A DNA stretch of 39,341 nt from a virus. Both the position numbers and the translations under genes were made by a program. Location: positions 1 through 39,341 of the IMG/VR virus record IMGVR_UViG_3300042896_000391. One strand, given 5' to 3'. This document shows positions 1 to 39,341 of the stretch, in pieces. The notes beneath the pieces were generated by a model. That model did no database searches. It was not told the DNA's origin and saw nothing but the letters and a program-made list of their open reading frames with translations. How positions within the stretch are numbered: position 1 is the first letter of the stretch; each line of letters opens with the position of its first letter.

Positions 1-127
1 GGCACGTTGGCCGCTGCCACTTACTCGCTGATTTGCGTCGGCTTGGGCATTCAGGCTTACCTCGATGTGGTGGGCGTGAACAACGGCTCTACCGGCCAAT
101 ACTTCAACGCTGCTACGGCAACTGTTC
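1..127. repeat. Terminal direct repeat, left copy (circular assembly overlap)
   Basis: These 127 bases are identical to 39215-39341. Joining the two copies restores one uninterrupted capsid reading frame, so the window is a circular sequence of 39,214 unique bases cut inside a gene. A length of exactly 127 fits a de Bruijn k-mer overlap better than a biological terminal redundancy. Confidence 0.95.
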
Positions 128-987
128 CCGGCTCCATCACCCGCACCAATGCTGACGGCTCGACCGACACATTCGGCGGCGGCTCTGCAGCCAAGTCGGT
201 GGCCGCTGCTCCAGTGATTGCATCCGGCACCACCGGCTCAGTCGCTGCATCGGTTGCAGCCATGAATGGCGCGGTTGGTTACGCATGGTATTTCGGTGCT
301 TCCGGCTCTGAAAAACTGGTTGCTGTCACCAGCGTCAACAGTGTGACCATCACCGCTGCCGCTGACTCTGGCGCACAAGCTGCCAGCGCCTTGACCGGCG
401 ATAACTCGACTTCCGCATTGGACTTCGATGGCTTGCTGTACCAAGCGTTCAAGCCAGGCTCTAACGCTTACATCAAGCGCATGGCCACTGGTAACACCGG
501 CCTGACTTCGGACGGCGCTGGCGGTATCGTGGAATTTGAAGAGGCTTTTGTCAACTTCTACAACAAGTACCGCCTGTCTCCAACCGTCATGTACGTCAGT
601 TCGCAAGAACTGGTGAACATCACCAAGAAGATTGTTGCCAACGGCGGCGCTCCACTCTTGCGCCTGACAACCGGCGCCAACGAGCAGGGTGTCATCAATG
701 CAGGCGTGGTGGTCGGTCAGTACCTGAACAAGGTTACGGGTCAGCAAGTGGCTGTGCGCGTTCATCCGAACATGCCAGCCGGTACGGTGTTCTTCTGGAC
801 GGCTTCGCTGCCATACCCAATGAGCAACATCAGCAACGTGACCCAGATGCTCATGCGTCAGGACTACTACCAGCTTGAGTGGCCGCTGAAAACTCGCAAG
901 TACGAGTACGGCGTCTATGCGGATGGTGTTCTTCAGCACTACGCCCCATTCAGCATGGGTGTCATCAGCAACATTGCGAACGGCTAA
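1..987 (+). CDS. Major capsid protein, C-terminal part (continues from 38693-39341)
   Basis: This is the 3' part of the major head protein gene, 328 codons plus stop, open from the first base. With the 5' part (174 codons before the overlap) the full product is 502 residues. The reading phase matches exactly when position 39215 is set equal to position 1. The C-terminal region (LLRLTTGANEQG, then VRVHPNMPAGTVFFW, ending in YGVYADGVLQHYAPF) resembles the A-domain and P-loop segments of HK97-fold capsid proteins. The stretch coded by about 1-420 is Ala/Ser/Thr/Gly-rich and looks like a beta-sandwich insertion, which would explain a length well above the usual 300-400 residues. It follows the protease/scaffold gene, the standard order. 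The HK97 family assignment is from pattern recognition. Confidence 0.85.
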   Translation, partial: GTLAAATYSLICVGLGIQAYLDVVGVNNGSTGQYFNAATATVPGSITRTNADGSTDTFGGGSAAKSVAAAPVIASGTTGSVAASVAAMNGAVGYAWYFGASGSEKLVAVTSVNSVTITAAADSGAQAASALTGDNSTSALDFDGLLYQAFKPGSNAYIKRMATGNTGLTSDGAGGIVEFEEAFVNFYNKYRLSPTVMYVSSQELVNITKKIVANGGAPLLRLTTGANEQGVINAGVVVGQYLNKVTGQQVAVRVHPNMPAGTVFFWTASLPYPMSNISNVTQMLMRQDYYQLEWPLKTRKYEYGVYADGVLQHYAPFSMGVISNIANG

Positions 988-1005
988 GCGCTGAGCAATG
1001 CAAGC

Positions 1006-1033
1006 GGGCGGGGTCAAGTGGCCTCGCCCCTTT
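1006..1033 (+). terminator. Hairpin after the capsid gene (weak terminator or mRNA-stabilising stem)
   Basis: GGGCGGGG at 1006-1013 can pair with CCTCGCCC at 1022-1029, eight pairs with one G-U, around an 8-base loop, followed by CTTT. The T-tract is short, so partial attenuation or 3'-end protection of the capsid message is more likely than full termination. Confidence 0.45.
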
Positions 1034-1056
1034 CCAAAAGTTAACGAACAAATACC

Positions 1057-1245
1057 ATGCCAAAGCTAAAAGCACCCGAAGGCGTATGCAGTTTTAGTCA
1101 TGACGGCGTTGAGTACGAAGTCAAGCGCGGCACGATTGATGTGCCAGCCGAAGCTGTAGCTATCGCTCTGGTTCATGGCTTTGCCATCCCGTCAGCCGCC
1201 GTCAAAGCGACCGCCGCCGACACCCCTGACGACGCCAAGGAATAA
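1057..1245 (+). CDS. Small conserved head-module protein, function unknown
   Basis: This 62-residue protein lies directly after the capsid gene and two bases before the connector gene. It begins MPKLKAPEGVCSFSHDGVEY and continues with a short beta-rich region and an Ala/Asp-rich tail. I recognise no catalytic motif. Small proteins at this position are often head-completion or decoration-related, but that is only positional inference. No clear Shine-Dalgarno sequence precedes the ATG, so expression may depend on readthrough from the capsid gene. Confidence 0.7.
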   Translation: MPKLKAPEGVCSFSHDGVEYEVKRGTIDVPAEAVAIALVHGFAIPSAAVKATAADTPDDAKE

Positions 1246-1247
1246 CC

Positions 1248-1802
1248 ATGGCTGTAGTTGCGCTGGCCACCGTTGAACAGGTCAAGGGTTACCTGACCAT
1301 CAATTCAAGCGCAGATGACGCATTGCTGGCGCGTCTGGTTGATGCTGCCAGTGGTTTTATCCAGCAATGGCTAAACCGCAGCTTTGGCCCTGAGCAGTAC
1401 ACCGACACCGTGAACGGCACTGGCGGCGATACCCTGCTGTTTAACAATTACCCGGTCACTGCCGTGGCTGGCGTGGTCATCAATGGCCAGGTCATCCCCG
1501 TGTCAACCAGCTTTAACACGCCTGGCTACGTCTGGAACGACAACAGCATTGCCTTGCGCGGCTATGTCTTTGTACGCGGCAAGATGAATGTAAGTCTGAC
1601 CTATACGGCGGGTTACAGCAATTTGCCGCCTGAGATTACGCAGTCTTGCGTTGAGATGGTTTCCGCCCGCTACCGGGAGAAAGACCGCATTGGCTTGGAG
1701 AGCAAAGGGCTTGCCGGGGAAACCACGGCGTACAGCCAGCGCGATATGCCCGCACCCATGCGAACCATCCTCAACAATTACCGCAGGGTGGCCCCGCTGT
1801 GA
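1248..1802 (+). CDS. Head-tail connector protein (gp6 / phiE125 gp8-like)
   Basis: This 184-residue protein starts with an alpha-helical segment (VEQVKGYLTINSSADDALLA, then LVDAASGFIQQWLNR) typical of the gp6/gp15 adaptor family. That family forms a ring below the portal in the virion neck. A beta-rich middle follows (LLFNNYPVTAVAGVVINGQ), then YTAGYSNLPPEITQSCVEMV, another hallmark of phiE125 gp8-like proteins. AAGGA lies just before the ATG. The stop overlaps the GTG start of the next gene. It sits after the capsid gene and before the gp10-like gene, the usual siphovirus order. Confidence 0.85.
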   Translation: MAVVALATVEQVKGYLTINSSADDALLARLVDAASGFIQQWLNRSFGPEQYTDTVNGTGGDTLLFNNYPVTAVAGVVINGQVIPVSTSFNTPGYVWNDNSIALRGYVFVRGKMNVSLTYTAGYSNLPPEITQSCVEMVSARYREKDRIGLESKGLAGETTAYSQRDMPAPMRTILNNYRRVAPL

Positions 1803-2290
1803 TTACCGGCAAAGCCATCAATGGGGCGATGACCGCCAGCACCGCAAAGAAAGCCGCTGGTGCTGTGGACACTGCGCTTGAGCGAACGGTTTTAAAGCTG
1901 GCACTCAAGATGGCCAGTTTGGTCAAAACAAAACTGACTGGCGAATCTTTAAAAGTTCGCACAGGCCGACTGCGCCGCTCTATTCATTTTGAAATGGATA
2001 AGTCTTCAAACAGCGTTGTGGCCACTGTGGGCACCAATGTGCAATACGCCCGGGTCCATGAACTTGGCGGGACTTTCCAGATTCCCGCCCACTTGCGCAT
2101 GCAGACGGTCGTTTTTGGTCGGCCCATGAAGCAGCCGCGCAAAGTCATGGTCAAAGGGCATCCTGCTACATTCCCGCGCCGGTCATTCCTTGAGGCCAGC
2201 CTGAAGCAAATGGAATCGGAAATTCAAGCGACCTTGGCCGCTGAAGTGGGCGGCGAGTTGCGCCGGGTGATTTCGGAGGGCGCACGGTGA
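1799..2290 (+). CDS. HK97 gp10-like tail completion / neck protein
   Basis: This 163-residue protein starts at a GTG that overlaps the previous TGA (GTGA). It carries the typical order of the gp10 family: an N-terminal helical part, then VRTGRLRRSI, YARVHELGG, and a C-terminal FPRRSFLEASL. These proteins act at the head-tail interface, completing the neck or the proximal tail. Both neighbours are neck genes and all are translationally coupled. Specific contacts cannot be read from the sequence. Confidence 0.85.
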   Translation: MITGKAINGAMTASTAKKAAGAVDTALERTVLKLALKMASLVKTKLTGESLKVRTGRLRRSIHFEMDKSSNSVVATVGTNVQYARVHELGGTFQIPAHLRMQTVVFGRPMKQPRKVMVKGHPATFPRRSFLEASLKQMESEIQATLAAEVGGELRRVISEGAR

Positions 2291-2718
2291 ACCGTGAAGT
2301 CATCTATTCAGCATTGTTCAAGCTGCTTCAGTCCGTTGATGGCGTGGAAACGTTTTCGCGCATTTTGGCGCATTGGGATGATGTTTCTCCCAACATGCAA
2401 CCCGCGCTGTATATGACCGTGATTTCGCAGACGGCGGAACAGGTAACGGGCTTTCCGTCCAAGTACATGCTTGACGCAAAGGTCTGGATTTACACGCACC
2501 GGGACACAGCGGGGGTGATTCCTTCCGTGGCCAGTAATGAAATTTTGGACAGGCTTGACACGGCGCTTAAGCCGCCCGTTGGCCCGTCCTTTAAGCAAAC
2601 CCTTGGCGGTCTGGTTGAGCACTGTTTTATCAACGGTGAGATTGTGACCGACGAGGGAACTTTGGGGAGCCAGGCAGTAGCAATAGTGCCGGTTCGAATG
2701 TTAGTTGTAGCCTCATAA
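2287..2718 (+). CDS. Tail terminator-like protein
   Basis: This 143-residue protein has a GTG start overlapping the upstream stop by four bases. The pattern (MNREVIYSALFKLLQSVDGV, a central WIYTHRD, and NEILDRLDTAL, ending in a basic/hydrophobic strand) fits the tail terminator or minor tail U-like group, which caps the growing tube. The position between the gp10-like gene and the tube gene supports this. Direct sequence evidence is moderate; a function as another neck protein is possible. Confidence 0.7.
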   Translation: MNREVIYSALFKLLQSVDGVETFSRILAHWDDVSPNMQPALYMTVISQTAEQVTGFPSKYMLDAKVWIYTHRDTAGVIPSVASNEILDRLDTALKPPVGPSFKQTLGGLVEHCFINGEIVTDEGTLGSQAVAIVPVRMLVVAS

Positions 2719-2728
2719 GGGGAAAATC

Positions 2729-3496
2729 ATGTCTCAGTTCGTTTTTGGTTCCGGCGTCTTGTGGGGCACTCCTACAACCGACTCAGCAGGCAATGCCATT
2801 GCCAACCCGACACCCGTTCAATTCGGCACGTTGCAAGACGTGTCCATTGACATTTCATTTGAAAACAAGACCCTGCACGGTCAGAATCAATTTGCCGTGG
2901 CCGTTGGCCGTGGCAAGGGCAAGATTACCGGCAAGGCCAAGTTTGCGCAAATTAATGGTCTGTTGATTAACAGCCTGTTCTTTGGCCAGACACTGACCGC
3001 GGGCATCATCAATGATGTGTACGACACGGCAGGCGCAGCAGTGCCAGCAACGCCTTTCAGCATCACCGTGACACCGCCCGGCAGCGGCACATTTGTTGCC
3101 GACTTGGGCGTGCGTGACGCTGGCGGCTTGCCCATGGTGCGCGTGGCTTCTGCCCCGGCTACAGGTCAATACACCGTGTCCGCGCTGGGCGTGTACCTGT
3201 TTGCCGCTGCCGACACCGGCAAGACCGTTTTCATCAACTACCAGTACAGCGCATCCAGCACCACGGCTCAAAAGTCCACCGTTCAAAACGTGTTGATGGG
3301 TTATGCGCCTTCGTTCCGCGTGGACTTATCCACCCCATTCCAGGGCAAAACCATGGTCTGGACACTTCCAAACGCTATCAGCACCAAGCTGACTATCGCG
3401 ACCAAGCTGGATGACTTCGCCATGCCGGAGTTTGACTTTGAAGGCTTTGCAGACAGTACCGGCAACGTTCTGACCTACGCCGTGACGGATCGTTAA
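2729..3496 (+). CDS. Major tail tube protein
   Basis: This 255-residue, beta-rich, Gly/Thr/Ala-rich protein follows the terminator-like gene and precedes the chaperone pair. AAGGGGA lies seven bases before the ATG, one of the stronger ribosome sites in the module, as expected for an abundant structural protein. The N-terminus (FGTLQDVSIDISFENKTLHG) and the C-terminal PEFDFEGFADSTGNVLTYAV resemble tube subunits of non-contractile tails. The middle (about residues 105-185) is likely an extra surface domain. Assignment rests on gene order, size and composition. Confidence 0.75.
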   Translation: MSQFVFGSGVLWGTPTTDSAGNAIANPTPVQFGTLQDVSIDISFENKTLHGQNQFAVAVGRGKGKITGKAKFAQINGLLINSLFFGQTLTAGIINDVYDTAGAAVPATPFSITVTPPGSGTFVADLGVRDAGGLPMVRVASAPATGQYTVSALGVYLFAAADTGKTVFINYQYSASSTTAQKSTVQNVLMGYAPSFRVDLSTPFQGKTMVWTLPNAISTKLTIATKLDDFAMPEFDFEGFADSTGNVLTYAVTDR

Positions 3497-3499
3497 ACC

Positions 3500-3835
3500 A
3501 TGACCACCGCCAAAATCAAAGGGATTGACTTCGAATTTGGGGGCGGCGTGGTCTTGACTGTGCCTCCCTTGAACCTTGCCGCCATTGAGTTGCTGGGCGA
3601 CCGCTTGGCGCAACTGAGCGACAAGGAGCTACGTAAAGAAGATGTCAGCACCATGATTGACGCAGCTTTTATGGCTTTGAAGCGCAACTATCCCGATATG
3701 ACCCGTGAACATGTGGCCAATGACTTGCTTGGGTTGGAGAACATGCAGGAAGTTTTGAAAGCGGTCATGGATGTGTCCGGCTTGCTCCGCAAGGAGAGCC
3801 AGGCACCGGGGGAAGCGACGGCGGGGAGCCTCTAG
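3500..3835 (+). CDS. Tail assembly chaperone, short form (gpG-like)
   Basis: This 111-residue, mostly helical and charged protein sits between tube and tape measure, the position of lambda G. Its 3' end carries GGGGGAA at 3808-3814. The -1 frame is open from upstream of that heptamer to 4068, which gives a G/GT pair. G-type chaperones coat the tape measure protein during tail assembly and are absent from the virion. Confidence 0.8.
   Translation: MTTAKIKGIDFEFGGGVVLTVPPLNLAAIELLGDRLAQLSDKELRKEDVSTMIDAAFMALKRNYPDMTREHVANDLLGLENMQEVLKAVMDVSGLLRKESQAPGEATAGSL
3808..3814 (+). promoter_or_regulatory. Candidate -1 ribosomal frameshift heptamer in the tail chaperone gene
   Basis: In the zero frame the codons are GGG (3809-3811) and GAA (3812-3814), preceded by G. 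Slipping back one base keeps perfect pairing for the glycine tRNA. The glutamate tRNA would pair with GGA, using a G-U pair at the middle position. The -1 frame runs on through LDWNELFVHVS to the stop at 4066-4068. It is a non-canonical relative of the lambda site GGGAAAG. Confidence 0.6.
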
Positions 3836-3852
3836 ATTGGAATGAACTGTTC

Positions 3853-4068
3853 GTGCACGTGTCGATTACCACCGGCATGAGCATTGAACAGGTTCGTGAG
3901 CAATTCGACATTCCCCGCCTGAAAGCGTTTAACAGTTACACAGAAAAGTACCCGCCGCAACACTTGCTGATTGCCAGTTATTTTGGTTTTCCCAAAGAGA
4001 AGGCCAAACAAGCTGACGACGCAACACTGGCGGGAATGATGGCAGAGTTTCAACAGGTGCAGCGATGA
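3853..4068 (+). CDS. Tail assembly chaperone, T extension of the GT fusion
   Basis: As a separate ORF it would start at a GTG at 3853 and give 71 residues, but the frame is open upstream through the candidate slip site. A G/GT fusion of roughly 189 residues is therefore more likely. The T region begins WNELFVHVSITTGMSIEQV and contains PPQHLLIASYFGFPKEKA. A motif with Trp, small residues and helices after a Gly-rich linker is typical of these extensions. The stop overlaps the ATG of the tape measure gene. Confidence 0.7.
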   Translation: MHVSITTGMSIEQVREQFDIPRLKAFNSYTEKYPPQHLLIASYFGFPKEKAKQADDATLAGMMAEFQQVQR

Positions 4069-6569
4069 GCGACAACACGGTAGAAATCAAGTTTGGCGCA
4101 CAGACTGGCCCTTTGAAAGAAGGCACCAACCAAGCCGCCGCGTCGGTTGAAGGCTCTGTCAGCCGAATGAATGCCGCCTTTGCGGACATGGCGGCAAAAA
4201 TCAAAGGTCACACCGCTTCGGCGATTGATTCGTCATCCTCAATGGCGACTGGCCTTAAGGGGCACTTTGAAACGGTGGGCGGTGCTGTTGGCAAGCTGAA
4301 CGGCGGGTTGCTGGCCTTTGCCGCTGTCCTGGCTGGAGGTTCCTTTTTTAAAAGCGCCGTTGATGAATCCAAGCAGTTCACTTCCGAAGCCGTCAAACTT
4401 AGCCGCGCCTTGGGCATCACAGTGGACGAGGCGTCAGCGCTAAACGTTGCTCTAGGCGACATTTACTCAAGCGCTGAAACCTTTATTGGCGCTTCGCAGA
4501 TGCTTACGCGAAACATTCGCACGAATGAGCAGGGCATCCGAGAGATGGGTGTAGCAACCCGAGATTCTTCAGGGCACTTGCGACCCATGCAAGAAATCAT
4601 GATGGACTCGCTCAAAACTCTGAGTAATTACAAGCAAGGTGTTGACCAAAATATTGCTGCACAAAAGCTGTTTGGTCGTGGAGCCGCCGAAGCCTCCCAG
4701 CTGCTTAAATTAAATAGCGCGGTCATTGAAGAGGCAAAAAACAAACAGCAGGAGCTTGGGCTTACTGTTGGCAAAGAGAATGTCGAGGCCAGCAAAGCAT
4801 ACAAAGCCGCCATGAATGATGTGGGTGACGTGCTGCTGGCTGTAAAAAAAGTCATCGGTGATGCAGTGATGCCCGTTCTTACCCGGCTGGGTGAGTGGTT
4901 TTCAAAGCTCATGCCTCCTGCTATCTTTGCGCTCAAGGTGGCTTTTTCGACGCTGGCTAGTGTCGTGATTGCCGTCATGGGCGTGCTTGAGGCCTTGGGG
5001 GAAATCATTATTGGCCTAGCAGCGCCCATCATGGCGTTTGGCCGTGCCATCAAGGCGCTACTGTCAGGCGATATGACCACCGCCACCAAAGAGATGCAGG
5101 GCATGTGGTCAACCTGGGGCGACAAAATGGGTGAGGCTTTCGAAAAAGCCAAAGCATCCGCCTCACGGTCATTGGCTGACATCAAGGCGCAGTGGGGAAA
5201 GCCTACGGCTATTTCAGCGCCTACAGGTGGCAAGACAATGGGAGAAGAAGACCCCGACAAGGGCAAATCTCGCATGGGCAAGTGGGACGCCGAATTGACG
5301 GCGGCCAAGGTTTCCTACGAAAAGCAAAACGACCTGCGCGAGATGAGCAAGCAGCAGGAAATGGCTTATTGGGAAGAATTGAAAAAGCGCTTCAAGCTGA
5401 CCAAAGAAGAAATGCTGTCCGTCGGTCAAAAAATTGACTCGCTCCAGTTGGCAATGAACAAGGAAAACATTGCCGAACAAATTGCCGCCAAAAAAGCGGA
5501 AATGGAAAGCTGGAAAAACAACATGGTCGAGCGTCTTCGCATTTCCGAAGAGCACTATGCGATTGTGGTGAAGCGCTATGGCGATGAGAGCAAAGAAGCC
5601 AAAGCCGCTCAAGCCGAAATTGACCGCGTAAAGCGGCAAAGTGCCGAGCAGTTAAAAAAAGCAGAACTTGACGCCATGGAAATGCGCCGCAACATGGCCA
5701 TGGGCGACATTGAGATTGAAGAACAAAACGCTCAGGCACTTTTTCAGCAAGGCATGATCTCCAACGCGGAAATGCTAACCCTTGAGCAGCAGTTTGAAGA
5801 TGCTCGATTTGCCATTAAGAGCGCTGCGCTTGATGAGCGCATGGCTTTGTTACTTAGTGACCCGGACGCCAACCCGGCAGAGATTCGCAAGACGCTAGAC
5901 CAAGTGATTCAGGTTCAGCAAGAGCACCAAGCGAAGCTGGCCAACATCCGCAACGCCGCCGCTGCAGAAGACCGAAAATACGACAAAGCGTTTGCCGATG
6001 GCGTGGGCAATAGTTTTGGCAACATGATTAGCAACGTGCTGTCCGGCACCATGAAAGTGCGGGACGCTTTCCGCTCCATGGCTCAATCAGTGCTCAGTAC
6101 CTTCACTGGCATGATTGGAAAGATGGCCGCAGAGTGGATGGCCCGCAAGCTGTTGGAAAAAATCATCAGCGCCAAGTCGGCGGCGGGCGATATTGGGATG
6201 CAAGCAGCCAAGGCAGGTGCGGGCGGCGTGGCATCAATGGCTGCGGCACCTTTCCCATTGAACACGCAAGCGCCAGCTTTTGGTGCTGCCATGTCGGCCT
6301 TGGCTGGGAGCTATATGGGCATGCTGGCCCCTGCTGCATCAGCCGAGGGCGGCTTTGACATTCCAGCCGGCATGAATCCCGTGACGCAGCTTCACCAGCG
6401 CGAGATGGTTTTACCAGCTCAATATGCGGACGTAATCCGAGGCATGGGGGAGGGCGGCGGCAAGGCGGCAGCGCCCAACGTCACGCTGCAACTGCACCCC
6501 GACGCCATGCGTTACACGCTGCAAGACTGGCTGCAAGGCGAGTTGGCACGAATGGCGGCGCAGCGATGA
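4065..6569 (+). CDS. Tape measure protein
   Basis: This 834-residue protein fixes tail length and probably helps DNA entry. It has an N-terminal helical region, a hydrophobic stretch at about residues 285-330 (VAFSTLASVVIAVMGVLEAL), and a long charged coiled coil from about residues 400-640 rich in Glu, Lys and Ala. A C-terminal lambda-type segment (DAFRSMAQSVLSTFTGM, MAAEWMARKLLEK) follows, then a Gly/Ala-rich tail. Using the lambda ratio of about 0.15 nm per residue, the tail would be near 125 nm. It overlaps the chaperone stop by four bases and is the longest gene in the window. Confidence 0.92.
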   Translation: MSDNTVEIKFGAQTGPLKEGTNQAAASVEGSVSRMNAAFADMAAKIKGHTASAIDSSSSMATGLKGHFETVGGAVGKLNGGLLAFAAVLAGGSFFKSAVDESKQFTSEAVKLSRALGITVDEASALNVALGDIYSSAETFIGASQMLTRNIRTNEQGIREMGVATRDSSGHLRPMQEIMMDSLKTLSNYKQGVDQNIAAQKLFGRGAAEASQLLKLNSAVIEEAKNKQQELGLTVGKENVEASKAYKAAMNDVGDVLLAVKKVIGDAVMPVLTRLGEWFSKLMPPAIFALKVAFSTLASVVIAVMGVLEALGEIIIGLAAPIMAFGRAIKALLSGDMTTATKEMQGMWSTWGDKMGEAFEKAKASASRSLADIKAQWGKPTAISAPTGGKTMGEEDPDKGKSRMGKWDAELTAAKVSYEKQNDLREMSKQQEMAYWEELKKRFKLTKEEMLSVGQKIDSLQLAMNKENIAEQIAAKKAEMESWKNNMVERLRISEEHYAIVVKRYGDESKEAKAAQAEIDRVKRQSAEQLKKAELDAMEMRRNMAMGDIEIEEQNAQALFQQGMISNAEMLTLEQQFEDARFAIKSAALDERMALLLSDPDANPAEIRKTLDQVIQVQQEHQAKLANIRNAAAAEDRKYDKAFADGVGNSFGNMISNVLSGTMKVRDAFRSMAQSVLSTFTGMIGKMAAEWMARKLLEKIISAKSAAGDIGMQAAKAGAGGVASMAAAPFPLNTQAPAFGAAMSALAGSYMGMLAPAASAEGGFDIPAGMNPVTQLHQREMVLPAQYADVIRGMGEGGGKAAAPNVTLQLHPDAMRYTLQDWLQGELARMAAQR

Positions 6570-6784
6570 GTATCAACCTGCTGAGCGGTTTTGCGCGTGA
6601 AGGCGCATCCGTCATCGTGCTTTACGCCGGGTATCCCAACCGCCGCGTGACTTGGACGCTGGACGGCGCGGGGAGCTTGTCACCCCTGACCGACTACACC
6701 GACGCCAGCGGGCGGGCTGGCGCTGTTTTGACGCCCGACACGGCGGGTGATCTCTTGACTATCACGGTGGACTCAAGTGCTTGA
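6566..6784 (+). CDS. Small stand-alone Ig-like (Big_1-type) domain protein
   Basis: This 72-residue protein consists almost entirely of one predicted Ig-like fold: strands around VTWTLDGAGSLS, then YTDASGRAGAVLTP and LLTITV. The T-D-x-x-G-x-A-x-x-x-L pattern is characteristic of bacterial Ig group 1 domains. The ATG overlaps the tape measure stop (ATGA), and its 3' end overlaps the next gene by eight bases. The next two genes each end in a related domain, so the three probably form one tail-surface or tail-tip cassette. Confidence 0.65.
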   Translation: MSINLLSGFAREGASVIVLYAGYPNRRVTWTLDGAGSLSPLTDYTDASGRAGAVLTPDTAGDLLTITVDSSA

Positions 6785-7706
6785 AAAACTGGCTGGGCCT
6801 TTTACGCGGTTTTTGCCCAACGGGTCAACACCCGCCATGCCGCAATGGGCAACGTGGGTTGACGAACTGGGCTTGTGCGCAGTCATGGAAGGCGCGTCAT
6901 CGTCAGTCACGCAGATTGATGGGGCCACCTACAAACGGGCCACTCTCCCCAATGTGTCTTACTGGCCCTTCATCTTCAATGATGACGTGAATGCGTTGTG
7001 GATTGGGCATGACGTTTACGGCTACACGTTCGACAAAATTGCCTGCACCATCAGCGCTTCGCCCGTGGCGCAAACAGCCGATGGCGGTATTTATTTCTGG
7101 GCTGACTGCATTCGTGGCGGTTACGCCTACCGGGTGGGGGCCAGCTATTACGGCCTTATTGTGGAGCGCAAGACTGCGGACTTTTCCGCTTACTACAGCA
7201 CGATTGCCACAGCTGGCGGCTTTACCGTGGCACCCAGTGGGCAAGCCTATTTTTCCAAGGGTGCCGTTGATGGCGAAATTTACCTGACCTGCGAGTCGGG
7301 GCCTGGCATTAGCTACAACATTGACACCAACACTTTTGGCACACGCTTTTACCTACCCAACAACAAGGGCGCGTGGTACAGCAAGCGGCTGGGCGCATTT
7401 GTGGTGCTCCTTCCGGACAACAGTATCAGCATTTATGCGACCACACCCAAACCCGCCAGCCTGTCTAACCCCACCGATGTAAGCGGCTTTGCCAGCGGGC
7501 AAATTAGTTCGGTGCGGGTGCGGCTGCTCGGCAGCAACAGCGAGCCATGCGCCGGTGAATTGGTGGACTGGTCTATTACTGCGGGCGGCGGCGCCATGCT
7601 GGATGAGCAGACCACCACCAACGCCACCGGCTACGCCTATGCGCGTTACCTTGCGCCATTGCCAGGCGGGGCCAATCCCACCATTTCAGCCAAGGTCGAG
7701 TTTTAA
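6777..7706 (+). CDS. Tail-associated protein with beta-rich body and C-terminal Ig-like domain
   Basis: This 309-residue protein starts at a GTG inside the previous gene, with GGTGG seven bases upstream. The body is rich in Trp, Tyr, Gly and short strands (GGIYFWADCIRGGYAYRVGA, GEIYLTCESGPGISYNID), suggesting a beta-propeller or similar repeat fold. The last 70 residues are a Big_1-like domain (TTNATGYAYARYL). It is related in layout to the following gene. I do not recognise a specific family; a tail-tip or host-surface contact role is inferred from position. Confidence 0.65.
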   Translation: MLEKLAGPFTRFLPNGSTPAMPQWATWVDELGLCAVMEGASSSVTQIDGATYKRATLPNVSYWPFIFNDDVNALWIGHDVYGYTFDKIACTISASPVAQTADGGIYFWADCIRGGYAYRVGASYYGLIVERKTADFSAYYSTIATAGGFTVAPSGQAYFSKGAVDGEIYLTCESGPGISYNIDTNTFGTRFYLPNNKGAWYSKRLGAFVVLLPDNSISIYATTPKPASLSNPTDVSGFASGQISSVRVRLLGSNSEPCAGELVDWSITAGGGAMLDEQTTTNATGYAYARYLAPLPGGANPTISAKVEF

Positions 7707-7708
7707 TC

Positions 7709-8821
7709 ATGTATCGCCAAACCTACCAGAGCGCTGTCTACCCTTACCGCACGCCCGCCGAGTGGCGCGGCGTGCCCAACGGCATTGGCACGGGCAGTCT
7801 GTACAACCCCTACCTTATAACGCCGCCCCGCATTTATGCGGAGGAAGTCGTTACCAACCTCAAGCCTTTTTTGTTTTGCGAGCCTGCCAACCTGGCCAAC
7901 GCCACGGTCAAAGTGTCAATCATTGCGTATGAGAACGTGATTTATTACCCGGGCTGGCTGATTGCCAAACTGTCCTGGAATGGCGTAAGTGGCGAATTGC
8001 TTGGGCGTGAGGAAACCGGCAACTTTGCGGCAGTGCAGCTGGCATGGACGGCTTCGCTAACCGTTGACTTTGACAACGCCATTTGGCGAAATGACATTTT
8101 TGGCGACATTCAGCGAGTTGCCATTTTGGCGGAGGGCTTCCAGTACTTAGAGTCGGTGTCGCACACGCTCTACGGCGTAGCGGCTATCAAACTCCCACTG
8201 GTGGACAGGAGCAACAACCTCATTGCCATGCAGGCCGAAGCCGGTAGCTCGGTCATCAACGTGTACAACTTCACTGTGGGCACTTATCTGCGCTCCTTCC
8301 GCGTGAGTGGCGAGCCCGTGGCCATCTGCCCGGGCGACAAGTACCAAGCCTACATTTTGTGCAGCAACGGCGTGCTGAACATTGTCAACATCAATACCGG
8401 CCAGATATTGGGGGCCGCACTTTTTCCGGTGCAAGCCAACACCCTGAGCACGTCAATTGCGTGGGACAAAACCTACAGGCGGTTATTGGCGTTTGACCTG
8501 ACGGCCAACGGTGCGGACGGCTCCAGCACCTCCTACGTGCGCGGTTACTACCCTGTGCCCATTGCCACCCGGCTGACCAAGCCCATCCCGTTGAAGCCAC
8601 CCCGCAAATTCAAAGAGGTGCAACTGGCAGCTCGCATGACCGATGACATTGGCAACCCACTGTCTTCGGGGGTTGTCCAGTGCGCCTTGGCTTGCACACC
8701 CACAGGCGCGGCCACGCTTACCAAGTCGGGCGCGGCTCCTGACTCATTAGGTTACGCGACATTCAAACTGGTTACAGCAGAAATCGGCACTGCCGAAGCA
8801 TCCTTGACCGCAGAGGTATAA
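7709..8821 (+). CDS. Tail-associated protein, propeller-like body with C-terminal Ig-like domain
   Basis: This 370-residue protein starts two bases after the previous stop. Its central part (VINVYNFTVGTYLRSF, VAICPGDKYQAYILCSNGVL, IVNINTGQILGAALFP) reads like successive blades of a beta-propeller. The C-terminal 70 residues (VQLAARMTDDIGNPLSSG, LGYATFKLV) form another Big_1-like domain. Its layout mirrors the preceding gene, which suggests an old duplication with strong divergence. It probably sits at the distal tail; function unknown. Confidence 0.65.
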   Translation: MYRQTYQSAVYPYRTPAEWRGVPNGIGTGSLYNPYLITPPRIYAEEVVTNLKPFLFCEPANLANATVKVSIIAYENVIYYPGWLIAKLSWNGVSGELLGREETGNFAAVQLAWTASLTVDFDNAIWRNDIFGDIQRVAILAEGFQYLESVSHTLYGVAAIKLPLVDRSNNLIAMQAEAGSSVINVYNFTVGTYLRSFRVSGEPVAICPGDKYQAYILCSNGVLNIVNINTGQILGAALFPVQANTLSTSIAWDKTYRRLLAFDLTANGADGSSTSYVRGYYPVPIATRLTKPIPLKPPRKFKEVQLAARMTDDIGNPLSSGVVQCALACTPTGAATLTKSGAAPDSLGYATFKLVTAEIGTAEASLTAEV

Positions 8822-8823
8822 AA

Positions 8824-9363
8824 ATGACAACGCTCACATCCAGCGCCACCCTAACCCTGACCAGTGGCACACCCGTGTCCGAGTCAATTTCAGTGACTGT
8901 CCTGCCAGCCGTGCCCTATGGCGAAGGCAAGGGCCGACTGGTTCACCCCACGCTCGGCGCTTATGACTACGACTTGGAGCCTACCGAGTGGACAAACGTG
9001 TTTGGCGACACGGTAATTCAGCCCGTCTGGTCATCTACCCGCACGCTCGACGGTGCTTCTAATTCCCTGTGGGCGGGCAGCATCCGTGACGTGGTGTGTG
9101 AAGAGCGCTGGACGGCGCAAGGCGGCTTGGCCATGACCTCAGCACAGTTTGCCATCATGCTGGCCATGTACCAGCAGCCGCCTGACCCGGAAACGGCATG
9201 GGTGCTTTGGTATCCGAACTACGCCACGGATGTGGGCTACAAGGTGTTGCTCACCGAGTTGTCGGCAGGCGACTCCAATGCGGTGGTGCTCAACGGCTTT
9301 GCGCGTGCGGGGTTCATCGCAGGCAAGGTTACGCTCAAGATGCGGATTGTGGGCAAGGTATGA
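8824..9363 (+). CDS. Probable distal tail / minor tail protein
   Basis: This 179-residue protein lies between the Ig-domain genes and the hub-like gene. It has a Thr/Ser-rich N-terminus, a segment YGEGKGRLVHPTLGAYDYDL followed by aromatic strands, and CEERWTAQGGLAMTSAQFAI. The size and position suit a distal tail adaptor joining tube to hub, but no decisive motif is visible. AGAGG lies seven bases before the ATG, and the stop overlaps the next start (ATGA). Confidence 0.6.
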   Translation: MTTLTSSATLTLTSGTPVSESISVTVLPAVPYGEGKGRLVHPTLGAYDYDLEPTEWTNVFGDTVIQPVWSSTRTLDGASNSLWAGSIRDVVCEERWTAQGGLAMTSAQFAIMLAMYQQPPDPETAWVLWYPNYATDVGYKVLLTELSAGDSNAVVLNGFARAGFIAGKVTLKMRIVGKV

Positions 9364-10814
9364 ACGCGGACTGGCAACCTCTCCCCGTTGACGGCAAGCT
9401 GAGCGCCAGCGTCATCCTGCACCCCACGGCCACACCACTTGAAGTCATGAGCGGCACAGCCACGGACGGCATTGACCTGTCCCAGTATGCCTCCAAGGTG
9501 TCACAGTCTGCCGACTCGGCGCAAGTGACGCTGCATTGGAGCACGCAACTCAACGGCCCCAGCCAGCCTGTGCCGGGTCAGCTTCTTGAGCTGGTCTTGA
9601 ACGGCCGGCCTCTGTGGATTGGCCCCATTGAAACCATCAACGATTACCGGATGGAGCGCGGCAACCGTGAGTTAAGCATTACCGCCCGCAGCCGGGACGG
9701 TAACCCGCTGTGGCGCGACACTCAGCGCGTCAGCGACATTTACCCGGCTGGCACGTGGCTGAGCATCATCACCGAAGCCGTGGCGCTGTCCATGGGACTG
9801 ACCACAGACGAGATAGACCTTCCCTCCATTTCGGCCACCACCATCCACAGCAACACCCAGTTGGCCAATATTTCAGCGTGGGCCATGCTTGAAACGCTTT
9901 ACCTGCCTGTGGGTTACCAGCCATGGGTGGACGCTTTGGGGCGGCTCAAAACCGTTTCTCGTGACACCACGCGGGAGGCTGACATTGTGCTGACCGCAGA
10001 CCGTGTAAAAGCCATCAGCGGTTCACGCTCAACACCACCTGTCACCGTGCTCCGCGTCAAGTGGCTTGACCCCTTGTTGAGCAAAGTCACCCAGCAAGAC
10101 CAGCCATTACAGACCTACTCCATGACGGCTGGATTTTTTCAACTGAATGTGACGCAGGAGGTTAAGTTTTCGGATGACGGCTCGCAGCGGGCGGAAAACA
10201 CTTACCTGAACATCAAACAGTCATGCAACAGCGGACTGTTGCCCGTGGCTGACGAAAGTTACACCCAGCTGACCGAAACCACCGGCAAGATTTCGCTCGA
10301 CAGCCTTTACTACAGTCAGGCTTTTGTCACTGCGGCGCTGGCCAGCGCGTGGAGCGCCGGTTCACTGCCCGACATTGCACCCACTGGCGGCGGCCCAACC
10401 GCGCCCATCGGCAAGAAGACTCAGGCCGCGCTGCTTTACGCGGCCATGTTTGTGATGTGCTCCATGGGCACCGGCTCCTATGAAGTCCGCGGCCAGCCTT
10501 TTGATTACGTGCGTGCGCGCAACACCACCGAAGCCTTCAACACCGAAACGCCCGAGTGGATGCAGAAGGTGGTCGAGATTGAAAACGACTTCGTGATGAA
10601 CCAGGCCATGAGCGAAGCTTTTGCCACTCGTGAGCTGCTGTATCAAGCACGCGGCGCCGTGTCCTACGGGGTCAGCATCGTGGACGACCCGCGCATTGAG
10701 GTGGGAGACATTCTCGAGCTTCCTGATGCCAGCCGTTTGTATGTGACCGGCTACAGCCGTGACTTGTCACGCGGATCTGCATCCATTCTCAACATCAGTG
10801 GGTTCCGCGTATGA
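9360..10814 (+). CDS. Tail hub-like minor tail protein
   Basis: This 484-residue protein starts at the ATG at 9360 (MNADWQPLPVDGKLSASVIL), which overlaps the previous stop; the open frame further upstream only shadows that gene. Features such as NGRPLWIGPIETINDYR, RSRDGNPLWRD and a C-terminal VSIVDDPRIEVGDILELPD resemble hub or tail-lysin-type proteins that use beta-barrel ring domains at the tail tip. No peptidoglycan hydrolase motif is seen. It follows the distal tail candidate and precedes two small tip genes. Confidence 0.65.
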   Translation: MNADWQPLPVDGKLSASVILHPTATPLEVMSGTATDGIDLSQYASKVSQSADSAQVTLHWSTQLNGPSQPVPGQLLELVLNGRPLWIGPIETINDYRMERGNRELSITARSRDGNPLWRDTQRVSDIYPAGTWLSIITEAVALSMGLTTDEIDLPSISATTIHSNTQLANISAWAMLETLYLPVGYQPWVDALGRLKTVSRDTTREADIVLTADRVKAISGSRSTPPVTVLRVKWLDPLLSKVTQQDQPLQTYSMTAGFFQLNVTQEVKFSDDGSQRAENTYLNIKQSCNSGLLPVADESYTQLTETTGKISLDSLYYSQAFVTAALASAWSAGSLPDIAPTGGGPTAPIGKKTQAALLYAAMFVMCSMGTGSYEVRGQPFDYVRARNTTEAFNTETPEWMQKVVEIENDFVMNQAMSEAFATRELLYQARGAVSYGVSIVDDPRIEVGDILELPDASRLYVTGYSRDLSRGSASILNISGFRV

Positions 10815-11272
10815 GCAACATCCTCACTTATCTGACACAGGCGGACATTCGTGACGCTGAGCCCGAGATTCAAGGCAAAACCCTGACGCGCCCGGCGCTG
10901 CTGGTGACGGATGGCTCCAGCGTGGTTTACGCCTGTGATGTGGACATTGGCCGGGACGCGCCACTGCGCAACGTGCCTGTTGCATCCGGCAATAACCAAC
11001 TGCTCTACGCCGAAGCGGGTGCGGCAGTGATTTTGCGCAAGACAGCCAGCGGCCAGTTCACCATGGTCGGCTTTGCCAAGGAAATGCCGGGCACGTACAT
11101 CCGCATTCCCGTCACGATCTCAACCGGCGCGTTTGGGCCAACCCAAAACATTTCAATCACCTCTCGCCCCTTGACGCTTGGCGAACTGGCCTCTTATGGC
11201 GGGTTTGGCTTTGTGCCGCTGGGCTCCATTGCCACATTCCAAGGTGGCGTACTTATCGGGATTCAATCATGA
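10811..11272 (+). CDS. Tail-tip associated protein, function unknown
   Basis: This 153-residue protein is coupled by ATGA overlaps to the hub-like gene upstream and the fibre gene downstream. The N-terminal 80 residues are beta-rich (RPALLVTDGSSVVYACDVDI); the C-terminal half ends in GFGFVPLGSIATFQGGVLIG. I see no catalytic or metal-binding motif. It may link hub and fibre. Confidence 0.65.
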   Translation: MSNILTYLTQADIRDAEPEIQGKTLTRPALLVTDGSSVVYACDVDIGRDAPLRNVPVASGNNQLLYAEAGAAVILRKTASGQFTMVGFAKEMPGTYIRIPVTISTGAFGPTQNISITSRPLTLGELASYGGFGFVPLGSIATFQGGVLIGIQS

Positions 11273-12168
11273 GCATTTCATTGCCACGTTACACCAGCGG
11301 CGACACCAACTACGTCGCCAATTTAAACAACACCAATGAGACGGTGGAAAACTCCATCAACTCGCTAAGCAATCAATTGATTGGCATCCCCAATTCATCC
11401 ATTTCCGTAGGCACCTACCTGCCAGCCGCACTGGGCACGGTTACTAGCCTGATTGGCGTTACATCTTGCGTGCCCACCGGCTCGGGCGCTACGCTGACTG
11501 TGCCAGCCGGGTATGTGTGGGTGCCATCGGCGTCAACAGTTGTATCAAAAGCGGCAAACACCATCAGCTTTACCGGCCTTGCCGCGGCGACTTACTACGT
11601 GGATGTGGACTCAACCGGCTCAGCCACCCGACAGACCTCCAGCGGCGGCAACACGATTTACGCCGTTGCCTGGACGGGCTCGGCTTTTGGCGCGATTACC
11701 CGCGTGTGTCCCGTGCTGTGGAGTGCTGCGGACATTCAGGCCGCGCAACTGAGTGCGGCTTACGGCACCACGTACTTTGCGCTTGATGATCGTTTTGAAG
11801 CCAGCGAGTCCAAAATTAACGCGTTGCAAGCGCTGCCCTATGACGTGGATTTTTGGCAGTCGGGCAAGCCGGCCGCTGGCCAAGTGCTGAAAAAGCTCAA
11901 GGTCTCCAAAAACACCACCTACCCAGCCAGCCTGACAGGCTCCACGGTAGTGACGGCTGACGCGGCAGCTACGGCAAATGCTGTGTTCTCTATCGCCAAG
12001 AATGGCGTTGAATTTGCGACGTTAACCTACTCGGCAGGTAGTGCAAATGGTGTTTTTGCCGGGACTGTCTCCTACTTCGCAGCGGGTGACCTGCTCAGCG
12101 TAAAAGCCCCAGCCTCACAGGATGCAACACTATCTGGCGTCGGTTTTGTGCTGTCAGCATTCCGTTAA
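11269..12168 (+). CDS. Tail fibre-like protein
   Basis: This 299-residue, Ala/Ser/Thr/Gly-rich protein is the last structural gene before lysis. It starts MSISLPRYTSGDTNYVANLN, a pattern common at the N-terminus of short siphovirus fibres that plug into the tail tip. The middle is beta-rich (GATLTVPAGYVWVPSA). The C-terminal third (YDVDFWQSGKPAAGQVLKK) resembles distal fibre modules carrying a QSGKPxAGQ motif. It is a second possible host-contact protein besides the fibres at 32980-36998. Confidence 0.65.
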   Translation: MSISLPRYTSGDTNYVANLNNTNETVENSINSLSNQLIGIPNSSISVGTYLPAALGTVTSLIGVTSCVPTGSGATLTVPAGYVWVPSASTVVSKAANTISFTGLAAATYYVDVDSTGSATRQTSSGGNTIYAVAWTGSAFGAITRVCPVLWSAADIQAAQLSAAYGTTYFALDDRFEASESKINALQALPYDVDFWQSGKPAAGQVLKKLKVSKNTTYPASLTGSTVVTADAAATANAVFSIAKNGVEFATLTYSAGSANGVFAGTVSYFAAGDLLSVKAPASQDATLSGVGFVLSAFR

Positions 12169-12205
12169 CTCTTGACGGTTAATGCTTCCTAAAAGGTAAA
12201 ATAAC

Positions 12206-12442
12206 GTGAATGTCTTACGAAAGCACCATATGGCCGTAAATGAACTGATTGCAACCAAAGCGGCCACGACTGCGACGTATGGCGGCAGTGCAGGCGCTGT
12301 GTATTTTGGCTTTACCGCCAATGAGGTGGCTGCGCTGGGTGGCTTGTTCATTGCCATCATTGGCTTGTGCGTCAACGTCTATTACAAGCACAAGCATTTA
12401 GAACTAGCCCGAAAAAACCAGCCGTTTGAAGACGACGAATGA
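12206..12442 (+). CDS. Holin, class II (HP1-type)
   Basis: This 78-residue membrane protein has two hydrophobic segments (around TYGGSAGAVYFGF and AALGGLFIAIIGLCVNV) followed by a basic and then acidic tail (KHKHLELARK, EDDE). It permeabilises the inner membrane to trigger lysis. It starts at a GTG with AAAAGG eight bases upstream; a second in-frame start, ATG at 12230, lies eight codons downstream. The extra residues carry R, K, H and H, which recalls the S107/S105 dual-start arrangement of lambda. Its stop overlaps the endolysin ATG. Confidence 0.75.
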   Translation: MNVLRKHHMAVNELIATKAATTATYGGSAGAVYFGFTANEVAALGGLFIAIIGLCVNVYYKHKHLELARKNQPFEDDE

Positions 12443-12960
12443 ATTCTCCTGGACGCACAGGCATAGCATCACTGGCGCTATCTGCTGCGGCTCTCGTCGG
12501 CATTGCGCTGAGCGAGGGCTATTCGCCAGTGGCTTACACGCCCGTACCCGGTGATGTGCCGACCATCGGCTACGGATCAACTGAAGGCGTGAGGCTGGGG
12601 CAGTCCATCACACCTGATAGGGCGCTCGTTCGACTCTTGGCTGATGCGTCAAAGTTTGAGCAGGCCGTGAAACGCTGCGCTCCCGTGCCGATGTACAGCT
12701 ATGAGTTTTCGGCTTACGTAAGTCTCGCCTATAACGTAGGCGAGGGCAGGTTCTGCAACAGCAGCATCCCTATCAAGTTGAAGGCTGGAGACTACGAGGC
12801 GGCCTGCAAGACCATCCCCGAGTTCAACAAGGTGCGTGACTGCACGAAGCCAAAAGTATTCAATCCGAAGACCGGCAAGCTGGAATGCCCGCTCGTAGAG
12901 ATTAGAGGGCTGACCAACCGCCGCCAGGACGAATACAAACTTTGCATGGGGGAATCATGA
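12439..12960 (+). CDS. SAR endolysin, GH24 lysozyme (muramidase)
   Basis: This 173-residue enzyme cleaves the glycan backbone of peptidoglycan. The N-terminus (IASLALSAAALVGIALSEGY) is a weakly hydrophobic, Ala/Gly/Ser-rich signal-anchor-release segment, so export is probably Sec-dependent and activation follows membrane depolarisation. Glu26 right after it, with Asp39 and Thr42 in PVPGDVPTIGYGST, fits the GH24 catalytic signature; exact alignment of the Asp is uncertain. AYVSLAYNVGEGRFCNSS is the conserved helix region. Several cysteines may form disulfides that control activity. Confidence 0.9.
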   Translation: MNSPGRTGIASLALSAAALVGIALSEGYSPVAYTPVPGDVPTIGYGSTEGVRLGQSITPDRALVRLLADASKFEQAVKRCAPVPMYSYEFSAYVSLAYNVGEGRFCNSSIPIKLKAGDYEAACKTIPEFNKVRDCTKPKVFNPKTGKLECPLVEIRGLTNRRQDEYKLCMGES

Positions 12961-13406
12961 GCTTTGCCGCACGAACTGCTGTTCTCATTGCCGCCATTGT
13001 CGCGACATGCGCTCTCCTTTGGAAAGTCCATTACACCGGCAAGACGATTGGCCGTGCTGAAGTCACGGCCAAGTGGAATCTTGACAAGCTCAAGCAAAGC
13101 GAAGCCAGCCGCGCGCGCGAAAAGGCGCTAACGGCTCAAGTTGAAAAGGTACGCAATGACTACGCCAAACAAAAAGCTCGCCTTGTCGCTGATGCTCGCG
13201 TTACTGCTGACCGGCTGCGCGAGTACGAAGCCGCGGCAAGTCGCACCGCTGGAGATACCAGCGCCACCAGCGGAACTAATGGCCCCTTTGCCGCCATTGC
13301 CGGTGAATGTGCCCGAAGCCTTGCGGCGCTGGACGAACATGCTCAGGGACTACGAGCAACGGCAAGCGCTCTGCAAGAGTACGCCAACGGCTTGCGTTTG
13401 AAGTGA
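12957..13406 (+). CDS. Rz: Rz-like inner-membrane spanin
   Basis: This 149-residue protein uses the ATG at 12957, overlapping the endolysin stop, with GGGGGA just upstream; an earlier TTG is unlikely. An N-terminal membrane anchor (AARTAVLIAAIVATCALLW) is followed by a long charged coiled coil (about residues 35-95), typical of i-spanins. It spans the periplasm with Rz1 and disrupts the outer membrane in the last step of Gram-negative lysis. Rz1 is embedded in its 3' half in the +1 frame. Confidence 0.88.
   Translation: MSFAARTAVLIAAIVATCALLWKVHYTGKTIGRAEVTAKWNLDKLKQSEASRAREKALTAQVEKVRNDYAKQKARLVADARVTADRLREYEAAASRTAGDTSATSGTNGPFAAIAGECARSLAALDEHAQGLRATASALQEYANGLRLK
13156..13401 (+). CDS. 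Rz1: Rz1-like outer-membrane spanin lipoprotein (embedded in Rz)
   Basis: This 81-residue lipoprotein lies wholly inside Rz in the +1 frame. The ATG at 13156 has AAAAGGT upstream. The signal peptide ends in a lipobox LLLTGC with Cys21 as the lipidated residue. The mature part is proline-rich (PLEIPAPPAELMAPLPPLP), as in known o-spanins, and ends with an RxxNMLRDYEQRQ helix. It pairs with Rz through the periplasm. The nested arrangement matches lambda Rz/Rz1. Confidence 0.9.
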   Translation: MTTPNKKLALSLMLALLLTGCASTKPRQVAPLEIPAPPAELMAPLPPLPVNVPEALRRWTNMLRDYEQRQALCKSTPTACV

Positions 13407-13410
13407 CGTT

Positions 13411-14352
13411 TCAGAGCCTGGCTGATATTTCTTCAGCTGTCTCTCGGTAGTAAACCTGCAACATCCTGATGTCTTTGTGCCGGGATATTTTGCTCAGCGT
13501 CAAAATGTCCATTTTTCGCGCCATGAGCGTCAGTGCAGTAGCCCGTGAGTCCCTGAACTGCAAGCCTTCGATCAAAAGCTGCTTGCACAAGTCGCTGAAC
13601 AGCACACTGGCCTCGTTGGGTTCAACTTTTAAAGGTGGCATGGTCTGCATCAGGCGCCAGCCCTGCCGGGTAATGGGTACAGTCTGGGGCAAAGGGTTTT
13701 CCTTGCTGGGCGGAATGGTGACTACCCGGCGCACCTTGTCAAAGCCTTTGGGCGCGGCCAATGCCTCTTGCAGCCTCATGGCCGTTCTCAAGGCAATGTG
13801 AAAGGCTTGCGTGACTTCTTTCGTCTTGCCGCCTCTGGCTTGTCCTGCACGTATCACCCGCTTGATTTCCGGCCAGCGCCATACCGTCACTCTTGAGGCG
13901 TTTTCCTTGGGAAGCCGGACGCCTTGAAACGGGCTGGCATCAATGGCTTTCCACTCGGTAGCGGCAATCTTGAAAAGGTTGCGGTACAGGTTCACTTCCC
14001 GAATGACGGTGGAGCCGCTGACTGTTTCCAGCCGCCAGTCGCGCCACTCGCCCATGATGGCGCTGGTAATCTCTTCCAGGCTCTTGATGCCTCGGCTGTC
14101 AAAGTAAGCGCAAAACGCCTCAAACCTCAACTCTTCCCATCGGCCAGCTTTGCGCTTGTCGGGCGTCACGGTTTTGAGGTACTTTGAGCAGGCATCCCGC
14201 AGGCTCAGCTTCTTGAGGAAGGTCTTTTTGCTTTCCTCGGCTGTTGCCCACGCCTGACATTCGCGCTTGGTGGGGAATGTTTTCGAGCGGCGAACGCCAT
14301 CCTTTTGGATCTGGACGCGCCAGCCGTCGCGGAATTTACCGATGTACGCCAT
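13411..14352 (-). CDS. int: Tyrosine recombinase integrase
   Basis: This 313-residue site-specific recombinase integrates and excises the prophage. The N-terminal arm-binding domain (MAYIGKFRDGWRVQI) and core-binding domain precede the catalytic domain. Candidate catalytic residues are Arg193 (ALRTAMRLQEAL), Lys217 (SKENPLPQTVPI), Arg270 in FRDSRAT, His292 in SRHKD and Tyr301 or Tyr302 in QVYYRE. The usual first residue of box II (HxxR) is Arg rather than His, a known variation in phage integrases. It is the last gene of the leftward operon. It converges on Rz with only four bases between and no clear terminator. Confidence 0.93.
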   Translation of the reverse strand: MAYIGKFRDGWRVQIQKDGVRRSKTFPTKRECQAWATAEESKKTFLKKLSLRDACSKYLKTVTPDKRKAGRWEELRFEAFCAYFDSRGIKSLEEITSAIMGEWRDWRLETVSGSTVIREVNLYRNLFKIAATEWKAIDASPFQGVRLPKENASRVTVWRWPEIKRVIRAGQARGGKTKEVTQAFHIALRTAMRLQEALAAPKGFDKVRRVVTIPPSKENPLPQTVPITRQGWRLMQTMPPLKVEPNEASVLFSDLCKQLLIEGLQFRDSRATALTLMARKMDILTLSKISRHKDIRMLQVYYRETAEEISARL

Positions 14353-14364
14353 TGCAAAAGCCCC

Positions 14365-14399
14365 TTGTTCGCTTGCCTGTTCGCGTTTTTTGTTCGCTT
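14365..14399. repeat. Three TTGTTCGC-type repeats, candidate integrase arm sites (P' side)
   Basis: TTGTTCGCTT at 14365-14374, CTGTTCGCGT at 14377-14386 and TTGTTCGCTT at 14390-14399 repeat every 12-13 bases, with a weaker TTGTGCGG just after. They lie between the integrase start and the presumed attP core, where arm-type binding sites are expected. Confidence 0.5.
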
Positions 14400-14499
14400 T
14401 TTGTGCGGAAAGTAGCGCGGGGAGCTAAGTAGCTGCCTGGCCCCCTCAGAGGGGAGAAGTGTACTTAAATGGCTTGTAACGACTTGTGTCGTATAGGAA

Positions 14500-14520
14500 T
14501 GGTGCCCAGGGCCGGAATCT
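14500..14520 (-). other. Candidate attP core (tRNA-Phe-like 3' end)
   Basis: The minus strand reads CCGGCCCTGGGCACCA ending at 14500, preceded by AGATT. This matches the 3' end of a tRNA: T-stem side, acceptor strand CCTGGGC, discriminator A, then CCA. A partner acceptor GCCCAGG is what I would expect of betaproteobacterial tRNA-Phe genes, from memory. No complete tRNA can be folded here. The site lies upstream of the integrase and downstream of the excisionase, flanked by repeats on both sides. Confidence 0.6.
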
Positions 14521-14549
14521 AAACCCGCATGAATAGTGGCTTTTAAGCC

Positions 14550-14602
14550 CCTGTGTGAAGAATGTGCGAGTTATGAAGCCGTGTGTGAAGTCTGTGCGCT
14601 TT
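14550..14602. repeat. GTGTGAAG(N3)TGTGCG pair, candidate arm or Xis sites (P side)
   Basis: GTGTGAAGAATGTGCG (from about 14553) and GTGTGAAGTCTGTGCG (from about 14584) differ only in the central bases and are about one excisionase-gene end apart. They flank the presumed core on the side opposite the TTGTTCGC repeats, and the second one overlaps the 3' end of the xis-like gene. Confidence 0.45.
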
Positions 14603-14762
14603 TTCGTTGCATGAACTTGTGAACATCCTCTTCCAGCCAGGCTGGTTTGCGCGGCGTGGCAATGTTGGCCGGGAATCCCGGCTGTTTTGTGTACAAGTCC
14701 AGAACAGTTTTACGCCTGAGCCTGAGCAGCGCAGCCAAGTCATCAACGGTAAGTATTTTCAT
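14571..14762 (-). CDS. xis: Excisionase / AlpA-like HTH protein
   Basis: This 63-residue protein has a MerR/AlpA-type helix-turn-helix (LTVDDLAALLRLRRKTVLDL, then the wing around PGFPANIATPRK and WLEEDVHKFM). Such small DNA-bending factors steer the integrase toward excision. AAGGG lies six to seven bases before the ATG. The gene sits beside the candidate attP, immediately before int in the operon, the classical xis position. The symbol is by role and position; direct excisionase activity is not proven. Confidence 0.75.
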   Translation of the reverse strand: MKILTVDDLAALLRLRRKTVLDLYTKQPGFPANIATPRKPAWLEEDVHKFMQRKSAQTSHTAS

Positions 14763-14771
14763 AATCGCCCT

Positions 14772-15218
14772 TTAAACAAATCCGCGCAACTCAGGCGCTT
14801 TCCACCCTGCAGGCTTGCCAATCTTGCCGCCTTGCAGAATCACAGGTTTGCCATCCACCAGCTTGGCGTCATTGCTTGCCAGCACCGCTAAATCAGCCGC
14901 TGGCTTGTCAAATCCGGCAAGATAGGCAATGCCATTGCCCGTGACTTCGCGGTCACACAAGGCGTCTAAAACATCCACGCGCAAATGGTTGGGGAAATGG
15001 GCGGTCAGGCTTCCACTTTTGAGTTCTTTGCCAAGGCTGTCTAGGTCAACCCGCAAGCGTTCAAGCAGTCGGCCCCATCCTTCTTTACTCACGCGCAGGC
15101 AACTTAGTAGCTCCGCCGTTTCTTCCAGATCACAACCAATCTGAATAGACAGGTTTTCAGGGCTGGGCTTTTTCCCGCAAGCGTTGAGCCATGCTTCAGT
15201 GCGTTTGTAGTTGCTCAT
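14772..15218 (-). CDS. MazG-like nucleotide pyrophosphohydrolase
   Basis: This 148-residue helical protein ends with the pattern seen in phage MazG/HisE-type all-alpha NTP pyrophosphatases: DALCDREVTGNGIAYLAG, AADLAVLASNDAKLVDGKP, then GGKIGKPAGWKAPEL. An upstream CDLEETAELLSCL provides acidic residues expected to bind Mg2+. It would hydrolyse a (d)NTP or altered nucleotide to the monophosphate. Its start overlaps the previous small ORF. The substrate is unknown. Confidence 0.65.
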   Translation of the reverse strand: MSNYKRTEAWLNACGKKPSPENLSIQIGCDLEETAELLSCLRVSKEGWGRLLERLRVDLDSLGKELKSGSLTAHFPNHLRVDVLDALCDREVTGNGIAYLAGFDKPAADLAVLASNDAKLVDGKPVILQGGKIGKPAGWKAPELRGFV

Positions 15219-15373
15219 GCTTTCTCCTTCGCTAAAACAATCTTTTCCAGTACCTCAATAACACCTTGCATTTGTTCTTCCATGTGGTCTGGCAGGGGGT
15301 GTGCAGTGCAATACGCCCACGATTCAAGTGCGGACAGCAGCTTGATAGCGTCTAGGGCTTCGGGTTTAGTCAT
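15215..15373 (-). CDS. Small leftward-operon protein, function unknown
   Basis: This 52-residue ORF (MTKPEALDAIKLLSALESWA, ending in EVLEKIVLAKEKA) is probably all-helical. Its stop overlaps the ATG of the MazG-like gene and its start overlaps the stop region of the upstream gene, so it fits the chain of coupled genes in this operon. Confidence 0.6.
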   Translation of the reverse strand: MTKPEALDAIKLLSALESWAYCTAHPLPDHMEEQMQGVIEVLEKIVLAKEKA

Positions 15374-15978
15374 GGCTTGCTCCCTATGCCGTGGGCCTGC
15401 TCGATGGCGCGGGCAAGTTGAAAATGGTAGGGTGCAATCGAAGGGACGGTGTAGCGCCCATCCACATCCTTTTCAAATCCCACCCAAGAAAGCACCCTCT
15501 TTTTTACGGCATTTGAAATTGCATCAAAAATCTCAGCATCCGTCAGCGGCTGGCGCTGTGCTGCGGGTGAGGTGGCACGAATCCTGTTGAGCACTTCACC
15601 AGCGCGACGGGTGCATGATTCAACAGAGTGCGAACCATCAGCCAAAGTGACGCGAATTTCATCTCTGTTCCGTGGGTGGCACTCGTCCGTCAAGCGATAA
15701 AGCAAGCTGCCGTCTTGCAGCCAACCGTCATTCGCCACCGGCCCCTGCTTCTCAGCAGCTTTGCACTGCTCACAGTCATGCTGGACACAGCCGATCTTTG
15801 GCATATCAAGCTTGGGCTCAGCACCCAAAAACTCCTGCCGAATCATCAGCGGTGCGGCATGACTTGCACCAAAGCCCTTTTCAAGCCTTGCAATAATTTG
15901 CGCGGGAACAGCCTCAAGCCGATCATTGCGCTGGCGCAGCAGGCGGTTTTCAAGCTCCAAAGTGTCGATATCTGTCAT
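15370..15978 (-). CDS. Leftward-operon protein with N-terminal coiled coil and Cys motifs, function unknown
   Basis: This protein of about 202 residues starts at the ATG at 15978 (an adjacent GTG at 15981 is the alternative). The first 35 residues (DTLELENRLLRQRNDRLEAV) are a predicted coiled coil. A cluster GCVQHDCEQCKA could bind a metal. A C-terminal helical region (DAEIFDAISNAVKKRVLSW, YTVPSIAPYHFQLARAIEQ) resembles a module found in several phage hypothetical proteins. I do not recognise an enzyme. Confidence 0.65.
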   Translation of the reverse strand: MTDIDTLELENRLLRQRNDRLEAVPAQIIARLEKGFGASHAAPLMIRQEFLGAEPKLDMPKIGCVQHDCEQCKAAEKQGPVANDGWLQDGSLLYRLTDECHPRNRDEIRVTLADGSHSVESCTRRAGEVLNRIRATSPAAQRQPLTDAEIFDAISNAVKKRVLSWVGFEKDVDGRYTVPSIAPYHFQLARAIEQAHGIGSKP

Positions 15979-16070
15979 CACTTGCTTTCAAAAGGTGGGG
16001 TACTCGCTGCACTTTGCTTGTCAGCCTTACGCTGCTGGTCATCGGCACGTTTCCCGATAAGGCAAAGAAT
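15978..16070 (-). other. Possible short coding remnant without a normal start
   Basis: In the gap between the SSB-like gene and the gene at 15370-15978, one minus-strand frame reads like protein (ILCLIGKRADDQQRKADKQS) and stops in a TGATG overlap with the next ATG, as coupled genes do here. It has no ATG, GTG or TTG after an upstream TAG. The only candidate with a GGGGA site before it is an ATT at 16070. It may be a broken gene or a rare-start peptide. Confidence 0.25.
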
Positions 16071-16109
16071 TTGCTTTTCCCCGTATAGGTGACAGTGCCC
16101 CTACTAAAA

Positions 16110-16147
16110 GGCCAGTGCAGGCCAAGACATTAAAAAACCTGCACTGC
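16110..16147 (-). terminator. Stem-loop after the SSB-like gene (weak terminator or attenuator)
   Basis: CAGTGCAGG at 16113-16121 and CCTGCACTG at 16138-16146 form a perfect nine-pair stem around a 16-base loop. On the minus strand it is followed by GCCTTTTAG, so it may reduce transcription from PL into the xis-int end of the operon. Confidence 0.4.
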
Positions 16148-16164
16148 TTTACTGTCGTAAATCA

Positions 16165-16437
16165 TCAAAAGGGAATGTCGTTCATGTCGTCAAAACCGCT
16201 AGACGCCTGAGACTTTGGCTGCTGCCTGGCAGGCGCTGCCGCTGGTGCGTCCTTTGGCTTGACGGACAGGCTGAAGAATTTACCGCTGCCGTCCTTGCGT
16301 TCTTTCACCCAGCCGCTCAGCCAGTATTCCACGCCATCGACGTTTAACTGGCCTTTAAAGTCGGGGTGGCTCGGCTGCTCTTTGCGGTCATTGCGCGAAA
16401 GGATTCCGGAATTTGTGTTGTCGTACTGCTGGCTCAT
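16165..16437 (-). CDS. SSB-like single-stranded DNA-binding protein
   Basis: This 90-residue protein has a small beta-rich core compatible with an OB-like fold (FKGQLNVDGVEYWLSGWVKE, GSGKFFSLSVKPKD), an Ala/Pro/Gln-rich linker and the acidic tail DDMNDIPF. That tail closely mimics the DDDIPF tip by which bacterial SSB recruits partners. It sits beside the ERF annealing gene, where an SSB partner is expected. The OB fold is inferred. Confidence 0.65.
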   Translation of the reverse strand: MSQQYDNTNSGILSRNDRKEQPSHPDFKGQLNVDGVEYWLSGWVKERKDGSGKFFSLSVKPKDAPAAAPARQQPKSQASSGFDDMNDIPF

Positions 16438-16682
16438 GCTGGTTCTTTCTGCTGATTAAGGTTGTTGATTGCTTCTTGCTCTGTTGGCCCGTACCCAATC
16501 GGGTCGCCTGGCTCATATCCCACATCCATCGCGCTCCAATCAAAGTCACGGACGGGGATGGGTGGACGGATAGGGGTGGTTATCACTTTGCTAGTGGCCC
16601 TGGCTATCAAGTCAGCGTATGGGCCTTCATCGCCGTCATGGCGCTTACTCCATTCATTGGCATGTATCAGTGCTTTGAGCAT
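16434..16682 (-). CDS. Conserved phage protein with PIxxRDFDW / GYEPGDPIGYG motif
   Basis: This 82-residue protein starts MLKALIHANEWSKRHDGDE and carries PIPVRDFDWSAMDVGYEPGD followed by PIGYGPTEQEAINNL. I recognise this pattern from many phage and prophage small proteins, usually near recombination genes, but know no function. It is coupled to the SSB-like gene by an ATGA overlap. Confidence 0.7.
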   Translation of the reverse strand: MLKALIHANEWSKRHDGDEGPYADLIARATSKVITTPIRPPIPVRDFDWSAMDVGYEPGDPIGYGPTEQEAINNLNQQKEPA

Positions 16683-16708
16683 TTCAGGAGCGCAGGCGTA
16701 AAGGGGCT

Positions 16709-17359
16709 TTATGCTGTGGCCCTCATTGCTTGCCCAGCCTTTTTAATAGCTGCGCGGGTTTTGGAATCAAGAATGTTCCATAGGGCTGTTTTCTGTCCGT
16801 CATCTAGCGACTCAGACTCAACGCGCCGATAGGCGTCCTCTGTTTGCTGGCTGGCAACCATCGCAATGATTTCGACGGCAAGTTCACGGATGTAGCCTTG
16901 CTGCTCTGAATCCAGTTCATCCATCGCTCCCATCGTGGGGCTGCTGCGGAACGTCGCAGGGATGGCGCTTTCTTTCTTTGGCGCAGGGCCTGCCGACGAG
17001 TCCAGCGCGTCATGCTCTACGATTTCCATTGCCGTCACCCACAAATAACGCCTGAGATATGTTTCAACCGCGCCTAGGTTCTGCACCTCGTGACAGCCCT
17101 TGAGCGCTGCCGATGACATGGGCGAGGTGATAGCCAGTTCAGTTCCGTCCTCAACGTCTGTAATCGTCAGTCGTGCAATGTCAGTGCCGTAGCTGATAAC
17201 GCCGCACAAGCCAAGATCGTTAAAGATTGTTTGCACTGCGGGAATGAAGTCGCCAAGCTCAAAATATTGATACCCGGCAAACTTGTTCAAGCCTGACTTT
17301 TTGAGTTTCATGCTTTGAAGCGTCAAACGGGCCTGCATCAATTTTTTGTAAACGCTCAT
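16709..17359 (-). CDS. erf: ERF-family single-strand annealing recombinase
   Basis: This 216-residue protein starts at the ATG at 17359 (MSVYKKLMQARLTLQSMKLK), with AAGGAG eight bases upstream; a longer frame upstream overlaps the preceding small gene. Conserved ERF features are NKFAGYQYFELGDFIPAVQ, the central beta-rich region, and VETYLRRYLWVTAMEIVEHD. ERF proteins form rings on ssDNA and anneal complementary strands during genome recombination and circularisation, as P22 Erf does. The C-terminal 80 residues are a helical extension. Confidence 0.88.
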   Translation of the reverse strand: MSVYKKLMQARLTLQSMKLKKSGLNKFAGYQYFELGDFIPAVQTIFNDLGLCGVISYGTDIARLTITDVEDGTELAITSPMSSAALKGCHEVQNLGAVETYLRRYLWVTAMEIVEHDALDSSAGPAPKKESAIPATFRSSPTMGAMDELDSEQQGYIRELAVEIIAMVASQQTEDAYRRVESESLDDGQKTALWNILDSKTRAAIKKAGQAMRATA

Positions 17360-17523
17360 TGCATGTTCTCCTTGAGTGGGTCGGGCATTGCATCCCGCTT
17401 GCTTGTGTCTACCTCTGGTGGGCATGGTGGGTACTTAAAGCCGTACTTCTCGCAAATTTCAGGCATCAAGAAATAGGCAAGTGATGACTCTTGCCCCATG
17501 TAGTACAGATCCGTTTCGGTCAT
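17356..17523 (-). CDS. Small leftward-operon protein, function unknown
   Basis: This 55-residue ORF (MTETDLYYMGQESSLAYFLM, then PEICEKYGFKYPPCPPEV) ends in a TGA overlapping the erf ATG and starts where the upstream gene stops. It also carries the Shine-Dalgarno sequence of erf in its last codons. Cys and Pro spacing is distinctive but gives no function. Confidence 0.6.
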   Translation of the reverse strand: MTETDLYYMGQESSLAYFLMPEICEKYGFKYPPCPPEVDTSKRDAMPDPLKENMQ

Positions 17524-17747
17524 GGCAAACCCTTCTGGCTAAAAAACAAAATAATCGTGGTGCCCAAAAATGCGACGGCAACACAGAGAAAAAACTGAAT
17601 GCGTGACAAGTCAAATTTCTTTACCGGCTCATCGCCCTCTTGCTCTCGCGGATAGCTGGCTTTCACTTTGGTAACCGTGGCTGGGTATCGTGGGCAATCA
17701 CGCTTCTGGCGGCATCCAGTGGCGGTGCGTTGTTCGCAACAATCCAT
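17520..17747 (-). CDS. Small membrane protein with Cys-rich N-terminus
   Basis: This 75-residue protein starts at the ATG at 17747, in a TGATG overlap with the upstream gene, with AAGGTGG before it. The N-terminal 20 residues hold four cysteines (MDCCEQRTATGCRQKRDC), a possible metal site. A C-terminal membrane segment follows (IQFFLCVAVAFLGTTIILFF). Small early membrane proteins often influence superinfection or the envelope, but here this is speculation. Confidence 0.6.
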   Translation of the reverse strand: MDCCEQRTATGCRQKRDCPRYPATVTKVKASYPREQEGDEPVKKFDLSRIQFFLCVAVAFLGTTIILFFSQKGLP

Positions 17748-18028
17748 CAATCCACCTTTGCGACTTTGATGCCGCGCCGTGTTGTGCAGACAAGGTGGCC
17801 TTCCTCTGTCCATCGTGCTTCACTGTTCGGGCCGCGTGACTCACGGCATACCGCCTGCCCTGCAACGTGCTGCCTGTCGCTGCCTTGCTTTGCGGCGCGT
17901 AGTTCTTTGATTGCATCTGACTCGCTCCAATCCTGTGTTGACTCATCGGGGCCGTCCAGCATGTAGCTTGTGGACATGACTGCCACCAGTGCAAAGACGA
18001 TGGCGAAATTCCAATGTGCTGTTTTCAT
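17747..18028 (-). CDS. Predicted exported or membrane-anchored small protein
   Basis: This 93-residue protein begins with a signal-like sequence (MKTAHWNFAIVFALVAVMST), with no lipobox. The mature part has DWSESDAIKELRAAKQ, two cysteines, and WTEEGHLVCTTRRGIKV. It is coupled to genes on both sides. Being exported and early-expressed, it could act in the periplasm, for instance in exclusion, but nothing in the sequence proves this. Confidence 0.6.
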   Translation of the reverse strand: MKTAHWNFAIVFALVAVMSTSYMLDGPDESTQDWSESDAIKELRAAKQGSDRQHVAGQAVCRESRGPNSEARWTEEGHLVCTTRRGIKVAKVD

Positions 18029-18279
18029 GCTGCTGCTCCTTTTGCTTTGTTACTTGCTGCTTTGACCTGCTTGCACCACGCCGGGACGATGTGCCCATTG
18101 CGCTCGAATTGCTTCGTCCAGTTCTCTGTCATCCTGTCCAAGTCATCAATCAACTTGCTGTTAGCGCCTTGCAGCATCACGAAGCGATAAGCCACTGCCT
18201 TTTGCTGCTCTGGTGTGGCATTGCCGTAAAGACATGCGCGGTGAGCATCGAGCGTGAAATCTTGTTCAGCGGCATTCAT
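18025..18279 (-). CDS. Leftward-operon helical protein, function unknown
   Basis: This 84-residue, mainly helical protein begins MNAAEQDFTLDAHRACLYGN, has a middle rich in charged residues (LIDDLDRMTENWTKQFERNG), and ends in a Lys/Ala tail. It is coupled by a four-base overlap on both sides. No known motif is visible. Confidence 0.6.
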   Translation of the reverse strand: MNAAEQDFTLDAHRACLYGNATPEQQKAVAYRFVMLQGANSKLIDDLDRMTENWTKQFERNGHIVPAWCKQVKAASNKAKGAAA

Positions 18280-18473
18280 GCTGTCTCTCCTTGCATCTTC
18301 TGGACGTGGTTGTCGTACATGCGCTTGTAGCCATCAAAGATGTGCGCAAAGGCCGTTACGAGAATCTTCTGATTGACTGGATCTGCTAGGTAGTAGGCGT
18401 CCGCAAGTGAGCGCACAAAAGAGCCGCCTTGTTTTTCCATCAGTTCGATATGACTAATCCAGAGCGGGTTCAT
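18276..18473 (-). CDS. Leftward-operon protein, function unknown
   Basis: This 65-residue protein starts MNPLWISHIELMEKQGGSFV, then SLADAYYLADPVNQKILVTA and AHIFDGYKRMYDNHVQKM. It is helical, aromatic-rich and coupled to its neighbours. Similar short proteins occur in early regions of other phages as far as I recall; no function is known to me. Confidence 0.6.
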   Translation of the reverse strand: MNPLWISHIELMEKQGGSFVRSLADAYYLADPVNQKILVTAFAHIFDGYKRMYDNHVQKMQGETA

Positions 18474-19048
18474 GCTGTCACCTCAAGTTTTTTTAATGCG
18501 CGGGTAATGCGTGAATGAGCGACCTCAATCAACATTCGGTATTCAAGATGCGTTTCATCGTCATGCTGGGCCTTTGATTTACTCAAGAACTCATCGACTG
18601 ATCCATTGAAGCAGCCGCGTGTAACGACTAGTCCGTCTTTGCCGTGGGTCACAGTGAGCGTTCCGTTTTCAGAGCCGACTTTTGAAAACCAGATAATCAG
18701 GCCATTGCCAGAGACCCGCGCATTGCCAGAGACCCGCGCATTGCCATAGACCCGCGCATCGCCATAGACCCACGCATTGCCAGAGACCCACGCATCGCCA
18801 TAGACCCGCGCATCGCCATAGACCCACGCATTGCCAGAGACCCGCGCATTGCCATAGACCCGCGCATCGCCATAGACCCACGCATTGCCAGAGACCTGCG
18901 CAAGATTTTTTTCACTCTCAACATATCCACCCAAATCACCGGGAGATATGCCAAAAGCAGCGATTGCAATAAGTGCGCGAATGCGTTTAACAGTGCGGCC
19001 TGGTGCAATGGTTATTTCATCGCCTGGCACAAATTCATACTTGTTCAT
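18470..19048 (-). CDS. Left-handed beta-helix (hexapeptide repeat) protein
   Basis: This 192-residue protein has an N-terminal cap (ITIAPGRTVKRIRALIAIAA, then LGGYVESEKNLAQ). It is followed by eleven tandem hexapeptides of the VSGNAW / VYGDAR / VYGNAR type (about residues 50-115) and a C-terminal domain (VTHGKDGLVVTRGCFNGSVD). Three hexapeptides make one 18-residue coil of a left-handed beta-helix, and here the order S-Y-Y repeats about every 54 bp. Related repeat proteins occur in many phages and enterobacterial YdcK-like proteins. No acyltransferase active site is visible. It probably trimerises or binds a surface; role unknown. Confidence 0.8.
   Translation of the reverse strand: MNKYEFVPGDEITIAPGRTVKRIRALIAIAAFGISPGDLGGYVESEKNLAQVSGNAWVYGDARVYGNARVSGNAWVYGDARVYGDAWVSGNAWVYGDARVYGNARVSGNARVSGNGLIIWFSKVGSENGTLTVTHGKDGLVVTRGCFNGSVDEFLSKSKAQHDDETHLEYRMLIEVAHSRITRALKKLEVTA
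18703..18900. repeat. Eleven tandem 18-bp repeats inside the beta-helix gene
   Basis: Units such as CATTGCCAGAGACCCGCG and CATCGCCATAGACCCACG follow one another without spacers for 198 bp. Variation is confined to four or five positions, and units group into a 54-bp higher-order repeat. Each unit codes one hexapeptide, so the repeat is coding, and copy number could change by slippage or recombination without breaking frame. Confidence 0.95.
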
Positions 19049-19308
19049 GCTGTCACCTTGCCCGTCATTTCAAAGTTCACGCGGCGAGTCACAGTTACAT
19101 CACGAGCAACAGTGAGGATGAATCCGATGCGGTGATAGTCGCCAGCATTCATAGCGGCGAGGATTGCGTCCGCGTTCTCAATAGCCGCTGTCTGCACGTC
19201 GTCAGCGTCGTAAGCGGCCATCTGGCGCTCGTTGGCTTCGCGCCATTGGGCGACTGTGGTGTCAGCGCCGTAAAAGGCTTCTAACTCTCGGTCTGTTGCT
19301 GCTTGCAT
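19045..19308 (-). CDS. First gene of the leftward early operon, function unknown
   Basis: This 87-residue protein (MQAATDRELEAFYGADTTVA, a helical middle AIENADAILAAMNAGDYHRI, and a C-terminal strand pair ending VTRRVNFEMTGKV) starts after a good Shine-Dalgarno (AGGAG, seven bases before ATG). It is the first gene after PL, the position of N or Kil-like functions in lambdoid phages. It does not look like an arginine-rich N antiterminator. Confidence 0.65.
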   Translation of the reverse strand: MQAATDRELEAFYGADTTVAQWREANERQMAAYDADDVQTAAIENADAILAAMNAGDYHRIGFILTVARDVTVTRRVNFEMTGKVTA

Positions 19309-19445
19309 GTCTTTGCTCCTAGTAGTAGGACGCTGCTACTTGCATCAAGGCACTGCCTCTAGACCGCCGCGCCCCTCGGGTTGGCTTTAACTGCCGGGTA
19401 TGCGTTCCGGCTGGGTCGTTCCGCTTTCGTTTGCGTCTGACTAGA

Positions 19446-19474
19446 AGTTTACCGAACAATAAACAATGTGTCAA
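19446..19474 (-). promoter_or_regulatory. PL, leftward early promoter
   Basis: On the minus strand TTGACA (19474-19469) is followed after 17 bases by TAAACT (19451-19446). The consensus -35 and optimal spacing indicate a strong sigma70 promoter. Both elements are overlapped by operator-like sites, so repressor would block it. It drives the genes from 19308 down to int. Confidence 0.8.
19448..19463 (+). promoter_or_regulatory. Operator OL-a
   Basis: TTTACCGAACAATAAA is one of four aligned 16-bp sites in the immunity region; it covers the PL -10. Shared pattern: TNTACCRAAYRRTAAA, allowing one or two mismatches. Confidence 0.7.
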
Positions 19475-19486
19475 CCGTTTGGTAAA
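19471..19486 (-). promoter_or_regulatory. Operator OL-b
   Basis: The minus strand reads TTTACCAAACGGTTGA, fitting the shared operator pattern with two differences and overlapping the PL -35. The centre lies 23 bp from the other PL operator. Confidence 0.7.
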
Positions 19487-19527
19487 TAAAACAGTAAATT
19501 TGTTGAAGCCAGCTTTTTGATGGGCGT

Positions 19528-19552
19528 AAAAAAACCCGCACTCGGCGGGTTT
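19528..19552 (-). terminator. Rho-independent terminator of the repressor gene
   Basis: On the minus strand AAACCCGC-CGAGT-GCGGGTTT is followed by more T, an eight-pair stem with a five-base loop and a long T run. It lies 18 bases past the repressor stop and separates it from PL. A weaker T run on the other strand could make it bidirectional. Confidence 0.88.
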
Positions 19553-19569
19553 GATTGGGTGGGCAGTTA

Positions 19570-20217
19570 CTAACGGAATCGACGCTCAACAGCGCGAACG
19601 ACGCCCACAATGGTGGACTTGCCTAGCGGCTTTATGGGGTAACGGTCATTCAATGGCTTTAAATACCAGTCAGCGCCGTCTTGCACCAGTTGTTTAAACG
19701 TTGTCTCTTCGCTGCCATTTTTGGCGATGACGAAATCGCCCGGGTTGGCGTACATCTCTGGCTCAACGATAAGAACCATGCCTTCAAGAAATTCAGGCTC
19801 CATAGAGTCACCAGCCACGCGCAGCGCAAAGGTATGCCGCTGCACAGGTACAGAGGTGGGAATTAGCTCTAAACCCCCATCGCCTGGGTGAAAGTTGTCA
19901 ACGTACTCTTTATACATGCCTGCTTGAACGTTAGAGATTAGCGGGACAACGCCGCGTAAGACTGGGCCTACGTCAGTGTTGTCATCATCGCTCACTCTGT
20001 CAAGCCAATTCGTAGGCAATTCGGCATTAGTTTCAATGCTACGGGCTATTTTCTCGCCAAATGCAGCGACCCCACTTAATAGGTTAGCAACCTGCGCGGT
20101 TGATTTCCCAATTGCATTGCCAAGTTCAGTCGGCCCCTTGAGGCCGCGTAGCTTCGCAAATTCCTTGAGCCGTTCGATTCGTATGAGCTTGAGTGACATG
20201 CGCACCGAGGGTGGCAT
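19570..20217 (-). CDS. cI: LexA/CI-like phage repressor with S24 peptidase domain
   Basis: This repressor of about 215 residues uses the ATG at 20217; 20199 is an alternative. The longer upstream frame would run through PR and its operators, so it is not chosen. The N-terminal HTH is around GPTELGNAIGKSTAQVANLL (about residues 28-47). The C-terminal S24 domain has the cleavage-type Ala-Gly in NVQAGMY (about 99-100), catalytic Ser138 in GDSMEP and Lys175 in TTFKQLV. By family, it maintains lysogeny and is inactivated by RecA-stimulated self-cleavage after DNA damage. A weak -10-like GATAAA lies just upstream, so the message may be leaderless. Confidence 0.9.
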   Translation of the reverse strand: MPPSVRMSLKLIRIERLKEFAKLRGLKGPTELGNAIGKSTAQVANLLSGVAAFGEKIARSIETNAELPTNWLDRVSDDDNTDVGPVLRGVVPLISNVQAGMYKEYVDNFHPGDGGLELIPTSVPVQRHTFALRVAGDSMEPEFLEGMVLIVEPEMYANPGDFVIAKNGSEETTFKQLVQDGADWYLKPLNDRYPIKPLGKSTIVGVVRAVERRFR

Positions 20218-20223
20218 GAAACT

Positions 20224-20239
20224 TTTATCATTTGGTACG
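20224..20239 (-). promoter_or_regulatory. Operator OR-a
   Basis: The minus strand reads CGTACCAAATGATAAA, matching the shared 16-bp pattern. It lies just upstream of the repressor start, over the candidate repressor -10, and 33 bp from the operator in PR, so it could mediate autoregulation. Confidence 0.65.
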
Positions 20240-20246
20240 ATTTCAT

Positions 20247-20274
20247 TTGACACGTATTTACCGTTCGGTATAAG
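20247..20274 (+). promoter_or_regulatory. PR, rightward early promoter
   Basis: TTGACA (20247-20252), 16-base spacer, TATAAG (20269-20274). An operator occupies the spacer and -10. Transcription would start about at 20281, so the first gene is leaderless or nearly so. Confidence 0.8.
20257..20272 (-). promoter_or_regulatory. Operator OR-b inside PR
   Basis: The minus strand reads TATACCGAACGGTAAA, the best-centred palindrome of the four operators (TACCG-NN-CGGTA). Binding here would occlude the PR spacer and -10. Confidence 0.75.
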
Positions 20275-20281
20275 ATGAGGC

Positions 20282-20530
20282 ATGGACTTCAAAACATTCT
20301 TCTTCAGCCTTACCCCTGACGAGCGCCTGAAATTTGCAAAGAAGGCAAATACATCAGTCGGACACCTCAATAACGTCGCTTACGGAAATTCGAAAGCTAA
20401 CGCGATATTGTGCGTTTCTATTGAGCAGATTAGTAAATCTGTCGTAACACGGCAGGAACTCAAGCCAACCACATTTTCGGCTATTTGGCCTGAACTTGCA
20501 CCAATCCGTAAAAAACGCACGGTGGCTTGA
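20282..20530 (+). CDS. Cro/YdaS-like transcriptional regulator
   Basis: This 82-residue protein is divergent from the repressor and first under PR. It begins MDFKTFFFSLTPDERLKFAK, followed by the HTH KANTSVGHLNNVAYGNSKAN and the YdaS-like stretch IEQISKSVVTRQELKP and TFSAIWPEL. Members of this group act as Cro-like repressors that favour lytic growth. GAGG is only one base from the ATG, so initiation is probably leaderless. Binding to the four operators is likely but inferred. Confidence 0.8.
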   Translation: MDFKTFFFSLTPDERLKFAKKANTSVGHLNNVAYGNSKANAILCVSIEQISKSVVTRQELKPTTFSAIWPELAPIRKKRTVA

Positions 20531-20535
20531 GCATG

Positions 20536-20712
20536 TCACTCATCCTCCGGCCAATCACTCACTTCTGCGCTGTCTTGCGCAATAGCTACAGCCAGACGGC
20601 CCAGTGCGTCATTGCGCAGGCACAGGGGCCAGTTCCCGCATCGCTGGCCGCACTCGCATTTGAGCGCTTCGGCCACTTGTATCCAGTGAGTTTTTTTATT
20701 GGTGTCAGTCAT
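20536..20712 (-). CDS. Possible antisense gene with Cys-rich motif inside the PR operon
   Basis: This 58-residue minus-strand ORF starts at the ATG at 20712 (a TTG at 20748 would extend it). It has CECGQRCGNWPLC, a compact cysteine cluster that could bind zinc, and codon choice (CTG, CGC, GCG) like the surrounding real genes. It fills the otherwise empty gap in the rightward operon, and the plus-strand frame there looks non-coding. The ribosome site is poor, so expression is uncertain. Confidence 0.5.
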   Translation of the reverse strand: MTDTNKKTHWIQVAEALKCECGQRCGNWPLCLRNDALGRLAVAIAQDSAEVSDWPEDE

Positions 20713-20780
20713 GCGTCTAGTTTTGACGCCCTTCAACTGGTAACTCAAGCGGTTAGTTCGTAACGCTTTGAAAGCAGGCT

Positions 20781-21128
20781 ATGCAACTCAATCTTCCGTT
20801 CCTCACTTGCTACACCGGGCCGCGCTTGCTGTCCGCTGAATCAGTAAGCCAGTGCAAGACATACCGCGACGCCGTGCGTATGTGCTGGGACAAGCGCACC
20901 AGGACACGCATGACACGTGCCCAGCTTGCCGAAGAGACAGGTTGCTACGCCTCACACATCACCGATTACCTGAGCGAGAACACAGATAAGCGGGAGCTTC
21001 CAGCGAAGCACACAGCCGCCTTTGAGGTGTCTTGCGGCAATCGCGCAATCACTCAGTGGCTCACGAAACAAGCCGACTTAACCATCCTCGAAACGTACAC
21101 GCAAGAACTCATGAAAGCCGCAGCATGA
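20781..21128 (+). CDS. HTH DNA-binding protein in the CII position
   Basis: This 115-residue protein carries a helix-turn-helix at about residues 45-66 (MTRAQLAEETGCYASHITDY). It continues with a helical part containing FEVSCGNRAITQWLTKQA, common in betaproteobacterial phage regulators. It is the second rightward gene of the PR operon, where lambda has cII, but the sequence is not clearly CII. It may be a second early regulator. The stop overlaps the next ATG. Confidence 0.65.
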   Translation: MQLNLPFLTCYTGPRLLSAESVSQCKTYRDAVRMCWDKRTRTRMTRAQLAEETGCYASHITDYLSENTDKRELPAKHTAAFEVSCGNRAITQWLTKQADLTILETYTQELMKAAA

Positions 21129-21316
21129 ACACCGCTCAATCACTGAAATTTGGCGAAGCCCGACGCCAGCGCGAAGAGGCTGCACGACGCAATCCATTGC
21201 TGACGCCTGCGCCTACTTATGTCAACGCAAGCATGAAGGCTTCTTACGTGCCACCAGCTTGGAGCGTTCGCCAAGGATCTGAACAGCATTTGTCCATCAA
21301 ATCAGGTGGTATGTGA
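21125..21316 (+). CDS. Small early protein, function unknown
   Basis: This 63-residue protein is basic and polar (FGEARRQREEAARRNPLLTP, then a Ser/Tyr-rich tail). It overlaps both neighbours by a few bases and so is translated as part of the coupled early chain. No fold is recognised. Confidence 0.55.
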   Translation: MNTAQSLKFGEARRQREEAARRNPLLTPAPTYVNASMKASYVPPAWSVRQGSEQHLSIKSGGM

Positions 21317-21582
21317 TGAACGCATTTGCATGGCGCTCCAAGCCTTCTGAACTGGCTACTACTGACAAGAGCTTTCGCAGTCCTGTTGTGCACGGAACAC
21401 CTAAGCCAGCCAGTCACATCACGTATTCAAGCAACGTTCCTCACTCGATCAATACCGAAACCGTCGCAGATAAAGACAAGGCGCAAAAGCTGCGCAAGGG
21501 TTCGCCCCTTTTTTTGCCAACGGTTTCGGACAAAGCGCCGAAGCCCCGTCATCCAAAACCTACTGAACTGGAGAAGAAATGA
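21316..21582 (+). CDS. Small early protein, probably disordered
   Basis: This 88-residue protein is Lys/Pro/Ser-rich and low in hydrophobic residues (DKDKAQKLRKGSPLFLPTV, then PKPRHPKPTELEKK), suggesting disorder. The ATG at 21316 overlaps the previous stop; a GTG at 21313 is an alternative. No function is recognised. Confidence 0.5.
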   Translation: MNAFAWRSKPSELATTDKSFRSPVVHGTPKPASHITYSSNVPHSINTETVADKDKAQKLRKGSPLFLPTVSDKAPKPRHPKPTELEKK

Positions 21583-21848
21583 ACATCAGCTTCACCGAAA
21601 CCCGCGCCCGTAGCGACGACCCGCAAACCTCAAAAGATGCCGCCAAACACGCCTCCAGCGCCAAGGCTGCACAAGAGCGCATCGCCATTTTTCAAAGTCT
21701 TCAACGTGGCCCCAAGAATGCACGACAGATTGCGGCGGATACAGGGATTGATTACATCGTGGTGCAGCGACGCAAAGGCGAGGTGGCAGGCATTGAGCCG
21801 ACTGGTCAGCGCCTGGATGGTTGCGCTGTTTGGGCGGTGGTGAACTGA
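21579..21848 (+). CDS. Small winged-helix-like early protein
   Basis: This 89-residue protein begins with FTETRARSDDPQTSKDAAKH, a motif common at the start of phage winged-helix proteins preceding replication genes. A predicted helix-turn-helix follows (GPKNARQIAADTGIDYIVV, then RRKGEVAGIEPTGQRLDG). It lies directly before the initiator gene. A regulatory or replication-accessory role is inferred. Confidence 0.65.
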   Translation: MNISFTETRARSDDPQTSKDAAKHASSAKAAQERIAIFQSLQRGPKNARQIAADTGIDYIVVQRRKGEVAGIEPTGQRLDGCAVWAVVN

Positions 21849-21849
21849 T

Positions 21850-22698
21850 ATGGCTGGCGATTGGATCAAGATGCGTAGCAACCTGTGGGATGACCCACGC
21901 GTGACCCGTTTGGCCGATATGACTGATTCATCAGAGGCTGCGGTTGTTGGTGGCTTGTACTGGCTGTGGGCTACTGCCGACCAGCACAGCACTGACGGAA
22001 TCATGCCGGGCTTGTCCTTGAGGGGAGTTGACCGTAAGACAGGTATTCAAGGACTTGGTGAGGCTTTGTGCGCGGTTGGTTGGCTTGCTGACCATCCTGG
22101 TGGTGTACGAGTCGCAAAGTTTGAAGAGCATAACGGCGACTCAGCAAAAAAACGCTGTCAGACAGCGAAAAGGGTGGCAAATCACAAAGTCGCTAACGCT
22201 GAGGTAACGCAACCAGCGTTAGCGAATGAGCAGGAGAGCGTTAGCACTGCGTTACCTAGAGAAAGAGAAGATATAGAGAAAGAGAAAGAGATAGATAAGA
22301 AGAAGATAAAGAAAGAAGACAGCGCTTCGCTTGCCCCTATCGGGGTGTCAGAGACAGTCTGGGAAGACTTTCTCAAAATTCGTCGGGCCAAAAAATCCCC
22401 GATGACGAACACAGCACTCGCCGGAATCATTCGGGAGGCTGACAAAGCTGGGTACTCGCTGGAGCAAGCCCTGAAAACCTGCTGCGAACGCGGCTGGGTT
22501 GGTTTCAAAGCCGAATGGGTGGCCGACAAAACCCAGAACTCTTCGACCTCCGTGCAGCCTCTCAGCTTCGCCGAAAGGGATGAGCTAGCACGACGTACCA
22601 AGTGGGAGGAAATGACGGGACGTAGGTGGCCTACAAGCCCTGCAAATGGCATTGACGTTTACGACATGGAAACCCAAACGCTGGAGATTGCACGATGA
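21850..22698 (+). CDS. Replication initiator-like protein (O-like, iteron-containing gene)
   Basis: This 282-residue protein has an N-terminal domain of about 100 residues (MAGDWIKMRSNLWDDPRVTR, LYWLWATADQHSTDG, LGEALCAVGWLADH) typical of phage replisome organisers. A linker with a charged stretch (EREDIEKEKEIDKKKIKKED) and a C-terminal helical domain (FLKIRRAKKSPMTNTALAGI) follow. Iterons and a purine-rich AT-rich tract lie in the DNA coding for the linker, the arrangement of lambda O and its origin. The P-like gene overlaps its stop. It would bind the iterons and load the replisome via P. Confidence 0.75.
   Translation: MAGDWIKMRSNLWDDPRVTRLADMTDSSEAAVVGGLYWLWATADQHSTDGIMPGLSLRGVDRKTGIQGLGEALCAVGWLADHPGGVRVAKFEEHNGDSAKKRCQTAKRVANHKVANAEVTQPALANEQESVSTALPREREDIEKEKEIDKKKIKKEDSASLAPIGVSETVWEDFLKIRRAKKSPMTNTALAGIIREADKAGYSLEQALKTCCERGWVGFKAEWVADKTQNSSTSVQPLSFAERDELARRTKWEEMTGRRWPTSPANGIDVYDMETQTLEIAR
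22153..22167. repeat. Perfect inverted repeat near the origin iterons
   Basis: CGCTGTC and GACAGCG flank a single base, giving a 15-bp palindrome inside the initiator gene, 25 bases before the first iteron. It could be an extra protein-binding site at the origin. Confidence 0.6.
22192..22320. other. Candidate replication origin (iterons plus AT-rich tract)
   Basis: Five copies of GCGTTA[GC]C occur in 65 bp: two inverted (22192-22199, 22203-22210) and three direct (22216-22223, 22238-22245, 22249-22256). Next comes a purine-only-like run rich in A and G (about 22258-22320), suited to unwinding. It lies inside the initiator gene, as in lambda. Confidence 0.7.
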
Positions 22699-23138
22699 GC
22701 CTGCCGACTAAAGCCATTGACCGTTTGTTTGAGCGCTTGGCCGCGACTTATGGCGCAGCCTGGACACGCCAGTGGGCTGATGTTCCGATGTCTGACGCCA
22801 AGACAGCATGGGCGCATGAACTCTCAGGCTACGGGAACCGCCTTGACGTACTGGCATGGGCGCTTGAGAACTTGCCAGAACGCTGCCCGAACGTGATTGA
22901 GTTTCGCAACATGTGCCGCCGTGCGCCTGCACCAGACTTGCCGCGCTTGCCAGAACCCAAGGCAGACCCGGAACGACTCAAGGCGGAGCTGTCAAAGCTG
23001 GGTGAGATTCGCGCACAAGTGGCCAAGTCGTCAACTGATGGCCGCGATTGGGCAGGGCGCATTTTGGCCAAGAAAAAAAGCACCGTGAGCGCTTACGCAT
23101 GGAAGTGTGCAGAGCAGGCAATGGGGATGCAGTCATGA
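22695..23138 (+). CDS. P-like helicase-loading replication protein
   Basis: This 147-residue protein overlaps the initiator stop. Features are AIDRLFERLAATYGAAWTRQ, KTAWAHELSGYGNRLDVLAW and ALENLPERCPNVIEFRNMCR, a pattern I associate with lambda P-type replication proteins. Such proteins bring the host DnaB helicase to the initiator-origin complex. The C-terminal region is helical and Lys-rich. Gene order O-like then P-like supports the role. Confidence 0.75.
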   Translation: MSLPTKAIDRLFERLAATYGAAWTRQWADVPMSDAKTAWAHELSGYGNRLDVLAWALENLPERCPNVIEFRNMCRRAPAPDLPRLPEPKADPERLKAELSKLGEIRAQVAKSSTDGRDWAGRILAKKKSTVSAYAWKCAEQAMGMQS

Positions 23139-23344
23139 ACGCCGCGAAATCACTTCGCAGGCCTGATGTTGACGAAACAGGGTTGAGTGCTGAAGAAATC
23201 GAAGTAGCTATCAAGCTGAGATTAGTTGATGACGACGACGAACTAGATCTGTGGCCGCCAAAGCAGCGATTCATTCCCGCAGGCTGGGGCATCAGGAGCA
23301 AGGGATTGCGATACGCGCATCCATTTGATGGGTTGGCAACTTGA
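23135..23344 (+). CDS. Small early protein, function unknown
   Basis: This 69-residue protein overlaps the P-like stop (ATGA). It contains LSAEEIEVAIKLRLVDDDDE and a C-terminal basic-aromatic segment (WPPKQRFIPAGWGIRSKGL). The acidic helix followed by an aromatic tail is distinctive, but I do not recognise a family. Confidence 0.6.
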   Translation: MNAAKSLRRPDVDETGLSAEEIEVAIKLRLVDDDDELDLWPPKQRFIPAGWGIRSKGLRYAHPFDGLAT

Positions 23345-23532
23345 ATGACACCGAAGAACACCGCCATCAATGTGAAGTCCGCCACTACCTTGCACTTGCC
23401 AGGCGGCAGGGTCTTGGCTGGTTTAAAGCGTTTGTCGTTGGCTGGAAGCGCTGGCCTGATTCAAAACTGCAGCGTGATTTTTGGGCGCAATGGAAAGCCG
23501 GGAACAGCGGCAAACATGGGGAGTGGTTGTGA
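23341..23532 (+). CDS. Small Trp-rich early protein, function unknown
   Basis: This 63-residue protein starts at a TTG overlapping the upstream TGA. It reads EHRHQCEVRHYLALARRQGL, GWFKAFVVGWKRWPDSKL, WAQWKAGNSGKHGEWL. The HQCEVR start and the run of spaced Trp residues match a small phage protein I know only as hypothetical. A competing frame at 23345 lacks such features. Its stop overlaps the GTG start of the methyltransferase. Confidence 0.6.
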   Translation: MNDTEEHRHQCEVRHYLALARRQGLGWFKAFVVGWKRWPDSKLQRDFWAQWKAGNSGKHGEWL

Positions 23533-24425
23533 ATGAATTTAGAACAATGCATCTTTTCGCGGGACACGGAGGAGGGCTGCTTGCCGACCTCATTCTCGGC
23601 CACCGACCAGTTGTCGCTGTTGAGTGGGATGGATACGCCTGCCAAGTCCTCAGAGAGCGAGCTGCCGATGGATGGTTCCCCGGCCTGCGAGTGCATGAAG
23701 GGGATGTCAGCCTGTTCGACCCATCCGAGTACGCCGGAAGCGTGGATTGCATCCATGCGGGATTCCCTTGCCAGGACATTAGCGTCGCTGGAAAGCAGGC
23801 AGGTGTATCTGAGGGAACCCGATCAGGTCTTTACAGAGAAGTCTTGCGCATCGCTGGCGTGGTTCGACCAAAGCAGCTCTTCTTGGAAAACGTATCAGCA
23901 ATCCTTAGTAACGGGCTGGGAACAGTACTCGGAGACCTGGCCGCGTTGGGGTATGACTGCCGGTGGCTCTGCATACGCGCATCCGATGTCGGAGCGCCGC
24001 ATCACCGAGACCGATGGTTCGCACTGGCTACCCACACCGACAGCGACAGCAAATCAAATGGCTCCATCAATGCAGAAGCATCGAGGATGCCGGAATTTGA
24101 TCTTGCCAACGCCAACGACGATAGATGCTGGGACGGGTCGGTTCAATACATCAATCGGCGGGACTCCGCGTCCGACTCTGGCGCTGATGGCCAGGAAGAA
24201 CTTGTGGCCCACGCCGACAGCGCACAACGCAAAGGAAACGGGAGCGCCTTCTCAGATGGAGCGCAAGACAGTGCAGCTTGGGGATTTAGTTGGTGGGAGT
24301 CTGAACCCGCAATTTGTCGAGTGGCTCATGGGATTCCCCATCGGGTTCACCGACTCAAAGGGTTGGGTAATGCCCAAGTCCCGCTCCAAGCCGCAACAGC
24401 CTACCGCTTGCTCGGAGGGCGTTGA
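23529..24425 (+). CDS. DNA cytosine-5 methyltransferase (overlaps a co-extensive second gene)
   Basis: This 298-residue enzyme would transfer methyl from SAM to C5 of cytosine in a short DNA site. Visible motifs in order: I HLFAGHGGG (8-16), IV GFPCQDIS with catalytic Cys81, VI ENV (120-122), VIII HHRDRW (158-163), then a low-complexity target region, and IX-X GLGNAQVPLQAATAYRLL near the end. The GTG start at 23529 overlaps the previous stop, with GGGGAG about six bases before. It probably protects phage DNA from host restriction or marks it. No restriction partner is present. The +1 frame carries a second ORF for its full length. Confidence 0.88.
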   Translation: MNEFRTMHLFAGHGGGLLADLILGHRPVVAVEWDGYACQVLRERAADGWFPGLRVHEGDVSLFDPSEYAGSVDCIHAGFPCQDISVAGKQAGVSEGTRSGLYREVLRIAGVVRPKQLFLENVSAILSNGLGTVLGDLAALGYDCRWLCIRASDVGAPHHRDRWFALATHTDSDSKSNGSINAEASRMPEFDLANANDDRCWDGSVQYINRRDSASDSGADGQEELVAHADSAQRKGNGSAFSDGAQDSAAWGFSWWESEPAICRVAHGIPHRVHRLKGLGNAQVPLQAATAYRLLGGR

Positions 24426-24429
24426 GTGA
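23533..24429 (+). CDS. Overprinted protein with LPTPTA and LNPQFVEWLMG motifs, co-extensive with the methyltransferase
   Basis: This 298-residue ORF in the +1 frame begins four bases after the methyltransferase start and ends four bases after its stop. The two ORFs are both 897 nt, and the same GGGGAG lies nine to ten bases before this ATG. It contains SETWPRWGM, ERRITETDGSHWLPTPTA, two more such motifs (LPTPTT, WPTPTA) and SLNPQFVEWLMGFPIGFTD. I recall these from phage proteins that also occur alone. The three PTPT motifs coincide with ATHTDS, LANAND and VAHADS in the other frame. Function unknown; being encoded with a methyltransferase suggests a partner role. Confidence 0.65.
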   Translation: MNLEQCIFSRDTEEGCLPTSFSATDQLSLLSGMDTPAKSSESELPMDGSPACECMKGMSACSTHPSTPEAWIASMRDSLARTLASLESRQVYLREPDQVFTEKSCASLAWFDQSSSSWKTYQQSLVTGWEQYSETWPRWGMTAGGSAYAHPMSERRITETDGSHWLPTPTATANQMAPSMQKHRGCRNLILPTPTTIDAGTGRFNTSIGGTPRPTLALMARKNLWPTPTAHNAKETGAPSQMERKTVQLGDLVGGSLNPQFVEWLMGFPIGFTDSKGWVMPKSRSKPQQPTACSEGVE

Positions 24430-25007
24430 TTGCCAATTCCGCCAAGCCAAAGACTTGCAAAGTCTGTAAAACCAAGTTCCACCCAGCCCGCCCGCTGGCT
24501 GTGGCTTGTTCTCCGCTGTGCGCTTTGGAGCATGGCCGCGCACAGACGGCAAAGAAAGCCGCCAAAGCTGCATCAGACGAGAGAAAACAGACGCGTGAAA
24601 AGCTGGACGCACTGCGTACACAGCCGCAACTCAAAGCACTGGCGCAGAAAGCTTTCAACGGCTTTATCCGTGCGCGTGACGCTGGCAAAGCTTGCATCTC
24701 TTGCAATACGCGCCTACCTCACGAGGCTATCGGCGGGGCGTTTGACGCTGGGCACTACCGAAGCGTTGGCTCGGCTCCGCATATGCGCTTTGTTGAGGAC
24801 AACTGCCACGGGCAATGCAAGCACTGCAACCGCTATCTGGCTGGAAACCACGTTGCTTATCGGGGCGGGTTGCTGATTCGCATTGGGCAAAGGGCGCTGG
24901 AGTTGCTGGAGTCAGACCAGACGCTACGCAAGTACACGAAGGAGGGCTTGATTGAGATAGCCCGGTACTACAGAGAAGAAACCAAGAAACTGAAGGGGCA
25001 GGGATGA
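24426..25007 (+). CDS. ninG: NinG/Rap-like recombination endonuclease
   Basis: This 193-residue protein starts at a GTG overlapping the stop of the overprinted ORF. An N-terminal zinc ribbon-like set (CKVCKTKF, CSPLCA) is followed by a helical, basic region. The conserved NinG core comes next: ACISCNTRLP, FDAGHYRSVGSAPHMRF, NCHGQCKHCNRYLAGN, YRGGLLIRIG. Rap cleaves branched recombination intermediates such as D-loops and Holliday junctions. It would work with ERF and NinB. Confidence 0.9.
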   Translation: MIANSAKPKTCKVCKTKFHPARPLAVACSPLCALEHGRAQTAKKAAKAASDERKQTREKLDALRTQPQLKALAQKAFNGFIRARDAGKACISCNTRLPHEAIGGAFDAGHYRSVGSAPHMRFVEDNCHGQCKHCNRYLAGNHVAYRGGLLIRIGQRALELLESDQTLRKYTKEGLIEIARYYREETKKLKGQG

Positions 25008-25666
25008 CGTATCAAAAGAAAGTCGTGATTGGCGATGCAACCTTGTACTTGGGCGATTGCATGGAAATCCTGCCAACGCTGGACAAGGTGGATGCGGTGA
25101 TTACTGACCCGCCTTACGGAATTAGTGCAAACAAGCAAACTCTTGGCAAGGGCAAAAAACAATTTGAGCGAGGTGGGGATTGGGATGAATCTGCACCTGA
25201 ACTTGCATTGTGCTTTTCTGCAGCTGATTTTCTTTGCTTTTGGGGTGGCAACTATTTTGCAGATCAGTTGCCGGTAACAAATGATTGGTTGATTTGGCAC
25301 AAAGTAAACGATGGCCGAAGTTTTTCCGAGTGTGAAATGGCGTGGTCAAATTTTGGGCGGCAAACGCGCCATCTTTCTCATCATTGGTCAGGTGAAGAAA
25401 AGGCGCATCCAACTCAAAAGCCTTTGCCGGTGATGCTTTGGTGCATTGAGCAGTCTGGTCGGGCTATGTCAATTCTTGACCCATTTATGGGAAGCGGCAC
25501 AACAGGCGTAGCGGCCCTCCAACTGGGCCGCAAATTCATCGGCATCGAGCGCGAAGAGAAGTATTTCGACATTGCCTGCCGCCGCATAAAGCAAGCCTAC
25601 AACCAGCGCCCCCTGTTTGAGCCTGAGCCCATCCGAAAACCTGAGCAAATGGGGTTTGAGGCATGA
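25004..25666 (+). CDS. DNA methyltransferase with DPPY motif (N6-adenine or N4-cytosine type)
   Basis: This 220-residue enzyme has motif IV DPPYGI near residues 35-40 and, C-terminal to it, HPTQKPLPVM and the SAM motif DPFMGSGTTGVAAL. That order is typical of beta-class amino-methyltransferases. DPPY favours adenine N6 methylation. The codons are less GC-rich than in neighbouring genes, hinting at separate acquisition. It overlaps both neighbours by four bases. The target site is not readable. Confidence 0.88.
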   Translation: MTYQKKVVIGDATLYLGDCMEILPTLDKVDAVITDPPYGISANKQTLGKGKKQFERGGDWDESAPELALCFSAADFLCFWGGNYFADQLPVTNDWLIWHKVNDGRSFSECEMAWSNFGRQTRHLSHHWSGEEKAHPTQKPLPVMLWCIEQSGRAMSILDPFMGSGTTGVAALQLGRKFIGIEREEKYFDIACRRIKQAYNQRPLFEPEPIRKPEQMGFEA

Positions 25667-26001
25667 CAGAACGAGACCCAAACGGGCTAGACGCCCATTC
25701 CCCGGGCGCAAAGCTCGATGAGGGCAAGACGATGCCTTGGCTTTGTATTGCAGGCTTTGCCAATGCTCTTAATGCCGTCGCTGATGTGACGACAAAGGGC
25801 GCAAAGAAGTACACGCCGGACGGCTGGAAGACTGTGCAGGATGGTGAGGCTCGATACATGGAAGCTTTTGGGCGGCACATGCTGGCTTTGGCCGGTGGTG
25901 AGGAAATCGACAGCGATACCGGCTCTAGACACAAGGCGCAGATGGTTTGGAATCTGCTGGCTTCGCTGGAATTACAGATTCGCCGGGAGACAGGGCAATG
26001 A
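25663..26001 (+). CDS. dATP/dGTP diphosphohydrolase N-terminal-like protein
   Basis: This 112-residue protein matches a pattern I associate with phage dNTP-pyrophosphohydrolase N-terminal domains: GAKLDEGKTMPWL, ADVTTKGAKKYTPDGWKT, YMEAFGRHMLALAGGEEID, and a helix with MVWNLLASLELQ. Helical and rich in Glu/His, it could act on the dNTP pool. No PurZ or other modified-base gene is nearby. The substrate is unproven. Confidence 0.65.
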   Translation: MTERDPNGLDAHSPGAKLDEGKTMPWLCIAGFANALNAVADVTTKGAKKYTPDGWKTVQDGEARYMEAFGRHMLALAGGEEIDSDTGSRHKAQMVWNLLASLELQIRRETGQ

Positions 26002-26405
26002 GCAGCCTGACGATTGAGCTGTTTAACCGCCAGCAAGCCTGGGCAGTCATCAAAGCCGAGGTGTACCCATTCCTGACGCGCTGGCTGCAAGACGGTAAGC
26101 GTCTGGTGCTGACTATCAAGCTACGCAAGCGCACCCCAAAGCAAAACCGTCGCTACTGGGGCAAAGGCGTGCTCGCTCAAATCACCGAGCAAGTGGTGGT
26201 GAACGGCCAAATGTTTGACGCTGAGACATGGCATGAGCAATTCAAGCGCCAGTTCATCGGCGTCATTCCTATGCCGGACGGCGGCGTCAAGGGCATGAGT
26301 TCAGCGGACTTGAGTACAGCGGAATTTAGCGAGTTCTGTACGCAGGTTGAGGCATACGCAGCCACTACCTTGGGCGTTACTTTTTATGACTTGGAGGCAG
26401 CATGA
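25998..26405 (+). CDS. ninB: NinB-like recombination protein
   Basis: This 135-residue protein starts at the ATG at 25998, overlapping the upstream stop; a longer frame lies inside that gene. The pattern LRKRTPKQNRRYWGKGVLAQ, FDAETWHEQFKRQFIGV, and STAEFSEFCTQVEAYAATTL is that of NinB (lambda Orf). NinB binds single-stranded DNA and helps load recombination proteins. It complements ERF, the SSB-like protein and NinG. Confidence 0.9.
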   Translation: MSSLTIELFNRQQAWAVIKAEVYPFLTRWLQDGKRLVLTIKLRKRTPKQNRRYWGKGVLAQITEQVVVNGQMFDAETWHEQFKRQFIGVIPMPDGGVKGMSSADLSTAEFSEFCTQVEAYAATTLGVTFYDLEAA

Positions 26406-26629
26406 CTAAAGAAGACATCATCCGCATGGCGAGGGAGGCATCAGCGGGGAACGAACACAGGAATGTTTACTTTGAGCTGGAGGTCGAGGAATTGGAAGCC
26501 TTCGCCGCCCTTGTTGCCGCTGCCGAGCGCGAGGCGTGTGCGAAGGTGGCCGGTGTTGCACTTTTGGGGGCAGAACGAGTGCTGACAAATCGTGTGCTAA
26601 AGGCCATCCTCGCAAGGGGCCAAGCATGA
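26402..26629 (+). CDS. Small early protein (MTKEDIIRMAREA family), function unknown
   Basis: This 75-residue helical protein begins MTKEDIIRMAREASAGNEHR and contains LEAFAALVAAAEREACAKVA, a sequence type seen very often in phage early regions. It overlaps both neighbouring genes by four bases. No function is known to me. Confidence 0.65.
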   Translation: MTKEDIIRMAREASAGNEHRNVYFELEVEELEAFAALVAAAEREACAKVAGVALLGAERVLTNRVLKAILARGQA

Positions 26630-27081
26630 AAAAGCAATGTAAACGCCGCATCTGGTCTTTGGTTAACCCGATAACTTATGCCATGCAAGGCGCTGCCATC
26701 ACCCCGCAGCAGGAGCTAAACAAGCTCCGAAACCGTGAACTCATGGCGATTGAGGCGTTTGTCAAAGGAACAGCAACACTGCGGGAATGGCACGACATGA
26801 CGGCCATGCTCAACCTAGCTGAAACGATGGCGCGGGACGGCATTGGCCCGGAAGTGCTGCCTGTCTGTGAAGAGGCGCAGGAGCATCTAACGCAAGCGGC
26901 AAGACGGTTTGAGCGAGTCAAGAAGATGGGCACAACTGGGCTGGGCATTCAATGCTTCAGGGATTTATACGAGTACCACGACTTGCAACGCTCAAGCATC
27001 AGCCGCGGTGAGCTTGAAAAACTGATTACCAAGACGCTCAAACGAATCAAGTCCAAAGCGCCGGAGGTGGTCGAGCTATGA
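26626..27081 (+). CDS. Conserved phage protein, function unknown
   Basis: This 151-residue protein starts at the ATG at 26626, overlapping the previous stop. It has a basic start (MKKQCKRRIWSLVNPITYAM), then GAAITPQQELNKLRNRELMA, TLREWHDMTAMLNLAETMAR, and a helical C-terminus. I have seen this type near late-regulator positions in betaproteobacterial phages, annotated only as hypothetical. An antitermination role is possible but unsupported. Confidence 0.65.
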   Translation: MKKQCKRRIWSLVNPITYAMQGAAITPQQELNKLRNRELMAIEAFVKGTATLREWHDMTAMLNLAETMARDGIGPEVLPVCEEAQEHLTQAARRFERVKKMGTTGLGIQCFRDLYEYHDLQRSSISRGELEKLITKTLKRIKSKAPEVVEL

Positions 27082-27296
27082 GCCAAAAGAAACGCGTGAA
27101 CGACTATTTCAACCAGCACCCCAAGGCATCAACAGATGACGCCGCCAAGGCGTTGGGGCTGACCCGCAAGCAAGTGCGCAATGCAATGGACTCACGCAAA
27201 GCCGGGGAAGTTGAGGCTATCCCCCGAAGCGTAAAGGTTGCCCAGGCTTTGGCTGTGCGCACATCAAGCTTTGCACTTCATTCAGTTTGGCAATGA
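27078..27296 (+). CDS. Small HTH protein at the end of the early operon
   Basis: This 72-residue protein has a clear helix-turn-helix: ASTDDAAKALGLTRKQVRNA followed by a short basic stretch. A preceding DYFNQHPK is typical of winged-helix regulators that bind DNA after a short helix. It is the last gene of the coupled rightward chain, and may control the following divergent region or late genes. Confidence 0.65.
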   Translation: MSQKKRVNDYFNQHPKASTDDAAKALGLTRKQVRNAMDSRKAGEVEAIPRSVKVAQALAVRTSSFALHSVWQ

Positions 27297-27308
27297 GATG
27301 GTTGCAAG

Positions 27309-27539
27309 TCAACCTGCCGAGCATTGGGTTGACTTCTTCATTTCACTTTTAGCCGGTAGCAGTTCATCCAAGCTCAAGGCGCCTTGAGAGTGGTGCACAA
27401 GCTTTCGGGCCAACTCTACGCCTGGACGCTTTCGCTTGTGAGCCAAGTGCTTCCAGTAGTCGTAACTGGTGCCAACCTCTGCACACAGCACCAAAATCCG
27501 CTCCCGGCCTTGCTGCTTCCAATACTGCATTGCGTCCAT
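27309..27539 (-). CDS. YdaS/Cro-like HTH regulator, second regulatory node
   Basis: This protein of about 76 residues starts at the ATG at 27539 with GGGG upstream; the alternative at 27569 would start almost at the predicted transcript end. It reads MDAMQYWKQQGRERILVLCA, EVGTSYDYWKHLAHKRKRPG and VELARKLVHHSQGALSL, a Cro/YdaS-type HTH. It is transcribed against the early operon and divergent from the gene at 27694. It likely represses itself, its divergent partner or the late switch. Confidence 0.7.
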   Translation of the reverse strand: MDAMQYWKQQGRERILVLCAEVGTSYDYWKHLAHKRKRPGVELARKLVHHSQGALSLDELLPAKSEMKKSTQCSAG

Positions 27540-27573
27540 GCGCCCCGTCCCGTAGTTGTTTAAAAACATCTAT

Positions 27574-27602
27574 ACAGTACCAAATAAGTCGCACTAGTGC
27601 AA
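27574..27602 (-). promoter_or_regulatory. Promoter of the minus-strand regulator, with operator-like elements
   Basis: The minus strand has TTGCAC (27602-27597), 17 bases, TACTGT (27579-27574). A perfect palindrome GCACTAGTGC (27591-27600) overlaps the -35. AGTACCAAATAAGTCG on the plus strand (27576-27591) shares nine consecutive bases, GTACCAAAT, with the operator upstream of the cI repressor. Confidence 0.55.
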
Positions 27603-27693
27603 CCAATTTGGGCACAATGGAGGCTGTTTCCTACAGAAAAGCGACCAGCTTGATGTTAGAAACACAAAACCACCACCAGAAAAAGGCTACCTA

Positions 27694-28101
27694 ATGGACA
27701 CGGCAACTATTCGCCACATCAACTTTATGGCGTTGTACAAGGCTTTCCGCGATGAGCGTTCACACCTTCCAGAACGAGGGATGCTTAAGCTGTTTGCCGA
27801 GGAAGTCGAAATTTCAGACCGCTACCTTTCGCACCTCAAGCACAACCGGAAAAACATCGGCGCGGCCATTGCCCGGCAGATAGAGGACCGGCTACATTTG
27901 TCCCATGGGTGGATGGATAACAGGCACGACCAGCCAGCCACAACACAGCCAGCAGACGAACTTGAGGCTAACTTTTTATCAACTGCCCAGGCTCTGTATC
28001 GGTCGGCACCAGCAGAGGCTAGAGCCATGATGCTGGAGTTCTTGAAACGCAAGTTAGAACCGGAGCCAGTCGCCAATGAGCCAAAAAGACGCAGACGATG
28101 A
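27694..28101 (+). CDS. HTH regulator of the second divergent pair
   Basis: This 135-residue protein has an N-terminal domain resembling repressor HTHs: FAEEVEISDRYLSHLKHNRK followed by IARQIEDRLHLSHGWMD. A C-terminal helical region (STAQALYRSAPAEARAMMLE) lacks peptidase residues, so it is not a LexA-type repressor. AAAAGG lies seven bases before the ATG. Being the last larger gene before the late promoter, it may act like a late-switch regulator, though nothing shows Q-type antitermination. Confidence 0.7.
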   Translation: MDTATIRHINFMALYKAFRDERSHLPERGMLKLFAEEVEISDRYLSHLKHNRKNIGAAIARQIEDRLHLSHGWMDNRHDQPATTQPADELEANFLSTAQALYRSAPAEARAMMLEFLKRKLEPEPVANEPKRRRR

Positions 28102-28246
28102 ACAGGAGTTCATGGCCTTACTTGGCCAAGTGCACCATGCGGACATGCCTGAAGTAATGCAAGCTCTGTTTGAAATATGCAACCCGGCAAGCATCATTAA
28201 GCCGCCCATGCAATTGACGAAAAGCGACTACGCAAGTATGATTTAG
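28076..28246 (+). CDS. Small protein overlapping the regulator 3' end
   Basis: This 56-residue ORF (MSQKDADDEQEFMALLGQVH, then ADMPEVMQALFEICNP, ending KSDYASMI) is acidic and helical. It overlaps the previous gene by 26 bases in another frame. It ends about 70 bases before a strong terminator, which makes it the last gene of the transcript. No function is recognised. Confidence 0.55.
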   Translation: MSQKDADDEQEFMALLGQVHHADMPEVMQALFEICNPASIIKPPMQLTKSDYASMI

Positions 28247-28318
28247 CAACTTGTGGCAAACGCCATGGGTGTCTTTTTCGTGGTGGAACAGACCGGATGC
28301 CTCACAGCAGCCTTTGAG

Positions 28319-28355
28319 AAAGCCCCTAGAAGCTTAGGTTTTTAGGGGCTTTTTC
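28319..28355 (+). terminator. Rho-independent terminator before the late operon
   Basis: AAAGCCCCTA (28319-28328) pairs with TAGGGGCTTT (28343-28352), ten pairs with a 14-base loop, followed by TTC. It ends early-region transcription and insulates the late promoter. If the late regulator works by antitermination, this would be its obvious target. Confidence 0.85.
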
Positions 28356-28409
28356 TTGTCCGGCGCATTTAGGCGCTATTTGTCGCATAACGGATGGTTA
28401 TCTGCTTTG

Positions 28410-28438
28410 TTGTGCAACCTTTAAAGTAGTGGTACTCT
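28410..28438 (+). promoter_or_regulatory. Candidate late promoter
   Basis: TTGTGC (28410-28415), 17-base spacer, TACTCT (28433-28438), placed after the terminator and about 30 bases before the small terminase ATG. Spacing is optimal, and both hexamers deviate from consensus, as expected for a regulated promoter. The only other region able to drive this operon would lie upstream of the terminator. Confidence 0.55.
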
Positions 28439-28467
28439 TTGGGTGTCTAAAAATTAAGCACACCCCA

Positions 28468-28890
28468 ATGACCCCAAAGCAGGAGCGTTTTTGTCAAGAG
28501 ATAGTGGCAGGCAAGAGCCAGGCGGACGCCTACCGCGCAGCCTTTGACGCCAAGGCCATGAAGGACGCCACCATCCAGCAGGCAGCATCGCGCCTTATGG
28601 CTGACTGCAAGGTTGCTGCAAGGGTTGCCGAGCTCAGAAAGCCGGTTACCAATGCCGCACAAGTCTCGCTTGCTGAACACTTGGCCCGGCTATCCGGCTT
28701 AAGTGAAGCTGCCGAGAAAGAAGGCAAATATTCCGCAGCCGTGGCCGCTGAGATTGCACGCGGCAAAGCGGCAGGACTTTACGTCGAGCGTACAGAATTG
28801 ACCGGCAAGGATGGAGCTCCCATTCCCGTCACCAGCGTACCATTGACGCTTTACCTTGAAGCCCGGCAAAAGGTGCTGGATGAATTTTGA
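28468..28890 (+). CDS. terS: Terminase small subunit
   Basis: This 140-residue protein starts at the ATG at 28468 (MTPKQERFCQEIVAGKSQAD), the classical start of Terminase_2-type small subunits. AYRAAFDA and an HTH region follow, then a helical middle for oligomerisation and a C-terminal LYLEARQKVLDEF that may contact the large subunit. It recognises the packaging site on the concatemer. The Shine-Dalgarno is weak. Its end overlaps the large subunit by 11 bases. Confidence 0.88.
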   Translation: MTPKQERFCQEIVAGKSQADAYRAAFDAKAMKDATIQQAASRLMADCKVAARVAELRKPVTNAAQVSLAEHLARLSGLSEAAEKEGKYSAAVAAEIARGKAAGLYVERTELTGKDGAPIPVTSVPLTLYLEARQKVLDEF

Positions 28891-30298
28891 AGCGCAGGCC
28901 ATTGCCTTAGCCGCTCAAATAGAAGCGAGGGAAGACCTGTATTTCTTTTCCCGCTACATGTTTCGGCACCGCAAAGGCTTTAAATGGAAGCACAGCGACC
29001 ACCACCGGGTTATATGTGACGCCTTGATGCGGGTGTACCGGGGTGAGTGCAAGCGCCTCATCATCAACGTGCCGCCAAGGTACTCCAAGACGGAATTGGC
29101 TGTTGTCAACTTCATCGCGTGGGCATTGGGCAAACACCCGGATGCTGAATTTATCCATGCCAGCTATTCAGCCAGGCTGGCTACTAACAACAGTTGGCAG
29201 ACCCGCACTGTCGTGGAATCGCAGGAGTACTGGGGTATATTTCCCGAAGTGGTCTTGCGCCACGACTCCAACGCCAAGGACGAATGGCGCACCACCGAAG
29301 GCGGCATCATGTACGCCACCGGCTCAGGCGGCACGATTACCGGCTACGGCGCGGGCAAGATGCGCCCCGGCTTTGGTGGCGCCATCATCGTGGATGACCC
29401 CCACAAGGCCGATGAAGCCACCAGCGACACTATTCGCAAGAACGTAATTGACTGGTTTGGCAACACACTGGAAAGCCGCAAGAACAGCCAGGACACGCCC
29501 ATCATCATCATCATGCAGCGATTGCATGAGTCCGACCTGTCCGGCTTTTTGCTGGGCGGTGGCAATGGTGAGACTTGGGAGCACGTCAATATCCCGGTCA
29601 TTTCCGAAGATGGCCAGGCACTTTGGCCACTCAAGCACTCGATTGACGAGTTGCGGGCCATGGAAAAGGCCAATCCTTACGTCTTTGCAGGCCAGTACAT
29701 GCAGCGCCCGGCACCCTTGGGCGGCGGTATCTTCAAAAACCACTGGTGGCGCTATTACAGCGAGTTGCCGCATGTCAAACGCATAGTTCAATCATGGGAC
29801 ACGGCGTTTAAAACCAAGCAATCGGCAGACTTTAGCGTTTGCACGACATGGGCAGAGTGTGAGCTTGGCTACTACCTGATTGATAGCTACAAGGTCAAAG
29901 TGGAGTTTCCAGAACTGAAGCGGGCGGCACTTTCATTGTTTGAAAAATACAAGCCGCACGCTGTGCTTGTCGAGGACAAAGCCAGTGGCCAAAGCCTAAT
30001 TCAAGAGCTAAAACGTGATACCCGGATGCCCATTGTGGCCGTCAAAGTGGACGCAGATAAAGTTTCGCGTGCATTTGCAGTAACCCCGTTGGTAGAATCG
30101 GGAAGAGTATTCCTACCAGAAAAGTCGCATTGGTTGGCTGATTTTGTCGCCAGTATGGGCACTTTCCCGAACGCTGCGCATGATGATGACGTGGACAGTG
30201 TGACGCAGGCGCTTAACTATTTGGCGCGGGGTGGTGGGGCTACAGGCTTGCTTGATTACTACGCGGAAGAGGCGCGAAAAATGAGGGAATCTAGATGA
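28880..30298 (+). CDS. terL: Terminase large subunit
   Basis: This 472-residue packaging motor uses the ATG at 28880 inside terS. The ATPase domain has a Walker A-like NVPPRYSKTE (about 63-72), then AIIVDDPHK as Walker B (about 168-176) and TPIIIIMQRLHESDLSG as coupling motif. The nuclease domain has SWDTAFKTKQSADFS, VLVEDKASGQSLIQEL, and AAHDDDVDSVTQAL, giving the three acidic clusters of an RNase H-like fold. It cuts and translocates DNA into the prohead. Cos or headful packaging cannot be told from this sequence. Confidence 0.95.
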   Translation: MNFEAQAIALAAQIEAREDLYFFSRYMFRHRKGFKWKHSDHHRVICDALMRVYRGECKRLIINVPPRYSKTELAVVNFIAWALGKHPDAEFIHASYSARLATNNSWQTRTVVESQEYWGIFPEVVLRHDSNAKDEWRTTEGGIMYATGSGGTITGYGAGKMRPGFGGAIIVDDPHKADEATSDTIRKNVIDWFGNTLESRKNSQDTPIIIIMQRLHESDLSGFLLGGGNGETWEHVNIPVISEDGQALWPLKHSIDELRAMEKANPYVFAGQYMQRPAPLGGGIFKNHWWRYYSELPHVKRIVQSWDTAFKTKQSADFSVCTTWAECELGYYLIDSYKVKVEFPELKRAALSLFEKYKPHAVLVEDKASGQSLIQELKRDTRMPIVAVKVDADKVSRAFAVTPLVESGRVFLPEKSHWLADFVASMGTFPNAAHDDDVDSVTQALNYLARGGGATGLLDYYAEEARKMRESR

Positions 30299-32529
30299 AT
30301 GCACCCGTAAAAACTCCCATTTCGCCGGGCCTGATTGACCGTGTAGTTCGCGGCGTCAAGTACGTGGTTAGCGGCGCCGGGCCGGATGAATGGTTTGGCC
30401 CGCAGCAGCCTTTGCAGCCTTTTGCGCAGGAGCAAGCAAAAGGACGCCAGTTCGATTACCCAGTTGGCTACAACGTCAACATTCAGCCACGCGCCTACGA
30501 GCCGACCAGCTTTGCCCAATTGCGGGGACTGGCTGATAACCTGGACCTGCTGCGCTTGGTGATTGAAACCCGCAAAGACTTGATGTGCAAGCTGGCGTTT
30601 ACCTTCAAGCCGATTGACCCCAAAGCTGAAAGCGATGATAGGTGCGACCAGCTGAACGAGTTTTTCCGCTTCCCCGACCAAGAACACACTTGGGACGAGT
30701 GGCTTCGGATGTTGTTAGAAGATCTGTTTGTCATTGATGCCCCAGCTATTTACCCGCGCCTGAACTTGGGCGGCGGGTTGTATGCGCTGGAGCCAATTGA
30801 CGGCGCTACGGTCAAGCGGGTGATTGACGGCACAGGCCGCACCCCGCAGCCGCCCGAGGTGGCTTATCAGCAAATCCTCAAGGGCATGCCTGCGGTGGAC
30901 TATAGCCGGGATGAGTTGATTTACAAGCCGCGCAACCTTCGCACTTCCAAAGTGTACGGGTACAGCCCGGTCGAGCAAATCCTGATGACGGTCAACATTG
31001 CACTGCGCCGCCAGGTGAGCCAGATGCAGTATTACAGCGAAGGCTCCACGCCTGACCTCATCATGAGCGTGCCCACTGAGTGGAATCCTGACCAAGTACG
31101 CCAATTTAAAGACTGGTGGGACTCCATGCTGGCAGGCAACACAGGCGCCCGGCGCGGCACGATGTTTGTGCCCAGCGGCGTCAACCCGGTCAACACCAAA
31201 GAAGGGATGCTGAAAGACGGTTACGACGAGTGGTTGGCCCGCGTGATTGCCTTTGCGTTCTCCATCAGCCCACAGAACTTGATTTCACAAGTGAATCGGG
31301 CTACGGCTGAAACTGCCGCCGAAGCTGCAAAAGAAGAGGGTCTGGCCCCCATCATGATGTGGGTGAAAAACCTCGTTGACTACATTGTGTGGAAGCACTT
31401 TGGCTACAAGGATTTACACCTGTCTTGGACGGACGAGAAAGACCCCGACCCTCTCCAACAAGCGCAAATCAATCAGATTTACATCAATGCTGGCGTGAAA
31501 GATGCGAACGAGGTGCGCGAGGAAATTGGCCTTGATGCTTTGACGCCGGAGCAGGAGCAGGCCATTGCCGCCAAGAAGGTGCAGGCCGCACAGAGCGCCA
31601 TGAGTGCCATGGGCGGGGGAAAGCCGGATGCCAAAGACCCCAAAGAGGATGAAGACCCAGCCACTGAGAAATCGCCGAAGGCTGAAAAGCTGGAGAAGCG
31701 CGGAAAAAAGCCCATGCGGGTGCTGGCCCCGCTAAATCGCCAGCGTCTGGAAATCATCCGGGCACGCGCAAAGCTGACTACCCTTATTGAAGGCACGTTC
31801 AAAACCTTTGCCAAACAAGCCGCAGCGCAGGTTGTGGCCGGGTATGACAAGCTGACCAAAGCCGAAGACTTGAAGGGCATGAGCGACCAATTGATTGATG
31901 GCGTAGAGCTTGATTGGGATGAGTTCGCGCGCGACATTAATCCGCTGTTGTTCACCATTGCCCTGGACGGCGTGGGCGAGGCGGCAACGCAAATTGATCT
32001 GACGTTTGGCACTGCGCTTGACTTGGCCAACAAACGCGCCGAAGCCTATGCGCTAGAGCGGTCGGCTGAAATGATCGGTAAAAAGTGGGTAGATGGTGAG
32101 CTGGTTGCCAATCCAAGGGCTGAATGGGTTGTCAGCGAATCCACCCGCGACATGTTGCGCGGTCAGGTGACAAACGCTATTGAAGAGGGCTGGAGCAACG
32201 ACAAGCTTGCGGCCTCGATTGAAGACGCCCACGCCTTCAGCCCGGAGCGTTCATTAATGATTGCCCGGACTGAAACCGCCATGGCTGATGTAGCGGGTAA
32301 CGTGGCCGCTTACAAAGAGGCCGAAGCATTAGGTATTGAAGTGCTAAAACAGTGGGTGACTGCTGAAGACGATCTTGTAAGTGAGGATTGCGCCTTGAAT
32401 GGCGAGTCACCGCCTTTGGGTATGGATGACGCGTTCCCCAGTGGTGTGCAGTTTCCCCCCGATCATCCAAATTGCCGGTGCGACTTCCTGCCAGTGCTGT
32501 TCACAGACTTGATTGAGGGCAAATCATGA
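30295..32529 (+). CDS. Portal protein fused to a MuF-type head morphogenesis domain
   Basis: This 744-residue protein combines two usually separate proteins. Residues about 1-440 are a portal: YVVSGAGPDEWFGPQQPLQP, FRFPDQEHTWDEWLRMLLED, NPVNTKEGMLKDGYDEWLAR, AFAFSISPQNLISQVN. A charged linker (about 440-475) leads to a MuF-like region (SPP1 gp7 type) ending in MIARTETAMADVAGNV and HPNCRCDFLPV. Portals form the dodecameric DNA gate; MuF proteins act in early head assembly. The fusion would put a MuF copy on each portal subunit. No stop or frameshift interrupts it. Confidence 0.88.
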   Translation: MNAPVKTPISPGLIDRVVRGVKYVVSGAGPDEWFGPQQPLQPFAQEQAKGRQFDYPVGYNVNIQPRAYEPTSFAQLRGLADNLDLLRLVIETRKDLMCKLAFTFKPIDPKAESDDRCDQLNEFFRFPDQEHTWDEWLRMLLEDLFVIDAPAIYPRLNLGGGLYALEPIDGATVKRVIDGTGRTPQPPEVAYQQILKGMPAVDYSRDELIYKPRNLRTSKVYGYSPVEQILMTVNIALRRQVSQMQYYSEGSTPDLIMSVPTEWNPDQVRQFKDWWDSMLAGNTGARRGTMFVPSGVNPVNTKEGMLKDGYDEWLARVIAFAFSISPQNLISQVNRATAETAAEAAKEEGLAPIMMWVKNLVDYIVWKHFGYKDLHLSWTDEKDPDPLQQAQINQIYINAGVKDANEVREEIGLDALTPEQEQAIAAKKVQAAQSAMSAMGGGKPDAKDPKEDEDPATEKSPKAEKLEKRGKKPMRVLAPLNRQRLEIIRARAKLTTLIEGTFKTFAKQAAAQVVAGYDKLTKAEDLKGMSDQLIDGVELDWDEFARDINPLLFTIALDGVGEAATQIDLTFGTALDLANKRAEAYALERSAEMIGKKWVDGELVANPRAEWVVSESTRDMLRGQVTNAIEEGWSNDKLAASIEDAHAFSPERSLMIARTETAMADVAGNVAAYKEAEALGIEVLKQWVTAEDDLVSEDCALNGESPPLGMDDAFPSGVQFPPDHPNCRCDFLPVLFTDLIEGKS

Positions 32530-32639
32530 GCAATCCAATCACCAACTTGGGGCAATTGGCACAACTGAAATTGTGTGCTTTTTTGTCTTTAAGTACTACC
32601 ATTACGGTAGATCAAACACTAAAAAAGGCGGAAATATGA
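32526..32639 (+). CDS. 37-residue coupled micro-ORF after the portal
   Basis: This ORF (MSNPITNLGQLAQLKLCAFL, then SLSTTITVDQTLKKAEI) starts in an ATGA overlap with the portal stop and ends in an ATGA overlap with the next gene. Such double coupling argues for translation, either for the peptide or to carry ribosomes to the next start. A hydrophobic middle hints at a helix. Confidence 0.5.
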   Translation: MSNPITNLGQLAQLKLCAFLSLSTTITVDQTLKKAEI

Positions 32640-32977
32640 GCGCGGGAATCGTTAAATTGCCATGCGACCAAGGTGCTACGTTTCAGTTGGCGCTGACGTA
32701 TCGCAACCCTGACCAGACGCCTGTGGACTTGACTGATTACACCGCTGAAATGCGCGTGGCAGCAAACAAAGGCGGGGCGCTCGTCCTGCACCCCACTACT
32801 ACCAACGGTCAAATTTTCCTCAGTGATGGCGAATACAACGTGCTGGTGACGGTGCCCGCTGATGTGACCGCATTGCTAATACCAGGGCAGTTTGTGCACG
32901 AATTGGACTTGACTAGCCCCAGTGGCATTGTGATTCGCCTCATTGAAGGCTCATTCCCTATTGATGCAAAGGTCTAG
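32636..32977 (+). CDS. Fibre-associated or baseplate-type small protein
   Basis: This 113-residue protein uses the ATG at 32636 (MSAGIVKLPCDQGATFQLAL), with AAGGCGGA upstream. The beta-rich pattern (DLTDYTAEMRVAANKGG, FLSDGEYNVLVTVPADV, SPSGIVIRLIEGSFPI) resembles N-terminal domains of upper baseplate or fibre-anchor proteins (BppU-like). It lies directly before the collagen-like fibre gene, suggesting it connects that fibre to the virion. Confidence 0.65.
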   Translation: MSAGIVKLPCDQGATFQLALTYRNPDQTPVDLTDYTAEMRVAANKGGALVLHPTTTNGQIFLSDGEYNVLVTVPADVTALLIPGQFVHELDLTSPSGIVIRLIEGSFPIDAKV

Positions 32978-32979
32978 CC

Positions 32980-34917
32980 ATGGATGTAGTCATTCAATAC
33001 GTCAAAAACACCGTTGAGCTTTTGCAGACGGCTGTGAAAGTAGAAGTTACCGCGCCCGGGCCGCAAGGTGGCAGGGGCGAACCTGGGCCACAAGGCACCG
33101 TAACGCCTGAAGTCACAGCCTTGCGCGATGAGGCTGTACTTGCAGCAGCAGACGCCGCCGCATCAGCGGTAGAGGCCGGCCTGTCCGCAGGGTTGGCAGA
33201 GCAGGCCGTCATTGATGCGGCTAATGCTTCGCGCCTGACGATTGGCACAGTGGAAACACTGCCACCCGATGGCACATCAGAGGCAACCATTACCGGGGTT
33301 GCTGGCAGTCAGGCGCTAAATCTAAAGCTGGTGACAGGGCTGCAGGGTGAGCCAGGTGAAGACGGTATTGATGGCGTGGATGGGCTGAGTGCTTATCAAA
33401 TAGCTGTGATAAATGGCTTCATCGGTACTGAGGTTGAATGGCTGGCATCGCTAGTGGGTGCAGATGGGACGGACGGCACGAATGGGACGGATGGTAGTGA
33501 TGGACTAAGCGCCTATCAGATCGCTGTCATCAATGGCTTTGTGGGCACAGAAGCCGAATGGCTGGACTCACTTCAAGGAACGGACGGCACCAATGGTACA
33601 GACGGCGTAGGCGTTGTTGCAGGCGGCACTACAGGGCAGGTTCTGACGAAAGTTAGTGGCACTGACTACGACACCACTTGGACGACTCCCGGTACAGGTG
33701 GTGGTGCTGTTGATTCTGTCAATGGACAGACGGGCACTGTCGTTCTCACAAAAGAAGACATTGGGCTATCTGCAGTCAACAACACTTCTGATGCAAATAA
33801 GCCAGTAAGCACCGCGACTCAGATGGCGTTAGACCTAAAGGCTAATCTTGCCTCTCCAACATTTACAGGAACGGTTGGTGGCATTAGTAAGGCAATGGTT
33901 GGGCTTTCAAACGTCGATAACACGGCTGACTCTGCCAAGCCTGTAAGCACCGCCACCCAGACAGCCCTTGATCTAAAAGCCCCATTGACTCACGTAGGCA
34001 CTGGGGGCACCCAGCACGCTACTGCAACTACTTCAGTTGCTGGCTTTATGTCTGCTGCTGATAAGACAAAGATGGATGGCCTTGCGACTGTTGCCGCATC
34101 GGGCGCATATGCAGATTTAAGCGGAAAACCAACGCTTGGCACCGCAGCGGCTACTGCAGCCTCTGATTACGCAACAGCGTCTCAAGGTGCTAAGGCTGAC
34201 AGCGCCCTCCAGCCTGCAGCCATCGGCGTGTCTGTCCAGGCCTATGCGGCCGGAACAGTGGTGGATAGCTCGTATGTCCACACGGATAACAACTACACGA
34301 CAACCGAAAAAACCAAGCTGTCCGGCATCCAGGCGGGAGCAGAGGTCAACGTCAACGCAGACTGGGCGGCCGCTTCCGGTGATGCGCAGATACTTAACAA
34401 ACCCATATTGGGCACAGCTGCCGCTACAGCTATTACTGACTACGCAACAGCCGCCCAAGGAACTAAAGCAGATTCTGCTCTGCAACCTGCTGCCATTGGC
34501 GTGAGTGTACAAGCCTATGACGTTGACCTAACTTCGTGGGCTGCTATCCCTCCGTCTTCAAAGCAGGACACGCTAGTGTCTGGCACGAACATTAAGACGA
34601 TCAATGGTTCCACTATTTTGGGCAGTGGTGACTTGACGGTGAGCGGGGGAGGTGCAACGGCCTATACAGCTTCAGTATCGACAGCTTCCTGGACAGGTAC
34701 AGGCCCATACACCAAGACAGTTAGTATCACCGGTCTAACAAGCTCCAGCAAAGTCATTCTAGACCTTGATATGTCGAGTGCAGCTTTTTCTGATGTGACA
34801 AACATTCAGGCAGCTTATGCATTGCTATATCGTGCTGTTCCCGGAACTGACTCTTTGACGCTATACGCCACCTCTTCTCCGGCTATAGCTTTTAATATTA
34901 ACGCAACGGTGGTTTAA
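32980..34917 (+). CDS. Tail fibre with collagen-like repeats
   Basis: This 645-residue protein has several repeat classes. There are Gly-X-Y collagen-like stretches at about residues 27-39 (GPQGGRGEPGPQG), 120-135, 160-174 and 200-210. Two copies of GLSAYQIAVINGF followed by a GTE-EWL segment lie 40 residues apart (135-158, 175-198). Further pairs include NKPVSTATQMALDLKA / AKPVSTATQTALDLKA and two LGTAAAT-ALQPAAIGVSVQAY blocks. Trimeric, elongated fibres carry such modules. The C-terminal 100 residues are a beta-rich tip. It lies between portal and protease, an unusual place. Confidence 0.8.
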   Translation: MDVVIQYVKNTVELLQTAVKVEVTAPGPQGGRGEPGPQGTVTPEVTALRDEAVLAAADAAASAVEAGLSAGLAEQAVIDAANASRLTIGTVETLPPDGTSEATITGVAGSQALNLKLVTGLQGEPGEDGIDGVDGLSAYQIAVINGFIGTEVEWLASLVGADGTDGTNGTDGSDGLSAYQIAVINGFVGTEAEWLDSLQGTDGTNGTDGVGVVAGGTTGQVLTKVSGTDYDTTWTTPGTGGGAVDSVNGQTGTVVLTKEDIGLSAVNNTSDANKPVSTATQMALDLKANLASPTFTGTVGGISKAMVGLSNVDNTADSAKPVSTATQTALDLKAPLTHVGTGGTQHATATTSVAGFMSAADKTKMDGLATVAASGAYADLSGKPTLGTAAATAASDYATASQGAKADSALQPAAIGVSVQAYAAGTVVDSSYVHTDNNYTTTEKTKLSGIQAGAEVNVNADWAAASGDAQILNKPILGTAAATAITDYATAAQGTKADSALQPAAIGVSVQAYDVDLTSWAAIPPSSKQDTLVSGTNIKTINGSTILGSGDLTVSGGGATAYTASVSTASWTGTGPYTKTVSITGLTSSSKVILDLDMSSAAFSDVTNIQAAYALLYRAVPGTDSLTLYATSSPAIAFNINATVV

Positions 34918-34919
34918 TT

Positions 34920-36998
34920 ATGGATGCACTTATTGTTAGACGTGGCGGTATAGTCTCTGCTTTGATAGATAAATCGGTATGGTCGCAGGCGTACTATGAC
35001 GCTGTTTACGCGGCTGGGCCGGGGTCATGGTCACGCCCTGAGTGGCGTACATTGCCTACTATGGCTTCAACTGACCAAAAGTTTATCGGGCTTCATGCAG
35101 TATTTCCAGAGGACGGAAACTTCTGCGCACTGACAGCTTCAGGTGCTTACACCGTTGATTGGGGCGATGGGGTTATAGAAAACTTTGGCACTGGCGTACA
35201 AGCAAATCATCTGTATGATTACACAGACGCTGATCTTGCAGGCACTGACGCTCCTGTTAGTTTTATTGCAGCAACTAGCACTATCAACCGCACAGCGCAT
35301 GGATTCAGCAATGGAAAGAAAGTCACTTTCTGGAATATTGTCAGCACTATGGGTATAGTCAATGGTCAAGTTTACTATGTTGTAAATGCTACTTCTAATG
35401 CGTTTCAAGTATCAGCAACCTTAAATGGCGCAGCTTTAACATTGACAAACGATGGTAGTGCGTCTTTGACTCGCTACAAGCAAGCAATTGTTATTGTGAC
35501 GCCACAAAGTGGGCAGAGCCTGTCGTCAGTTAACCTAAATGTTAAATATTCAGCGATTAGCGCACTTCCAGTATATTCGACCGGCTGGCTTGATATTCTA
35601 GTGGGAAGTCCTAATTTTAGTAACTTAGTTATAGGTTTAACTTCAACAACCGAAACAATAAAAAAGAATGCAATTGAGAGAGTTAGGGTATTAAATCTTG
35701 GATCAATCACTTCTTTAGCTTACAGATTTTCAAGCTTGAGAGCGCTGGAAGTAATTGAGCTACCAAGCACGTCAAATGTGTCAAACATGTCAGGAATGTT
35801 TTTAAATTGTACAAGTCTACAAACTACAAAACTGTTTGATATGTCGGCAGTCACGTTGGCGGCTGATACTTCATCTGGAATGTTCCAAGGATGTATTGCA
35901 CTTAAAACTATTCCAAACTTCAATACTCAATCTTTAATAACAATAAGTTCAACAAGCGGTGGAATGTTTTCAGGGTGTATAAGTTTGGAATGTATTCCTC
36001 TTCTAAATACTTCACTAGTTACCTCTATGGGGGGGACAGGTGCTGGTCTGTTTGGCGGGTGTAGGACTTTAAAATCAGTACCGTTATTAGATATGTCATT
36101 AAATACGAGTATGAATGACATGTTTAATGGTTGCTCAAATTTACAGAATATACCCCTCTTTAATACAGCTTCAGTAAGCGCCTTTAGTAATGCTTTTTTA
36201 AATTGCGTTAACTTACAAGCAATACCGGCTATAAATACACAGTCCGTGACATCGGCAACAAACGCATTTAATGGATGCGCTTCATTGCAAGGAATACCTG
36301 AACTTAATTTAGCAGCAGCAACAGGTACTACAAATATTGTAAATGCTTGTCTTAGCCTGTCTGGTTTCAAGGTTAACAATCTAAAAGTATCTACTTCTAT
36401 CGCTTCATGCAAATTGTCAACTTCCGCATTGCAAGAGGTTTTTGCAAATCTGGCTACAGTAGCTACATCTCAAACACTGACAATTACAAGTAACTACGGA
36501 GTCGATACGGCAGTAACAAAAGTTGTTAACACAGTTGCTCAATCTGCGGTCATTCCAATGGCAGCAACAGCAGGTCTGGTTATTGGACAGTTTGTTACAG
36601 GTACAGGGACTGGCATAACGACAGGTGTTTCTGTAGTTTCTGATGTTGTAGCTGATACTCTTGTACTGGCAGCACATGGCTTGACTAATGGAAAGCGCGT
36701 ATCGTTCTCTGCACTTGGGACAACTGCTGGAATTTCATTAAACACGGTTTACTTTGTTGTGAACGCTACAGCTAGCACTTTTCAAGTAGCTTTGACTCTT
36801 GGTGGTTCAGCTATCGATCTGACGGGAAGCAATTCCACGCTTACAGCGAAGTATCCCAGCTACATATCATCAATCACTGCAAATACATCGGTCACTTTAG
36901 ACACCCCAGCAGCGACAACGGCAGCATCTTCAACTCTGACATTCCGGGTACTTGATGCGTCCCCAGCCCTTATGAAAAACTGGGCAGTAACTTTTTAA
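34920..36998 (+). CDS. BspA-like leucine-rich-repeat receptor-binding protein
   Basis: This 692-residue protein begins after the fibre with two bases between. Residues about 40-110 include WGDGVIENFGTG, typical of BspA/DUF285 proteins. From about 265 to 500, repeats such as MSGMFLNCTSLQTTKLFDMS, MFQGCIALKTIPNFN, MFSGCISLECIPLLN and MFNGCSNLQNIPLFN form an LRR solenoid. A domain of about 60 residues is present twice (AHGFSNGKKVTFWN with VYYVVNATSNAFQV; AHGLTNGKRVSFSA with VYFVVNATASTFQV). The gene is visibly more AT-rich than its neighbours. It probably forms the host-binding tip; no protease or lyase motif is seen. Confidence 0.75.
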   Translation: MDALIVRRGGIVSALIDKSVWSQAYYDAVYAAGPGSWSRPEWRTLPTMASTDQKFIGLHAVFPEDGNFCALTASGAYTVDWGDGVIENFGTGVQANHLYDYTDADLAGTDAPVSFIAATSTINRTAHGFSNGKKVTFWNIVSTMGIVNGQVYYVVNATSNAFQVSATLNGAALTLTNDGSASLTRYKQAIVIVTPQSGQSLSSVNLNVKYSAISALPVYSTGWLDILVGSPNFSNLVIGLTSTTETIKKNAIERVRVLNLGSITSLAYRFSSLRALEVIELPSTSNVSNMSGMFLNCTSLQTTKLFDMSAVTLAADTSSGMFQGCIALKTIPNFNTQSLITISSTSGGMFSGCISLECIPLLNTSLVTSMGGTGAGLFGGCRTLKSVPLLDMSLNTSMNDMFNGCSNLQNIPLFNTASVSAFSNAFLNCVNLQAIPAINTQSVTSATNAFNGCASLQGIPELNLAAATGTTNIVNACLSLSGFKVNNLKVSTSIASCKLSTSALQEVFANLATVATSQTLTITSNYGVDTAVTKVVNTVAQSAVIPMAATAGLVIGQFVTGTGTGITTGVSVVSDVVADTLVLAAHGLTNGKRVSFSALGTTAGISLNTVYFVVNATASTFQVALTLGGSAIDLTGSNSTLTAKYPSYISSITANTSVTLDTPAATTAASSTLTFRVLDASPALMKNWAVTF

Positions 36999-37009
36999 AA
37001 GGGCACGAT

Positions 37010-37210
37010 ATGAGCGATACATCAGGTTTTTACAAGAATGATGAAGGTGGTTTGCTGTTTGGCCCAAACGGCGTCACCGGCCCAACCTACGACCTGCAGC
37101 GAGCAAGCCGCGATGAGCCGGTCTACCCCGTTGATAACTGGTACTGGTTTGACAGCGAGGAAGAGGCTCAGGCGTTCTTCGGCCTTCCCGAAGCTAGCGC
37201 ATCTCAATAA
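37010..37210 (+). CDS. Small fibre-linked protein, function unknown
   Basis: This 66-residue protein (SGFYKNDEGGLLFGPNGVTG, then YPVDNWYWFDSEEEAQAFFG) belongs to a type often found directly after fibre genes in phages, as far as I recall. It may be an assembly partner or small tip subunit. It ends 20 bases before a strong terminator. Confidence 0.65.
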   Translation: MSDTSGFYKNDEGGLLFGPNGVTGPTYDLQRASRDEPVYPVDNWYWFDSEEEAQAFFGLPEASASQ

Positions 37211-37230
37211 TTGACTACGCTAAAAACTTC

Positions 37231-37255
37231 AACCCGCTCAAGCAGCGGGTTTTTT
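37231..37255 (+). terminator. Rho-independent terminator after the fibre cassette
   Basis: AACCCGCT (37231-37238) and AGCGGGTT (37244-37251) form an eight-pair stem with a five-base loop, followed by TTTT. It separates the fibre cassette from the protease and capsid genes, so those need readthrough or their own promoter. The 115 bases after it, AT-rich, hold no convincing consensus promoter. Confidence 0.88.
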
Positions 37256-37370
37256 ACGCTTAAAAACTACCTTAAAAATAGCTTTTCTACCAAAATATTC
37301 ACTCAAATTCATCATTTCTGATAACATTGCCTGCATTAAAGCTACCTTAACGGGCGCATTCAAGGCTAAC

Positions 37371-38633
37371 ATGAAAAAAATCTTCGCTGAAATCTGCAAG
37401 GTCGATGAGGAAAAACGCATGGTGTACGGCTATGCCAGCACCGAAGCCATGGATGTGCAGGGCGAGGTTGTCACCAAAGCCGCCATGACCGAGGCGCTGG
37501 ATGAATACATGAAGTTTGCCAACATCCGTGAGATGCATCAGCCGTCCGCCGTGGGCGTGGCCAAGTCTGCAGAAATGGACGACAAGGGATGCTTCATCAG
37601 CGTGCACGTGGTCGATGACAGCGCTTGGGCCAAGGTCAAGGCGGGCGTTTACAAAGGCTTCTCCATTGGCGGTAAAGCCATCAGCAAAGTGGACGGCATC
37701 ATCAAGTCGCTTCGCCTGTCCGAGATTTCACTGGTAGACCGCCCAGCCAACCCTGAAGCGCTTATCACCGTGTGGAAGGCTGACGGCATCGATCAATCTC
37801 CTGAGCAAGCCGTCAACGAACTGGCCGCAATGCTGGACAAAGGCGAGATCAGCCCCGCTCGTTTGATTGAGTTGGCCAAGGCTGACATGGCTGTAAGTGA
37901 AACACCAGGCGCTGAGCCTGTTGCTGAACCAGTGATTGAGCCAGCCGCCGAAACCGCCAAAGCCGACGAGCCTGCGGACCTGCAAAAAGGCATGTACACC
38001 GTGTCCTGGTTGGCCGACTTGCTCAATTCTTTGAACAGCATCCGCAATGAAGTCAAGTGGGAAGCCGAAAGCGAAGGCGACAACAGCCCGCTACCAGCCA
38101 TGCTCAAAGACGCAGTGGAACTGTTGGCCGGAATCCTGACGGACATGGTTGCAGAAGAAACCCGCGAATTGACCGAAGAGCAGAAGGCAGACCACCTGAT
38201 TGACATTGCCAAGGCAGGCAAGACCATCAGCACGGCCAACATGACCAAGTTGCAGGCCATGCACGACCATTGCACAACCATGGGCGCCAAGTGCGCCACT
38301 GACGATGCAGCCAAGGCCGATGCAGAAACCACGCTGGCCAAAGCCGAAGTGGACAAGACCGACGCCATTGCCAAGGTTGCCGCACTGGAAACCGACATGG
38401 CCAAGCTGTCCAGCGATAACGCGCTACTTAAAGCCGAAGTCGAAAAATTAAAAGCCATGCCCGCACCGGGTAAGGCACTGCTCAAAGCCATCACGGTCAG
38501 CAAGGCCGATGACGCAGGCTTTGAAGCCAGCATGAGCAAGGTTGCGCCCGTGGTTGACGCCAAGGGTGATGTGAATGACGCGGCCTCGCTCATCAAGATG
38601 ATTCATTCAAACGGCGGCGTCATCCTTCGATAA
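37371..38633 (+). CDS. Prohead protease fused to a scaffold (XkdF/S78-like)
   Basis: This 420-residue protein has an N-terminal protease of about 150 residues with His56 in REMHQPSAVGVA, a pattern DDSAWAKVKAGVYKGFSIGG with Ser98, and LSEISLVDRPANPEA, as in XkdF-type prohead proteases. The C-terminal two-thirds are helical, acidic and Ala/Lys-rich, with a coiled coil (ALETDMAKLSSDNALLKAEV), fitting an internal scaffold. The protease would cleave scaffold and capsid N-termini during maturation. AAGG lies five bases before the ATG. The capsid gene follows. Confidence 0.9.
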   Translation: MKKIFAEICKVDEEKRMVYGYASTEAMDVQGEVVTKAAMTEALDEYMKFANIREMHQPSAVGVAKSAEMDDKGCFISVHVVDDSAWAKVKAGVYKGFSIGGKAISKVDGIIKSLRLSEISLVDRPANPEALITVWKADGIDQSPEQAVNELAAMLDKGEISPARLIELAKADMAVSETPGAEPVAEPVIEPAAETAKADEPADLQKGMYTVSWLADLLNSLNSIRNEVKWEAESEGDNSPLPAMLKDAVELLAGILTDMVAEETRELTEEQKADHLIDIAKAGKTISTANMTKLQAMHDHCTTMGAKCATDDAAKADAETTLAKAEVDKTDAIAKVAALETDMAKLSSDNALLKAEVEKLKAMPAPGKALLKAITVSKADDAGFEASMSKVAPVVDAKGDVNDAASLIKMIHSNGGVILR

Positions 38634-38677
38634 CGCCATTTCATCAACTACTTTTTTTCACTTGCACGTCAGTCTCT

Positions 38678-38692
38678 AAGGAGGACGCAATC
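38678..38692 (+). promoter_or_regulatory. Strong Shine-Dalgarno of the major capsid gene
   Basis: TAAGGAGGA nine to ten bases before the ATG at 38693 is the closest match to the full anti-SD complement in the window, consistent with the most abundant virion protein. Confidence 0.85.
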
Positions 38693-39341
38693 ATGGGTTC
38701 TAACACTACCGCCGAAACGCTGGAGCTGCTTAAAGTCGCTCAAGCCAAGCCCGACGACCTTATCAAATCGTTTGTTCAACCAGGCTCCGCAACGACCGGC
38801 CTGCAAGCGTACAACCTGGAAGCTCCTTCCAAAAAGCTGTACCCCATCTTGACGCCTTTGCGTAACTCCATCCCACGCGTGGGTGGTGGTTTTGCGACGC
38901 AAGCAAACTGGAAATCCATTACCAACATCAACGTGGCCAACGTCCGCGCTGGCGTGAGTGAAGGCCAGCGTGGCGGCGTTATCAACTACGCCATGAGCGA
39001 GAACTTTGCCGCTTTCCGTGGCTTCGGTCTGGAAAACAACGTCACGTTTGAAGCTAACTACGCCTCCAAAAACTTTGAAGACGTGAAAGCACTTGCTGTT
39101 CAGCAAACTCTTGAAGCCACTATGGTTCAGGAAGAGCGCTTGATTCTGGGTGGCAACACTTCCGTGGCCATGGGTACAACCCCTACGCCAACTGTGACTG
39201 CATCCACCACTGGCGGCACGTTGGCCGCTGCCACTTACTCGCTGATTTGCGTCGGCTTGGGCATTCAGGCTTACCTCGATGTGGTGGGCGTGAACAACGG
39301 CTCTACCGGCCAATACTTCAACGCTGCTACGGCAACTGTTC
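38693..39341 (+). CDS. Major capsid protein, N-terminal part (continues at position 1)
   Basis: The ATG at 38693 opens a frame that runs off the window end with no stop. Setting 39215 equal to position 1 gives a continuous 502-residue protein. The N-terminal part (MGSNTTAETLELLKVAQAKP) is a helical arm. It is followed by PSKKLYPILTPLRNSIPRVG, VSEGQRGGVINYAMSENFAA and VQQTLEATMVQEERLILGGN, matching the E-loop and spine-helix order of HK97-like capsids. The segment after GGN starts a Thr-rich inserted domain. It lies 59 bases after the protease gene. Confidence 0.88.
   Translation, partial: MGSNTTAETLELLKVAQAKPDDLIKSFVQPGSATTGLQAYNLEAPSKKLYPILTPLRNSIPRVGGGFATQANWKSITNINVANVRAGVSEGQRGGVINYAMSENFAAFRGFGLENNVTFEANYASKNFEDVKALAVQQTLEATMVQEERLILGGNTSVAMGTTPTPTVTASTTGGTLAAATYSLICVGLGIQAYLDVVGVNNGSTGQYFNAATATV
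39215..39341. repeat. Terminal direct repeat, right copy (circular assembly overlap)
   Basis: Identical to 1-127, base for base. It should be removed once when counting genome length or genes. It falls in the inserted domain of the capsid gene, so the breakpoint has no biological meaning as a packaging end. Confidence 0.95.

Follow-up and report, generated by a model that had tools for sequence, protein, structure and literature searches.

A BspA-like leucine-rich repeat protein as the putative tip of a side tail fibre in an uncultured temperate phage

The window analysed here is the whole stretch of 39,341 nt of IMG/VR record IMGVR_UViG_3300042896_000391. It carries a 127-bp direct terminal repeat (1–127 = 39215–39341) and a capsid gene that appears to span both of its ends, which indicates that the phage genome is probably complete, about 39.2 kb long and circularly assembled. 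The phage is temperate, as it encodes an integrase and a CI-type repressor. Other genes correspond to a tape-measure protein (4065–6569), an endolysin, an Erf-type annealing protein, a terminase, an S78-type protease and the capsid; this last assignment was made because of its place after the protease gene, its PHROG being without function. Beyond the tape-measure region, 11269–12168 encodes another protein that resembles tail fibres (PHROG 7049, C-terminal part). No tRNA, sought as a clue to attachment site or host, was found in the window, and segment 28400–39341 has no near-DNA match among catalogued phages. Among 399 genomes of the Zoogloea order, five contain homologues of the portal protein, two of which are weak, and the gene cassette described below is absent beside those five in the stretches examined.

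The original prediction, made from the sequence alone, was that a leucine-rich repeat (LRR) gene at 34920–36998 had been inserted into the head gene cluster. The locus comprises the following features:

from 28856, large terminase gene, upstream of the LRR gene
30295–32529, + strand, portal–MuF fusion (left flank); adjoins the protease in most relatives
32636–32977, + strand, gp1084, putative T5 p132-like fibre-anchor (collar) protein, 113 aa; PHROG 1084
32980–34917, + strand, collagen-like (GXY) tail-fibre protein, 645 aa; matches many tail-fibre and minor-tail PHROGs
34920–36998, + strand, putative LRR fibre-tip gene; ATG start, 692 aa, GC 0.419
37010–37210, + strand, conserved 66-aa partner ORF (GFYK...YPVDGWYWFDSEEEA; family alignment), putative assembly factor
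37231–37254, + strand, terminator-like hairpin closing the cassette, CCCGCTCAAGCAGCGGG followed by T6; z −2.85
37371–38633, + strand, prohead protease (right flank)
from 38693, capsid gene, downstream of the protease

The terminase and portal–MuF genes upstream and the protease and capsid genes downstream confirm the location among head genes. The insertion is, however, not an isolated one: the LRR gene is part of a fibre cassette that also contains an anchor, a collagen-like fibre, which ends 2 bp before the LRR gene, and a partner ORF. Since such cassettes adjoin tail genes in other phages (see below), the position in the head cluster says nothing about the position of the product in the virion.

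Within the LRR gene, the following parts can be distinguished:

35028–35264, + strand, N-cap part 1, residues 37–115; PKD-like motif YTVDWGDG, common to phage relatives
35265–35477, + strand, inserted domain copy A, FCCH-like, residues 116–186, in a loop of the N-cap
35478–35684, + strand, N-cap part 2, residues 187–255
35685–36359, + strand, BspA/DUF285 LRR solenoid, residues 256–480; units of about 24 residues
36360–36509, + strand, C-cap, residues 481–530
36510–36644, + strand, C-terminal insert, first half, residues 531–575; missing in relative L003
36645–36845, + strand, inserted domain copy B, residues 576–642; nested in the C-terminal insert
36846–36995, + strand, C-terminal insert, second half, and end of the C-cap, residues 643–692

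Both Pfam DUF285 (PF03382; 9e-15, 54.9 bits against a cut-off of 25) and LRR_5 (PF13306; 5e-9) matched the protein above cut-off, and its AlphaFold model (pLDDT 90.9, pTM 0.80) is confident apart from residues 1–34. The best solved fold match is the BspA-like LRR protein 4fs7 of Bacteroides ovatus (Z 19.3, 285 residues, rmsd 3.5), and further solved BspA-like structures (4fd0, 4fdw, 4h09, 4gt6) are among the matches; the claim of DUF285/BspA-like repeats was thus borne out. The domain of about 60 residues that had been noticed twice is likewise real, and its coordinates were nearly right: copies A and B (about 66 residues each, at residues ~116–186 and ~576–642) are identical at 30 of 66 positions, 20 sd above shuffled sequence. 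As the match of this domain to E1_FCCH (PF16190) stays below threshold (18.9 bits against a cut-off of 29.5, E 0.0016), we call it FCCH-like only. Copy A is missing from L007, L042 and other relatives. Among 60 complete family members, 13 have the insert in the N-cap only, 26 in the C-terminal part only, 9 in both and 12 in neither, which suggests two plug-in sites belonging to a family rather than a one-off duplication.

In most relatives, found by means of the portal protein, the distance from portal to protease is 22–240 bp. The closest ones (L008, L010 and L143, with L150 and L152 by partial evidence) contain 4–6 kb in this slot, including different fibres; gp1084 is present there as well, except that none was seen in L152, and the LRR gene is absent from all of them. 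The last fibre of L008, L010 and L141 ends in what we take, by eye, to be an S74-type chaperone sequence, and a different ORF of about 105 aa comes next. The presence of other fibres implies that the slot held fibres before the LRR gene arrived. A swap of this gene alone among related phages had been envisaged; its absence from their slot agrees with that, but the exchange did not involve a single gene, as the fibre, the LRR gene and the last ORF all differ as one block. By comparison of the slots, this block appears to be a module exchanged in the same place among related phages. It was also checked whether homologues of matching composition occupy this position in the whole phage group, and they do not.

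The LRR gene is, as predicted, markedly richer in AT than its neighbours: its GC content is 0.419 and its GC3 0.313, against 0.50–0.60 and 0.48–0.73 in the other genes (GC3 about 0.6–0.7 in most of them), and its codon usage fits the phage worst among all genes. GC of the phage outside the gene is 0.548, and GC does not fall below 0.510 in any further window segment of 2,079 bp (mean 0.548, sd 0.020). The AT-rich stretch that fits best by total GC spans 34706–37415. On the upstream side GC3 falls gradually, from about 0.55 in gp1084 through about 0.47 in the fibre gene to about 0.30 in the LRR gene, so the left boundary of a recent import is not clean; downstream it climbs sharply at the small 66-aa ORF (0.67). 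DNA at 37326–37400, before and into the protease start, is 78% identical to L010 across the exchanged slot, which limits the right-hand edge of the exchanged block. Near these positions, GCTACCTTAAYGGGCGCA may be a late-operon signal.

One scan with a five-member alignment retrieved relatives of the LRR protein on 357 viral contigs and at eight loci in bacterial genomes, two of which, in Zoogloea, are clearly prophage. When tblastn was run with the window-type N-cap, the L042 N-module and the 66-aa ORF, no match was obtained in 50,697 catalogued phage records; relatives in hundreds of uncultured phages, against none in some 50,000 catalogued genomes, indicate that host finding by such phages is largely unexplored. 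N-cap part 1 is most similar to L003 (84%) and L005 (81%), and the whole N-module groups with these two (support 99/97), whereas the C-module groups with L042 (98/95), its nearest relative at 65.6% identity. The C-terminal insert is missing in L003 and the N-terminal one in L042. Judged from these groupings, two phage lineages contributed to the mosaic LRR protein. The nearest neighbours of its modules are only 65–84% identical, and hence the donor is not among the sequences found; the source was likely other phages, not a bacterium or a protist. The foreign composition is consistent with the recent acquisition that had been proposed; the nearest homologues proved to be proteins of phages and not surface proteins of bacteria or protists.

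The remaining members of the cassette were also analysed. The gp1084 sequence alone matched only PHROG 1084, which has no assigned function, and one member of its family matched PHROG 3304 (L-shaped tail fibre assembly). When a profile of 14 gp1084 relatives was compared with the PDB, it matched T5 p132 (7qg9, 4.9e-6), its counterpart 8hqz (3.3e-7) and 26dk_M (1.3e-11); on this profile evidence the gp1084 family is homologous to T5 p132. The collar that p132 forms in T5 is a dodecamer and carries three L-shaped fibres grafted onto it (PMC10038345). PHROG 1084 is found with fibres at many loci and is possibly a general fibre-anchor family. Of 62 loci, 48 have a member of the 66-aa partner ORF family directly 3′ of the LRR gene; directly 5′ of it, 50 of 69 loci have a 108/121-aa ORF, preceded mainly by tail-fibre, structural and collagen-like PHROGs; as the profiles that detect both ORFs were built from the same neighbours, these counts describe the set and are no independent test. 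In the window, the fibre gene occupies the place of the relatives' 108-aa ORF, and homology of the last 100 residues of the fibre to that ORF could not be demonstrated. The structure predicted for the 66-aa ORF (pLDDT 84) gave no match in a PDB fold search, nor did the ORF match known chaperone families. A Pfam search with the family returned nothing convincing, and Caudo_TAP is absent from the Pfam matches of 38 members with E up to 1.

The same type of cassette is found beside tail genes in Zoogloea. Prophages L118 and L123 share the order lambda-J central tail fibre, 202–244-aa ORF (which in L118 matches tail and tail-fibre PHROGs), gp1084, collagen-like fibre, LRR protein and partner ORF, and the location after lambda-J makes display of the LRR protein on the tail likelier than on the head. 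The integrases of both prophages are 97% identical, compared with 40% for the LRR proteins and 42% for J. In this region, the DNA of the two prophages aligns over the beginning of the LRR gene (77%) and over the partner ORF (83%), but not over the LRR body in between. Such a pattern would be the expected trace of recognition-tip exchange or of fast change, though J diverged too. An Ig-like domain joins an LRR unit to baseplate tail protein I in a fusion protein of Klebsiella phage ST16-OXA48phi5.4.

We propose that the cassette probably builds a side tail fibre whose distal, receptor-recognising protein is the product of the LRR gene. gp1084 would hold the collagen-like fibre by forming a collar on the tail, as p132 does in T5. 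The LRR protein, which we infer to be present in the virion, would be carried at or near the outer end of that fibre, the order fibre-then-LRR being read from gene order only, and the product of the 66-aa ORF may aid its assembly or folding. In the protein itself, the LRR solenoid would be flanked by a WGDG N-cap and a C-cap, each of which has one FCCH-like module inserted in a loop. The variable surface of the solenoid would bind a component of the host envelope, and the putative host-binding role of the LRR protein is plausible. The cassette would be located at the portal–protease junction only because such fibre cassettes insert at several sites of late operons, and the present LRR block would be a recent import from a phage lineage of lower GC, itself recombinant.

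Taking into account where the cassette lies, its products might instead attach to the portal vertex or the capsid as head fibres or decorations that keep the virion near cells or surfaces. Apart from the place of the cassette between the portal and protease genes of the window, an LRR-bearing protein of L006 is encoded two ORFs 3′ of a capsid-like ORF (by eye), and the unrelated myovirus Synechococcus phage S-SKS1 independently has a WGDG-LRR gene (L127:4611–5672) between portal gp20 and protease gp21, an arrangement that leaves room for a head location. Against this, the anchor shows homology to a collar protein of the tail, the Zoogloea prophages carry the same cassette after tail protein J, the Klebsiella phage has its LRR unit on a baseplate protein and the slot of the closest relatives is filled with other fibre genes, so that we consider a head position improbable. 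A different question is what the tip would bind. In bacteria, BspA-type LRRs serve as general adhesins by which the cells stick to surfaces, and the LRR tip could be a non-primary adhesin for exopolysaccharide, biofilm matrix or debris that just concentrates the phage near its hosts, a reading compatible with display on a tail fibre. The product of the fibre-like gene at 11269–12168 could then be the main receptor-binding protein, and in T5 O-antigen is bound reversibly by the fibres that p132 anchors, the irreversible receptor being bound by a separate protein (PMC12750041). The recombinant architecture equally fits host-range switching, and we regard such a secondary role as possible, if on the unlikely side.

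The temperate lifestyle of the phage (integrase, CI-type repressor) and the terminator-like hairpin behind an AT-rich gene also bring lysogenic conversion to mind, in which a lysogen would show the BspA-like protein for its own adhesion. This is very improbable: no signal peptide can be recognised by eye in the LRR protein, no same-strand promoter-like site was found just upstream of its gene, which is packed 2 bp behind the fibre gene in the late operon, and relatives are fused to virion proteins. As for the base composition, LRR genes lie slightly below the GC of their genomes (mean difference −0.014) and two relatives reach −0.11, as would be expected if AT-richness were a constraint of LRR coding and not due to recent import. 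However, gene GC in 71 non-redundant relatives tracks locus GC (r 0.938, slope 0.83) and reaches 0.68 in GC-rich genomes, and the window gene deviates most among the 71 (−0.129 from its genome, the next one being −0.111; residual z −3.0), with a GC3 of 0.31 against about 0.6–0.7 in most genes. This tracking and the outlier status argue against an intrinsic AT bias, which we hold to be unlikely, and for import from a lower-GC genome; composition is consistent with the LRR gene having been imported recently.

Extending the proposal of a side-fibre tip, we put forward tentatively, and with some doubt, that a mobile side-fibre system diversifies recognition combinatorially. N-caps, the number of LRRs and FCCH-like modules at two fixed sites would recombine between phage lineages, and a constant p132-like anchor and 66-aa partner would let the cassette move between head-gene and tail-gene sites. 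Among uncultured phages the system might be common, though hardly ever seen in cultured ones, and its mode of variation would be somewhat like that of variable lymphocyte receptors, which are likewise built on an LRR scaffold.

With the T5 L-shaped fibre system (p132 collar and pb1) the window shares a p132-homologous anchor, a long fibre and a putative distal binding module. It differs in that its fibre is collagen-like, the tip would be a separate LRR protein and the phage is a temperate one of about 39 kb; the end of T5 pb1 is formed by an intertwined beta domain that has a self-cleaved chaperone (PMC7291167). p132 has been described as a landmark of T5-like phages only (PMC10038345), and p132-type fibre anchoring would here be extended past them. 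BspA-like/DUF285 (PF03382) surface proteins such as 4fs7 belong to the same LRR family and fold, but, unlike them, the window gene lies in a phage fibre cassette and has a phage-type N-cap, two FCCH-like inserts and phage nearest neighbours. PARCEL elements, described by Roske et al. (2010), are horizontally spread and contain the DUF285 repeat (PMC2996958), and their motif of about 25 residues resembles the tandem units of about 24 residues in the window. Identity with PARCEL was rejected, since the palindromic coding DNA is lacking: inverted repeats of at least 14 nt are absent from 35690–36460.

LRR/DUF285 annotations in phages are known, and no paper on phage LRR/DUF285 proteins as fibre tips or receptor-binding proteins was found in the open-licence literature. 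The proposal offers a testable function for many unannotated phage LRR proteins (357 viral contigs), for PHROG 1084 and for the 66-aa partner family. It also illustrates that a fibre gene inside a head cluster need not encode a head protein, and a natural LRR tip of a phage would serve well as a model for the evolution of host recognition through module exchange.

Annotated phage LRR proteins include the uncultured Caudovirales "Bacterial surface protein 26-residue repeat" entries, a PKD protein of S-SKS1, a DUF285 protein of Vibrio phage pir03 and the tail protein I of Klebsiella phage ST16-OXA48phi5.4. They share the DUF285/BspA LRRs, some of them also the WGDG N-cap, and are annotated without assigned function or cassette partners. 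Short unannotated records named Listeria phage LM 4-11-1 or LM 4-14-1 (OR846746, OR846765, OR848117 and others) carry differing LRR genes and look like contigs of a mixed sample, not of a single phage. At L007:5289–9641 two LRR genes are adjacent, the first of them fused to a protein with a sub-threshold Phage_stabilise match. In Flavobacterium supellecticarium (L119:575–7281), three LRR genes with a WGDG N-cap lie within 7 kb, two of them directly after an ORF of about 118 aa.
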